From: Echinarachnius parma
Lineage: Eukaryota; Echinodermata; Echinoidea; Clypeasteroida; Echinarachniidae
DNA: 64,000 nucleotides
Direction: 5' to 3'
Assembly (NCBI GenBank): GCA_037951105.1
Contig: JBAMJV010000877.1
Coordinates: 35,001 to 99,000 of the forward strand
The notes under the pieces were generated by a model. It did not search any database and was not told the DNA's origin. It saw only the letters and a list, made by a program, of their open reading frames with translations. Positions 1 through 64,000 of the stretch are shown in pieces. Numbering within the stretch: position 1 is the stretch's first letter; each line of letters opens with the position of its first letter. A program made the position numbers and the translations under genes.

Positions 1-364
1 GACTGGGCACTTATTAGAGGCAATATTATTATATACAAAACAATTAAAATTACTTGATTACTACAGTTGACTACGATTTTAAATATTTCAAAGAGTTCGA
101 TTTTAAAATCACAATGCATTTAAACACACGTGGATTAGCGTGTATTTCAAATAGCATTGTTTTCCAAACTATAATCAATGCATTTAACTATGCATGTACC
201 ATTTAACAACAATGTACAGACATTTGCACATTCTGAATTTTGAAATTTTGCCTTTAATCAGTGCACAGTCAACCATGAAGTGATGGATGTGTCTGAAAAT
301 TACAGAAAGAAAATTACATTATAATTGTAGACATATAATTGTATTAGCAAGGCAGAATTGTGAA

Positions 365-899
365 AGGGTTAGTTCAGTTTTGGTACAGAGGGAGCTGCAC
401 AACACAATTTTGTTGTGAGGTGATGAAAAACTGAGTATCAAATTTGAAAGAACATGCAATTTTAATGGCAGAATAAACTTTATTTAGTCAAAATCGGTTC
501 AGAAATGGCTGGAATATCAATATATATATCCGGTCGTAATAAATTTGGGTCTCGAATTTATTCGATGATTTGAAAAAAAATTTGTTCTAATGCTTACACT
601 TTTCGAAAATTTTCAAAAGCGGCTTTTAAATAGTTGTTCATGATCTCTTTATGTAATCACTATTTCAACAAAACATCACATGCATAATTTTGTATGAAAA
701 ATGGTTGAAACCAATGCCTTTTTGGAGAGCGCCCTCTTGTGTTTTAATGGCACTTTTTGAATTATAACAGGCTGTTTACTTGGTCGTTTGTAATTTTGTA
801 TACCTTTCGAGCATGGTGGAGTTATAACTATTAGTTTGTAATGTTACTGTGCAGGTTTTGTGTACTAAAGTTCAGTCTTACCAAAACTGTACTACCCCT
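365..899 (+). mobile_element. TTAA-type MITE, about 550-bp family (copy 1)
   Basis: It starts AGGGTTAGTTCAGTTTTGGT and ends ACCAAAACTGTACTACCCCT, giving near-complementary ends. The right flank is TTAA (900-903); the left is a decayed TGAA. The interior matches the copies at 10775, 22542, 34759 and 57608, including a shared stretch with an ACATCACATGC motif. There is no coding capacity. AGG ends plus a TTAA target are what is known for T2/Kolobok-type MITEs; the superfamily is inferred from ends only. Confidence 0.75.
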
Positions 900-1095
900 T
901 TAAACATTCTTTGGATAAGAAATTGTAACAGGTTGTTTAGGGAAAGGATTACTTTTTATGTAGTAGAATCAGTATTTTAGATGAATACATGTATTTCAAA
1001 GAAACATCTTTTTCAGGCGGAAATCGGTGAATTGACCTTCGAAGCTTGATTAAGTTATAAATAATACATTACGTCATATGTGTATTAATGCTTAA

Positions 1096-1250
1096 ATGGG
1101 TAGTACAGTTTTCGTAAGGCTGAGCTTTAGTTACCGAAACCTGCACAACAACGTTACAAACTACTAGTAATGCCTCCACCATGCTCGAAATGTATAGAAC
1201 ATTACAAACGACTAAGTAAAACGCCTGTTATTATTTTTAAAAGTATCAGG
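1096..1250 (-). mobile_element. Partial copy of the 550-bp TTAA MITE family
   Basis: It contains the terminal 150 bp of the family in reverse orientation (ACCGAAACCTGCACAACAAC, CTCCACCATGCTCGAAA). It is truncated after about 1250. Confidence 0.6.
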
Positions 1251-2058
1251 CTCGCATCGGGCATGCAATCCAGAGGTTAATTTAAAAATCATGGTGGATG
1301 TGTGAATACCTCAGTAAAAAAAATATATTTACAATGGTTACCCTAGGCTTGTTTGGAGTATACATTTGATTCCCGGCATAGCTATATTATACGTATTCTT
1401 TTTCATTCAGTTAGTGTCTTTCTGATAACTTTCCCATGTTTGAATTTACTTTTTTCAAATACTCGTCCGTTTCCTCAAGTTCATGTCTTTTCCTTCAAAT
1501 ATTGTCCCTCATCCAGGGTTGTGCCTGGTGTAAAGTGTATTGTGTTGTATCGTTTTGTTCTGCTCTTCGAAGTCTCCGTCGGCGTATCTTTTTAAATGTT
1601 GTAATCTTTACTTGGAGCAAGTCCATATCATATGTAAAATGTATTGTTAAATTAAAAAATATGTATGTAAGTATGTGTTGACTTCTGTATGCATTATGAT
1701 TAATTGCATTATCATTACTTGACGATCCAAATTGTACAAATATTGCTTTTAAGTGGACATGTCCATTTCCAAATATATACTTTACTCTTTATGATTCTAA
1801 TTTTCATTGTACATAATATTGTACCCCTATGCGCCACTCAGAGCATCCATAAGGAGCATGAAATAGCAAAATAAAAACTATGCGCACTCTTCAAGATAAA
1901 TAATAGAAGGGATGATTCAGGGACTTTTGAAATGTGTGAAATAGGTCTTACTACACAGATTGCTTTTGGTTTTTCTAAAAGTCAAATTGCGCGCCTTTTT
2001 GAAGTCTGTGACATAATGGTTGAAATATGCGCATTGAAAAATAGTGATTTATATTTAC

Positions 2059-2350
2059 CGTGGTCACCGTACGCTGCTTCAGAGTAGTCAGAAGTGAGGA
2101 AGCCGTCTGCAAAGTGAATAAAACTGCCGGGTTTCCCACACCCCTCGACCTGTTGGGTGTACGGGTCCGGAGCCCACAGCGGATTGGATGGAGCCACTAT
2201 GACGTCAGCCGTGTCAAAGGTTTTCTTTCCGGGGACGCCGTACTCGGGCTTCGAGGTCCAGTTTGAAGGGATGATGATGGTCACGTCCTTGAAGTAGACC
2301 CTATTCCTAGTTGCAGTGTGGAGGAATCGGGATCCATTGATGAACATGTT
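2059..2350 (-). CDS. CLCA-family protein, coding exon 2 (partial gene)
   Basis: 292 nt, 97 codons plus one base, continuing from exon 1 at 12145-11975. The acceptor is a pyrimidine-containing tract ending ACAG at 2351; the donor is G|GTAAAT at 2058. The translation aligns along its length with the CLCA N-terminal domain: FLHTATRNRVYFKDVTIIIP, then ADVIVAP, PYTQQ, CGKPGSFIHF. CLCA proteins are secreted or surface-tethered, self-cleaving metalloprotease-like regulators of calcium-activated chloride currents. Their HExxH motif should lie just downstream, in an exon outside the window. The reading frame is intact and nothing suggests a pseudogene. The CLCA paralogue cannot be assigned. Confidence 0.88.
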
Positions 2351-2469
2351 CTGTATTGATGGGTGAAATGGTCGAAAAGTTATCTTTCAAGAAAATGTAC
2401 AATAACAAACAAACAAAAGTGTACCGTACATGTAATGTGTTTGGCGTATTTTCCTTCGGGGTATCGATG

Positions 2470-2783
2470 ACTGGAATGACCGACCTCATTGCAGAACTGT
2501 ATATGAACCAAGAAGTTACAATCAGAGTCAATGGGCAGGGATATTCAGGCAGTTGGACGAGGCCTGACACAACGATGCCCTCTCTCACCTCTGCTATTCA
2601 ATATCTATGACGAAGAAATGGTCAACGAGACACTAGCAATAGTAGAAGCCTGCATTACAGTTGGTTGCTTACTTCAAACGGACGGGTGCGTAATGCAAAT
2701 GATCAGGCAATGATAACAAGCACTGAGAAAGGACTACTAGAAATGATAACGAAGCTAAATAACAACAGCGAACAATATAAACC
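2470..2783 (+). pseudogene. LINE reverse-transcriptase fragment
   Basis: Two frames together show a reverse-transcriptase palm segment: DLIAELYMNQEVTIRVNG, then CPLSPLLFNIYDEEMVNE, then NDQAMITSTEKGLLEMITKL, with frame changes around 2550 and 2690. The block normally reading YADD is degenerate (NAND), so the catalytic aspartate pair is damaged. It has no N- or C-terminal domains. It lies 120 bp from CLCA exon 2, inside intron 1, on the other strand. Confidence 0.78.
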
Positions 2784-3144
2784 CCTCAAAAAAAGTTCGG
2801 AAACTCAAGTTTGATCGATCATATCTCTCATATTTTTAAATTAGCATATTCGAAATTGGTGTCACAATAAAGCCTCATTATATACCTTTCAAACGGTGCA
2901 TTATGTGTAGGGATTATGCAATTGGGGCGATTGCAGTAGCCCAGAAAATAGGGGGAGGCAGGAAGTGAAATGTCGCAAAATGGCTCAATGCATTTAATTT
3001 ACGAGTGCATGACTGTGCTGACCAGTTTTTTGAAAGTTCACTTTCTATTGAATACTTGGAGGCTTTTAATTGATCTTGAAATAAATGAAAAAAAACTAAA
3101 TGCAGAGGTTGTAGAGGGGGAGAAGGAAACAGCGCAATATTGAG
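2784..3144. other. Intronic stretch without a recognised gene
   Basis: No ORF or element end could be assigned. A short phrase (GGATTATGCAA) recurs near 8469 in a loosely similar context, hinting at an old shared repeat. Confidence 0.4.
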
Positions 3145-3693
3145 GTGCATCGGACTGTAAAGAGAAAGCGCGTTTATCCTGCATCTGAGAGCCAGATTGA
3201 ACCCCGTAATTTAGTAACTGTACAAATTAATAGAGGGAACCTTCCTTTATTATTGAACCCTAATGCACAAAAAACACCTGCACCCACTGTTTTGTTAACT
3301 AATGTTCGTTCACTTACCAATAAGTTGGATGATTTGATTGCTACAATGAACGTTAACAATGTTGATGTAGCAGTATTGACTGAAACGTGGCTTAATGAAA
3401 ACAAACCCTCTGTCCAATTTGCCATACCGGGGTTTGATCTTCATCGGCGAGATCGGAATGTTCGTCAAGGTGGCGGAGTTGCTTTTTACACACGCTCCAT
3501 CCTCAACGCTAACGTGCTGGTCAATGATCTGACGCCTAACCATTTGGAAATTTTTCTGGATAAAGTTAGAAAATTGCGCCCCACGACTTCAATCAATCTT
3601 CCTGGGTGTAGTTTACTCCCCTCCAAATTCTCCACATAAACACGAAATTCATGATTCGCTTTCTGTGATGGTTGACTTCATTTATACTGTAAC
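3145..3693 (+). pseudogene. Non-LTR retrotransposon, N-terminal half of AP-type endonuclease
   Basis: The translation shows exonuclease-endonuclease-phosphatase fold motifs of CR1/L2/jockey-type LINEs: LLTNVRSLTNKLDDL near residue 50, VAVLTETWLNE near 75, RRDRNVRQGGGVAFY near 105. A frameshift near 3600 moves the reading into the frame giving GVVYSPPNSPHKH and MVDFIYT. The coding relic stops at about 3693, where foreign sequence interrupts it; the second half of the same domain resumes at 4532. Inactive. Confidence 0.83.
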
Positions 3694-4531
3694 GATTCTG
3701 TCTTTTGACGGACAAAATTGTTATGGGATGAAGATGATGATGAATAAATGGATGTCTGGATGGCCGAGGTTATATATAGTTCTAAATCACAATCATAATC
3801 ACATTCACTCTGTAAAGCACGTTCCACAAGCTTCGATATACAGATACGAGTTGACGAGATTTATTTGGTTACTTGTTTAATATTCACTGAACTGAGCATA
3901 CACCCAACATGAGGTATAACTCACATCGTGAACATCACGATCTCCAACTCCCAGATTCGACTGCCTCAAAATGAACTAAACTCAACAATCATCCCAAATC
4001 AGAGCGAGGTCCAGGTATATATAGGCCAGAGGACAAAGGATGACATCTTTACAGACACTGACTAAGAATCCAACAAAGGGCAGCCTCTAGTGACTTGACA
4101 TTACAATACTTCTTAGAAATACACCCATAAACATTGCAGGGCTTAAGATTAAGCTAACGGTGAACATCTAAAGTAAGGGGCAACACAATAGAGGGTACTA
4201 CACGTATGTGTGAAGTTCATGTCTACAGGATTAGGGACAGGGTAACACAGATTAAAGACATCAAAGTACATCACCGCTCTTTGAGAGAGTAATCCTTCAC
4301 AAGGAAAGAAGGGCATACAAAGATGAAGTTAAGATGAGAGACAATGGAAGGGCAAACTGGGGAAAAACATACAAGCGATGGTAAATGAATGGCATTGTAA
4401 GGTGAGGGTTAAGTGGGAACCAATTCACACGGTTTAAGTGAGTGGATAAGTTGCTGGTTGGTAAACAGCGCAAGAACAAAGAAGTAACAGACTTTATACA
4501 TGGGGACAATTAAATGCATGTATCTACATTC
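3694..4531. mobile_element. Unclassified 0.84 kb insertion inside the LINE endonuclease domain
   Basis: It splits the endonuclease domain between the IYT segment and the GDFN segment. GTAAC occurs on both sides (3689-3693 and 4532-4536), a possible 5-bp target duplication. I see no terminal inverted repeat, no significant ORF and no tail. Joining the two sides leaves a 1-nt frame difference, so either the LINE was already decayed or the boundaries are slightly off. Confidence 0.45.
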
Positions 4532-6568
4532 GTAACAATACCTTGCATCCCGACGCTGGTATTATGATCTTGGGGGACTTCAATGACATGGACACCGATC
4601 CGTTGACAAATGATTTGCAATTTACTCAACTCGTCGACCAACCTACCCGGGGCAATAATATCCTTGACAAAGTTCTCACCAATATGGCTGAGTTTTATGA
4701 TCGCACGATGATCATTAACCCCATCCTTAACAGTGATCACAGGACGGTCATTGTTAGAGCCAAGGACGCCATCTCCAGACCGAAGCGGCAGAAAATTTCT
4801 ATTCGGCCACTTCGTGATTCCGGTCTTCGTTCATTCGGCCGCTGGATAACATCCGTGGATTGGAGCTGGCTGTCAGGATTCATCAACGCAGTAGACATGC
4901 AGGAAGCTTTTCAAGCCGAGCTGAAATCCGCATACGAGTGTCACTTCCCGCCTGTTACTATCGAGCGTAGTCGTGATGATAAAGCCTGGATGAGCAATCG
5001 CATTCGCTCCTTGGTCGCTCAGCGTCAGACTGCCTACCAGCGGGGAAACTTACAGCGTTATCGGGAGCTTAGAAATCAGGTTCAGCGTGAAATCAAAGCC
5101 GCCAAGGACAGGTTTTACGATCGTAAAGTGAAGCATCTGAGGAAGGGGGATCCTTCTAAGTGGTATAAGCAAGTTCGTAATATCGCTGGCCTTAAAAAGA
5201 CGACCAGCAAGATTCCTGGATCCCATCTGGCTCCGGCCGAGCAAGCTGACTGGATTAACAGTCACTTTGCTGCAGTTTGTTCTACCCTGCCGCCGCTTGA
5301 CTCTGCATCACTTCCAGCTTTTCTGCCTGCTCCTACTCCACCACCGGAAATTCAACCATACCAGGTGTACATGAAACTGAAAAGCTTGGATGTTTCTAAG
5401 GCTTCACACATTGATTTGGCATTGATTTTTAATGCTTGTGTAAGATTTGGTGTATTTCCCAATCATTGGAAGACTGCGAACATTATTCCAATACCTAAAG
5501 TCAATCCGTGCCAATCATTAGATCAACTGACCAATATCTGTTACTCCACTCTTTGCCCGTGTATTTTAAGATTTTATTGTTGATTGGTTAAGATTCGATA
5601 TTATTAAGCATATTGATGATCGTCAATTTGGAAGCTTAAAAGGGTCATCTACTGTTCATTATTTGATAAGTTTGTTGGATACTGTTATTCGTGAAACTGA
5701 TAAACCTGGAATCATTGCCTCGATTTGTACCATTGATTATGACAAGGCATTTGATTCCATTGATCATTCTATTTTTATTGATAACTTGTTAAATCTAGGT
5801 GTTAACCCAGCTATTGTTCCTCTGGTGTGTAGCTTCCTTGAGAACAGGTCACAAACGGTCCGTATGGGTGGGTCCATTTCTCAGTCTCAACAAATTACAT
5901 GTGGTGTCCCGCAAGGCACTAAATTGGGTCCTGTCTTGTTTTTAGTTATGATTAACGATGCTGCCATAGACACCCTGATAGGTGGAAGTATGTTGATGAT
6001 TTGACGCTTGCTGAGTATAGTAGTCACTCACAAACCATCCCATTTGCAAGACCTTGTTACTCAGCTGACTGGATGGTCTCTTGCAAATCATATGACACCT
6101 AAACCTAGCAAGTGTAAGATCATGCACATTTCTTTCATGAGAAATCCCCCTGAATTCCCTGAAGTTAGTATTGGCGATACTGCTCTCGAAGCTGTTACAC
6201 ACTTACGCTTGTTGGGTGTTACTTTACAGTCTAATTTGAAATGGAACCTTCACATTGATACTATTATTAAAAATGCCTCTAGACGTTTGTTTATTTTGTG
6301 CACCTTGAAGAAGTACAACCCTCCTATTGTTGATCTTGTAGCAATATATACATCATACATTAGACCTGTCTGAGAATATGCCTCACCTGTTTGGTCTTCC
6401 TCCATTACTCTTCAACAATCTGTGAAAATCGAACGAATCCAGAGACGTGTCACTAAAATTATTCTTGGTTTTAATACGACTCTCACATATGAAGGAAGAT
6501 TGCAAATTCTTGATCTTCCACTTTTGTATGAACGCAGGGTTGAAATTTCGAATAAGTTTGCTCAGTCA
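4532..6568 (+). pseudogene. Non-LTR retrotransposon, endonuclease C-terminus plus reverse transcriptase
   Basis: In order: MILGDFND (endonuclease catalytic Asp/Asn), NSDHRTVI (catalytic SDH), a basic linker (about 4780-5250), RT fingers (HWKTANIIPIPK, 5465), IDYDKAFDSIDH (5733, first catalytic Asp), GVPQGTKLGPVLF (5900), YVDDLTLAE (about 5990, second catalytic motif), PKPSKCKIMHISF, LLGVTLQSNLKWN, then after a stop at 6371 EYASPVWSS and IERIQRRVTKIILGF. Frameshifts near 5555-5600 and 6000 and a stop at 6371 disable it. It breaks off at 6568, where a minisatellite begins. The clade is CR1/L2-like from motif style; not resolved further. Confidence 0.87.
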
Positions 6569-6901
6569 TTGACGCTGGCGGCGCTGTAGTCTCTCGGCTC
6601 GCTGGGTGCGGACGTGGGTGACGCAAGGCTGCTCTGCGGGTGGCGGCGTTTGATGCTCGGCTGGCTGGCTGGCTGGCTGTTGACGCTGGCGGCGCTGTAA
6701 TCTCTCGGCTCGCTGGTCGCGGACGTGGGTGACGTAAGGCTGCTCTGCGGGTGGCGGCGGTTGATTTTCGACTGGCTGGCTGGCTGGCTGTTGACGCTGG
6801 CGGCGCTGTAATCTCTCGGCTCGCTGGTCGCGGACGCGGGTGACGCCAGGCTCTTCTGCGGGTAGCGGGCGGGTGGTGTACGGTTGGCTGACTGACTGGC
6901 T
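6569..6901. repeat. GC-rich minisatellite, three 111-bp units
   Basis: Units start at 6569, 6680 and 6791, each beginning TTGACGCTGGCGGCGCTGTA and ending in a GGCT run. The period is exactly 111 bp (37 codons). On the minus strand the array stays open and reads as Pro/Ala/Arg-rich repeats (ALRHPRPRPASREITAPPAS). GC content is far above the surroundings. It is joined directly to the Penelope-like relic at 6990-7190 and interrupts the LINE. Confidence 0.85.
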
Positions 6902-6989
6902 GTTGCATTTCGGTGTGCTGGTTGCGGATTTGAGTGGCGCTAGGCTGCTCGGTTTCCTCTGTGGGTGGCGGTGGGTGATGTGTGGCTGG

Positions 6990-7190
6990 CTGTGTAGGCT
7001 GTGTAGGCCGGTCTATTTGTGTCCTTGTTGATGTGGTTTCCAGATGTCGCTGATGTATAATCCTGTATCTTGAGGTACTGTGTTGTGGCGGTGAATTTCG
7101 ATGGCTTCTCGGATGCGGCGTGTGTTCCAATGTTTGATGGTGGTGATGAGCTTGCTGTCGTCCCATTGAATGACGTGTTCGTGCTGTTAT
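6990..7190 (-). pseudogene. Penelope-like element, GIY-YIG endonuclease C-terminal fragment
   Basis: The minus-strand translation gives HVIQWDDSKLITTIKHWNTR, then REAIEIHRHNTVPQDTGLYI and SDIWKP. This matches the end of the GIY-YIG endonuclease of Penelope-like elements: a conserved Trp, RRIREAIEI with the catalytic Glu, then a D-x-G-L-x-I-S-x-x-W block. Only this C-terminal piece remains; no reverse transcriptase is attached. The minisatellite lies immediately 3' of it and may be an amplified tail of the same element. Confidence 0.6.
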
Positions 7191-7650
7191 GTTAAACAAT
7201 TACTCGGCTTCTAGATTTGTGCAGATTTAGATAGATAGTTTTAAAAGATAGATAGATAGATAGATAAATGGTATTTATTGGCCCACGAGTGGCAGTTTCT
7301 TAATTGAATTGCACATGAGTTACCCACATTGATATATATACATTTGTTCGATCTCTCAATAAATTGTGATAATTCTCATGCATCTGTTGACTTGTTTGAA
7401 TTAATTTGTAATTGTGATTTACATTCTTGCTAGGTCATGTTCATAATTGTTTATCAGAATGTATTTTTGCAACATAAGTATACATGTTATGATAAACAAT
7501 TACTCAGCTTCTAGATTTGTGCAGATTTAGATAGATAGATAGTTTTAAAGATAGATAGATAGATAGATAGGTAGATAAATAGATAAATGGTATTTATTGG
7601 CCCTCGAGTGGCATATTGCACATGAGTTACACACGTTGATATATATTATT
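7191..7650. repeat. Direct repeat with GATA microsatellites
   Basis: A segment of about 130-150 bp occurs at about 7192-7335 and again at about 7490-7645. Both copies include ACAATTACTC, CTAGATTTGTGCAGATTTAG, a (GATA)n run and TGGTATTTATTGGCC. The first copy abuts the Penelope-like relic. No coding signal. Confidence 0.75.
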
Positions 7651-7899
7651 GTAAAAATTATAGGGCATTTAGTTTAAAATAATTTAAAAAAATGTGTCTC
7701 CGTATTATTGCCTAAATATTATAAATAGTTAAAAACAGTTAATGAACTTAATTTTTTTTTAAGTAAATGTAAGTAAAATTTACATATTACCATAAATCAT
7801 AGACTGAACAAATTATATAACAGGTCTTTATATTGCAATGTTGCATTTGTGGGTATAATGGGAAATAATTCAAGATAGCCGCAAGAGTTGAATAATGGA
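7651..7899. other. AT-rich stretch, nothing recognised
   Basis: No ORF, repeat or element terminus was identified. Confidence 0.4.
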
Positions 7900-8378
7900 A
7901 TTTAGCATTATTTGATTGTAAATCTCAGTTAATGTGTAATTTCCAACTCTGTGTCCTTTTCTCCCACTTACTGTCTTTCTCTTGCATGCCTACTTTCTCT
8001 TTTTTTCCACTTATTTTCTACATTTCTTGCTTTCCTTCTCTACACTCTTTTCCCCCTCTTTCTTGCTTGCTTTCCTTTTTCTATCATTCTCTTTATCTCA
8101 TTTGTCTTACATCTGCTGTACACCTCTTTCTATCATTCATATATACTCTACGTGTAGTTTATAATGCTTCCTTACTTTTTTAAATTTTAAAAATGAATGT
8201 AAAAGTGAAAATTGTGCATCATTTTTTTGTGCATAATACGTCATTTGTTTATGATGTTATATTTGAATGTATCTTTGAATAACATTGTTATTGTACCATG
8301 ACCATTGTTGGTCTCCGGACCTTGGCATCATGACATGTATACCGGAAATAAATAAATAAATAAATAAATAAATAAATA
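7900..8378 (+). mobile_element. Probable LINE 3' UTR with (AAAT)n tail
   Basis: A pyrimidine-rich stretch (7950-8130) is followed by CATGACATGTATACCGG and a run of AAATA repeats (8345-8378). A CGGAAATAAA ending is shared with the LINE ending at 58310, supporting a LINE tail. The orientation fits the LINE at 3145-6568, but the link across the intervening insertions is inference. The small F/S/L-rich ORFs here are translations of the CT tract. Confidence 0.55.
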
Positions 8379-8739
8379 CTGCCACCCTTTCCATTCATCA
8401 AAATAATTGTAATTTGATACCATTTTAATGGAAATGATCTCTTCATTACGATGGCATATTAATCGTAAGGATTATGCAAATGGGGTGTGTACAGCGAGCC
8501 GGAATATGGAGATGGTTCGAGTGTTAAATCAAACAAAAAGATATGTAGTTGACAAAAAATCAGAGCGTTGCATTTTTTTCGAGCTTTTGGGAGGATTTTT
8601 TAGCATTTCAAATAAAATATTCATGATTCAAATTGATATCAACGGAAAGCCCAACAACTCTTCTGTATGAAAATGTAAAATTTATAATGATTTTAGTAAA
8701 GGGCGGCTGCAGGGAGATGAATGTGGGGGAGCCTCAAAA
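8379..8739. other. No recognised gene
   Basis: An 80-codon open frame at 8428-8670 has no family resemblance and no repeat support. Treated as non-coding. Confidence 0.4.
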
Positions 8740-8906
8740 GTGACCCATTTCAAAACGCTCTGATTTCAAGTCACAACTGAGTCACTATTCATGCGTTTTC
8801 AATTGAATTCTTCTCATTCATGGCCAACTCATTCAAGTCGCATTACATCCTCCACACAATGGTAAAGGACACCCACAACACATCAGAGCGTTTTGAAATG
8901 GGTCAC
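8740..8906. mobile_element. Short MITE with perfect 25-bp inverted ends
   Basis: 8740-8764 (starting GTGACCCATTTCAAAACG) is exactly complementary to 8882-8906 (ending TTTTGAAATGGGTCAC). Total 167 bp, non-coding. Flanks are A-rich and show no convincing target duplication. Confidence 0.7.
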
Positions 8907-9271
8907 TAAACCTATGGATATATGTCTAATTGTAGGTGAACTGACCAAAATGCAATTGTGCCGATTGTTCGTATTTGCGAATAATAATATACAAGCATGT
9001 GTGACTTTAAAAATTTGGTCATTTTGTTTCTAATCTTTGACTGTCAGCCATGAAGTGATTGATATTTAATATGTGCACATTTCAATGCAAAATTGTTAAA
9101 CAATTAGGTTAATGAAATTTTGTTCTAAGGTGGACTTTTTGTGATATTTTAGAATACCATCAAGCCTTTTTTTCGCTTTTCCAGGCCCAGCGGGCACGTA
9201 TAGTTCCCCCTTTCAAATATGTTTATATCTGCCAAATATGTTAAGCAATTTGGTATAGATGCAATTATTAA

Positions 9272-9600
9272 AGGGATAGTTGAGTATTGGTCAGACTAAA
9301 TTTTAGTAACCATAACCTGCACCATTATACAGTTCGAACTAATAGCTATAACTCCACCATGCTCGAAAGGTATACACAATTATAAACGACGAAGTAAAAA
9401 TCATGTTTTCATTCAAAAAGAGCCGTTACACCTCAAAAGGGCGCTTTCTAAAAAGACATTGGTATCAACCATCATACAAAATTGTGCATGTGATGTTCTA
9501 TTAAAATAATGATTGAATTCAAATATATAAAAACCTCTTTTAATTTTGTTTGAGAGAATTGAATAAGCTCTTTGCAAAGGCCTATTTTTTTCTAAAAAGT
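9272..9600 (-). mobile_element. Truncated copy of the 550-bp TTAA MITE family
   Basis: TTAA at 9268-9271 is followed by AGGGATAGTTGAGTATTGGT, then family sequence (AACCTGCACCATTA, CTCCACCATGCTCGAAAGG, AAAGAGCCGTTAC, AAGGGCGCT). The similarity fades near 9600 without the other terminus. Confidence 0.7.
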
Positions 9601-10770
9601 CAAGATGTCGGCCCCCAGGGTAGATTTAATTAATACAATATTTTGAAATAAAGTTGTACAACTATTAAAGCATTCGAAAGGGAATGATTCTCATTTAATA
9701 TGTTTAACATGTTGTATTCAATGAACTTTCAAATGGAATTAAAACCAACCAATTTAGTGTCAATGGGCATTTCGGGAAGTACCGATACTCAAGTGTACCT
9801 TAAAAAGTTTCAAAGGTCAGCAAATAAAGGGGCTTTTTACGATAATAATTATGATTAACAAACATGACAAAATGCTTTAAATTGTTACATTTATGTTTGC
9901 GTCAAGTCAACTAATTTTATTTGTTATGACAATGTACCTAATTTGACACCTGCTAAAATATAAGGCATGATGTTTATGTAGTTTGTCATGTATATTAAGC
10001 GTCCTATTTATAATACAAACTACTTTGAAAGGGGATCTTCATAGGTGTGGTGCATGTATACAATATGACGCGTTTATTAATTGGGGGTTGTATTTACCCT
10101 CTGAACCTAGTCTATAAAGGGATATTTTTCATTGCTGCTTGAAGATATCAGTTGTCACTCTATTATTCTAAATATTTTAACAACAAACGTGTGATAAAAA
10201 AAAAAAAATTAAATGTTTGTTTGATTGTAATCGCTATGTTTTTGTTATGGCACCATCTTTCTTAAAAAAAAAAAAGAAGCTCTTATAAAAGTCAATTCAG
10301 TCAATCAAGGCTAACATTTCATAATCCCAAGCCCAATCTTCACTCGTTTACTTATAATGGGGAAAGAAAATCATGCCTTTCATGTTAACGATGCCATGGC
10401 AACGGTAACTGAGGGAGGGGTCAAATTTTATACCACAATGTTTGCAATAAGTCTTTAGGAATTTTCACCAAATCAAACCAAAACTGTACAAGTTGCGACC
10501 AAAAATGGTAATGGTCACTATGCGCCCCTACTTGTGCTTAATGGGGTTAAAGTGATCCAATATTTAACTTAATTTAAGCTTTTTCCTAAACTGATATTTC
10601 AGATTTCAGTATAATAAAAATAATGTCATATTTTGTCATCGATCGGATACAATGAAGGATATAAAATGCAAATCCGGATTCTTTTCATTACACTAAAAAG
10701 CGTTCCAAAACGCTTTCAGTTCGATCGTAGATCTGCATAACAAGAGGTACATTTGAAAAATAAAAACGAA
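9601..10770. other. Intronic AT-rich stretch, nothing recognised
   Basis: No ORF over 60 codons, no clear repeat. Poly-A runs at about 10196-10209 and 10265-10274. Confidence 0.4.
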
Positions 10771-10774
10771 TTAA

Positions 10775-11326
10775 AGGGATAGTGAGGTTTGGTCAACATG
10801 GTCAAACTGAATTTAAGTAACCAAACCTTGCACCACAACAATACAAACTAATAGTTATAACTCTACCATGCTCGAAAAGTACAACAAATTACAAATAACT
10901 AAGTAAAAAGCCGGTTATCATTATAAAAAACTGTTAAAACACTAAAAGTCGCTCTTTAAAAACGCATTGGTTTTAACAATTTTTTATTCAAAAAAATGTG
11001 CATGTGATGTTCTGTTAAAATAATTATTAGATAATGAGATCATCAACCACTGTCTAAAAACCTCTTTTTTCAATGACTAAAAAAGTGTAAGCATTTAATG
11101 TATTTTTTTCTTAAATCATGGAATAAATGTGGTATCGCACATTTATTAAGATCGAATAAATTCATTTATATTTTAAGCTGTTTTTGAACCCAATTTTGAT
11201 CAAATAAAGTTCAGAATGTCATTAAAATTAATAGTATGCTCTTTTAAATCTGACACCCAGTTTTTCATAACCTCACACAAACAATAATGCTTGAGGCGCC
11301 CTCTGCACAAAAACTCAACTATCCCC
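10775..11326 (-). mobile_element. 550-bp TTAA MITE (full length)
   Basis: TTAA at 10771-10774; the element starts AGGGATAGTGAGGTTTGGTC and ends CAAAAACTCAACTATCCCCT, followed by TTGA (one change from TTAA). The interior matches the family. 552 bp, non-coding; the ORF at 11200-11445 is MITE sequence read through. Confidence 0.82.
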
Positions 11327-11465
11327 TTGATACTTTTGTAACAATATACCCGCAACAAAGTAGAGGAGGAGGTGAAAGCTCCAAATGCTTTAGGTTGAAT
11401 TTGACAAAAATAATGTATCACTCTAAGTGTCATAATATTTCTCATTAATCAGATGTAAAGAGATT

Positions 11466-11496
11466 TAACCACACACACCCACTTACACACACACAC

Positions 11497-11541
<45 letters not shown>
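11466..11541. repeat. (CA)n microsatellite
   Basis: An uninterrupted to lightly interrupted CA/AC run about 75 bp long. Confidence 0.95.
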
Positions 11542-11974
11542 CACACCTACACACACCGACATTAACACATAAGAAATGCACGTATGAATGAATGATGTAT
11601 ATTGTAATCATGAAGGAAACATTAGTGTCAAGCTTTAGATTAAAAAAAAAACATAAATTATGAGAACCTCTCTATTAACGTTTAATGGAAATTGTATGTA
11701 CTGACAGGATAAGTTGTATTCAATTTAAAAAGCGTAATTATCATAGGGAGAATTTTAACTATAGTGCCATGTCATGGAGGTGCACAACGTGTAATTAATT
11801 ATCATCCTATGATTTTAGCAAATATGGTGTAACGTCGCTTTACAAATTAGGTCTAATATGCAGAGCAGAACATGAGAGTAAAGTCATTACCAGGGTTGGG
11901 CGATGAAAACCCGACCCTCGCATTCAAATATGAAGAAACGAACCCACAAACCGCGTCAATCGATTCGTATTTAC

Positions 11975-12145
11975 CTTGATGGCATCGATCAGGCTTTCGT
12001 CCTCGGCCACGCGGGGGTGAATTCCGACGACGATGTTTTCGTAGCCGTTGTTGATCAGCTTGACGGCCGTCCTGGAGAGAAGCGCCTGACTTCCACCGAC
12101 ACAGAGGGCCGTGAGGAGCAAGACAAGTTTCCATGCTGGAGCCAT
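11975..12145 (-). CDS. CLCA-family protein, coding exon 1 (start of gene)
   Basis: 57 codons from ATG at 12145 to the donor AAG|GTAAAT at 11974. Residues 1-21 form a typical signal peptide (basic start, LVLLLTALCVG core, small residues before the cut). Then comes the most conserved CLCA opening block: VKLINNGYENIVVGIHPRVA, EDESLIDAIK. It joins exon 2 (2350-2059) in phase 0, and the spliced product lines up with CLCA proteins without gaps over 154 residues. The start codon is the only in-frame ATG before the hydrophobic core. Confidence 0.9.
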
Positions 12146-12290
12146 GATCGCAAAATCACCAATGTCTCCAAAAACTGAGGTCCGGGTGTTTTCTATGTCG
12201 ATGGAAACGCACTGGGATCATGCGTGCGCAAGTGGCGATGCGATGGGGAGCAGGAAAAGGGGGCATATTTAGTAGCAATTCGCCATCACA
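12146..12290 (-). promoter_or_regulatory. Probable 5' UTR and core promoter of the CLCA gene
   Basis: On the minus strand a TATA-like TACTAAATATG lies at about 12264-12275, roughly 120 bp before the ATG. That would place transcription start near 12240 and give a short 5' UTR. Position is the only support; no other motif is distinctive. Confidence 0.3.
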
Positions 12291-12421
12291 CCCCACACCA
12301 GTGGGAATTCTTGCACATCTCGCTGCCCATGTCCTCTTGTGATAAAACAAACGGGAAATTACGTAACCTGTATTTTATAAATAACAGATGTTGTACTCCT
12401 CTTTTCGAATTTGTGTTGCCA

Positions 12422-12438
12422 CCCCCCCCCCCCCCCCC
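12422..12438. repeat. C17 homopolymer upstream of the CLCA gene
   Basis: A 17-base C run, G-run on the gene's coding strand, about 280 bp upstream of the start codon. Confidence 0.9.
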
Positions 12439-12454
12439 GAACGTCGTGGAACCT

Positions 12455-12580
12455 ATATACGCCTCTTTGCGTGCGCGCACCGAGCCGCGATCTTGCTGAA
12501 ATGCTTTAAGTGTTTACCGCTACCAGTGTATGACAATGGTCGGTGCACTCCCAGTGAGCACACTTGCACCTCGCATTAAA
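12455..12580. repeat. Dispersed repeat, member 1
   Basis: Similar to 13255-13345 and 47330-47405: a GCGTGCGCGCA-type phrase, GAAATGCTTT, GTGTTT, then CCAGTGAGCACA. Diverged copies of one family located upstream of the CLCA gene. Confidence 0.5.
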
Positions 12581-12599
12581 TTAATGTAAATGCTATTAG

Positions 12600-13170
12600 T
12601 ATAGCAAATAAATGATGTCATTTATTTCCCTGAAATCAAAGGGGATATTCTCTTTAAGGTATTTCATTGGGAAATTGTGTGTTGAAAATATGTAGAAGTT
12701 ATGCAAAAAGGCGCCACAATCTATTGTGATTGTTCTCACATACATGAGCGACTCGCGTGATATCGGAAATATGATTAGGATCGTATGGATATCACAAAAT
12801 TAATGAAAATAAAACGTTTCTTGTATGCAAATTGTAGTTTTGGTTGTTTTTTTAAATGTTTAAATAAAATATTGTTCATGTCCTTTTAGTCGGTTATGTG
12901 ATTTTCATCAAAAAGGTTCAAGCAGCTTTAATCGTATTGGACACCTTGGACGCAATCCATCTGCCAAGAATTTCGTGAGAAGCAAGAAAAGCAAAATCTT
13001 CGTTTCAAAGTCATAGTCATGCAATATCACGAAATATCTCTAACGATGGAGGCCTGGCCCCATATTTATGAAACCCGCTAGCTGAGTTCATTGCTAGGTG
13101 TATTTCAAATGCGATGTTTATTGAGCAACTACCAGTTTTTCTAGTCCCCAACTGGGGTTAGCTGGGTAAG
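12600..13170. other. No recognised gene
   Basis: No coding signal or element terminus was found. Confidence 0.4.
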
Positions 13171-13172
13171 CT

Positions 13173-13243
13173 TTAAGGGATAGATGAGTATTGGTCAAAC
13201 TTGACTTTAGTAACCAAAACCTGCACCATAACGGTACAAAGTT
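13173..13243. mobile_element. Short terminal scrap of the 550-bp TTAA MITE
   Basis: It contains TTAAGGGATAGATGAGTATT, AACCAAAACCTGCACCATAA and then departs from the family at about 13243, where dispersed repeat member 2 begins. Confidence 0.6.
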
Positions 13244-13369
13244 ATGTTGAATCTAGCTATGCCTTTATGCGTGCGCGCAGCTGCGGCATTTGTAATGAAA
13301 TGCTTTCTGTGTTTTCGCTGCACCCCTAGTGAGCACATTCATCACGATTCTATTGTCTAAATTGTTATT

Positions 13370-14611
13370 TCAACAGTTAGTGATGTCATTAACTTATTAA
13401 GATTCATAGGGGGTTTTACATTTTCAATTTCAATTTGTTAGACGCGCTATTTTCCCAAACTTCAAATGATTGTTGCAATATGCACTAATGATTTTCTTTT
13501 GGCCTTTGTATTGTTAGAAGAAGAATGCGGAAGGTATTTATAAACAGTCTCTACTCCCTTCTTTTCTGTTGTTCGTTTCATATGATCTTAATAAACCTTA
13601 ATTAATTATTTAAATCCTGCCGGAAAAGGAAGTGCAAATTACAAAATTAGATGCTCTATACAAAGTGGGGATTTTAACTAATACCACAAAACAATAATAC
13701 ATCTTTTGAAAGTCAGTTAAATTATATGATTATGTTTCAAAATGAATATTTAAAGAACTTCCAAAATGTCTTTTCTATATCAAATACATGTACATGATAT
13801 TTATTGTGTACGTGCTATAATTTGATTGAAATATAAAGTGATATATATTTGTTTTGTGTCGTCTGCAAATGATACCTCGCTCCCGATACTGACGTTACAA
13901 CGTTTCTTCTGGTTTCAGAGGGATGTTTACATGCGATAATTGTCTTATGTATTGCCACTTTTAAAATCATAATCATTCCTTAATACCAATATGTCGAAAG
14001 CTTACCTATATTTTCCTTGGTAAGAAAAACTCACGATATTTTGGTAATATAGACGGAATCTAAATTTTAAATGAATGGAATATGTAATTTGAATAGCTTA
14101 CAATTAAAGCATAATACCAGGCCACCTGTTAAAAGACTGTGATTAAAAAAAATTCCTACATATTTTAATTAATTGTAATTTGTTGAAGAGCCGATTACAT
14201 ACAAATATAAAGTGCTCGAGTTTTGCACTTGATTTTCTTAACATGCATGACGAAACAAAATGTGGATGGTAGCTTAACATTCGGACAGCATGAATGTGAT
14301 GATATGAAATTTACAATAAAGTGATCTATAGTAACTTCTTTGGCATGTACGGAAAGTAATGAATCGTTTATAAAATGGGTATTGTTTGTGATCTGATAAT
14401 GTCCACGGAGTAATGACCGAACATTTCACGGAAAATGGATTATTATTATATGGCCCATGAATGAGCACAAATGAAAGATGATATTCACCTACTCATTGTA
14501 CTGACTTTGTACATATAGTTATAACTTTCCAGTGAATACTTACAAATCAGAACACTTTAATCGTTTTTTGTTTAACCCGAAATTCCCACATTCCAAGTGC
14601 CACATTAATTA
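13370..14611. repeat. Tandem duplication, copy 1 (period 1,531 bp)
   Basis: It matches 14901-16140 almost base for base at an offset of 1,531. Paired landmarks are 13527/15058 and 13761/15292. Related segments occur inverted at 18580-19205 and rearranged at 46612-47700. Non-coding. Confidence 0.88.
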
Positions 14612-14900
14612 AAGGGGAACTTTCCCCACCATCTATTTATTTTGTATTAAGTTCTTTACACATTAAAACAGAATATCATGCAAATTTGTCCAGCATTGGC
14701 CCTCTGGGTAAAGAAAGGAGCATCATTCAAAGTCACTCGCTGTACGGGCTAGTCACCACAAAATAATAGAGCGCTGCGGCCATTGAATATGTTTCTGAAA
14801 CTTGGATTTGGAATTGTTCGCTCTAAAATTTGACGTCAACCCGAACAACTCTTTTGTCCGCTCACGTTTACCATTTGTTTGCGCACAAATTATAACCATT
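14612..14900. mobile_element. TTAA-type repeat (AGGGGAACTTTCCCC family)
   Basis: After TTAA it begins AGGGGAACTTTCCCCACC and continues with CATTAAAACAGAATATCATG. The same sequence recurs at 46888 and, inverted, at 19050-19210, with more distant forms near 29520, 40530 and 58440. One terminus is clear, the other is not. Confidence 0.55.
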
Positions 14901-16140
14901 AGTGATGTCATTAACTTGTAATAGATTTGTAAGGGACTTTGCACGTTCTGAGTGGAATATTTCAATTTGTTAGACGCGTTTTTTTCCCCAAGGCTTTAAA
15001 TGATTATTGCAATATGCACGAATGATTTTTGGGCCTATTTATTGTAAGAAAAGGAATGCGGAAGGCATTGATAAACAGTCTCTACTCCCTTATTTTCTCT
15101 TGTTCGTTTCATACGATCGTTATAAACCTTAATTAATTATTTTAATCCCGTAGGAAAAGGAAGTGCAAATTACAAAATTCGATGCTGTATACAATGTTGA
15201 GATTTTAAGTAATACCACCAAACAATAATAAATCTTTCGAAAGTCAGTTAAATTATATGATTATGTTTCAAAATAAATATTTAAAGAACTTCCAAAATGT
15301 CTTTTCTATATCAAATACATGTACATGATATTGATTGTGTACGTGCTATAATTTGATTGAAATATAAAGTGATATATATTTGTTTTGTGTCGTCTGCAAA
15401 TGATACCTCGCTCCCGATACTGACGTTACAACGTTTCTTCTGGTTTCAGAGGGATCTATACATGCGATAATTGTCTTATGTAATGCCACTTTTAAAATCA
15501 TAATCATTCCTTAATACCAATATGTCGAAAGCTTACCTATATTTTCCTTGGTAAGAAAAACTCACGATATTTTGGTAATATAGACGGAATCTAAATTTTA
15601 AATGAATGGAATATGTAATTTGAATAGCTTACAATTAAAGCATAATACCAGGCCAACTGTTAAAAGACTGTGATTAAAAAAAATTCCTACATATTTTAAT
15701 TAATTGTAATTTGTTGAAGAGCCGATTACATACAAATATAAAGTGCTCGAGTTTTGCAACTTGATTTTCTTAGCATGCATGACGAAACAAAATGTAGATG
15801 GTAACTGAAAATTCGGACAGCATGACTGTGATGATATGAAATTCACAATAAAGAAATCTATGGTTACTTCGTTAACATGTACACAAAGTGATGAATGGTT
15901 TATAAAATGGGTATTGTTTGTGATCTGATAATGTCCACGGAGTAATGACCGAACATTTCACGGAAAATGGATTATTATTATATGGCCCATGAATGAGCAC
16001 AAATGAAAGATGATATTCACTTACTCATTGTACTGACTTTGTACATCAAAGTAATAACTTTCCGATAAATATAAAAAAATCAGACCACTTTAATCGTTAA
16101 TATCTTTTTAATCCCAAATTCCCACATTCCAACTGACACA
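14901..16140. repeat. Tandem duplication, copy 2
   Basis: Second copy of the 1,531-bp unit. It diverges after about 16140, where copy 1 carries the TTAA-type repeat. Confidence 0.88.
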
Positions 16141-16869
16141 TTTATTAAAGGCCGATGCAACTCTAGAATAGAGTTTATCCTACTTTATACATCGTAATAT
16201 GCTTGTTTAATTCGCTTAACATTACCCCGACTCAGATTTCTGCTTTGGAAGAAATATGTGAAAACACTATTTAATTGCGATGTACACCACTATTCACGCG
16301 AACGCTGGAGGCCGCCATTGTTAGGTCTGTGCGGACTCCACTAGCATGTGATCGGACAATGATGCATTCCTGCATTTAACTATACATCAATTAACGCTCT
16401 CACATTATAGGGATCTGTAAACATTGTCCGAGTCCAAAAATCTTACTTACAACTTAATTGGCCTCATACCCGGTTGCATTTGTATAACCAATCGAATCAA
16501 TCTACAGGTGTGTGTTTTCGAATTTCACATTCGTTTAAAAGATATTAACGATTAAAACGTTCTGATTTTTAATTATTCTCTAGAAAGTGAAACTATGTAC
16601 AAAGTCAGTGTAATGAGTATTAAAGCGAATATCACTTTTTATTTCCGCTCTTTTCTGGGCCATCTAATATCCATTTAACGTGTACTGATCGGTTATTACT
16701 CCGTGAACATTATCAGATCAGGGAATTTTTTTTTTTATAATATGCTATAGTGAACAATAGCCCACAAGGTGAGATATAAATCTAACTCTAATATAGGCAA
16801 AGAGCGCTATAAAAGACATCTTCATAGGCCAATCAATGGTTCACAGCAGCTTAAGATTTCTGAATGCCC
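16141..16869. other. Repeat-like, non-coding stretch
   Basis: Contains an inverted partial relative of the flanking repeat (GATATTAACGATTAAAACGT near 16541). No gene seen. Confidence 0.4.
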
Positions 16870-17250
16870 TCAGATACTTGATGTCCTTGTCAAAAGGTGT
16901 TGATGCACACGTGTCTTGAATGATTGAACTCCATTGTTGTTCATTATGCCAACTATATTCTCTGGCAGACGGTTCCACACATTGACTGCAGCATGTATGA
17001 AGCTCCTGCCAGTTGAATGGGTTCTTGACTTGGGTTCAGATATAGCATGGCTCGGCATTGACGTGCTGGCACGAGTTGCTCTTCTAATGGTGTAAGGTTG
17101 GGGAAGCATCGCCTTCATGTCAGAGGGACACTGGCTGGTATGCATCTTGTAAAGAACAGTTGTGGCAGCTACCTGTCTTCTATGTTGGAGAGGAGGAATG
17201 TTCAGATTCAGGCGTGCTTGCTGAATGTCATTAACCATTAAACATGTCAT
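16870..17250 (-). pseudogene. LINE C-terminal domain fragment
   Basis: The 126-codon frame reads as the region after the reverse transcriptase in CR1-type LINEs: LNIPPLQHRRQVAATTVLYK, then THSTGRSFIHAAVNVWNRLP and VQSFKTRVHQHL. The RSF-x5-VxxWNxLP block and the following SFK are the family signature. No reverse-transcriptase motifs are attached; a 5'-truncated insertion. Confidence 0.8.
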
Positions 17251-17863
17251 TAACCATTCATCACTTTGTGATATGTTAACAAAGTTACTAGATCCTTTTC
17301 ATGTGAATTTTATATCATCACATGCTGCTCAATTTTGAAGTTCCCATCCACTTATATCGTCATTCATGTTAAGAAAATCAAGTTGCAAAACTTGAGCATT
17401 TTTTATTTGTATCAAATCGGCTCTTCAACAAATTACAATGAATTACAAATATTAAAGAAATCTTTAAATCACATTCATTTTCACAGTTGGCCTGGTATTA
17501 TTAGATATTCGTTGCCTTTTGAGTAATTCTTCATTTCATTTTTTTTTTTCATTTCGTTTATTCCCACAAATTTGGATAACACATATGTTTTAGGCACTAA
17601 TTTCATGTTTTCTAGCTTGACTAGAGCCAGGGTTATTGAGAAAAAACCAAATGGCGGCCATTTTGAACGCCATCTTGGATTCTGGAAAACGCACAAGGGG
17701 GATTTCTAGGGACTTTTAGTTAAGCTAATGCTCTTGGACTAATACACAAATTACAAAAATAACCACAATATAAATACAAACAAAATGTATAATAGAACAA
17801 TATTCAAATTGCGGAGGGAGAAAACAGATGCTATTGACCTATTGAAGGCTTCTCCCCAACAAA
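17251..17863. other. No recognised gene
   Basis: Contains an AATGGCGGCCATTTTGAACG phrase at about 17650, similar to the foldback element's arms, but too short to assign. Confidence 0.4.
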
Positions 17864-17867
17864 TTAA

Positions 17868-18292
17868 AGGGGACCACCAGGCAAAGGACAACACATTATT
17901 ATATGTTTTGGTACCGTTTTGTGATGTCAAATATATACCCAACATTTTGCAAAGGGTTGTGTGATTCATAAACAAAGCAATTAATTTCCACCACTTACGG
18001 ACCACTGCTATTTTCCTGGTTCCACACGGGCCAAGCATTTGCGAGTGCGCCAATGCTTTCACGCGTACGTCAATAACATCCGGATGATTCGTTCGCTCTG
18101 CACAAGCGCTCAGGTTCTCCGCACATGTAGTCTACGCAATTCAGACCGCATGAACGTATGGTTGAGAATGGTGATGCGTTTTCCAATTATATATTTTTCT
18201 GAAAACATATTTTTGTGAACTTGCTGAGGAATGGAATACTAAAGATGTTACCTTTCTATAATAAGAATATTATTTTGGTGTGGTGGTACCCT
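17868..18292. mobile_element. TTAA-type MITE, 425-bp family
   Basis: TTAA on both sides (17864-17867, 18293-18296). The ends AGGGGACCACCA and TGGTGGTACCCT are inverted with one mismatch. The unoccupied form of the site (CTTCTCCCCAACAAATAAAG) is at about 47212-47232, so boundaries are firm. The 103-codon frame inside is not supported as a gene. Confidence 0.85.
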
Positions 18293-18299
18293 TTAAGTA

Positions 18300-18579
18300 A
18301 TTATAATAAGGGTACATAACATATATATATGAGCTAACACAAATTATGATCCCCAAAAAACAAACAAAACAAAACAAAGTTGTAATTTATATCACATGTC
18401 ATCAAAAGGGCAGAGTTAACATAACATTGATCAACAATTCTTTAATATTTTGTATACAAAAGTACATAATGAAGTACAAGTTTTGACATATTCAAGGAGA
18501 CTGTTCCACAACCTGGGTCCATAATCATGATAATATTGTACTTCTTGAGAATTCATATTTAAAATTTGGAACATTGAAG
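18300..18579. other. No recognised gene
   Basis: The first 60 bp match 47231-47270 in the same order. The rest shows nothing. Confidence 0.4.
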
Positions 18580-19211
18580 CGTCATTATAGTTTTGTGGTA
18601 TTACTTAAAATGTCCACTTTGTATAGAGCATTTTCTTTTGTAATTTGCACTTCCTTTTTCCTACGGGATTTATATAATTAATTAAAGTTTAGAAAGATCA
18701 TTTAAAACGAACAACAGAAAAGAAGGGAGTAAAGACTGTTTATTAATACCTTCCGCATTCTTCTTCTAACAATACAAAGGCCCAAATAAAATCATTCGTG
18801 CATATTGCAACAATCATTTAAAGCCTTGGGGGAAAAAACGCGTCTAACAAATTAATTGAAATATTCCTCTTCAGAACATGCAAAGTCCATAACAAATCTA
18901 TTACAAGTTAATGACATCACTAATGGTTGTAATTTGCGCGCAAACAAAAGGTAAACTTGGGCGGACAAAAGAGTTGTTCGGGTTGACGTCAAATTTTTAG
19001 AGCGAACAATTACAAATCCGGGTTTTACAAACATATTCAATGGCCGCAACGCTCGATTTGTGATGAATGTGATTAGCCCGTACAGCCAGTGACTTTGAAT
19101 GATGTTCCTCCCTCACCCAGAGTGCCAATGATGGACGTATTTGCATGATATTCTGTTTTAATTTGTAGAGAACTTAATCAAAAATAAATAGATGTTGGGG
19201 ATATTTCCCCT
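18580..19211 (-). repeat. Inverted copy of the 13.4 kb repeat
   Basis: Reverse complement of part of the duplicated unit (AACAACAGAAAAGAAGGGAG, GACTGTTTATTAATACCTTC), then the AGGGGA TTAA-type repeat ending at the TTAA near 19212. Confidence 0.75.
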
Positions 19212-19429
19212 TTAAAGGACAATGAAATGATGGTTTTCGGTTACCATTATCATTTAGAGGGTGAACAGACATTTAATTTGATACATGACTTGGCACTGGA
19301 TCTCATGAAATCCTTCTGTGAACATTAATTGTACTAATTGATGGCCGAACAAAAAAATATGTTCACTGATTTGCAGACTCATCAAGGCGTCTACAAGTAT
19401 TCTAACAATGGTATATGAATACAAATTAT

Positions 19430-20758
19430 TTGATGCAAGGCGAGTCTAGAACATAGTGCACATTGTGTAAACTGCATGTCAGGTATAAAATAATTTTGTC
19501 TATAACGCCATCCTCATGTATGATAATTACTTCACTCCGATTTGCATAGCGCCTAATATGATACAATAATCATCTGTATGTGCTTTACACTATGATTCCC
19601 CCAGTAATAAGATACAATGCAAACCAGTACAAATCGTCTGCAACATCTCCACTCCCTGGGGAGCTGCATTCCTTCCAGGTTGCTCATGGGCATTGTGAAG
19701 ATCATTTATATAAAGGCTATCATCTGATGTCATGCTAATCAGGAAAAGGGAAATGAATTGAAAAATTAAGTATTCCCACGAACAATATCTTTTGAGGGAA
19801 AATATAGTTTTTCACTATTGCAACAGCAATTGTTGTTGCTGAAATCACGAGATCAAAAGATTTGTCTGTTCATTAAGTGTGTGTTCACTAGACTAAAAAC
19901 ATTCCAAAGATGGAATTTGAGACAAATGGAGCATAATAATGCTAAAGTAAACATGCTTCTAATTGCACTAGGTAAACAAGTGCCATGCCAAACGGGGAAA
20001 CAACCGTTACGTCATAACATGAATATAGATATAACCGGGCACTACTTGTTTGTTTGGTTAATTTGTTTAGTGATAAATTAAAGGACAATATTTTGGTAAT
20101 GTACGTTATAACTATCTAGTTCTCTCAAAGGGACTTGGTAACATTGTCCAAATCCTCAAAACTTACCTGGAACTCTAGTGGTTCTCTCATACCTTGTCAT
20201 TTTCATATTAACAATACAAGTTCAGGAGAGGTTTCGTTTTTTTAAATTTCCATTTCGTTCAAAAGATATTGATGATTGACGATTGATATTTCAAGCTTTG
20301 TACAAAGTAAGTGCAATGAGTAAGTGATTATCATTTTGCTTTTTCGCTCATTTCTCGGCCCCAAAACATAAGGTTAACATGAAATGTTCACACATTACTT
20401 TGTGGACATATCAGATCACACCAATACACATTTTAACCCGCTCCCAACGATTGTATGAGATCCCCATATACGTTGTACACAACCCACTCGGTTCCGGTGT
20501 TCAAGGGGTTATTAATCACTCATCACTTTTGCATTTGTCAACAAAGTTGCTAGGTAGATCCCTGTATTTGGAAAGAAAAGGAAATACAACAGAATGCATC
20601 GTAAGCATGACGAGCTTAAAATTATACCGCCTTGCAATAACAGATGAAAATGATTTAGTGCTATTTTTTGTATACATACATTTTATTATAATTTTTTTAT
20701 TTTGTGTAATTTTATATATACACAAAATAAAAAAACAAATATATATATATATAAAAAA
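19430..20758. repeat. Dispersed repeat unit 'G' (with embedded MITE)
   Basis: Recurs at about 49260-50280, 50540-51560, 53200-54060 and 54345-55350. Shared landmarks: CAGGTATAAAATAATTTTGT, CATTCCAAAGATGGAATTTG, GAGCTTAAAATTATACCGCC. Its distal part (poly-G then GTGGGCTGGATTTG) reappears at 21930-22030, so the tRNA-like cluster sits inside this unit. Confidence 0.8.
20127..20567. mobile_element. TTAA-type MITE, AGGGACTTGGTAAC family
   Basis: It begins AAAGGGACTTGGTAACATTG and ends AAGTTGCTAGGTAGATCCC. Relatives: 40632-41019 (clean TTAA duplication), 22089-22425, 49987, 51119, 53781, 54902. Here it is part of the larger G unit and the left TTAA has decayed to TCAA. Confidence 0.65.
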
Positions 20759-20872
20759 TTGCAAGGAGTAATCATAAATGATTAAGAAGGAAGAATAATA
20801 GTAGGCGTAGCTTAATAAGCAATGTTCCTCCTTTTAATCCGCCAAATGAACAAAGGCACTGGTCGAAAAATT

Positions 20873-20944
20873 GGTCTCCGCCAGGACTCGAACCTGGGTC
20901 TCCGGCTTGGAACGCCGATGCCTTAACCACTAGGCCACGGGGAC
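20873..20944 (-). tRNA. tRNA-Gly(TCC)-like gene, copy 1
   Basis: It folds as a cloverleaf: acceptor GTCCCCG/CGGAGAC with one C-A mismatch at the fourth pair, D stem GCCT/AGGC, anticodon stem TCGGC/GCCGG with loop GTTCCAA, four-base variable loop, T arm CCAGG/CCTGG. Pol III boxes are intact (A: TGGCCTAGTGG, B: GGTTCGAGTCC) and a T5 terminator follows. Odd points: the acceptor mismatch, G at position 32 and C at the discriminator. It may be a tRNA-derived repeat rather than a working tRNA. Confidence 0.7.
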
Positions 20945-21273
20945 CGTGTGATTAAAGACAGATCCAGTTCAGGTCATTGGCAAGTCAATCTCTCGGCCCT
21001 TTGTACTCAAGTATTCATGGGGAAGGAGTTACGAACAATGCAAGCCGCCTTTTACTTCAGCTGGATCACAATAGAGTGATTCAAGTATTAGTTAGAACAT
21101 AATATTAGCGAGAAGTGAACTAATACATACAGCTTCGGTTTCTTCCAATATATAAATAATTGCAAGGAGTAATCATAAATGATTGAGAAGGAAGAATAAT
21201 AGTAGGCGTATCTTAATAAGCAATGTTCCTCCTTTTAATCCACCAAATGAAAAAATGCACTGGTCGAAAAATT

Positions 21274-21345
21274 GGTCTCCGCCAGGACTCGAACCTGGGT
21301 CTCCGGCTTGGAACGCCGATGCCTTAACCACTAGGCCACGGGGAC
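21274..21345 (-). tRNA. tRNA-Gly(TCC)-like gene, copy 2
   Basis: Identical in sequence to copy 1 and in the same orientation, 401 bp away. Same mismatch and the same downstream T5. Confidence 0.7.
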
Positions 21346-21577
21346 CGTGTGATTAAAGACAGATCCAGTTCAGGTCATTGGCAAGCCAATCTCTCGGCCC
21401 TTTGTACTTAAGTATTCATGGGGAAGGAGTTACGAACAATGCAAGCAGCCTTTTACTTCAGCTGGATCACAATAGAGTGATTCAAGTATATAACTCCTTC
21501 CCCATGAATACTTGAGCACAAAGGGCCGAGAGATTGGCTTGCCAATGACTTGAATTGGATCTGTCTTCAATCACACG

Positions 21578-21649
21578 GTCCCCGTGGCCTAGTGGTTAAG
21601 GCATCGGCGTTCCAAGCCGGAGACCCAGGTTCGAGTCCTGGCGGAGACC
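21578..21649 (+). tRNA. tRNA-Gly(TCC)-like gene, copy 3 (inverted)
   Basis: Same 72-nt sequence on the opposite strand, in the inverted copy of the repeat. T5 follows at 21653. The open frame through it is a translation of tRNA sequence, not a gene. Confidence 0.7.
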
Positions 21650-21764
21650 AATTTTTCGACCAGTGCCTTTTTTCATTTGGAGGATTAAAAGGAGGAACAT
21701 TGCTTATTAAGCTACGCCTACTATTATTCTTCCTTCTCAATTTCATGTATGATTATTCCTTGCA

Positions 21765-21834
21765 ATTATATATATATATATATATATATAATCGAAAGAG
21801 GGACTGCTGGTGAGACGTAGCTAGCTTGTACTTC

Positions 21835-21875
<41 letters not shown>
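21765..21875. repeat. (TA)n microsatellites
   Basis: Two TA runs, about 21766-21789 and 21840-21873, flank a short non-repetitive segment at the edge of the tRNA-bearing repeat. Confidence 0.9.
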
Positions 21876-21877
<2 letters not shown>

Positions 21878-21931
21878 ATTTATCTATTTTCATTTATTTT
21901 ATTTTATTTTATCATTATTATTTTTTGTGGT

Positions 21932-21949
21932 GGGGGGGGGGGGGGGGGG
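21932..21949. repeat. G18 homopolymer
   Basis: An 18-base G run in the distal part of unit G. The equivalent place at 55499-55517 has 19 G and at 51683-51694 has 12. Confidence 0.9.
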
Positions 21950-22088
21950 CTCCGTACTTTTTTTTTTTTAGTGGGCTGGATTTGTATTGGAAATTTTTCA
22001 TTTTCCAATTTAAAATCTAATGGAATGATCTAAATTGCATCTTATCACAGTTCACTCTTTGTATAAATAGCTTTAGTTGTTGATTTAA

Positions 22089-22425
22089 AGGGATCTAGTA
22101 ACATGTCAAAATCCTTCAAAACTTACTCCGAACTTAAACGGTTCTTACATCATCCATGTATACATATTAACAATATAAGCATCAAACAGCTTTTGTTTTC
22201 AAAAATGTTTATTCCGTTATAAAGATATGTATGATTGAAGTGTTTATATTTATAATTATAGTTGTTCGCAATTATCACTGCATTTCACTAATTATTCGGC
22301 CATATAACATCCATTCAATGAGACATTTTCACACATTTCTTCGTTGACATATCAGATCACAAAAATACACATGTTATCAACCATTCATCACTGTTTACAC
22401 TCGTCACCAATATTACTTGATCACT
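22089..22425. mobile_element. TTAA-type MITE, AGGGATCTAGTAAC family (uninterrupted copy)
   Basis: TTAA on both sides (22085-22088, 22426-22429). It starts AGGGATCTAGTAACATGTC; the imperfect inverted end is ATTACTTGATCACT. 337 bp. The same element at 55669-58314 carries two nested insertions, and this copy is the unoccupied reference for both. Confidence 0.8.
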
Positions 22426-22541
22426 TTAAAGAAATAGAGTGCCGTAGATAATTATAATAATTCGGGTAATGAATTCCATACACCGGATCGAATGTGTCTA
22501 ATCGATTGTTATGCTAGGGCAAACCCTAACCCTAGGATTAA

Positions 22542-23095
22542 AGGGATAGTTGAGTTTTGGTAGAGAGGGCGCTAGACTACTTATTTTTTTCGTGAGGTAA
22601 TGAAAAACTGAGTGTAAAATTTGAAAGAGCATAATATTTAAATAATAAAATCATCTTTGTTTGATCAAAATCGGTTCAGAGACGGCTGAAATATCCATAA
22701 ATATAACAATTTGTAATAAAGCTGGGGCTCCAGCTGTTTATTAGAGAATTTTGAACCAGCCGTTAAAAATTCAAAAAAATGCTTCCTCTTTTCAAAAAGT
22801 TACAAAATAGGTATTTAAATAGTTGTTGGTTATTTCTCTATCTAATCACTATTTCAACAAAACATCACATGCACAATATTTTATTCAAAATGGTTGAAAC
22901 TGATGAGTGTTTAGAGAGCGCCCTCTTACGTGTTAACGGCTCTTTTTGAATGATAACATCTTTACTACGTCATTTGTAATTTTGTGTTCCTTTCTAGTTA
23001 TAACTATTAGTTTGTAATGTAATGATGCAGGTTTTGCTTACTAAAATTCAGTTTCACCAAAACTGTACTCTCCTTACCAGAACTCAACTATCCCT
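22542..23095 (+). mobile_element. 550-bp TTAA MITE with verified empty site
   Basis: TTAA on both sides (22538-22541, 23096-23099). It starts AGGGATAGTTGAGTTTTGGT and ends AGAACTCAACTATCCCT. The flanks (TAGGATTAA left, TTAAGTATG right) are contiguous at 58425-58437, where the element is absent. 554 bp, non-coding. Confidence 0.92.
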
Positions 23096-23180
23096 TTAAG
23101 TATGATGAGTATCTCCTTGAAGATCGTCATTCGTTGCTGTCATGTATATATATATACTACTTCAACTATTGTTCGAATGT

Positions 23181-23415
23181 GGGGGGGGGGGGGGGGGGGG
23201 GGGGGGAGGGTAGACCAGCCGGGATACGATCTGAAGCCCAGGGCATGAGAAGATATACCCACTGTTATAGTAGTGGGGGCTCTTAGGTCATGGGGTGTGC
23301 ACTTCCGGATAAAAGCATGGATAAAAGCATGGGGGAGGGGGGGGGGGGGGGAGGGTAGACCAGCCGGGATACGATCTGAAGCCCAGGGCATGAGAAGATA
23401 TACCCACTGTTATAG
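23181..23415. repeat. Poly-G and a tandem-duplicated end of the foldback element
   Basis: G26 at 23181-23206. A 140-bp segment (AGGGTAGACCAGCCGGGATA through GGATAAAAGCATG) is present from about 23207 and again from about 23353, each preceded by a G run. The first copy includes a second outer end of the foldback element. Confidence 0.8.
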
Positions 23416-23540
23416 TAGTGGGGGCTCTTAGGTCATGGGGTGTGCACTTCCGGATAAAAGCATGAATTTTGGCACACAGATAGTTTAGACCTTCCTCTTC
23501 AAGAAATTTGATGGAAGCAATTTTGCACGGGCCATTCTTG

Positions 23541-24060
23541 GCCGCCATCTTGGATTTCAAAATGGCCGCCATCTGGCACCTACTTTCATCAATATCGCAG
23601 CAACTAAAACAGCTAGAGAGGTTTTTTCAGTGGCTATACCCACATAATGGGGGCCAACGAATCACCTGAATCGAATATCAAGACTTAAAATGGCAGCCAT
23701 CTTGAATTTCAAAATGGCCGCCATCTGGCACCTGTTTTCATCAATATCTCAGCAACTGAAACAGCTAGAGAGTTATTTTCAGTGGCTATACCCACATAAT
23801 GTGGGCCAACGAATCACCTGAATCGAATATCAAGACTTCAAATGGCAGCCATCTTGAATTTCAAAATGGCCGCCATCTGGCACCTGTTTTCATCAATATC
23901 TCAGCAACTAAAACAGCTAGAGAGTTATTTTCAGTGGCTATACCCAAATAATGGGGGCCAACGAATCACCTGAATCGAATATCAAGACTTCAAATGGCAG
24001 CCATCTTAAATTTCAAGATGGCCGACATGGGAAGCCTATATTTTACTCCATCTCAGAAAC
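23541..24060. repeat. Left-arm array of the foldback element (about 155-bp units)
   Basis: At least three near-identical units, each with AAAATGGCCGCCATCTGGCA, TCAGCAAC, AACAGCTAGAGAG and CCAACGAATCACCTGAATCG, then decaying relatives to 24400. Confidence 0.88.
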
Positions 24061-24449
24061 TTAAACAATTACGGGGTTCATTTAAACTGATATGCCTATC
24101 TGTTTGTGGTCAACTTGTAACAATTTACCAATAGATGGATGGAAGCAATTATGCACTTCCCATGTTAACCGCCATCTTGAATTTCAAAATGACTGCCATC
24201 TGAAACCCTATTTTCTCCAATATTTCAAAAACTAAAACAGCTGGAGAGTTTATTTCAGCCGGGTACACTCACATTGTCTTGGTCAACGAATCACCTGGAT
24301 CGTTTTAATAAGCTTCAAATAGTATCTTGAATTTCAAGATGGCTGCCACCGGTAGCCTATTCAATTATGTATCTCAGAATAAAATCAGTAAGTGCACTTC
24401 GATGGGTATGCCCATATTAGGTTGGAAGCAATGTTGCTGATATATAATG

Positions 24450-27100
24450 ATATAAAGATAATCTGAACAAAATAGAAGTCTACTTGACCATTCGATTGAT
24501 TAAACAAAGTTATCGGGTAGGAGGTAGTTCAAAAGAGAATCCAATGAGTGTACTAACCTATCTTTTGAAAAGCAGTAACATTCATTCGAGCATTATTTGC
24601 AAATGTTTCAGACCCCACTAATGAAAACTAACTAAATGGAAACAGTTTGAACGTTTTGTTGACCATACAAATGTTCACTTCCTAATATTCGGATCTCATC
24701 AACAGCCTTCGTCAGCTGTGCATGACCTGACTGTTAACCTTTCTTACGAAACGATCAATTATCTGATCGTATACGTCATCAGGTAGTTTTGTCTCTGTTC
24801 ACTGTGGGTTGAAACTCCAGGATGTATGTACATGCAGATATCTTTCTTCACCCTTTTTGTATTGGGCCACATTTCCGAAATGTAGACCTTTTGCCAGTCA
24901 GACCTGATGGTCAGGGGACTCAATGTGGCATGTTTTGAGACACTCCAGAGGAACAAGTTGGGTGACGGTGTTCCAAATATCTGGTCTTGGGAGATTGCTA
25001 CATTTCTTTCACTTATGATTCCTTGCATAGGACTTTTGTTTGATTAATTGCAGCCAAATGGCTAGTAGTCCACCCTTGGCATGGAATTACAATACTACGC
25101 CCCACAATTATTTTTGATGTTGTCTTTAGGCGATACTAAGACTTGGTGCTTTATTCTTGTTGGCTTTAGATACACCCTAATGCCCGATTAAATTGAAATT
25201 CAGTAGACTCCTAATATCAGGTCAGATGAGTGTCATTTTGAGCATTGCATGTTCCTCTCAGTGGGGTGATCCTTCTGTAGCTTTTTAAGCCCAAATATAC
25301 ATTAGTTGCAACACACATAAGAGAGACTAGTAATATGTTATCATCTTGACAGCAAAGGGATTGGTGATTACGATAATGGAACAAAGTAACAGTCACTCCT
25401 AATGTTTGTTCAAATAGGTAATTAGAGATGAAATGAGACATTGGACAGTGTGAGTTGCTTTCCGATAAATCTTAACGTTCAGACTACAATCAAGTTTGAT
25501 CATTATCATGACTATATAAAAGTGTCAAGGAACACTAACGACTTATCCTTCCCTTCGTTAGGGAACTACAAGTTTACTCCTGCACAAATTGTTTGAGTTT
25601 CGGATGAGTGTCATCCATATAACAATACCACCAAATTTATGGTTTTGGTGCATTGTCAATGTCTATTTTTTCAAGTATTTCATTTATAAATTTCATAGGA
25701 TGGGAGTTAGAAGGAATAGTATTGCTGCTTCGTGGATTTGTTGGTAAAAGATCCATTGTAGCCAATGTATGTGGACCCTGTATGTGTGCATGTTCTTTCA
25801 GGGGTTAGAAACCGGGCTCACAGACAATCTGGTCCAGACCTACATGTATCCTATTATATTTCCTCTTGTGTAACAGACATGTCACCACGTAGCCAACTCT
25901 CGATTAAGCGTAGAAGCTATCGAGAGTGGACACGTGGAAGACGAGAGCTTTGATCATTATGACATGACTTTACGTACGTTACCTACTTTAGTCCCCATAG
26001 ACAAATCAACACTTGAGGACACAATTATCTAGAGTATATATAGGACCAGCATGTCTGAATTACATTTTCCAACGAATGGAAGAATGTCTGCGCTGCGCAA
26101 ACCGATACTTTGACTATACAGTGACACTTTTAGCGAGCAGATTCATATATCAGCATGACACTCAACAAATTCAAGAAATAATTCGTGCAGGAGTTAATTA
26201 ATCACTTGAACTCCATTTATCCGGACTTAGCGTTCCCTATCGAGGAGAAGGAGGGCATGTAGGCACTTAATTATGGTAGCTTGGAAGATTTATCGGAGAG
26301 AAATTCACACAGTTGGTTTATATAATATGTTCACCTCCAGTCACCCCTGTGAACGTTGGAGTGATCAATACTTAGTTCATACCGATCCATATCAATCCCT
26401 TGACTCTCTCCACTTGTGTCTAATATAATTGGGCTTCAAAATGGGCCAAAGCCAACTAGATAAACCCACACTTAAAAGGACATAACGTTCTACCCTACAT
26501 CAAGGGTGCCTCAAAAGCTCTTTGAAGGAATTTGGCATCAAAGTGTATTACAAGCCGTCAAGAACATTACACCAAATCTTAGCAGCTCATCATAACGACA
26601 TGACTGAGAAAAGGAGCATGCCTTAGCATGCTCAAACTACAAAAGGATGTTTGCAAGGAATCACATAAAGGAGATACGGAGCTGTCTCTCAAAACCATAT
26701 TCGTGGAACACTGAAGCAAGAATTCAATCAATACAATGATTCACATGATGGCTACCACCTGACAATTTAAAAGCAATCCAGGTAATTCAGTGACATCAAC
26801 ATTAAGTATAACCACTCAAATTAACTGTGTTACAGTGTGATCTTTAATAAAGAGCTAGAGCTGAATACAGTTCCCAGGGTGGCCATCTTGAAATTATATG
26901 ATGAATGTCTTGAAGACATCTATAAAGTCGATATAGGTCATTAATTGATGCCGACAATGACGGCAGTAACCTCCGACATTATTATCCAGATGTTATTGTT
27001 TCTGAAATAGTAACCCCTTGCTTGAATACAGGAACGGAGTGTGATATATGTACAAAATATATGAGAATGTCAACATTTTGAAGCGAAACAAGATTTCAGG
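24450..27100. other. Foldback element interior, no gene recognised
   Basis: Unique-looking sequence with only short open frames (up to 89 codons), none resembling a known family. No tandem structure seen. Confidence 0.5.
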
Positions 27101-28445
27101 TGGTGACCATTTTGAAATTGAAGACTAAATTGCTTCCAACCACTGTGGGTGCATCTGACTTAGGTCTTTCAAATGTACTCCATGTTATTTATTGCAAACA
27201 CCAGATTGCATACCCACAGTAACGTACTCTGTTGCTTTTTTAGTCTCGCATATTTGAATCAAATCTATATCGACTTATCATGGCAGCCATACCGAACTTC
27301 AAGATGGCCCAAACATTTCAAGTCTTTTAAGTCAATCCAGGTGATCTGTTGACCCCGAAAATGTGTTTAAAGACACTAAAAAGAACTCTCCATCCTTTTT
27401 AGTTTCTGAAATACACGCAAAATAGGTTCCAGATGTCAGCCATTATGACATTCAAGATGGCGGCCGAAATGGGTCTTGCTTATTTGCTTTCAACCTCATG
27501 TTTCTTTTAAAGACAGACAAGTCGTTGGCCACAAAAAAAAGGCATAGCAACTGGAAAGAACTTTGTGCCGTTTTTAGTCTCTGATATAAAGAGTAAAATA
27601 TGCTAATCCCCATGGCGGCCATCTTGAAATTCAAGATGGCTGCCGATTGACGCCTTTGAGGTGGATTCAGGTGATTCGTTGCACCCAAATAAGTGGGTAT
27701 AGCCGCTAAAATTAATGCTTTAGCTGTTTTAGTTTCTAAAAGTAGATAAATGGGAAGTGCATAATTGCTCAATTCCAACCATTCATTGGTAAGTTGACCA
27801 CGAACAGATAGGCATATCGATCAGTTGAAATGAACTCCGTAATTGCTTCAGTTTCTAAGATGGAGTTAAACATAGGCTTCACGTGATTCGTTGGCCCACA
27901 TTATGGAGGTATAGCCACTGAAAATAACTCTCTAGCTGTTTTAGTTGCTGAGATATTGAGGAAAACAGGTGCCAGATGGCGGCCATTTTGAAATTCAAGA
28001 TGGCTGCCATTTTAAGTCTTGATATTCGATTCAGGTGATTCGTTGGTCCCCATTATGTGGGTATAGCCACTGAAAATAACTCTCTAGCTGATTTATTTGC
28101 TGAGATATTGATGAAAACAGGTGCCAGATGGCGGCCATTTTAAATTCAAGATGGCTGCCATTTGAAGTCTTGATATTCGATTCAGGTGATTCGTTGGCCC
28201 CCATTATGTGGGTATAGCCACTGAAAATAACTCTCTAGCTGTTTTAGTTGCTGAGATATTGATGAAAAAAGGTGCCAGATGGCGGCCATTTTGAAATCCC
28301 AGATGGCGGCCAAGAATGAGCCGTGCAAAATTGCTTCCATCAAATTTCTTGAAGAGGATAGTCTAAACTATTTGTGTGCCATAATTCATGCTTTTATCCA
28401 GAAGTGCACACTTGGTCTCATATATTGACTTAAGAGCCCCCACTA
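27100..28445. repeat. Right-arm array of the foldback element
   Basis: Inverted counterpart of the left arm: three clear units (27890-28310) with CGATTCAGGTGATTCGTTGG and CAGATGGCGGCCATTTTGAA, plus decayed units from 27100. The sequence nearest the outer end mirrors 23420-23560 closely. Confidence 0.85.
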
Positions 28446-28697
28446 TAGGGGGGAAGTAACACATTAGCGAGGTGTTAATGACGACGTCACGAACAAAGGG
28501 GTGTTAATTAGTGGGAAATGCAGTTCGAGTATCCTTCTTCGACGATAATGGCAAACATGTTTGAACATGTCCTGCTCCCCTTGTTGAGAATATCGAGTCT
28601 CAAATGACATTGAGGGTAATGATCCTTATTTATTATATGTAAAGTGATTTTCATGTAGTTTTGTAAAGCCGATCCAAGCTCGGGTAAATATTTAAGT
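28446..28697. repeat. Repeat unit 'A', copy 1
   Basis: Matches 29664-29938 in the same orientation and 40200-40480 in reverse (AAGTAACACATTAGCGAGGT, TAATGATCCTTATTTATTAT). Copy 2 has an extra GGAAGTGAGTCACTTCC palindrome that copy 1 lacks. Confidence 0.85.
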
Positions 28698-30225
28698 CGG
28701 AACATCGTGAAGCGTTCCCTCACATTCGAAATGATGTAGTAGTAGTATTTGCCAGCTTATAATTATTTACTCTTACGGCATCATATATGTGAATATGATT
28801 ATCATCTGCTAAATTAGACACGGTTCAACGTTGTCTTTATTTTCTTTTTGTCTTTACAACGACAAATAATCATGCAAACCATCAAAAATGTATGGGAATC
28901 ATGCTTCAACGAGTAAATTAAAATCAGAAATATCTTATTTATAACAAGTATAACGACCATTATGGCGTCATGCAACCGCATGCACACTTATGGTATTATT
29001 TTTTATACTCAACTTCCTCTTCTGAGTGTAAAGATTTCTTTAGTCGTTAGTTCAAATAACACAAGATCGTTGCTCGTTACCTAATTTCAAGACGCCATGA
29101 TATGCCGTGTGAAATAAGACTGTGAATACACAAAAGGCGCTATGTGAAACCGTGACTTTCCCCAAATTCGATGACGCACATGAAACTTGGTCCGTGTTAA
29201 TTCGCTATAGAATTTGCTACATTGTTATAGTAAAACGCCTGAAAATATTCACTGATTGTTCACATCTTGTTAAACGACGCTCAGATTGTGTGATTTATAT
29301 GTTTACATTTTGTTTCACGACGTTCAGACTTTTCAACTCAAGGCAAACCACAAACCACAAATACAAGGCAAAACGAGAGCCTACAAAAAGAGTAGTTCGG
29401 GTTTGACGTCACGTTTTAAAGCGATCCGAGTTTCATAAACATCAATGGCAGCTTCCATGCTGTACGCGATGAAAGGGATTAGCCCGTAGAGCGAATGACT
29501 TTAAATGATGCTTAAAGGGGCAATGTTGGTCGTATTTGCATGTAATTATGTTTGACTGGTGCTGGAAGAGAACATAATTAAAGGTAAATAGATGTTTTGG
29601 AAACTTTCTCTTTAAGCTACCATAGTTGTATGGCTACATGCCAGAAGGTATACCCACTGTTATAGGGGGGAAGTAACACATTAGCGAGGTGTTAATTAGT
29701 CGGAAGTGAGTCACTTCCGACGACAACGTCACGAACAAAGGGGTGTTAATTAGTGGGAAATGCAGATCGAGTATCCTTCTTCAACGATAATGGTAAACAT
29801 GTTTAAACATGTCCTGCTCCCCTTGTTGAGAATATCGAGTCTCAAATGACATTGAGGGTAATGATCCTTATTTATTATATGTAAAGTGATTTTCATGTAG
29901 TTTTGTAAAGCCGATCCAAGCTCGGGTAAATATTTCAGATATGTTTGAATTATTCTGACCTCTTTTCGAGCTGTCCCGAGTTGTTCCGAGTTGTGCCGAG
30001 TTGCTCCGAGTTTACTCCGAGTTGCTCCGAGTTTACTCCGAGTTGCTCCGAGTTTACTCCGAGTTGCTCCGAGTTGCTCCGAGTTTACTCCGAGTTGCTC
30101 TGAGTTTACTCCGAGTTGCTCCGAGTTTACTCCGAGTTGGTCTGAGTTGCTCCAATTCCTGATATTACGACCTCTGTGCAAATCATTGTGTCTGGTTGAT
30201 TATAACTTTTATCTTACAATTTGTG
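28698..30225 (+). repeat. Long inverted repeat, left arm (1,528 bp)
   Basis: Reverse complement of 39919-41833. The outer limit is CGGAACATCGTG at 28698; the inner limit is ACAATTTGTG at 30225. After removing the MITE and one TTAA inserted in the right arm, lengths are 1,528 and about 1,523 bp. A 94-codon frame (29122) is present in both arms with one indel, which reflects the duplication, not a gene. Confidence 0.92.
29985..30150 (-). repeat. 21-bp minisatellite, array 1
   Basis: Reverse-complement units of GGAGCAACTCGGAGTAAACTC and shorter variants. It sits at the inner end of the left inverted-repeat arm. Confidence 0.92.
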
Positions 30226-30230
30226 CAGGT

Positions 30231-30488
30231 TGGATAGTTTCAATGTGTCTTGTCAAATTATACTGTCTGCTGAACATTTTGTGACACAGTGGACAGGTAT
30301 GCATTTTGACCGATGAGGTAAAATTAATGTTTGCTCTTTGAACGCTTGTTAGTGATTAACAAGGAATGTACAAAGTTATTCATTGATATATTGACGAGTT
30401 AGATTTGAAATCTGTCAAGTCACTGTTTGCTAGTATGAGTGTTCAGTCATCCCTACTCGCATGATTGATCATGGCACTTACACGACTG
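30231..30488 (-). repeat. Partial 840-bp unit with truncated zinc-finger ORF
   Basis: Matches 32777-33031. It contains the first part of the zinc-finger coding sequence and the sequence before its ATG, but the acidic part is missing, cut at the junction with the inverted-repeat arm. It ends CACGACTGCTAAGTG, the unoccupied form of the 5 kb CCCA element's site. Confidence 0.82.
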
Positions 30489-30584
30489 CTAAGTGTACTC
30501 AACTTGCAAGATTGAAGTTGTTATCACCTAGACAGAATGATTTTCGCAGAGGTCGTAATATGGCTCGTATCATCTCGGAACAAT

Positions 30585-30725
30585 TCGGAGCAACTCGGAG
30601 TAAACTCGGAACAACTCGGAGCAACTCGGAGTAAACTCGGAGCAACTCGGAGTAAACTCGGAGCAACACGGAGTAAACTCGGAGCAACTCGGAGTAAAAC
30701 TCAGAGCAACTCGGAGTAAACTCGG
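30585..30725 (+). repeat. 21-bp minisatellite, array 2a (left of hAT)
   Basis: Units of GGAGCAACTCGGAGTAAACTC. The array is cut by a hAT element and resumes at 32422-32480. The intact equivalent is at 38166-38370. Confidence 0.92.
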
Positions 30726-32421
30726 CAGTGGCGTAGCTACGGGGGGGGGGGGGCACGGGGGGCACGTGCCCCGCAATCGTTTGGCAAAAAAAAAAAAAAA
30801 AATGACGACCCGACATGAAGCCAAATGTGTCTACAATGTATATCATTCATTATTATCACGTTTTATTTAATGTGTGATAATAATCATTATCAACGATAAT
30901 AACCAAGAACATAACAGTCGTTCCCTAGTACTAGCAATAGCGCACCTATATCAGTTTGAAGAATCCTTCCAATATAGCGCCTTATGCAAATTTTCAGTCC
31001 CGTGCGCGAGGATCGACGCTCACCGCATTTCAGAAGACATAGAGCGCGTATAGGCCTAACAAACTTCCTTGCATGGTAAATCGTTTATCATACCAAGGGC
31101 CCTTTTAGGATCTTGAATCTGCCTCCCGCTTTTATAGATAATTTTGACGCCTTCATGCAGGCTATAAAGGCGCATAGCTGCACTACGTAGTCCTAAATGT
31201 CTAGGTAAAGACAAACTTCTTTTACTAATTTCCTCACTCCAAATGCACCCGTTCCATTAATTCATGATGCATAATCTAGGCATATTGTTGACGATCATGA
31301 TTGAAGGAGCACCAGTCATCTTCTCCAGAGTCGATATCTGCATCAGTTGAGCATAGGCCTACTGAAACTAATTCAAAGGACCCGAGCATAGCTGGGTTTT
31401 TTTTAGTTTGAAAAGGACTGTAAATCTTAATTTTTGCCGCGCGCTTCGCGCGCATATTCTGAAATACTGATATATACGAAATTTATTAGACCCTCATCTA
31501 TCATGTCTATAGCACACTATCATCGGAAAATAAAATAATTTGAAATAATATATCTTTTAGTAAATTCGGTCCATATGCGCTGAATGCAAATAAAATTGGA
31601 ATATTATGTCCCCCACATTAGAAAGGGGAGGAGATTGTCCCCCTCCTTTGTCATTAAGTATGTTTGGTTCCATACTTATATACTTTATATTACGTGAAAT
31701 TTCTGTCTTAGGTGTGCACCAAATCGCACGATTTCAGGCCCTATTGTGGGAGGGGGACACCCCCTCCCACACCCTCCCCCAATCGGTCGCTTCGCTTCCT
31801 CGCAATGTCTCCCCTCCACTTTTGCTTAGTTCCATTGGAGCTCAATGCCCTAGACTATATCGATGGCTCTATAGTATACAGGATCACGTGGATCCATCTC
31901 ACGGGCTTAATCTTTCCTCGCTATTACCGTTTTAAAATACGTAACGAGTAGATTCACTATTATATACCATTTTAACACCCATGATTAAGACAATGATAAA
32001 GACAATAATGACCATACTTCTACAGTGATATTTTAAACACCAATTTCAAAAATTTCAAAAAAATTGGGAGGGGGTGAACCCCCTCCCACACCCTCCCCCA
32101 AATAAATGTAGACAAGCATACGGCGTGAGAGTATTTGAGTCTGGTGTGTGTGTGTACACGTAGGTTTGATTGTGTGTGTATACTTTATCATGAGGGAAAT
32201 GATTTCTTTAATTCAGTGTTATCAAATTTCCTTCCAAGGTATGCACCAAATTGCATTATTTCAAGTAAAAATTTGCAAAAGCTCCCTACCGTGGGAGGGG
32301 GGACACCCCCCTCCCACACCCTCCCCCCCCCCTCTGGCGCTACGCGCCCTCGGGCTTGGTCGCTCCGCTCCCTCGCAGCTGTGCCCCCCCCCCCAATCAC
32401 TTGACCCTCGCTACGCCACTG
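30726..32421. mobile_element. Non-autonomous hAT-type transposon, 1,696 bp
   Basis: The ends CAGTGGCGTAGC and GCTACGCCACTG are inverted. An 8-bp target duplication AAACTCGG flanks it (30718-30725, 32422-32429), the hallmark of hAT, and it is inserted in the minisatellite. The interior has three CCCTCCCACACCCTCCCCC-type blocks (31762, 32080, 32309) and a CGCGCGCTTCGCGCGC palindrome at 31439; related blocks occur in the hAT element at 55746. No transposase; the proline-rich ORFs are low-complexity translations. Confidence 0.9.
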
Positions 32422-32480
32422 AAACTCGGAGCAACTCGGAGCAACTCGGCACAATTCGGAGCAACTCGGCACAACTCGCA
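32422..32480 (+). repeat. 21-bp minisatellite, array 2b (right of hAT)
   Basis: Remainder of the split array, ending in ACTCGGCACAACTCGCAAAG. Confidence 0.88.
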
Positions 32481-32559
32481 AAGGGGGTCACAATAATTCA
32501 AACATATGAAATATTGAAACATTGAAATATTGACCCAAAGAAGAATACTAAAATGAATT

Positions 32560-32849
32560 TCTTTTTTTTTAATAATGTGTAAGGTGGTGTCTCCTTCATT
32601 TTGTGACGAGGTATCGTCTCCATCAGAGTCGTTGTGTTCACTATCGATAGATTCGCTATCGCTTCTTTCCAAGGCTCCCGCATTGATCATCGTATCCTCG
32701 GTAAACCGTTTTTTATGACAACCTTCATTGTACATTTCATGTTCATTATTATCCATTGTAGAACCCTCTTCTGCATGGATAGTTTCAATGTGTCTTGTCA
32801 AATTATACTGTCTGCTGAACATTTTGTGACACAGTGGACAGGTATGCAT
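32560..32849 (-). CDS. Single C2H2 zinc-finger ORF, probably part of a mobile or amplified unit
   Basis: The ATG at 32849 opens a frame starting CPLCHKMFSRQYNLTRHIETIH, a canonical C-x2-C-x12-H-x4-H finger. An acidic serine-rich segment (SDSESIDSEHNDSDGDD) follows. After about residue 95 the frame runs into non-coding repeat, so the true 3' end is unclear; splicing or truncation is possible. A truncated copy is at 30231-30310. It lies in a tandem unit of about 840 bp with the minisatellite. Function unknown; DNA binding is implied by the finger only. Confidence 0.5.
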
Positions 32850-33039
32850 TTTGACCGATGAGGTAAAATTAATGTTTGCTCTTTGAACGCTTGTTAGTGA
32901 TTAACAAGGAATGTACAAAGTTATTCATTGATATATTGACGAGTTAGATTTGAAATCTGTCAAGTCACTGTTTGCTAGCATGAGTGCTCAGTCATCCCTA
33001 CTCGCATGATTGATCATGGCACTTACACGACTGCCCATA

Positions 33040-33670
33040 TAACAATGATACGTTGGCCCATCGTTGGCCCAATGTAGGCGGTCATGTTGGCCCAACGTCA
33101 AAACGTGACGTCTAGCCCACGTCATTCTTGCCGCTGGGCCCTCGTTGGCCCAACCCCCATACGCCAACGTCAATTGCCAATGTTGAGCCAACGTTTGCCC
33201 AACCATTTATTTTGCTATTTCTGACGTCAAGCCAACATTGAGCCGACTAAACCCCAACGTTAATACGACTATATAAGTCAATGTCGGGCCAACGTTAAAA
33301 CGTGACGTTTGGCCCACGTCATTCTTGCCGCTGGGCCCTCGTTGGCCCAACCCCCATAAGCCAACGTCTTGCTACGATGTTGAGCCAACGTTTGCCCAAC
33401 CTTTTATTTTGCTATTTCTGACGTCAAGCCAACATTGAGCCAACTAAACCCCAACGCTGATACGACTTTATAAGTCAATGTCGGGCCAACGTAAAAACGT
33501 GACGTTCGGCCCACGTCATTCTTGCCGCTGGGCCCTCGTTGGCCCAACCCCACAAGCCAACGTCGTACAAGTGTTGGGCCAACGTTTTCCCGACCCTTGC
33601 CCAACCTTTCAGTTGGCTACTTATGACATCGGGCCAACGTTTAGCCAACCTTGAGCCAACCTTTAGCCAA
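33040..33670. repeat. Left-arm array, three 197-bp units
   Basis: GCCGCTGGGCCCTCGTTGGC recurs at 33130, 33327 and 33524. Units also share ACGTGACGT, ATTTTGCTATTTCTGACGTC and TGAGCCAAC. Confidence 0.92.
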
Positions 33671-34754
33671 CAATACGAAAACTAAAAAATTGATAAGATA
33701 AAAGATTGATAGGCTGCATGGTGTTACAAATTCTACCCTACCTTCATGCAAACACTATTCCTACATCCTTATCCTACACCTAATCCTATACCTATCATTC
33801 TAACCTATCATATCCTATCGTCTTATCAACATACTATACAATCGACTTCCTATGCATACTATGTACATTTGTTAGTGGTTAGTAATTGTCAAGAGTAGAT
33901 TGAGAGTATATTCTAAAATAATTAGCCTTTGAATCATATTCATAACACTATATTCAGGTGTCATTTATAGTTTTATAAATTATATAGAAAAACAAGGACA
34001 TGATAACACTGTTTTCAATACAAATAATAGCAAAAATAGCAATTTTTCTGTTCACTATATGATCGTTTATATTCGATCATGAACCCCGATAATAATTCTG
34101 CGTTGAGCCAACGTCGGCCCAACGTCGGCCCACTTACGACGCATTGGGATCGATTGCGAAACCAACCTTTACCGATCATAAATCACTAATTAATAGATGT
34201 ATCAAAGTGAATAAAGAGGGGACTGTGCAAAGGGGCTTTGCACCCCTAATATTTTGTTAATAACATTTCATTTAATTGTATTAATTTACCAATTCAACAA
34301 AATCATATAATGTACAATATTTCACAATTTCCCGTCATTTAGGACAGACATTGCATAGTATGTTAGTCAAAACTAGCCCTTGAATAACTATAAGCAATAC
34401 AAGTATATAATATACATTATATTATCGATAATATTACAACAATCCAGAATGTTCTAAAAAGGTTTTCATACATTGTTGGTAGAACATAATTAAAATATAT
34501 TTTAATCATTGTACAATTTACGAAATCCATATCGTGACATCGTACATTTTAAGTCACATGGAGGTTCATCTAAAATTACTGCCCCAATGTATGAAATGGA
34601 CTGTTTCCCTATATCTGTCTTGATTTAGCTATCTTGCATTTTGTTAATCAATTTTCCCCGTGAAATGTATAGCAGTGGTTAATCTTTTGTTCGTAATATT
34701 CGTATCTATATTACTACAAATGAAGTACAATCCACTTCATCAATGATGTGTTCA
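33671..34754. other. CCCA element interior, no gene
   Basis: AT-rich, no ORF over 60 codons. A short relic of the arm motif (GAGCCAACGTCGGCCCAACG) lies near 34106. Confidence 0.5.
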
Positions 34755-34758
34755 TTAA

Positions 34759-35321
34759 AAGGATAGTTGAGTTTTTGTAAAGAGAGTTCAGCTTTGGTTA
34801 ACCTGAGTGTTATTAACTAAAACCTGCATCATTACATTACAAACTGACAGTTATAACTTACTCCACCATGCTCGAAAGGAATAACACAACACATTACAAA
34901 CGACTAAGTAAAAAGCATGTTCCCATTAAAAAAGAGACGTTAAAACTCAAAAGGACGCTCTTTAAAAACCTATTGGTTTTAAAAGGTCTTTACAAATAAA
35001 ATGTTGTGCATGTCATGATTTGTTGAAATAGTGATTAGATAGAGAGATAATCAACAATTATTTAAAAACATCTTTAATAGTACCTTTTTAAAAAGGAGAA
35101 GCAATTTTTTAAATTTGTTAGCGGCCGGTTCAAAGTTATATTTTGTGTTCCCGAACATTTTTAAAATGTTATGTTAATGGATATCTCAGGCATTTCTGAA
35201 CCAATTTTGATCAAATTAAGTTAATATTCTGTCATTACAATTGTATGCTCTTTCAAATTTGACACTCCGTTTTTTTTATTATCTCACACAAATCTATACC
35301 AAAACTCAACTCAACTAACCT
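34759..35321 (-). mobile_element. 550-bp TTAA MITE nested in the CCCA element
   Basis: TTAA on both sides (34755-34758, 35322-35325). It starts AAGGATAGTTGAGTTTTTGT and ends with ACTCAACT-type sequence then AACCT. 563 bp with the family interior. Confidence 0.87.
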
Positions 35322-35325
35322 TTAA

Positions 35326-35999
35326 TACGAATCCTTGATACCAAAAAACATTTTGTCGGTAACGATTTCTATATAAAAAGCATGAATTTGGTCTAATATA
35401 TTTTCTTTACACCTATATGAAATGCGGCAATATTTGACCTCATTACATTTAACTCTATGTGTAAATCCTCTCTAAAAAGTGCGAAACCGGCTAGAATCAT
35501 CTGCAAACAATCCCAAATGGAAATAATAAAGTAGGTTTGGAAATCGTTTGTATATGAGGAAAAACGCTGGTTCCACTACAGATCATTTTGAAACTACACA
35601 TGTAATCGGTAATCGAGAAGAAAAAAACATCATAAGTTATAGTGATATCGGATAAATACCCCTTGACCACGGGCACCGAGTGGGATGTGTGCAAAGTCTA
35701 TGCGAATTTCATGAAGTTGTAGGGAAAAGTGTTGTTAGTCCTTTGCGAAATCTAAAAAGATTCTGTTTGTAACACTTCCTGCACTTTTGTCACTGATACG
35801 TACACAGTTGATGAATTAAATTGATCAATGCTATAAACTTCGCAGTGGTGTTCATACAATAATAACATAACTTGAACCGTACAAAAAATTGTAGACGTGG
35901 TGTGGTAAAATGTTCGCGTTCTCGTTTGTCCTTAATTAAGCAAGACAATTAATCCAATATTGCTGCGCTCTACCAATTTACCCTGTAGGAGTAGAACGT
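35326..35999. other. CCCA element interior, nothing recognised
   Basis: No coding or repeat signal found. Confidence 0.4.
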
Positions 36000-36125
36000 G
36001 TATGTAATTGTACTTAATTGTATATCGTGTGGATTGATTGTGAGTGTGTCCGATGACCCCCGATGACCAGGGTAATAATATCATTAAATTAGGCGCTATA
36101 TAAATCGAAACATTATTATTATCTT
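36000..36125 (+). mobile_element. Possible SINE/LINE 3' tail
   Basis: It ends GGCGCTATATAAATCG followed by an ATT-repeat tail. This is the general shape of many SINE and L2/CR1 3' ends. No tRNA-related head was found. Confidence 0.4.
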
Positions 36126-36187
36126 ATTTTTATTGTCATTATATAATTTCATCAAACGATTATTTGGCTGCACATTCGTGAATGCTA

Positions 36188-36576
36188 CCCAACTAACAAT
36201 TGAACGTTTTCTGAACGTTCTAAACAGGTTCAAAGTTGGTTATTTGGACGTTATGTGAAAACGTTTTTAAAACGTGTATTTGTGGAAGGTTGAAAACGTT
36301 TTTAGAACGTTCCAAATGGACGTTTTTAAATCGTTGTTTAAACGTTAGAAAAAACAACAAAAAACCTTTCAATGTATTTGATTTGAAGTGCAAGTACCAG
36401 CAGAAAACCTGTCGGACGCTGGAGACGTTTTAAGAACGTTTTTTAAACGTTGATTAAAGACGAAGATCTACTTGACCTAATAAAAAAGTTTTGTAAACGT
36501 TTTGTAAACGTTGATTAAAGACGAAGACCTATGTGACCTAATACAAACGTTTTGTAAATGTTTTGTGTTTGCTGGG
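36188..36576. mobile_element. 389-bp MITE with CCCA ends and AACGTTTT repeats
   Basis: It starts CCCAACTAACAATTGAACGT and ends (reversed) CCCAGCAAACACAAAACATT. TA lies on both sides (36186-36187, 36577-36578). The interior is a series of AACGTTTT and AAACGTT motifs. The open frame inside is repeat sequence. Confidence 0.8.
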
Positions 36577-36779
36577 TAGTGCCCGTAATTAATGTACTCG
36601 GGTGTCTATTCACGAAAGCTTATGCGTATGCACTTATTCGGAATTTGAAAGACCGATTCCAACGATTACACGGCAATGCGTGAATTTGAATGATTTCGAT
36701 TGAAAAAGTGTCAAATTGAGCGGGAAAATGTTATGATTAATAAGAAGTATTCATCATATGTATCATAACTGTTGCTATC

Positions 36780-38075
36780 AGTTCGTCGTTGGCCAAATCT
36801 CATTCAACCAATCAATAACGACACTACGTAGTAGGCGAAACTTTGGCCTAACGCTGGCTTGCCTACCGTCGAAATGTGGTTGTTTGTTAAAGGTTGGTTT
36901 GACGTCAGCTACCAACCAATATCGAACGCCATTCATTAACCCAATTACCAAGTAGGCGAAACGTTGGCTTAACGTTGGCTTGCCTAGTGCCGAAATGTGA
37001 TTGTTTTGTAAAACGTTGGTCTGACGTCAATTAGCCAACCAATTTCCAACGCCACTCATTGACCAAATGTTGTAGTAGGATGAAGCGGTGGCCCAACGTT
37101 GGCTTGCCTACTGTCGACATGTGGTTGTTTGTCAAATGTTGGTTTGACGTCAGCTAGCCAACCAATATCAAACGTCGCTCATTGACCGAATGTTGTAGTA
37201 GGCGAAACGTTGGACTAACGTTGGCTTGCCCACCGTCGAAATGTGGTTTTTTGTTAAAGGTTGGTTAGACGTCAGCTAGCCAACCAATATCCAACGTCGC
37301 TCATTGACCGAATGTTGTAGTAGGCGAAACGTTGGCCTAACGTTGGCTTGCCTCCGTCGTAATGTGGTTGTTTGTCAAACGTTGGTTTGACGTCAGCTAG
37401 CCAACCAATATCGAACGCCATTCATTGACGTAATTACGTAGTAGGCGAAAAACGTTGACTTAACGTTGGCTTGCCTATTGTCGAAATGTGGTTGTATGTC
37501 AAACGTTGGTTTGACGTCAACTAGCCAACCAATATCTAACGCCACTCATTGACCGAATGTTGTAGTCGGCGAAACGTTGGCCCAACGTTGGCTTACATAC
37601 CGTCGTAATGTGGTTGTGTATTAAACGTTGGTCTGACGTTAACAAGCCAACCAATATCCTACGCAAGTCATTGACACAATGTCGTAGTAGGCGAAACGTT
37701 GGTATAACGTTGGCTTGCCTACCGTCGAAATGTGGTTGTTTGCCAAACGTTAGTACGACGTCAGCTAGCCAACCAAGATCCAACGCCGCTCATCGACACA
37801 ATGTCGTAGTAGGCGAAACGTTGGCCCAACGTTTGTTTTTCGACCATAGAAATATGATTGTTCGTCCAACTATCACCCAACGTTGTTTCAACGTACATTT
37901 GCCAATCAGTTTGCCAACAGTCAACAGACAACGTTGGCTTAACGTTGTTTTAACGTCAGCTCGCCGACTGCAAAGATGTGGTTGTAAATTTACCTTAGGC
38001 CAACGTTGGCTTAACGTTGTTTTGCCAACCGCGACGGTGCCGACTATAGACTACGTTGGGCCAACGTAGCATTGT
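36780..38075. repeat. Right-arm array, about nine 121-bp units
   Basis: GTAGTAGGCGAAACGTTGG or close variants recur every 121-123 bp from 36829 to 37806. Units also share CGTTGGCTTGCCTACCGTCG, TGACGTCAGCTAGCCAACCA and CATTGACC. The last 250 bp towards the terminus are diverged. Confidence 0.93.
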
Positions 38076-38085
38076 TATCTGGGTG

Positions 38086-38480
38086 ATAAGTGTACTCACC
38101 TTGCAAGATTGAAGTTGTTATCACCTAGACAGAATGATTTTCGCAGAGGTCGTAATATGGCTCGTAGCATCTCGGAACAATTCGGAGCAACTCGGAGTAA
38201 ACTCGGAACAACTCGGAGCAACTTGGAGTAAACTCGGAGCAACTCGGAGTAAACTCGGAGCAACTCGGAGTAAACTCGGAGCAACTCGGAGTAAAACTCA
38301 GAGCAACTCGGAGTAAACTCGGAGCAACTCGGAGCAACTCGGCACAATTTGGAGCAACTCGGCACAACTCGCAAAGGGGGTCACAATAATTCAAACATAT
38401 GTAATATTGAAACATTGAAATATTGACCCAAAGAAGAATACTAAAATGAATTTCGTTTTTTGTAATAATTTGTAAGGTGG
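38086..38480. repeat. Third 840-bp unit, partial, with intact minisatellite (array 3)
   Basis: Matches 30489-30725 joined to 32430-32583. The minisatellite at 38166-38370 is uninterrupted and is the empty reference for the hAT insertion. The match stops at AAGGTGGT (about 38480), before the zinc-finger ORF. Confidence 0.88.
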
Positions 38481-38523
38481 TCTTCATCAAACTGGTTGAA
38501 AAACACAAACTGACTGTTGCTCA

Positions 38524-38705
38524 ACCTGCACAAATTGGGCTTGGTACGAACAGTCACGTCACGTTCACGTTCACGTCACGTGAAGGTTTTGTACCTTTTG
38601 TGAAACAGGTCACCCAAATCTACCAAGTGTCACGTTCAGGTTCTGTACCTTTTGTGAAACAGGTCACCCAAATCTACGAAGTGTTGGGTTACGTGACCCA
38701 ACAGT
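38524..38705 (+). repeat. Inner inverted repeat, left copy, with a tandem duplicate
   Basis: Complement of 39806-39935. It contains CGTCACGTTCACGTTCACGT, then GTACCTTTTGTGAAACAGGT twice, then a TTGGGTTACGTGACCCAAC palindrome. Confidence 0.83.
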
Positions 38706-38869
38706 TTGTAGATATACTATATGCAATTCATGAAAGCTCACGTAAATTGGCGCTTGCGTAAAACAAATTAATGTAAATTGTCGTTGAGAAGAGACTAATT
38801 CTCGGTAAATTTAATCGTGAACGAACCCGTCCTACCTATACTGTAATATACAATTATAGGCGAACACAG

Positions 38870-39107
38870 GCCTGGGAGCTGGGGGATGGACACCCCCTAC
38901 CCCCATTCCCACCCCCTTACATAATTCAAGAAATGTCTTGGTCTCGGCCTCGAAATTTGTGACCGGTCCTGGTCTCGTCCTCGGCTGCGGTCATTTTCTA
39001 CGGACACCCCTTACCCACACTCCCCCCGCTTACTTCAATTTGTCTGACGAAATATTCCCCCCCCCCCTACACCCACCCCTTGAAAAAATCCTGGGTACGC
39101 CACTGCC
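38870..39107. mobile_element. hAT-like fragment, one end (TGGGTACGCCACTG)
   Basis: It ends CCTGGGTACGCCACTG, the complement of a hAT-style CAGTGGCGTACCC terminus, with CCACCCCC-rich blocks and a GGTCTCGGCCTCG stretch shared with the insertion at 61185. No matching left end or target duplication was found. Confidence 0.5.
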
Positions 39108-39805
39108 TACAAGTAGCTAGTTCGAATGTCAAATAGCCTACATTAATTGATTTATTTAATATTGATTGGTTGGTGTGATTGTTTCATTATAATGATTGAC
39201 TGATTATTTGATTGTTTATTAGATTAAATGACTGACTTATAGATTGACTCGATTCAATAACCATAAATAAACACTATTAATCAAATCATTGTTTTATTAC
39301 TTTTAAACTCATTGATCACTGCTGCCAGTCACTCACTCACTCACTCACTTTCACAGGCACGCACATTCAACGCCGTTAAGGGCCAGTACGCGCAGACGTC
39401 GAGCACGGGAACTTCAGGCGTATGCGAACTGAATTGTCCGCTGCGTGTAGCAATTCAGCTGGAAATCAACATTTGCCAAAATCCACGCACGACACGTCTT
39501 TAGAAATACTCCAATAACAAGACAAATAATGCAAGTGGTATGGTTGTACATTACCTAAATGACAGAACTGCATATTATCGTCTCAGATTACTCTGAATTA
39601 TGCACGTACATATTATAAACATAATGATTGAAAAGATTTGATAAGGGGGTATCGGCATTTTCGTCGACATTTTTAAATCTCTTTGTGCGTGTATGTCTAG
39701 TCTTAGTAACAAGCGTTTGCAATTTAAAAAATCTTGATTAAACGCTCACGTCACGATTTGGTTAACGCGACACTTCGAGTTTTACCGGCATGGAAAACGA
39801 CAAAT
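39108..39805. other. Centre of the large inverted structure, no gene
   Basis: Contains short ATTGATTGAT-like repeats and a (CACT)n run at 39332-39350. Open frames are short and unsupported. Confidence 0.5.
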
Positions 39806-39989
39806 TGTTGGGTCACTTTACCCAACACTTCGTAGATTTGGGTGACCTGTTTCACAAAAGGTACAGAACCGTTCACGTGATGTGAACGTGAACGTGACGT
39901 GACTGTTCGTACCAAGCCCACAAATTGTATGATAAAAGTTATAATCAACCAGACACAATGATTTGCACAGAGGTCGTAATATCAGGAAT

Positions 39990-40175
39990 TGGAGAAACTC
40001 AGACCAACTCGGAGTAAACTCGGAGCAACTCGGAGTAAACTCAGAGCAACTCGGAGTAAACTCGGAGCAACTCGGAGCAACTCGGAGTAAACTCGGAGCA
40101 ACTCGGAGTAAACTCGGAGCAACTCGGAGTAAACTCGAAGCAACTCGGCACAACTCGGAACAACTCGGACAGCTC
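39990..40175 (+). repeat. 21-bp minisatellite, array 4
   Basis: Same unit as the other arrays, inverted relative to array 1. Confidence 0.92.
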
Positions 40176-40631
40176 GAAAAGAGGTCAGAATAATTCAAAC
40201 ATATCTGAAATATTTACCCGAGCTTGGATCGGCTTTACAAAACTACATGAAAATCACTTTACATATAATAAATAAGGATCATTACCCTCAATGTAATTTG
40301 AGACTCGATATTCTCAACAAGGGGAGCAGGACATGTTCAAACATGTTTGCCATTATCGTCGAAGAAGGATACTCGAACTGCATTTCCCACTAATTAACAC
40401 CCCTTTGTTCGTGACGTCGTCATCGGAAGTGACTCACTTCCGACTAATTAACACCTCGCTAATGTGTTACTTCCCCCCTATAACAGTGGGTATATCTTCT
40501 GGCATGTAGCCATACAACTATGGTAGCTTAAAGAGAAAGTTTCCAAAACATCTATTTACCTTTAATTATGTTCTCTTCCAGCACCAGTCAAACATAATTA
40601 CATGCAAATACGACCAACATTGCCCCTTTAA

Positions 40632-41019
40632 AGGGACTTAGTAACATTGTCCAAATCCTCAAAATAAAATTGTAATTCTAGCGGTTCCTTTATACCTTGT
40701 TGTATTCGTATTAACAATAAAATCATGGGACAGCTTTCGGTTTTTCAAATTTCCCTTTCATTACAAAGATATGTATGATTGAAGTATTTAGATAAGAAAA
40801 TCTCCGGGCGAGATTTTCATCCCTGTACAAAGTGATTGCAGTGAGTTGGTGAATATCGCCCAATATCACTTTGCAATTTCGCTCATTACTTGGCCATACA
40901 TTGTCCATTTGACCTGAAATTTTCACACAATACCCTGAGGACATATGAGATAACAACAGTATACATTGCATCAACCATTCATCAGTTTTTGCACATCTCA
41001 ACAAAGTTACTAGATCCCT
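40632..41019. mobile_element. TTAA-type MITE, AGGGACTTAGTAAC family, with empty site
   Basis: TTAA on both sides (40628-40631, 41020-41023). Ends AGGGACTTAGTAAC and GTTACTAGATCCCT are inverted. The empty site is in the left arm at 29512-29515 (ATGCTTAAAGGGG). 388 bp, non-coding. Confidence 0.93.
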
Positions 41020-41965
41020 TTAAGCATCATTTAAAGTCATTCGCTCTACGGGCTAATCCCTTTCATCGCGTACAGCATGGAAGCTGCCAATGATGTTTAT
41101 GAAACTCGGATCGCTTTAAAACGTGACGTCAAACCCGAACTACTCTTTTTGTAGGCTCTCGTTTTGCCTTGTATTTGTGGTTTGTGGTTTGCCTTGAGTT
41201 GAAAAGTCTGAACGTCGTGAAAAATGTAAACATATAAATCACACAATCCGAGCGTCGTTTGACAAGATGTGAACAATCAGTGAATATTTTCAGGCGTTTT
41301 ACTATAACAATGTAGCAAATTCTATAGCGAATTAACACGGACCAAGTTTCATGTGCGTCATCGAATTTGGGGAAAGTCACGGTTTCACATAGCGCCTTTT
41401 GTGTATTCACAGTCTTATTTCACACGGCATATCATGGCGTCTGGAAATTAGGTAACGAGCAACGATCTTGTGTTATTTGAACTAACGACTAAAGAAATCT
41501 TTTCACTCAGAAGAGGAAGTTGAGTATAAAAAATAATACCATAAGTGTGCATGAGGTTGCATGACGCCATAATGGTCGTTATACTTGTTATAAATAAGAT
41601 ATTTCTGATTTTAATTTACTCGTTGAAGCATGATTCCCATACATTTTTGATGGTTTGCAAGATTATTTGTCGTTGTAAAGACAAAAGAAAATAAAGACAA
41701 CGTTGAACCGTGTCTAATTTAGCAGATGATAATCATATTCACATATATGATGCCGTAAGAGTAAATAATTATAAGCTGGCAAATACTACTACTACATCAT
41801 TTCGAATGTGAGGGAACGCTTCACGATGTTCCGGACAAAAAGTCTATATGTTATGTTATATGACTCTCTCTTTGGTTGCGCCTATCAATTCGTAACATCG
41901 TGCACTTGTACGCGCAAACTAAAAAAAGGCTTCCAACATGAAACATAACACATGTAATCGATAGC

Positions 41966-44956
41966 ATCGCTCTCACTTTTGTCATAGGTCTAAACGAAAA
42001 TGATATTGTATCGATATATCGCGGTTCTGAGGGGTGTGACATGTAACTATTTCGTGTTAAATACAGCCTGTATTAAATTCAAATCACGTGCCTGTGTTTA
42101 GACATTCAGTGATTCGTATTTGACTAGGCCATATAACTTATACAGCATTGTAAAAAACATTGAACCATGCACTATTTACTATTGTTTTAGAACCGTTATT
42201 CTATTCTGTCCATATTATAATACTTTATAGAAAAAATTGTTAATGAACTTTCAAAAGGGGTATATTCATTTTTATTTTGAATACCTACCACATATTTGTT
42301 GCCTTCAATTTGATTTTAAAAAATAAAGGTATGGGTTATGGGTGTGGGTTCTCCATTCTTTACATGAACATAAAAGCATAAGTTGTATACACATTTGCTA
42401 ATAATGTGTTGATTATTATGCCTGTACGTTGTTATACATATATATATAGGTCTCTCCAGTTCTAAGTGTTAGTAACTTGTATTTGCACATTAATTATTGA
42501 TGAGAGTTGTCAATTGAAATTTAGCTTTGTTGGACTGGCAGTGCTTTAGCAGTATACCAGGATGTAGGCCGTCTGCACCCCGTCTTACCACTTCTTACTT
42601 CTCTGATAATATAAGGGCAATTGACGGTCACTTGTCAACTCTTATTCAGATCTAATGTACTCATAAACAAGCCCCGCACAAAAACTGGAAAGCATTTTAT
42701 ATAATATGAGCACTACTAGCCTACAGAAAGAAAAAATCCACAAATGATCCACTATGCATTGGGAACGTGTGAATCAAACCCATACATTTTTATTGTCAAA
42801 ATCCACGCAAATATTCATGAAATGAAAGACCGAAAATCTGTGGTAGAAATCCCTAACCTATTGACTTTAACTACCTTTGAAATGTTATGAACTCATGTTT
42901 CTTTGAAATATATGAAAAGTGACAAAATAGATGTGTTTGTTCCAATCATTTTTATCCCAAGGCTGTACGTATAAATGTGTGAATTTGTAACATCCTTTTA
43001 GCCTATATAGCCTACTAGAACCAGGAGGTCCCGGAGGGTATTTCACAAAGACATTTGTCATTATGACAAATTTGTCATGATGACAAATTTGTCTTAATGA
43101 CATATATTTCTTTGTGAAACACCCTCCTGGTGTGTGTTCTACGGGCATTGTTACATCTAGTAGGGCATACAGGTATGCGTATCAAGAAGACGTACATGCA
43201 TCTTTTAACAAGCCAGCTTATCAAATTTAATAGCACCAGGCTTCTGTTTTATCCAATCTATAATTAATCATTCGTTCGTAAACAACAAATTGAATAATGT
43301 ATTACGCTCCTCTTGGATCATTGTGACGTACAATGTTATTGATATACTATGCCAAAAGGGGTGTTTCACAAAGATTAAAAGTTGAACTTAACTCTTAGCT
43401 GGACCTAACTATTATGGAAATCCGTTGGTTTCTTTGTAAAATTGTTGGAACAGTCCTTTTAAAAGGCATACATTTCTAGTGAAATCAGTTATAGGAGCCA
43501 CAAAGTTATTGATATGAAGTTCAAATAATTGTATTGTTTTGCTCTTGAATATATATCATTCCAACTTTCCAAGGCTACAAATGGCTTTCCATACATTAAG
43601 TTCAACTTAGAATCTGTTTGAAAGGCCCCTTGTATAGAACAAACACAGTGAGGCAGAATGAAATGAAATGAAATGAAATAAACGGCGGGGTTGACTTTAA
43701 CCGATATATACTTTATATGACTACAATAAAAGTCCGCACCGTGGGAGTAATAATGAAACAATTGTTAGGGATATCCCCATTTCGTGTATAATAACGTGCG
43801 CAGGCTCAGGGGTTATTGTTTTGTTATAATCCAGAGAGTCATAAATAATTATTATTGTTGTCGAACCTAGTCTTTCATCAAGACTCTCGCGCTATATGCA
43901 CAATTACGTGAGCAGAGCGAGCACCGTGACCAAAGCGAACAGCCCGATCGAGCACTATTTTCAGTTAGTCCCGCTCGCTGACCCTGTGCCGTATATAGCT
44001 CTGTCACAGCTTGGTAGCTCGCGAAGAGAATCTCCAAGCCATAATAAGCCGTGACTAAAGGCTACGTCGAACTTGTCTTAACGCGTTATAGGAAAGATCT
44101 GTCTATAGCAGACAGCCTGCCTTTACATAATGTTTATTAATGTATTTTCTCATTTTATCTGACCAGTGGATAATTTTGCGTGACTACCACTGGCAGGATG
44201 GGTGGTGGTATGTGGTTTATATGTAAACGTTATGTTATATGTGTTTGCTCTGGTCAAATCATGATTTTAGAAAAACCATTCAATACAAATAAATAATTTG
44301 AAACCTTTAACTTTTCCCATATTTGATTGCTCGGGAACGCGTTAAGATGACGCCCCGCCGCTGGATGACCTTTTTCTTTCGAGTCTTGCGCATCTTTTAA
44401 TGTTTTTTTTTGTGGAAAATCGGACCTTCCATTACGTAGTCAGGTGACCATTTGTTTTTGCATGTTAGCCCGAAAATCGCTAATTTGTGTGATTTGTACA
44501 AAACATATGGCACCATGTTTCATACAAAGAGATATATCTTTGGCTACTTGCTCTTGTTTACAGTTCAGGTAAATTTGTTAAAGGGGTCAAAATAGTTGAA
44601 TTATACTTAGAAATAAAAAAAAAAACAATACAATTACAAAATTAAACAAAGAAATACAAATCCATTATCAAAACAATAGAAAACATAAGGAATATCCTGG
44701 CTATGCAAGTTTATTTTGTATTATTCATTCCAGATGGTCTAAAGGATTATGTAGTAAAAACCAATGTTTAATTAAAAAGAATATAATGATTTTAAACACT
44801 CCTAGTTAAGACGCGTCCAATTTTCGCAGCGATCGGCCTTTTCACGGCCGATATCTTAGCTAAAGAAATCTAGCCCGGCTTTCAGTACATCTAGCCTTGG
44901 CTGTAGAAAGACTAGCCCGGTTTTTCACGGTAAATGATTCTAAAGGAAGCCCTCTT
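41966..44956. repeat. Segmental duplication, copy 1
   Basis: Co-linear with 59126-62363, and the preceding 41030-41570 with 58510-59110. Both copies carry the same small frames and the same ends. Copy 1 lacks the insertion found at 61185. No coding gene is recognised; the 90-codon frame at 43489 is present in both but shows no family resemblance. Confidence 0.9.
43033..43128. mobile_element. Palindromic 95-bp MITE, GGAGGGTATTTCACAAAG ends
   Basis: The ends GGAGGGTATTTCACAAAG and CTTTGTGAAACACCCTCC are inverted. The interior is TTTGTCATTATGACAAA repeated, so the whole element is nearly self-complementary. The sister site at about 54110-54125 is contiguous without it. Confidence 0.75.
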
Positions 44957-45400
44957 CCTATATATATGACTTTAACTTGACTTGGATTTTTTGAGGCATC
45001 GCATTTCCGATGTGACAGTTAACAAAATGCTTGTGTTTCGGATGTGACACTCTTGTTAACAATTCTTCATATAAAGAGAAAAGAGGTATTCAAATAAATG
45101 TTACTATTTTTATTTCAAACCATGACACAGGTAACAGCAACAATCCTGATGATGTACATGAGTTCTTTTTTAACAGCAAGCAAAGAAACTTTTACGTGAA
45201 TGTTGATTCTGCATGTCTACTATATTTCCTTGGAAATTTTCACCTGCAAACAGACAAACTTAGAAACAAACTCCTTTTAATATTTGGTGTACATTTTGAG
45301 ATAAAAAAGCAAAAATAAGAAGGAATTTGATACTTCACTACCAGTTCCCTATTGTGTTTTCAATGGCTACGCGCGAAAACAACAAGAAGTTTACTTACTC
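44957..45400. other. No recognised gene
   Basis: A 95-codon open frame (45031-45318) has no family resemblance and unremarkable composition. Confidence 0.45.
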
Positions 45401-45439
45401 AACGCTAGGGGGCGCCCTTCCCCATGTACGAAATTCAGC

Positions 45440-45960
45440 GTTATGCGGCGTTCCCACTGTCGTGCGACCCGTTACGAACGCCACGATTGGCCATTTGTAG
45501 CTGATCGTGGAACTTCTCTGAAATTTCAGGTTTAGATACGAGGTGATGCGAGTCGATACGTTCTGGTGCGATCTGGTGCGCTTGGATGCGATATGGTCTC
45601 GATTGGTCAATTTCAGGTGCCACGATCTGGTCTCCCGTTCAGATACGATCATATACGTTCCGATAGGATTGTCCCGATTGAGTCCACGATTGGGTCTCGA
45701 TGTGACACGATCATCACGATCGGGGTCCCCGATTTGGGACGATCGGGTACGTGCAGATACGTTCGGATACCTTCCGATACGTTCATCACGAAACGATGCG
45801 CTCTGTTGCGATATGATACGATTGTGGTCGCGATGTCTTTCACGATGAGGATCGAGAGTGATTACGATTTGAGCTACGATTGGACTCCGACGGATATATA
45901 TATACAGCCCGACTGACCATGGACTTAATTGTTTCTTGAACAATTCTACAGAGTGAATAC
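45440..45960. repeat. GATACG / CGATTG-rich cryptic repeat tract
   Basis: Dense, irregular repetition of short motifs (GATACG, ACGATC, CGATTGG) over about 500 bp, not a fixed-period tandem. It keeps a 206-codon frame open on the minus strand by avoiding some stop words. It adjoins the hairpin and Harbinger relic and may be part of that element's non-coding end. Confidence 0.5.
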
Positions 45961-45981
45961 TATAACCCACAGTTATTGATG

Positions 45982-46071
45982 ATGGCAGAAGTTGAGGATG
46001 ATGACAACGTGACATTTGCAGTATAGTAATACTGCAAATGTCACGTTGTCATCATCCTCAACTTCTGCCAT
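45982..46071. repeat. Perfect 43-bp inverted repeat with 4-nt loop
   Basis: 45982-46024 is exactly complementary to 46029-46071, spacer AGTA. The left arm reads ATG GCA GAA GTT GAG GAT GAT GAC, an acidic protein start, and the right arm is its complement. It lies directly before the Harbinger relic. Confidence 0.93.
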
Positions 46072-46612
46072 GCTTACATTATCACCAGAGAGGAAGAAGA
46101 CGAGCATCAGCCAGACCCGCCACAACCCAACCACAAAGGGCCAAGAGAGCTGCAGTCAGGCAGTGCTGATTGCGACCATGGCTGTTAGAGGAGAGGAGAG
46201 GAGACAACAGCTTGGCCAGTTGTCCAGCCTCATAGACACCCAATTGTGGCTGGAAGATCCAGTAGCGTTCCAAAAATACACCAGGTTAACACCACAGCTC
46301 TTCGGTGAAGTCTCGGTGAAGTTCCAGGAAACCCCTCTCACCTGGACTGACTGGCAGTGACATTGAGTCACCTTGTCACTGGAAACAACTATCGGTCCCT
46401 TGCGTATGCCCTCAGGTGTGAAGTGTCCAGTATCTCAGAGATAGTTCCAGAAGTGTGCCAGACAATTGTGCAAGCGTACAAAGATGATGTGTTTAGCCTA
46501 CCTGTGGCCCCCGAAGCCTGGACAGCCGTAGCTAAGAGCAGACATGGAATATCCCCCACGCCATTGGAGCCCTGGATGGCAAACACATTGCTATCAAGAA
46601 GCCACACCATTA
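46072..46612 (+). pseudogene. PIF/Harbinger transposase fragment (N-terminal part)
   Basis: Frames joined by two shifts give RRQQLGQLSSLIDTQLWLED, then the helix-turn-helix-like part [20 protein letters not shown] and [18 protein letters not shown], then [30 protein letters not shown] contains the first catalytic Asp of the Harbinger nuclease (DDE_Tnp_4, as in HARBI1). Frame changes are near 46355 and 46555. The sequence ends abruptly at about 46612, joined to the 13.4 kb repeat family through CATTAACTTA. The other two catalytic acids are absent. Confidence 0.85.
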
Positions 46613-47700
46613 ACTTATTAAGATTCATAGGGGGTTTTACATTTTCAATTTCAATTTGTTAGACGCGCTATTTCTGATAATGTTCACGGAGTAATAACCG
46701 AACATTTCACGGAAAATGGATATTATATGGCCCATGAATGAGCAAAAATGAAATATGATATTCACTTACTCATTGTACTGATTTTGTACATCATAGTTAT
46801 AACTTTTCAATGAATATTTAAAAATCAGAACACTTTAGTCGTTAATATCTTTTTAATCACAAATTTCCACATTCCAACTGACTATTAAAGGGGAATTTTC
46901 CCTACCATCTATTTATTTTTGATTAAGTTCTCTACACATTAAAACAGAATATCATGCAAATACGTCCATCATTGGGCCTCTGGGTAAGGGAGAAGCATCA
47001 TTCAAAGTCGTTCGCCGTATGGGCTAATCACATTCATCACAAATCGAGCGCTGCGGCTATTGAATATGTTTGTGAAATTTGACGTCACCCGAACAACTCT
47101 TTTGTCCGCTCACGTTTACCTGTGCTTAGAGACTTAAATTTATTTGTTGTGATTATGCACTATATAAAAACGGTTTATTATTATTCCCTATTGTTAGGTT
47201 GACCAATCAAAGGCTTCTCCCCAACAAATAAAGTAATTATAATAAGTGTTCATAATATATATGAGTTAACAATAATGATCATCCCAAAAAACAAACAAAC
47301 TCCCCCGAGATGTTAGGCCTAGCTACTCCTTGATGTTGGCGCGCAGCCGCAGCATTCGTGCTGAAATGCTTTCAGTGTTTTCGATGCACCCTTACTGAGG
47401 ATATTCATCATGGTCCTATTGTTCATATTGGTATTACAATAATTAGTGATGTCATTAAATTATTTTTGATTTATAGGATTTTTTATATTTTCATAAGTTA
47501 AACATTTCAATTTGTTAGACGCGTTATTTTTCCAAACTTTAAATGATTGTTGCAATATGCACGAATGATTTACTTTGGGCCTTTGTATTGTTAGAAGGAG
47601 AATTCGGAAGGTATGTATAAACAGTCTCTAATCCCTTCGTTTCTGTTGTTCGTGTCATATGATCTTTCTAAACCTTAATTAATTCTATAAATCCCGTCGG
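46613..47700 (+). repeat. Rearranged copy of the 13.4 kb repeat
   Basis: Pieces matching 13385-13450, 14394-14900 and 13480-13620 occur in shuffled order. It includes a AGGGGAATTTTCCC TTAA-type repeat (from 46888), the empty site for the MITE at 17868 (about 47212-47232), a SINE-like tail (47150) and a dispersed-repeat member (47330). Confidence 0.75.
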
Positions 47701-47704
47701 AAAA

Positions 47705-48095
47705 AAATTATAGGACTACATGTTCTTTAGTGTTTCAGTCTAGTTGGTTTGCCTCTCTCTCTCCCTGTTTTTTGTCTTGTTGCTCGTAGTATTTTCCTGC
47801 TTCTCTTTGTAATAGCCTATATTTAGTAGTCAATCGATTTTATTACACTTATTTATGTTTATATTATTCTCAGTTCATTAGTTAGTTTAGTTTGTAAGCA
47901 TTTTAATGCATTCAGTATTCTTATTTGACGATTTTGTTCATTCAGGACATACTCATAACACATGAGGGACCTTAATTCCACAAGCTTTGCTTTCAACCAA
48001 GGTCACCTCATATTTCTATTGTAATGCCATATTTTTTCAATTTGTTATATTCATGTCATATTTGTAATGTGTGCTATGAAAGAAAGATAAAAAAC
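47705..48095 (+). mobile_element. Possible LINE 3' UTR
   Basis: CT-rich stretch, then ATGAGGGACCTTAATTCCAC, AAGCTTTGCTTTC and a terminal GAAAGAAAGATAAAA. This resembles the layout of CR1/L2 3' UTRs; there is no attached coding sequence. Confidence 0.4.
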
Positions 48096-48380
48096 TTCAA
48101 CATGTAACTTGAAGTGAATGGGAACTCCAAATTCAAGCGGCATACCTGATGATATGAAGTTCACATAAAAAAAACCTAGTAACTTTGTTAATATGTTCAC
48201 AAAGTGATAAATGGTTAATGAAATGTGTATTTTCCTGATCTGATAATGTTCACGTTAAATGGATATTAGGTGGCCCAGAAAATGAGCGGAAAAGGGTGAT
48301 ATTCGCTTAAATACTCATTGCACGGACTTTGTACATAGTCAAAACTTTCTAGTGAATAATTAAGAATCAGAACGCTTTAA

Positions 48381-49105
48381 AGGTATGGTGACAAGAAAAC
48401 TGCCTCAAAATTGGGTTTTACTGTATCTAAGGTAGATTTTCATGAAGATTACTAATACAAACATATTTTCCTCGTGGGAAAACCCGGTAAAATAAAAAAA
48501 TCAACTTGTAAATTCACTTTCGGAACCCCCGTAAAAAAACTGAGTCCCGGGCGAACAAAAAATGACGTCATCTTTGTGACGTCACCTGCAGGCAATCGCA
48601 GTTTAGCTCGGTCATAGACGTACATGCTGAGTGCAATACTCACGTTGACACAGAGATATTATTTCCATTTGTTTCAATATTTGCAAACATTTGTTCAGGT
48701 TTATATCATGGACGATATACACTCAGATGTGTAGCTGCATCCTGCTACAATTCATTTCTTAGCAATTCTTTAGCATTTTCAGTAAAACCTCAATTTACAA
48801 GCAAAAACGAGTTTGTTTTACAAGCAAGTCATAGGCTCTGCATATAAACAATGCACATTCCTCCGCGTTGCGGTCTGCATGTGATGTCATGAATCGGTTG
48901 ACACGTGCGCACATTCCCGCTCTGCCATAAATGACTTTTTTTTAGGAGCATGGAACGCCAATGCGTAATAAAGCAAAAAAGTTGCATGAAATTTACCTTT
49001 TTTTCCCAACTTAAGGATTTCTTTGAAAAAAATAGTGTGGTATATCAATAAAGGCACATATTTAAAGCTATAAACCTGAATCAAAGCCGGGATTACCCCC
49101 CTCCT
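48381..49105. mobile_element. TTAA-type MITE, 725-bp family, with empty site
   Basis: TTAA on both sides (48377-48380, 49106-49109). It starts AGGTATGGTGACAAGAAAAC and ends ATTACCCCCCTCCT, so only the first few bases are inverted. The empty site AACACTTTAATCGTT is at 14551-14565. It contains TGACGTCATCTTTGTGACGT (48564). Non-coding. Confidence 0.8.
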
Positions 49106-49229
49106 TTAATCGTTAATATAATTTTAACGAATGGGAAATTCATGAGAGAATCAATTGAGTTCTAAATAAGATTTTTGGATTCGGACAATGCTTCTAGATC
49201 ACTATAATGTGAGATAAAATATAGCGTTA

Positions 49230-51972
49230 ATTGATGTAAGAATAACAATTATTTGATGCAAGGTGAGTCTAGAACATAGTGCACATGTTGTCATTCACCA
49301 CTTAGCATTAAGAGTCACCGTCTTATGAAAAAATAGCAAACTGACAGTCAGGTATAAAATAATTTTGTCTATAACGCCATTATCATTTATGATAATAGCT
49401 TGACTTCGATTTGTAAAGCGCCTTATATCATACAATAGTCATCTGTATGTGATTTACACTATTATTACCCCGGTCAATGTAATTCATGACACATCGTCTG
49501 CACCATCTCCAATCCTTGGGGAGCATTCATTCCAAGTGGCTCATGGGCATTGAGAAGATCATGAAGGCTTTCACCTGATGTCATGCTAATCATGAAAGGG
49601 GGAAATTAATTGAAAAATTAAGTATTCCCACCATCAATATCTTTTTTTGGGGAAACAAGTCCTTGACTATTGCAACATCAATTGTTGTTGCTGAAATCAC
49701 GAGATCAAAAGATTTGTCTGTTCATTAAGTGTGTGTTCACTAGACTAAAAACATTCCAAAGATGGAATTTGAGACAAATGGAGCATAATAATGCTTAAGT
49801 AAACATGCTTCTAATTGCAATATAGGTAAACAAGTGTAATGCCAAACGGGGAAACAACCGTGAAGTCATAACATGAATATAGATATAATCGGGCACTACT
49901 TGTTTGTTTGGTTAATTAGTTTAGTAATAAGTTAAAGGACAATACTTTGATAATGTATATATGTTATAACTATCTAGTCCTCTTAAAGGGACTTGGTAAC
50001 ATTGTCCAAATCCTCAAAACTTACCTGGAACGCTAGTGGTTCTCTCATACCTTGTCATATTAATAATAACAATAAAAGTTCAGGACAGGTTTCGGTTTTT
50101 CAACTTTCCATTTCATTCAAAAGATATTGACGATTGACGATTGATATTTCAAGCTGTGTACAAAGTAAGTGCAATTAGTTAGTGATTATCGTTTTGCTTT
50201 TCGGTCATTTCTCGGCCCCAAAACATCAAGTTAACATAAAATTTGCACACATTACTTTGTGGACATATAAATTATACGTGAATTTGTAACCTCACCTTTA
50301 GCTCTATATAGCCTACTAGAACCAGGAGGTCCGCTTTGTGTGCTACGGCATTGTTAATCTTACGATAGCGGATACAGGTAACGCTATCAAGAAGACGTAC
50401 ATCAATTGTTGTCTACGAGCCAGCTTATAAATAGCCCCAGGCTTCTGATTTTAAGTAATCTATACAATCAAATTGAATAATGTATTACGTTCCCTTGGAT
50501 CATTGTGACGTCAGATGTTCAGATTTTGTATAGAGGGCACTTCAACAACATATTTTTGTGAGATAATGGACAATAGTCATCTGTCACTGTGATTTTACAC
50601 TATTATTACCCCGGACAGAGATACAATGTATTCATGGACACATCGTCTGCACATCTCCATCCCTGGGGAGCATTCATTCCAGTGGCTCATGGGCATTGAG
50701 ATATAATTACATAAAGGCTATCACTTGATGTCATGCTAATCAGGAAATGTGGTAATTTAATTGAAAAATTAAGTATTCCACCAACAATATCTGTTGGGGG
50801 AATATAGTCTTGACTATTGCAACATCAATTGTGTTGCTGAAATCACGAGATCTAAAGATTCGTTTGTTCGTTAGTTGTGTTAACTAGACTAAAACATTCC
50901 AAAGAGGGAATTTGAGACAAATGGAGCATAATAATGCTAAAGTAACATGCTTCTAATTGCACTAGGTAAACAAGGGCAATCCAAACGGGGAACAACCGTA
51001 AGTCTCTATCATGAATAAAGATATAATCGGGCATACTTGATTGTTTGGTTAATTTGTTTAGTATTAATTAAAGGACAATACTATAGGTAATGTACGTTAT
51101 AAATATCTAGTCTCTTAAAGGGACTTTGGTAACATTGTCAAATCCTCAAAACTTACCTGGAACATCTTATGGTTCTCTCTACTTGTCCTTTTTCGATTAC
51201 AATATAAAGTTCAGGAGAGGTTTCGGTTTCTCAAATTTCCATTTCATTCAAAGATATTGACGCATGGACGATTGATATTTAAAAGCTGTGTAACAAAGTA
51301 AGTGCAATAAGTTAGTGATTAGCATTTTGGCTTTTTCGCTCATTTCTAGGCCCCGAAACATCAAGTTAACATACATTTTCACACATTACTTGTGGACATA
51401 TCAGATCACACCAATACACATTTATCAATCACTCTATCACTTATTGCATTTGTCAACAAGTTACTAGGTAGATCCTTTTATTTGGAAAGAAAAGGAACAA
51501 TAAACAGAATGCATCGTGAGCACGACGAGCTTAAAATTATACCGCCTTGCAATAACAGATGAAAATGATTTAATGCTTTTAATTAAATTTGTTAATTTTT
51601 TTTATTATACAAAGTATTTAATTATTTCATATTTTTTATAAAATTTGTATTTAATGTTGTGTTTATATATTATTTTGTGTGTGGGGGGGGGGGGATTCCG
51701 TACATTGTTTTTCTTGAGTAGGCATTTTTATCCAGAAAAGCAGTGTTTTAATTCAAATGAAACTTTGACACATCATTTGGACATGATCTTACAATGTATT
51801 TTGGTACAGGATTGAAGTCTCAATGTCATTTTTTGGCAATATCTGACACTTTACCGGTTGCAACCTTTAGAGGACAATAAAAACCAGACAAATTGTTGTA
51901 TGCACTAAACGACACAAATTAGGATGCTACTACTTTTTACTCTACTACTACTATACTACTACTACTACTACT

Positions 51973-52005
<33 letters not shown>

Positions 52006-55000
52006 ACTACTACTACTACTAATACCATTACTACTACTATACTACTATACTACTATTACTACTACTACTACTACTACTACTACTATATACTACTACTACT
52101 TCTACTATACTACTACTACTATACTACTTACTACTACTACTACTTACTACTACTACTACTACTACACTACTACTACTACTACTACTATTACTACTACTAC
52201 TTCTACTGCTACTACTACTACTACGTAAAGCATTTCCAATCTCATTAAAATTATGAACCCTAACACTATAACTTTGTTTTTCTTGAGTGGGCTATTTTTA
52301 TCCAGAAAAAGCAGTGTTCTTTTTCAATGGAACTTTCACACATCATTCTCAAATGTCATTTTTGGCAATATCTGACACTTTACAGGTGCACCTTTAAAGG
52401 ACAATAAAAACCAGACAAATTGACGTATGCACTATACGACACAAATTAGGATGCTACTATCTTTACTATACTACTACTACTACTACTACTACTGCTTCTA
52501 CTACTACTACTAAAGCTTTCGAATCTCATAAAGTTATGAACCCTTGTACGCCATAACACTGAATTGCCTATTGACTAACAAATCATTCTCAGCAAATACT
52601 TAACATATTACATTTATTTTCGGTATTTGGACATTATTTTTTGATGATCTTTCGGAAAATGAAGTTCAAAAGTCGAAAATCCAGAAATAGATTTGTATGA
52701 CGTAATAGCTTCTGTACTCTAATTATTCATGAAGTATGTATTCTCCAACTTCAAGACATATTATCTGTGGTAGGAATTCCTCACATATTGACTGTAACCC
52801 CTTTTGATATTTTATTAACTCTTGAAAAAGTGACACAATAGTGTAATCAATCTCCAAATTTAGCAAAAGATTTTGTCCAGTGATTTTTTCCCATATCAAT
52901 ATGTGAATGTGTAACTCACCTTTAGCCTATATAGCCTACTAGAAGCAGGAGTCCCGCTTTGTGTTCTACGGCATTGTTCATCTAGTAGGGCATACAGGTA
53001 ACGCTTATCAAGAAGACGTACATCAATTGTTGTCTACGAGCCAGCTTATAAATAGCCCCAGGCTTCTGATTTATGTAATCTATAATTAATCTCGTCGTAT
53101 AGGTAAACAACAAATTGAATAATGTATTACGTTCCTCTTGGATCATTGTGACGTACAATGTCAGATTTTGTATAGAGGGCACTTCACAAATATTTTTGTG
53201 AGATAATGACAATAGTCATCTGTATGTGATTTACACTATTATTACCCCGGTCATGAGATACAATGTAATTCATGACACATCGTCTGCACCATCTCCAATC
53301 CCTGGGGAGCATTCATTCCAAGTGGATCATGGGCATTGAGAAGATCATTTACATAAAGGCTATCACCTGATGTCATGCTAATTAAGAAAGGGGAAATTAA
53401 TTGAAAAATTAGGTATTCCCACCAACAATATCTTTTTGGGGGAAACAAGTCCTTGACTATTGCAACATCAATTGTTGTTTGCTGAAATCACGAGATCAAA
53501 AGATTTGTCTGTTCATTAAGTGTGTGTTCACTAGACTAAAAACATTCCAAAGATGGAATTTGAGACAAATGGAGCATAATAATGCTTAAGTAAACTATGC
53601 TTCTAATTGCAATATAGGTAAACAAGTGTAATGCCAAACGGAGGAAACAACCGTGAAGTCATAACATGAATATAGATATAATCGGGGCACTACTTGGTTG
53701 TTTGGTTAATTAGTTTAGTAATAAGTTAAAGGACAATACTTTGATAATGTATATATGTTATAACTATCTAGTCCTCTTAAAGGGACTTGGTAACATTGTC
53801 CAAATCCTCAAAACTTACCTGGAACGCTAGTGGTTCTCTCATACCTTGTCATATTAATAATAACAATAAAAGTTCAGGACAGGTTTCGGTTTTTCAACTT
53901 TCCATTTCATTCAAAAGATATTGACGATTGACGATTGATATTTCAAGCTGTGTACAAAGTAAGTGCAATTAGTTAGTGATTATCGTTTTGCTTTTCGGTC
54001 ATTTCTCGGCCCCAAAACATCAAGTTAACATAAAATTTGCACACATTACTTTGTGGACATATAAATATGTGAATTTGTAACTCACCTTTAGCCTATATAG
54101 CCTACTAGAACCAGGAGGTCCCGCTTTGTGTGCTACGGGCATTGTTACATCTAGTAGGGCATACAGGTAACGCCTATCAAGAAGACGTACATCAATTGTT
54201 GTCTACGAGCCAGCTTATAAATAGCCCCAGGCTTCTGATTTATGTAATCTATACAACAAATTGAATAATGTATTACGTTCCCCTTGGATCATTGTGACGT
54301 ACAATGTTCAGATTTTGTATAGAGGGCACTTCAACAAATATTTTTGTGAGATAATGACAATAGTCATCTGTATGTGATTTACACTATTATTACCCCGGTC
54401 ATGAGATACAATGTAATTCATGACACATCGTCTGCACCATCTCCAATCCCTGGGGAGCATTCATTCCAAGTGGATCATGGGCATTGAGAAGATCATTTAC
54501 ATAAAGGCTATCACCTGATGTCATGCTAATTAAGAAAGGGGAAATTAATTGAAAAATTAGGTATTCCCACCAACAATATCTTTTTGGGGGAAATATGGTC
54601 CTTGTTTCTGCTGAAATCACAAGTTCAAAAGATTTTTTTGTTCGTTAAATGTGTGTTTAACAGACTAAAAACATTCCAAAGATGGAATTTGAGGCAAATG
54701 GAGCATAATAATGCTAAAGTAAACATGCTTCTAATTGCACTATAGGTAAACAAGTGCAATGCCAATCGGGGAAACAACCGTGACGTCATAACATGAATAA
54801 AGATATATAGGAAACTACTTGATTGTTTGGTTAATTTGTTTAGTAATAAATTAAAGGACAATACTTTGGTAATGTACGTTTTAACTATCTAGTCCTCTTA
54901 AAGGGACTTGGTAACATTGTCCAAATCCTCAAAACTTACCTGGAACTTTAATGGTTTTCTCATACCTTGTCATTTTCATATTTAACAATAAAAGTTCAGG

Positions 55001-55620
55001 AGAGGTTTCGGTTTTTCAAATTTCCATTTCGTTCGAAAGATATTGACGATTGACGATTGATAATTCAAGCTGTGTACAAAGTAAGTGCAATGGGTTAGTG
55101 ATTATCATTTTGCTTTTTCGCTCATTTTTCGGCCCCGAAATATCAAGTTAACAAGAAATGTTCACACATTACTTTTTGGACATATCAGATCACACTAATA
55201 CACATTTATTAATCACTCATCACTTTAGCATTTGTCAACAAAGCTACTAGGTAGATCCTTTTATTTGGAAATAAAATAAAATAAAACAGAATGCATCGTA
55301 AGCACGACGAGCTTAAAATTATATCGCCTTGCAATAACAGATGAAAACTATTTAATGCTATTTTTTGTATACATGTATTTTATTATTATTATTATTGTTT
55401 TTTAATTCATGTATATTTATATTTATTTATTTATTTCTATTTGTATTTATTTCATTTTGTTATTATTTTTATTTGATTATTATTTAAATTTTGTTTGTGG
55501 GGGGGGGGGGGGGGGGGTGTTCTGTACATTGTTTTTCTTGAGTGGGCTGGATTTGTATTCGAAATTCCTTATTTTCCAATTAAAAATCTAATGAAAGGAT
55601 CTAAATTGTATCTTATCAAG
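49230..55620. repeat. Tandem duplication of G and H repeat units (offset about 3.8 kb)
   Basis: Order: G (49260-50280), H (50280-50540), G (50540-51560), trinucleotide block, H (52700-53190), G (53200-54060), H (54065-54340), G (54345-55620). 49.2-51.6 kb corresponds to 53.2-55.4 kb. H contains TAGCCTATATAGCCTACTAG and also occurs at 42960-43340 and 60080-60440. TTAA-type MITE copies lie in each G (from 49987, 51119, 53781, 54902). No genes. Confidence 0.83.
51930..52230. repeat. (ACT/TAC)n trinucleotide array
   Basis: About 300 bp of ACT repeats broken by many single-base slips. A second short block is at 52460-52515, each preceded by the same sequence (GACACAAATTAGGATGCTAC). Confidence 0.93.
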
Positions 55621-55745
55621 GTTCACTCTTTGTATTGTTTTAATTAATAGCTTTAGTTGTTGATTTAAAGGGATCTAGTAACATGTCAAAACCCTCAAAA
55701 CGAACTCTAACGGTTCTTACATTATCCATGTATACGTATTACCAA

Positions 55746-56846
55746 CAGGTGTGTCGATCCGTTTTTGAGATTGGGGGGGCGAAATTTGAAAAAAATTTCC
55801 AGAGTGACCACTGAGAGAGCTAAAAGCCCCACATTGGCATGCCCGGAAGTTTTATTATGCGCTCATTGAAAGTGTCTTGATGGCTCGAAGACCTGACTTT
55901 GGGGGGCACCCACATTTGGGGACAATAATGGGGAAGCTTTTAGATTTCAGACATTTGCTCCTAGCATGGGTGTTAAAATTGTATAAAATAGTGAACCTAC
56001 TCATAACGTATTTTTAAAGGGCATAGCGAGGGAAAGACTGAGCCTTGCATGAGATGGATCCACGTGATCATGTATACTATAGAGCCATCGATATAGTCTA
56101 GGGCATTGGGCTCCCATGAAACTATATAAGCACGGGCGTCAACAATTTCTCAAAAGTGTAGGGGAGACATTGCGAGGAAGCGAAGTGACCGAGCGGGGGA
56201 GGGTGTGGGAGGGGGTGTCCCCCTCCCACAGTAGGGAGCTTTTGTATTTTTGGGCGTGAAATTGTGCGATTTGGTGCACACCTGAGACAGAAATTTCACG
56301 TAATATGAAGTATATAGGTATGGAACCAAACATACATAATGACAAAGGGAGGGGGACAATCTGCTCCTTTTTCAAATGTAGGGGGACATGATATTCCAAT
56401 TTGATTTTCGTTCAGCGCATATGTACCGAGATTATTTTATTTTCTGTGACGGTGTGCTATCTATAGATGAGGGTTTAATAAACTTCGTTTGAGGTGTGCG
56501 TTTGAGAAATTACGCTGCCCAACACATTTCAAAAGGTGAGTTCCCGCAACCCAAATGAAACTTGCAATATGAGAAACTGTATATATGCGCGCAAAGCGCG
56601 CGGCAAAAAAGAGATTTACAGTCCTTTTCAAACTAAAAAACGGTTATTTTGAAGATTAATTATTGATAAATGTGTCTTTCCCCTCTTTGGCATTATATCA
56701 CTCGATTTTTTTCTTCATCATTTTCGGCATTATTGGGGGGGGGGGGCTAAATGATATGTTCGCCCCCCAATATTGTCATTGGGGGGGGGGGGGGGGGGGC
56801 GACCGCCCCCCTGCCCCCCCCCCCCCCCCCAGGATCGACACCCCTG
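55746..56846. mobile_element. Non-autonomous hAT-type transposon, 1,101 bp
   Basis: The ends CAGGTGTGTCGATCC and GGATCGACACCCCTG are inverted with one mismatch. The 8-bp target duplication is ATTACCAA (55738-55745, 56847-56854). The empty site (ATTAACAA) is at 22166-22173. The interior contains the GGGTGTGGGAGGGGGTGTCC block and CGCGCAAAGCGCGCG palindrome, in reverse orientation to the hAT at 30726, plus G19 (56781) and C17 (56814). No transposase. Confidence 0.92.
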
Positions 56847-57104
56847 ATTACCAATATAAGCATCAAACAGCTTTTGTGTTTCAAAAATGTTTATTTCGTT
56901 AAAAAGATATGTATGATTGAAGTGTTTATATTTATAGCTATAGTTGTTCGTGATAATCACGTTGCATTTCACTAATTATTCGGCCATATAACATCCATTC
57001 AAAGAGACATTTTCACACATTTCTTCGTTGACATATCAGATCACAAAAAATACACATGTTATCAACTATTCATCACTGTTTTCACTGGTCACCAATATTA
57101 CTTG

Positions 57105-58310
57105 GGAAGAAAGGATCATATCGGTTATTAATAGACATATGCCTATTAAAACCAAACGCATGCGAAAGAAAATTTCTCCATGGATGAATGAAACAATATT
57201 TAATTTGATTAAGAAACGGGATGCAATGAAGAAGAAAGCAAGTCAAGTTATGAATTTGCCTAATCCTAGGTCAAACTGTTGTAAAAGAACGTTCTTCTAC
57301 AGAGGAATTTCAGTGTATAACCAATTACCAATTGCAATTCGTAATGCTACGAGCTTGAGATCATTTCAAACATTTTTAGATGAATATATTCCATAAAATT
57401 GTAAATATTTGCAGTTCCCTGTTTTACACTTTTCTCTCTCTTTCCTTAACTCTTATGGAATTGTTCAAATGGCGTTGGAATTATTTGTTCTCAATTGGAA
57501 GTGTTTATATAATATTTGTCACCAATTTTAATTTAGTGTACATAATATGGAATAATTTATGAAATTATAATTTCTCTATGTTGCAATCATTGTATATAGA
57601 CGTTTAAAGGGATAGTTGAGTTCTGGTAAGGAGAGTACAGTTTTAGTGAAACTGAATTTTAGTAACCAAAACCTGCATCATTACATTACAAACTAATAGT
57701 TATAACTAGAAAGGAACACAAAATTACAAATGACGTAGTAAAGATCATGTTATCATTCAAAAAGAGCCGTTAAAACTTAAGAGGGCGCTCTCTAAACACT
57801 CATCGGTTTCAACCATTTTGAATAAAATATTGTGCATGTGATGCTTTGTTGAAATAGTGATTAGATAGAGAAATAACCAACAACTATTTAAATACCTATT
57901 TTGTAACTTTTTTGAAAAGAGGAAGCATTTTTTTAAATTTTTAACGGCTGGTTCAAAATTCTCTAATAAACCCGGGGCCCCGGGTTTATTACAAATTGTT
58001 ATATTTATGGATATTTCAGCCGTTTCTGAACCGATTTTGATCAAACAAAGATGATTTTATTGTTTAAATATTATGCTCTTTCAAATTTTACACTCAGTTT
58101 TTCATTACCTCACAAACCAATTAAGTAGTCTAGCGCCCTCTCTACCAAAACTCAACTTTCCCTTTAATTGTATATACTATATCTAATGGTGGGACCCCAA
58201 GGAAGAACAGCGGTTTTGTTTTTTTAATTCTGCTGAATTGGGTCATCCCCCGTTGCACTTCATTGCTGTATTTATTGTTGTGATTTCGGAAATAAACAAA
58301 CAAACAAATA
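57105..58310 (+). pseudogene. Internally deleted LINE with 3' UTR and (AAACA)n tail
   Basis: It starts in the linker between endonuclease and reverse transcriptase (EERIISVINRHMPIKTKRMR, KKISPWMNETIFNLIKKRD). Within about 40 bp (57244-57283) it passes directly to the extreme C-terminus (CCKRTFFYRGISVYNQLP, SLRSFQTFLDEYIP, stop at 57396). The whole reverse transcriptase is missing in one in-frame deletion. A MITE (57608-58163) splits the 3' UTR, which ends TCGGAAATAAACAAACAAAC. Confidence 0.82.
57608..58163 (-). mobile_element. 550-bp TTAA MITE nested in the LINE 3' UTR
   Basis: TTAA on both sides (57604-57607, 58164-58167). It starts AGGGATAGTTGAGTTCTGGT and ends AAAACTCAACTTTCCCT. 556 bp; close to the copy at 22542 (opposite orientation). 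Confidence 0.92.
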
Positions 58311-60133
58311 AACTTTAAAGAAATAGAGTGCCGTAAATAACTTTATTAATTCAGGTAATTAATTCTATACACCGGATCGAATGTGTATAACCGATTTTTA
58401 TGCTAGGGCAATTATAGGGTTTGTAGGATTAAGTATGTTTCCCCAACATATATTCACCTTTAATTATGTTCTCTACACACTCAAATATAATTACATGCAA
58501 ATACGACCAACATTTACCCTTTAGGAAAGGGATAAGCATCATTTAAAGTCATTCGCTTCACGGGCTAATCCCTTTCATCGCGTACAGCATGGAGGCTGCC
58601 ATTGAGGTTTATGAAACTCGGATCGCTCAAAACGTGACGTCAAACCCGAACTACTCTTTTTGTTGGCTCTTGTTTTGCCTTGTGTTTGTGGTTTGTGGTT
58701 TGCATTGAGTTGAAAAGTCTGAACGTCGTGGAACAAAATGGAAACATATAAATCACACAATCTGAGCGTCGTTTGACAAAATGTGAACAATCAGTGAATA
58801 GTTTCACGCGTTATACTATAATAGTGTAACAACCAAGTTTCATGTGCGTCATCGAATTTGGGGAAAGTCACGGTTTCACATAGCGCCTTTTGTGTATTCA
58901 CAGTCTTATTAATTCACACGGCATATCATGGCGTCTGGAAATTAGGTGACGAGCAACAATATTTTGTTATTTGAACTAACGTCTAAATAAATCAAATTCA
59001 AACATAGAGGAAACTGACTAGAAATATTTAAATGATTGAAAATGAGCAAAGAAAAACACTCAGAAGAGGAAGTTGAGTATAACAAATAATACCATAAGTG
59101 TGCATGCGATTGCATGACGCTCTCACTTTTGCCATAGGTCTAAACGAAAATTATATTGTATCGATATATCGCGGCTCTGAGGGGTGTGACATGTCACTAG
59201 TTCGTGTTACATACAGCCTGTATTAAATTTTAATCACGTGTCTGTGTTTAGACATTCAGTGATTCGTATTTGACTAGGCCATATAACTTATACAGCCTTG
59301 TAAACAACATTAGACCATGCACTATTTACTATTTTTTAGAACCGTTATTCTATTCTGTCCATATTATAATACTTTATAGACAAAATTGTTAATGAAATAT
59401 CACAAGGGGTATATTCATTTTTGTTTTGAATACCTACCACATATGTTTTGCCTTCAATTTGATTTTTTAAATAAAGGATTTCATGCCTATTGTATGTTTT
59501 TTCTCCTTTCTTTACATGAACATAAAAGGCATAAGTTTTATACACATTTGCTAATACAAAGTGCAAAATGTGTTGATTATTATGCCTGTAAGTTGTTATA
59601 CATATATATATAGGTCTATCCAGTTCTAAGTGTTAGTAACTTATATTTGCACATTAATTCTTGATGAGAGTTGCCGATTGAAATTTAGCTTTGTTGTACT
59701 GGCAGTGCTTTAGCAGTATATACCAGGATATAGGCCGTTTGCACCCCATCTTACCACTGCTTACTTCTCTGATAATATAAGGGCAATTGACGGTCACTTG
59801 TCAACTCTTATTCAGATCTAATGTACTCATAAACAAGCCCCGCAAAGAACTGGAAAGCATTGGGAACGTGTGAATCAAACCCATACATTTTTATTGTCAA
59901 AATCCACGCAAATATTCATGAAATGAAAGACCGAAAATTTGTGGTAGAAATCCCTAACCTATTGACTTTAACTACCTTTGAAATGTTATGAACTCATGTT
60001 TCTTTGAAATATATGAAAAGTGACAAAATAGATGTGTTTGTTCCAATCATTTTTATCCCAAGGCTGTACGTATAAATGTGTGAATTTGTAACATCCTTTT
60101 AGCCTATATAGCCTACTAGAACCAGGAGGTCCC

Positions 60134-60249
60134 GGAGGGTATTTCACAAAGAAATATTTTGTCATTATGACAAATTTGTCACCATGACAAATTTGTCATA
60201 ATGACAAAATTGTCATAATAACCAAATAGTTCTTTGTGAAACACCCTGT
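60134..60249. mobile_element. Palindromic MITE, second copy
   Basis: Starts GGAGGGTATTTCACAAAG, has more TTTGTCATAATGACAAA repeats than the copy at 43033, and ends CTTTGTGAAACACCCT. The right flank is shortened. Confidence 0.75.
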
Positions 60250-61184
60250 CTACGGGCATGGTTACATCTAGTAGGGCATACAGGTATACGTATCAAGAAG
60301 ACGTACTTGGATATTTCAATGAACCAGTTTATAAATAGCCACAGGCTTCTGTTTTATCTAATCTCTAACTAATCATTTGTTCGTAAACAACAAATTGAAT
60401 AATGTATTAGGCTACTCTTGGATCATTGTGACGTACAATGTTATTGATATACTATGCCAAAAGGGGTGTTTCACAAAGATTAAAAGTTGGGACTAAACTC
60501 TTAGCTGGACCTAACTAATAAAAGTCCGTTGGTTTCTTTGTAAAAATGTTTGAACAATTCTTTTAAAAGGCATACATTTCTAGTGAAATCAGTTATATTT
60601 GGTATTATCAGGGAGCCTCAAAATAAAGTATAAAGTTTCGTTAGAAGTTTCAAATACTTGTATTGTTTTGCTCTTGAATATATATCATTCCAACTTTCCA
60701 AGGCTACAAATAGCTTTCCATACATTAAGTTCAACTTAGAATATTTTTGAAAGGCCCCTTGCATAGAACAAACACAGTGAGGCAGAATGAAATGAAATGA
60801 AATGAAATAAAGGGAGGGGTTGACTTTAACCGATATATACTTTATATGACTACAATAAAAGTCCGCACCGTGGGAGTAATAATGAAACAATTGTTAGGGA
60901 TATCCCCATTTCGTGTATAATAACATGCGCAGGCTCAGGGGTTATTGTATTGTTATAATCCAGAGAGTCATAAATAATTATTATTGTTGTCGAACCTAGT
61001 CTTTCATCAAGACTCTCGCGCTATATGCACAATTACGTGAGCAGAGCGAGCACCGTGAGAAAAAGGGAACAGCCCGATCGAGCACTATTTTCAGTTAGTC
61101 CCGCTCGCTGACCCTGTGCCGTATATAGCTCTGTCAAAGCTAGGTAGCTCGTGAAGAGAATCTCCAAGCCATAATAAGCCGTGA

Positions 61185-61453
61185 AAATTTTCGAACCCGA
61201 GACCGGAGATCTTCAACAAAACTTGGGGGCCGAGACCAGGGTTTAGCTGGTCGAGACCAGGTTTTGGTGGTCGAGACCAGGTTTTAGACGGTCGAGACGG
61301 CTTATAAGTAGTCTCGAGACCGGCTAAAATTTAAAAAGGGGGGGGGGGGGGTTCAATCCCCCCAAAACAGCCATTTTTTGGTCAAGGGGGGGGGGGGGGG
61401 GGGTTTGAACCCCACAAACCCCCCCCCCCCCCCCCCCCCCTGGGTACGCCTAT
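61185..61453. mobile_element. hAT-like 269-bp insertion, only one recognisable end
   Basis: An 8-bp near-identical flank (AGCCGTGA at 61177-61184, GGCCGTGA at 61454-61461) surrounds it; the empty site is 44047-44054. The right end CTGGGTACGCCTATG is hAT-like, but the left end (AAATTTTCGAACCC) is not its complement. It contains GGTCGAGACCAGG repeats, G14 (61338), G18 (61386) and C22 (61419). Confidence 0.72.
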
Positions 61454-62363
61454 GGCCGTGACTAAAGGCTACGTCGAACTTGTCTTAGCGCGTTATAGGA
61501 AAGATCTGTTTATAGCAGACAGCCTGCCTTTACATAATGTTTATTAATGTATTTTCTCATTTTATCTGACCAGTGGATAATTTTGCGTGCCTACCACTGG
61601 CAGGATGGGTGGTGGTATGTGGTTTATATGTAAACGTTATGTTATATGTGTTTGTTCTGGTCAAATCATGATTTTAGAAAAGCCATTCAATAAAAATAAA
61701 TAATGTGAAACCTATAACTTTTCCCATATTTGATTGCTCGGGAACGCGTTAAGATGACGCCCCGCCGCTGGATGACTTTTTTCTTTCCAGTCTTGCGCAT
61801 CTTTTAATGATTTTTTTTGTGGAAAATCGGACCTTCCATTACGTAGTCAGGTGACCATTTGTTTTTGCATGTTAGCCCGAAAATCGCTAATTTGTGTGAT
61901 TTGTACAAAACATATGGCACCATGTTTCATAAAAAGAGATATCTCTTTGGCTACTTGCTCTTGTTTACAGTTCAGGTAAATTTGTTATGGGGGTCAAAAT
62001 AGTTGAATTATACTTAGAAATAAAAAAAAAACCAATACAATTAAAAAATTAAACAAAGAAATACAAATCCATTATCAAAACAATAGAAAACATAAGGAAT
62101 ATCCTGGCTCTGCAAGTTTATTTTGTATTATTCATTCCAGATGGTCTAAAGGATTATGTAGTAAAAACCAATGTTTAATTAAAAAGAATATAATGATTTT
62201 AAACACTCCTAGTTAAGACTCGTCCAATTTTCGCAGCGATCGGCCTTTTCACGGCCGATATCTTAGCTATAGAAATCTAGCCCGGCTTTCAGTACATCTA
62301 GCCTTGGCTGTAGAAAGACTAGCCCGGTTGTCCACAGTAAATGAGTCTAAAGGAAGCCCTCTT

Positions 62364-63284
62364 GTATTTAACAACTGCCTTTTGAATGTTAGACAGCCTT
62401 GTAACGTTACCGTTTGAAGCATCATTGAATAATAAATGTTACTTTTTAATGATAACTTACAAGTTTGAGTTACTAAACTTCTATTTTACCAGAACTCTCC
62501 TATCCCTTTAGCATCCCTCTCTGACCAATACATATGACAACGACACATGAGCCCGAGCACGTACTTATACAAGAAACGGGGAATCCCCGACAATTGTACC
62601 GTTATCATCTCTCCCACGGTGCGGATTTGTATTGTCGCCATTAACAATCAATTGATTATAATTTTAATTTGCCCCTCCTTTTATTCTGTCTCACTGCGCG
62701 GTTTGTATACAGCAGCACGAAACAATGATTCAGGGAGAGCGTGCTGCATGATTTGATTTGTTGTTCACGTACGAATGATTAAAAGGATGCCTGTAAAGTG
62801 TCTAACTCCGCGAAAATTACTTTTTTTTCTCTTCTACCGTGTTGTTTAGCTTATGGTAAGAGAAGAATAAAATAGGGTTAGATTTTTTCAAATGCCCCTT
62901 TAGTATTACAATATCTATCATTCAGCTCAAGAGCGTTAATGAACGGTCATAAACCTCATAAACGTCATACAGTAATTCGTTGTAAAAGCAGACGCATATT
63001 TTTGCTTTTTAACCAGGCAAGCAGTGTTCTTTTTCAATGAAACTTTTACACATCATTCGGACATATCTTACAATGATTTTGTTACAGGATTGAAGTCTCA
63101 AATGCAATTTTGGGCAATATCTGACACTTTACAGGTGCACCTTTAATAATGGATCACATTAAGCAGAAGTCTGGGGTTATTTCTACTGAATCGGTGCAAT
63201 AATACGTATGTGTATCTTGGTATTGCAATCAATAAAAGGCAAAAGGTAAAACAAAAGTTATATGTCCAATCACATATATATATG
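62364..63284. other. Non-coding, with repeat scraps
   Basis: A terminal scrap of the 550-bp TTAA MITE (62480-62510, CCAGAACTCTCCTATCCCTT), and a segment at 63015-63150 (AAGCAGTGTTCTTTTTCAAT, ATATCTGACACTTTACAGGT) matching 51735-51865 and 52295-52395. No gene. Confidence 0.55.
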
Positions 63285-63425
63285 TATTTTTACCAGTGAG
63301 ATTTTTACCACTGATATTTTTACCGCAGAAATTGTTTTCCTCTGACATTATTTCCACTGACATTTTACCTCTGGCATTATTTCCTCTGGCACCTCCGGCA
63401 TATTTACCGGACAGCCATTCAAATT
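63285..63425. repeat. Degenerate short tandem repeat
   Basis: Irregular repetition of TTTTTACC, CTGACATT and TTTCCTCTGGCA phrases, period roughly 15-20 bp. Confidence 0.65.
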
Positions 63426-63714
63426 AAGTCTTTGTTGATAGTGGTGGCTTTGAAAATATAGTAGGGAGTCTTTATCTAGAAAGGGGGTTGGAATTAGTAA
63501 TCCATTGTTAATACCTCTTTTGATTAATCTTCTATTTCCATTTCAATCGCTAGCTTCCTGTGCCAACTAACCATTATTCGCCATAATAAATATTAATCAT
63601 TATATTCATATTCAAATTGCATTGAAGGCCAAAATTGCCCACTTTTGGACGGCATTTAAAAGCAAAAAGACATATGCGCTACTAAGTGAACGTTTGCTGT
63701 ATAAAACTTTTATT

Positions 63715-63990
63715 GAAATAAAATATTTTCTGGATAATCTCACAAAACATCAATTCAACTTACACAACAAATTGTCATACAATTGGTATTAAAACTTCTA
63801 AATTGTGAGAATGTTGATAAATAAACATTTTAACCAATTATACAAACTTTAATAAATTAAAATCGTATGAAATATTTCTCACAACATGTGTTTGTTATGT
63901 ATACAATTTATGTTTGTACATTATCGACATAAAATATTATCTGGATAATCTCTCAACACATCATTTCAACTTTAAAAGATAATATAACAA
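63715..63990. repeat. Direct repeat near the window end
   Basis: AATAAAATATTTTCTGGATA and about 50 following bases (63716-63775) recur at 63928-63985 with a few changes, about 210 bp apart. The second copy runs to the window edge. Confidence 0.65.
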
Positions 63991-64000
63991 CATTGTGAGA

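What the first reader, a model, noticed from the sequence alone, without database searches (positions are those of the whole stretch)
33034..38083. 5 kb element with CCCA ends whose arms are arrays of a CCAACGTTGG palindrome
Inverted ends, a 2-bp TG flank and a related unoccupied site at 30488 show a mobile unit. The arms are different arrays (197-bp left, 121-bp right) that share only the CCAACGTTGG theme. Such dense self-complementary arms could form hairpins or be multiple transposase-binding sites. No transposase is inside and I cannot name the superfamily.
Basis: partly seen in the sequence, partly recalled or inferred. Interest (0 to 1): 0.7.

Follow-up and report, generated by a model that had tools for sequence, protein, structure and literature searches.

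The report
Animal CACTA-type transposon with array arms
A 5 kb jumping-DNA element without its own enzyme, one of several hundred in this 1.2 Gb genome, whose ends and target duplications match the known animal branch of the CACTA (En/Spm) transposons; it is well preserved but of an ordinary kind.

Summary
33034-38083 is a mobile element with imperfect inverted ends (CCCA...TGGG; outer 31 nt 90% complementary), a TG duplication and an unoccupied duplicate of the target at 30487-30488. Its end sequence occurs 402 + 403 times in the 1.2 Gb genome (reversed-pattern control 0). Of 20 end pairs sampled, 19 carry a 2-bp target duplication and one a 3-bp one; ten dinucleotides occur. The arms are different arrays, 197 bp x 2.6 (left) and 122 bp x 8.2 (right; 7-18 in 12 other copies), built from an AACGTT core repeated at 11-bp spacing. 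No transposase was recognised in the copies read. In the same genome a family with CCCAAGTCGAAATT ends, 2-bp duplications (8 of 10 pairs) and array arms includes an element encoding an 807-aa Transposase_21 (CACTA) protein. CCC ends, 2-bp duplications and Transposase_21 are published marks of animal CACTA ('TRC') elements, and asymmetric subterminal repeats are typical of CACTA. Best reading: a non-autonomous animal CACTA element moved in trans, its arms serving as multiple binding sites. No autonomous copy with AACGTT arms was found, so the partner is inferred.

The parts
33034..38083 (.). whole non-autonomous CACTA/EnSpm (TRC-like) element, 5050 bp
   Evidence: ends, duplication and empty site; 402+403 end matches in the genome
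33032..33033 (+). target-site duplication TG, left copy
   Evidence: sequence; empty site with a single TG at 30487-30488
38084..38085 (+). target-site duplication TG, right copy
   Evidence: as above
33034..33064 (+). left terminal inverted repeat (CCCATATAACAATG...; most other copies read have CCCAGATAACAATG)
   Evidence: 31 nt, 90% complementary to 38053-38083; other copies
38053..38083 (-). right terminal inverted repeat (reads CCCAGATAACAATGCTACGTTGG inward)
33034..33673 (+). left arm: 197-bp unit x 2.6 (33084-33595) followed by an 11-bp unit x 3.5 (33633-33671)
   Evidence: 2.3-2.6 units in 18 other copies, 1.9 in L029, none reported in L021 and L025
34102..34140 (+). small isolated cluster of the 11-bp motif in the core
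   Evidence: 11-bp array 34108-34132, 2.3 copies
36188..36576 (+). nested 389-bp element of the same kind (CCCAACTAACAATTG... / CCCAGCAAACAC...), TA on both sides, 11 exact AACGTT
   Evidence: its left end lies behind the same flank (gaatgcta) in 9 of the 20 other copies and in L030
36786..38083 (+). right arm: 122-bp unit x 8.2 (36827-37833) plus irregular motif copies out to the end
   Evidence: 7-18 units in the 12 other copies where the array was reported, some of them interrupted or cut by the end of the stretch
30487..30488 (+). unoccupied paralogous target (TG)

Best explanation
The element is a non-autonomous member of the animal branch of the CACTA/EnSpm superfamily (the 'TRC' elements). 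Shown: CCCA...TGGG ends, a 2-bp target duplication without fixed sequence, several hundred copies, no transposase recognised in the copies read, and asymmetric subterminal arrays of a short self-complementary motif phased at 11 bp, about one DNA turn. Shown for a second family in the same genome: a Transposase_21 gene in an element with a CCCA end and array arm, and the same kind of duplication in other, mostly short, members with that end. Inferred: a CACTA transposase made by another element cuts at the CCC ends and inserts with a 2-bp stagger. The AACGTT arrays act as a ladder of binding sites for an element-encoded DNA-binding protein that pairs the two ends, as the TNPA-type proteins of plant CACTA elements are thought to do. 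The right array grows and shrinks by unequal exchange or slippage.
For: 2-bp duplication in 19 of 20 sampled end pairs (in one of these the match runs on to 4 bp) and a 3-bp one (TAT) in the other, against 34 of 380 two-base agreements when left and right flanks of different copies are paired. With 8 further copies ten different dinucleotides are seen in 27 copies with a 2-bp duplication. Paralogous empty site. Transposase_21 (PF02992) present in the genome: 17 matches, all over the cut-off, open frames up to 874 aa, 0 of 14 control genomes. Four of these proteins rescanned against Pfam: all match Transposase_21 and no other transposase family. The L077 element (807-aa transposase) has two copies whose match stops at 8419 and 8416, within 2 bp of a CCCAAGTCGAAATT end (8418) with a 10/19-bp array arm behind it. 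That end occurs 589 + 577 times as a 26-mer with <=3 mismatches (control 0) and forms inverted pairs, with 2-bp duplications in 8 of 10 (control 16 of 90). Across nine termini read here the outer 13 bp share CCC at 1-3, A at 8 (8 of 9), A at 11 (9), A at 12 (8), T at 13 (7) (termini picked by hand, two families contribute both ends). Literature: animal TRC elements have CCC cores, 2-bp duplications and Transposase_21, including a CCCAGTCAAC end in A. aegypti (PMC1636069, passages). Hydra Spongebob/EnSpm-4N1 has CCCAGCCAACATTGAC ends and 2-bp duplications (PMC4298943, passages). A soybean CACTA element has 4 subterminal repeats on the left and 24 on the right (PMC2613891, passages).
Against: No transposase gene was recognised inside any copy with the CCCAGATAACAATG end: 20 copies read in whole or part, one more full copy and the interiors of 4 long ones; ORFs were judged by eye, not scanned against Pfam. 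That is a small part of about 400 copies. The transposase-bearing loci read (L076-L079) have almost no AACGTT (0, 0, 0 and 1 copies), so the partner is not identified. The first apparent link (a CCCAGATAGCAG end beside the L076 transposase) was tested and fell: all six copies run on unchanged past it. The Transposase_21 score is modest for L077 (31.7 bits, cut-off 28.6) and at the cut-off for L079 (28.8); it is stronger for L078 (50.8), and L077 is 33% identical to L078 over most of its length. The left end of the L077 element was not reached, so its own duplication was not seen; 2 of the 10 pairs of its family lack a 2-bp duplication. One of 20 pairs of the finding's family has 3 bp, not 2. 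The CCCTTACA ends proposed for L076 and L078 rest on one copy each.
Confidence: 0.85

Rival explanations
1. A foldback element of the TU/FB/Tetris type, whose arms are long inverted arrays that form hairpins needed for movement.
For: Array-built arms; strong single-strand folding of the left arm (z -7.65 against 20 shuffles).
Against: The two arms are not inverted copies of each other: only the outer 31 nt pair at 90%, the next pairs listed are scattered motif matches. Duplications are 2 bp in 19 of 20 and 3 bp in one, whereas Tetris has 8-10 bp (PMC4079207, passages).
Confidence: 0.04
2. A member of another 2-bp-duplication group: Tc1/mariner/pogo (TA) or ISL2EU (AT).
For: The duplication is 2 bp; AT (5) and TA (4) are among the commonest of the 27 dinucleotides.
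Against: 18 of 27 two-base duplications are neither TA nor AT. ISL2EU ends usually begin GG with target A|AT|T (PMC4482050, passages).
Confidence: 0.04
3. The element belongs to a separate, unnamed superfamily that has converged on CCC ends and 2-bp duplications, with a transposase not yet seen.
For: No autonomous copy with AACGTT arms was found among those read, and the transposase-bearing elements use other arm motifs.
Against: Partly shared 13-bp terminal consensus and the same duplication rule as the family of the Transposase_21-bearing L077 element; published animal CACTA ends are nearly the same.
Confidence: 0.07

Closest known systems
Animal TRC elements of the CACTA superfamily (SmTRC1 of Schistosoma mansoni; A. 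aegypti and T. castaneum TRCs)
   Same: CCC core at the ends (A. aegypti CCCAGTCAAC), 2-bp target duplication (in 7 of 14 SmTRC1 copies, and in the other two species), Transposase_21 in SmTRC1 (PMC1636069, passages)
   Different: This copy is non-coding and has about 0.64 kb and 1.3 kb array arms; such arms were not described in the passages read (the S. mansoni end has an internal repeat of a 15-base motif)
Spongebob_HMa / EnSpm-4N1_HM of Hydra
   Same: CCCAGCCAACATTGAC end, 2-bp duplication, 5.8 kb, assigned to TRC/CACTA (PMC4298943, passages)
Plant CACTA elements (En/Spm, Tgmt* of soybean)
   Same: Short imperfect ends and asymmetric direct and inverted subterminal repeats regarded as sites for TNPA-like proteins (PMC2613891, passages)
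   Different: CACTA instead of CCC core, 3-bp duplication in Tgmt*, different motif
Foldback elements (Tetris of Drosophila; TU of sea urchin)
   Same: Arms made of tandem arrays (for TU recalled)
   Different: 8-10 bp duplications in Tetris (PMC4079207, passages) and inverted arms; here 2 bp and unlike arms

Membership tests
Animal CACTA / TRC (EnSpm) | CCC core at both termini | tested here: met
   CCCA...TGGG; 402 + 403 end matches, 28 inward-facing pairs among 100 listed places
Animal CACTA / TRC (EnSpm) | 2-bp target-site duplication, no fixed sequence | tested here: met
   19 of 20 pairs, the other 3 bp; ten dinucleotides in 27 copies; empty site
Animal CACTA / TRC (EnSpm) | asymmetric subterminal repeats | tested here: met
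   unlike arrays of an 11-bp-phased AACGTT motif; the feature is taken from plant CACTA
Animal CACTA / TRC (EnSpm) | Transposase_21 encoded by the autonomous partner with the same ends | tested here: inconclusive
   present in a family with similar but not identical ends; not recognised with AACGTT arms in the copies read
Foldback (TU/FB/Tetris) | long arms that are inverted copies of each other | tested here: not met
   only the outer 31 nt pair at 90%
Foldback (TU/FB/Tetris) | 8-10 bp target duplication (as in Tetris) | tested here: not met
   2 bp in 19 of 20 and 3 bp in one
ISL2EU | AT target duplication and GG terminal bases | tested here: not met
   AT in 5 of 27; ends begin CCC; rule from PMC4482050
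Tc1/mariner/pogo | TA target duplication | tested here: not met
   TA in 4 of 27; rule from PMC10045372, passages
Satellite array | tandem array without paired mobile ends | tested here: not met
   fixed paired ends with duplications

The most novel reading that the evidence does not exclude
Within one genome the CACTA elements have split into several 'arm codes': AACGTT at 11-bp phase, CCCATAGAAA at 10 bp, CCTGTGGTA, and CAAGCTTGC, each self-complementary or present in both orientations. They keep one loose 13-bp end consensus. The AACGTT group may no longer have a coding member, and may be moved across codes by transposases whose own arms use another motif, so that end recognition and arm recognition evolve apart.
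Probability: 0.25. Interest if true: 0.5.

Novelty: new member of a known kind. Interest (0 to 1): 0.33.

Why it matters
It puts a name on an abundant unlabelled repeat family (about 400 copies, judging by half the end count) and ties it to a superfamily through ends and duplications. The spread of array motifs among elements with related termini is a natural test set for an old CACTA question: whether the protein that binds the subterminal repeats co-evolves with the repeats while the cutting enzyme stays fixed on the ends.

Tried and rejected
Rejected: the CCCAGATAGCAG end at L076:6076 as the end of a transposase element; six copies are identical past it. Rejected: foldback, ISL2EU, mariner and satellite readings (see membership). 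Led nowhere: string searches of the literature for the repeat motif (210 papers, 20 listed, none of those about this kind of element by title) and for 'CMCWR' (3 papers, none on transposons by title); that terminal formula for CACTA is recalled and comes from no call. Four long copies (C496, C690, C861, C1244) were opened in search of an autonomous member; no transposase was recognised, only unrelated inserted sequence including reverse-transcriptase-like ORFs in one. The 1.54 kb extra segment shared by L012, L016 and L023, and with further sequence in L021, is a self-inverted insert at a 3-bp overlap, not a coding region. Host not identified. Not answered by the tool: the genome count of the nested element's end pattern (and repeats), of CCCAGNTARCAANNNAACGTTG and of the L076 end pattern, and the extents of the element core, L079 and L085.

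Rows dropped from the duplication count: of the 20 copies L009-L028, 6 (L009, L011, L018, L024, L026, L027) showed both ends and were counted. L019 and L022 have altered terminal bases and were left out; L014 was cut at its left end; 9 (L010, L012, L013, L015, L016, L020, L021, L025, L028) showed a left end only, their right end not found in the stretch; L017 showed no intact right end of this family, and L023 an altered left end. The 8 copies added to the 20 were typed into that script by hand. The script's own tally counted the 3-bp case (C497, TAT) as TA; I have taken it out, so TA is 4 and the total 27. Of the 28 pairs, 20 were fetched for flanks; three more (C876 the window, C760 = L029, C459 = L024) were known; 5 (C954, C1048, C1076, C1197, C1244) were not examined. 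Of the inverted pairs of the CCCAAGTCGAAATT end listed, I picked 10 for flanks; at least three others (C1183, C1259, C1669) were not examined.
Full report
What was checked. The finding describes a 5 kb unit at 33034-38083 with inverted CCCA ends, a TG flank, an unoccupied relative of the target, and arms made of two different arrays. All of it is in the sequence. The first-listed inverted pair of the region is the two termini, 31 nt and 90% complementary. Joining the flanks without the element and aligning them to 30400-30560 gives a continuous match with a single TG at 30487-30488. The surrounding DNA is a direct duplication that differs by only 1-2%, and only one of its two copies holds the element, so the insertion is probably younger than that duplication.

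Arms. The left arm (33034-33673) holds 2.6 units of 197 bp and then 3.5 units of 11 bp; the right arm (36786-38083) holds 8.2 units of 122 bp. The common thread is AACGTT at 11-bp spacing: exact AACGTT 6 times on the left and 25 on the right against shuffle means of 0.4 and 1.8. For the motif with up to one mismatch, pairs 11 bp apart occur 5 and 14 times against 0.1 and 0.2 expected; on the left, spacing 22 is equally common. In the six termini of AACGTT-bearing families the first ACGTT begins at base 17 in 5. The left array has 2.3-2.6 units in 18 other copies, 1.9 in L029, and none was reported in L021 and L025. The right array ranges from about 7 to 18 units in the 12 other copies where it was reported, as expected of an array changed by slippage or unequal exchange. 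The left arm folds strongly as single-stranded DNA, but this follows from its self-complementary motif and does not show a function.

Genome-wide. The window lies in a 1.2 Gb genome of 14,790 contigs. The end pattern occurs 402 times forward and 403 times reverse with up to 2 mismatches, against 0 for the reversed pattern. Among the 100 places listed I count 28 inward-facing pairs 3-11 kb apart. The flanks of 20 pairs were fetched: 19 carry a 2-bp duplication (in one the match runs on to 4 bp) and one carries a 3-bp duplication (TAT), while the two bases agree in 34 of 380 pairings of flanks from different copies. With 8 further copies the 27 two-base duplications are AT 5, TA 4, AA 4, TC 3, TG 3, TT 2, GA 2, AC 2, CA 1, CC 1. 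So the enzyme makes a 2-bp stagger with no fixed target. Over the core segment 33674-36187, 20 other copies differ from the window by about 3-12% (L026 lacks the core), so the family has been moving over some time.

No enzyme inside. The window copy has no open frame over 167 aa, and that one is array-derived. ORFs in 20 further copies, one full copy and the interiors of four long copies were judged by eye. The long ones look array-derived, retroelement-like or NACHT-like; I recognised no transposase. One copy, L026, is an 815-bp deletion form that keeps both ends.

Which superfamily. A 2-bp duplication of free sequence excludes the TA-specific mariner group (PMC10045372, passages) and ISL2EU, whose target is A|AT|T and whose ends usually begin GG (PMC4482050, passages). 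I searched the genome for the CACTA transposase domain Transposase_21: 17 matches over the curated cut-off, with open frames up to 874 aa and none in the 14 control genomes. A search with the 807-aa protein of locus L077 gives 54 matches. Four of the proteins were rescanned and match Transposase_21, L078 well (50.8 bits) and L077 and L079 near the cut-off of 28.6 (31.7 and 28.8); L078 also matches DUF1258. The first apparent link, a CCCAGATAGCAG end next to the L076 transposase, failed: the sequence of all six copies continues unchanged beyond it.

The second link held. The matches of the L077 element to its two copies stop at 8419 and 8416. The sequence there, read inward from 8418, is CCCAAGTCGAAATTCCCATAGAAACCCATAG..., a CCCA end with a 10/19-bp array arm behind it. 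This end occurs 589 + 577 times (control 0) and forms inverted pairs of about 0.4-1.5 kb and one of 7.7 kb. Of 10 such pairs, 8 have a 2-bp duplication (TA, TA, TT, CT, TT, TT, TT, AT) and 2 do not (control 16 of 90). Two other transposase loci (L076, L078) have arrays of CCTGTGGTA and CAAGCTTGC that run up to CCCTTACANAAAT; these ends rest on one copy each and are only proposed. Nine termini side by side share CCC, A8 in 8, A11 in 9, A12 in 8 and T13 in 7. The termini were chosen by hand and two families contribute both ends, so this is descriptive.

Literature. Animal CACTA-related 'TRC' elements were reported to carry Transposase_21, a CCC core and 2-bp duplications (7 of 14 SmTRC1 copies), with a CCCAGTCAAC end in Aedes aegypti (PMC1636069, passages). 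A Hydra family has the end CCCAGCCAACATTGAC and 2-bp duplications and was assigned to TRC on those grounds (PMC4298943, passages). Plant CACTA elements have asymmetric subterminal repeats, in one soybean element 4 on the left and 24 on the right, regarded as sites for TNPA-like proteins (PMC2613891, passages). The window element meets each of these marks that a non-coding copy can meet.

Mechanism proposed. Shown: ends, stagger, arrays, copy number, and a CACTA transposase in a family with similar ends. Inferred: a CACTA transposase acting in trans cuts at the CCC ends; a partner protein binds the AACGTT ladder, about one site per helical turn, and brings the ends together; right-array length is probably not critical because it varies more than twofold among copies. 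Not shown: an autonomous element with AACGTT arms, binding, or current activity.

Limits. The host is not identified.

Verdict. A real, well-formed, multi-copy mobile element, and a new member of a known kind. Its interest lies mainly in the diversity of array motifs among elements with related termini.

Noticed in passing
window 29512-30225 and 39919-40631: A large inverted pair (98.3%, 714 nt) with arms carrying 10/21-bp CTCGGAGCAACTCGGAGTAAA arrays encloses the finding's element and other inserts; it may be another array-armed element.
   Followed up: partly
window about 30725-32420: A segment bounded by CAGTGGCGTAGCTACGG and GCTACGCCACTG sits inside one copy of the CTCGGAG array; it looks like a separate inserted element.
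   Followed up: no
window 36188-36576: A 389-bp CCCA...TGGG element with TA on both sides and 11 exact AACGTT lies behind the same flank in 9 other copies and in L030, so it was captured before these copies spread (count of AACGTT).
   Followed up: yes
L012, L016, L021, L023 (position about 1723 of the element): Four copies share a self-inverted insert (1.54 kb in three, about 4.3 kb with further sequence in L021) at a 3-bp overlap at one place, so a copy carrying a passenger element has itself multiplied.
   Followed up: partly
L017:5195-8902: A 3.7 kb element with CCCAGGTAGCAAGCC ends and TA on both sides appears to sit inside the 122-bp right array; the repetitive ORFs listed there suggest long arrays of a related motif in its own arms.
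   Followed up: partly
20 insertion sites, L034-L073: The base just left of the duplication is C or T in 18 of 20 sites, with no mirror bias on the right; seen after the fact and untested.
   Followed up: no
C1014, C7900, C5093, C10366 (and C6328 in part): The 775-aa transposase locus is reported as 100% identical over 8.8 kb at four places and 6.6 kb at a fifth, which suggests very recent movement or duplicated assembly.
   Followed up: no
window 20872-21650: Three tRNA-Gly (TCC) genes within 800 bp on both strands.
   Followed up: no
window 23539-24028 and 27878-28312: Two inverted arrays of a 151/152-bp unit about 4 kb apart (92.6% match in the self-comparison).
   Followed up: no
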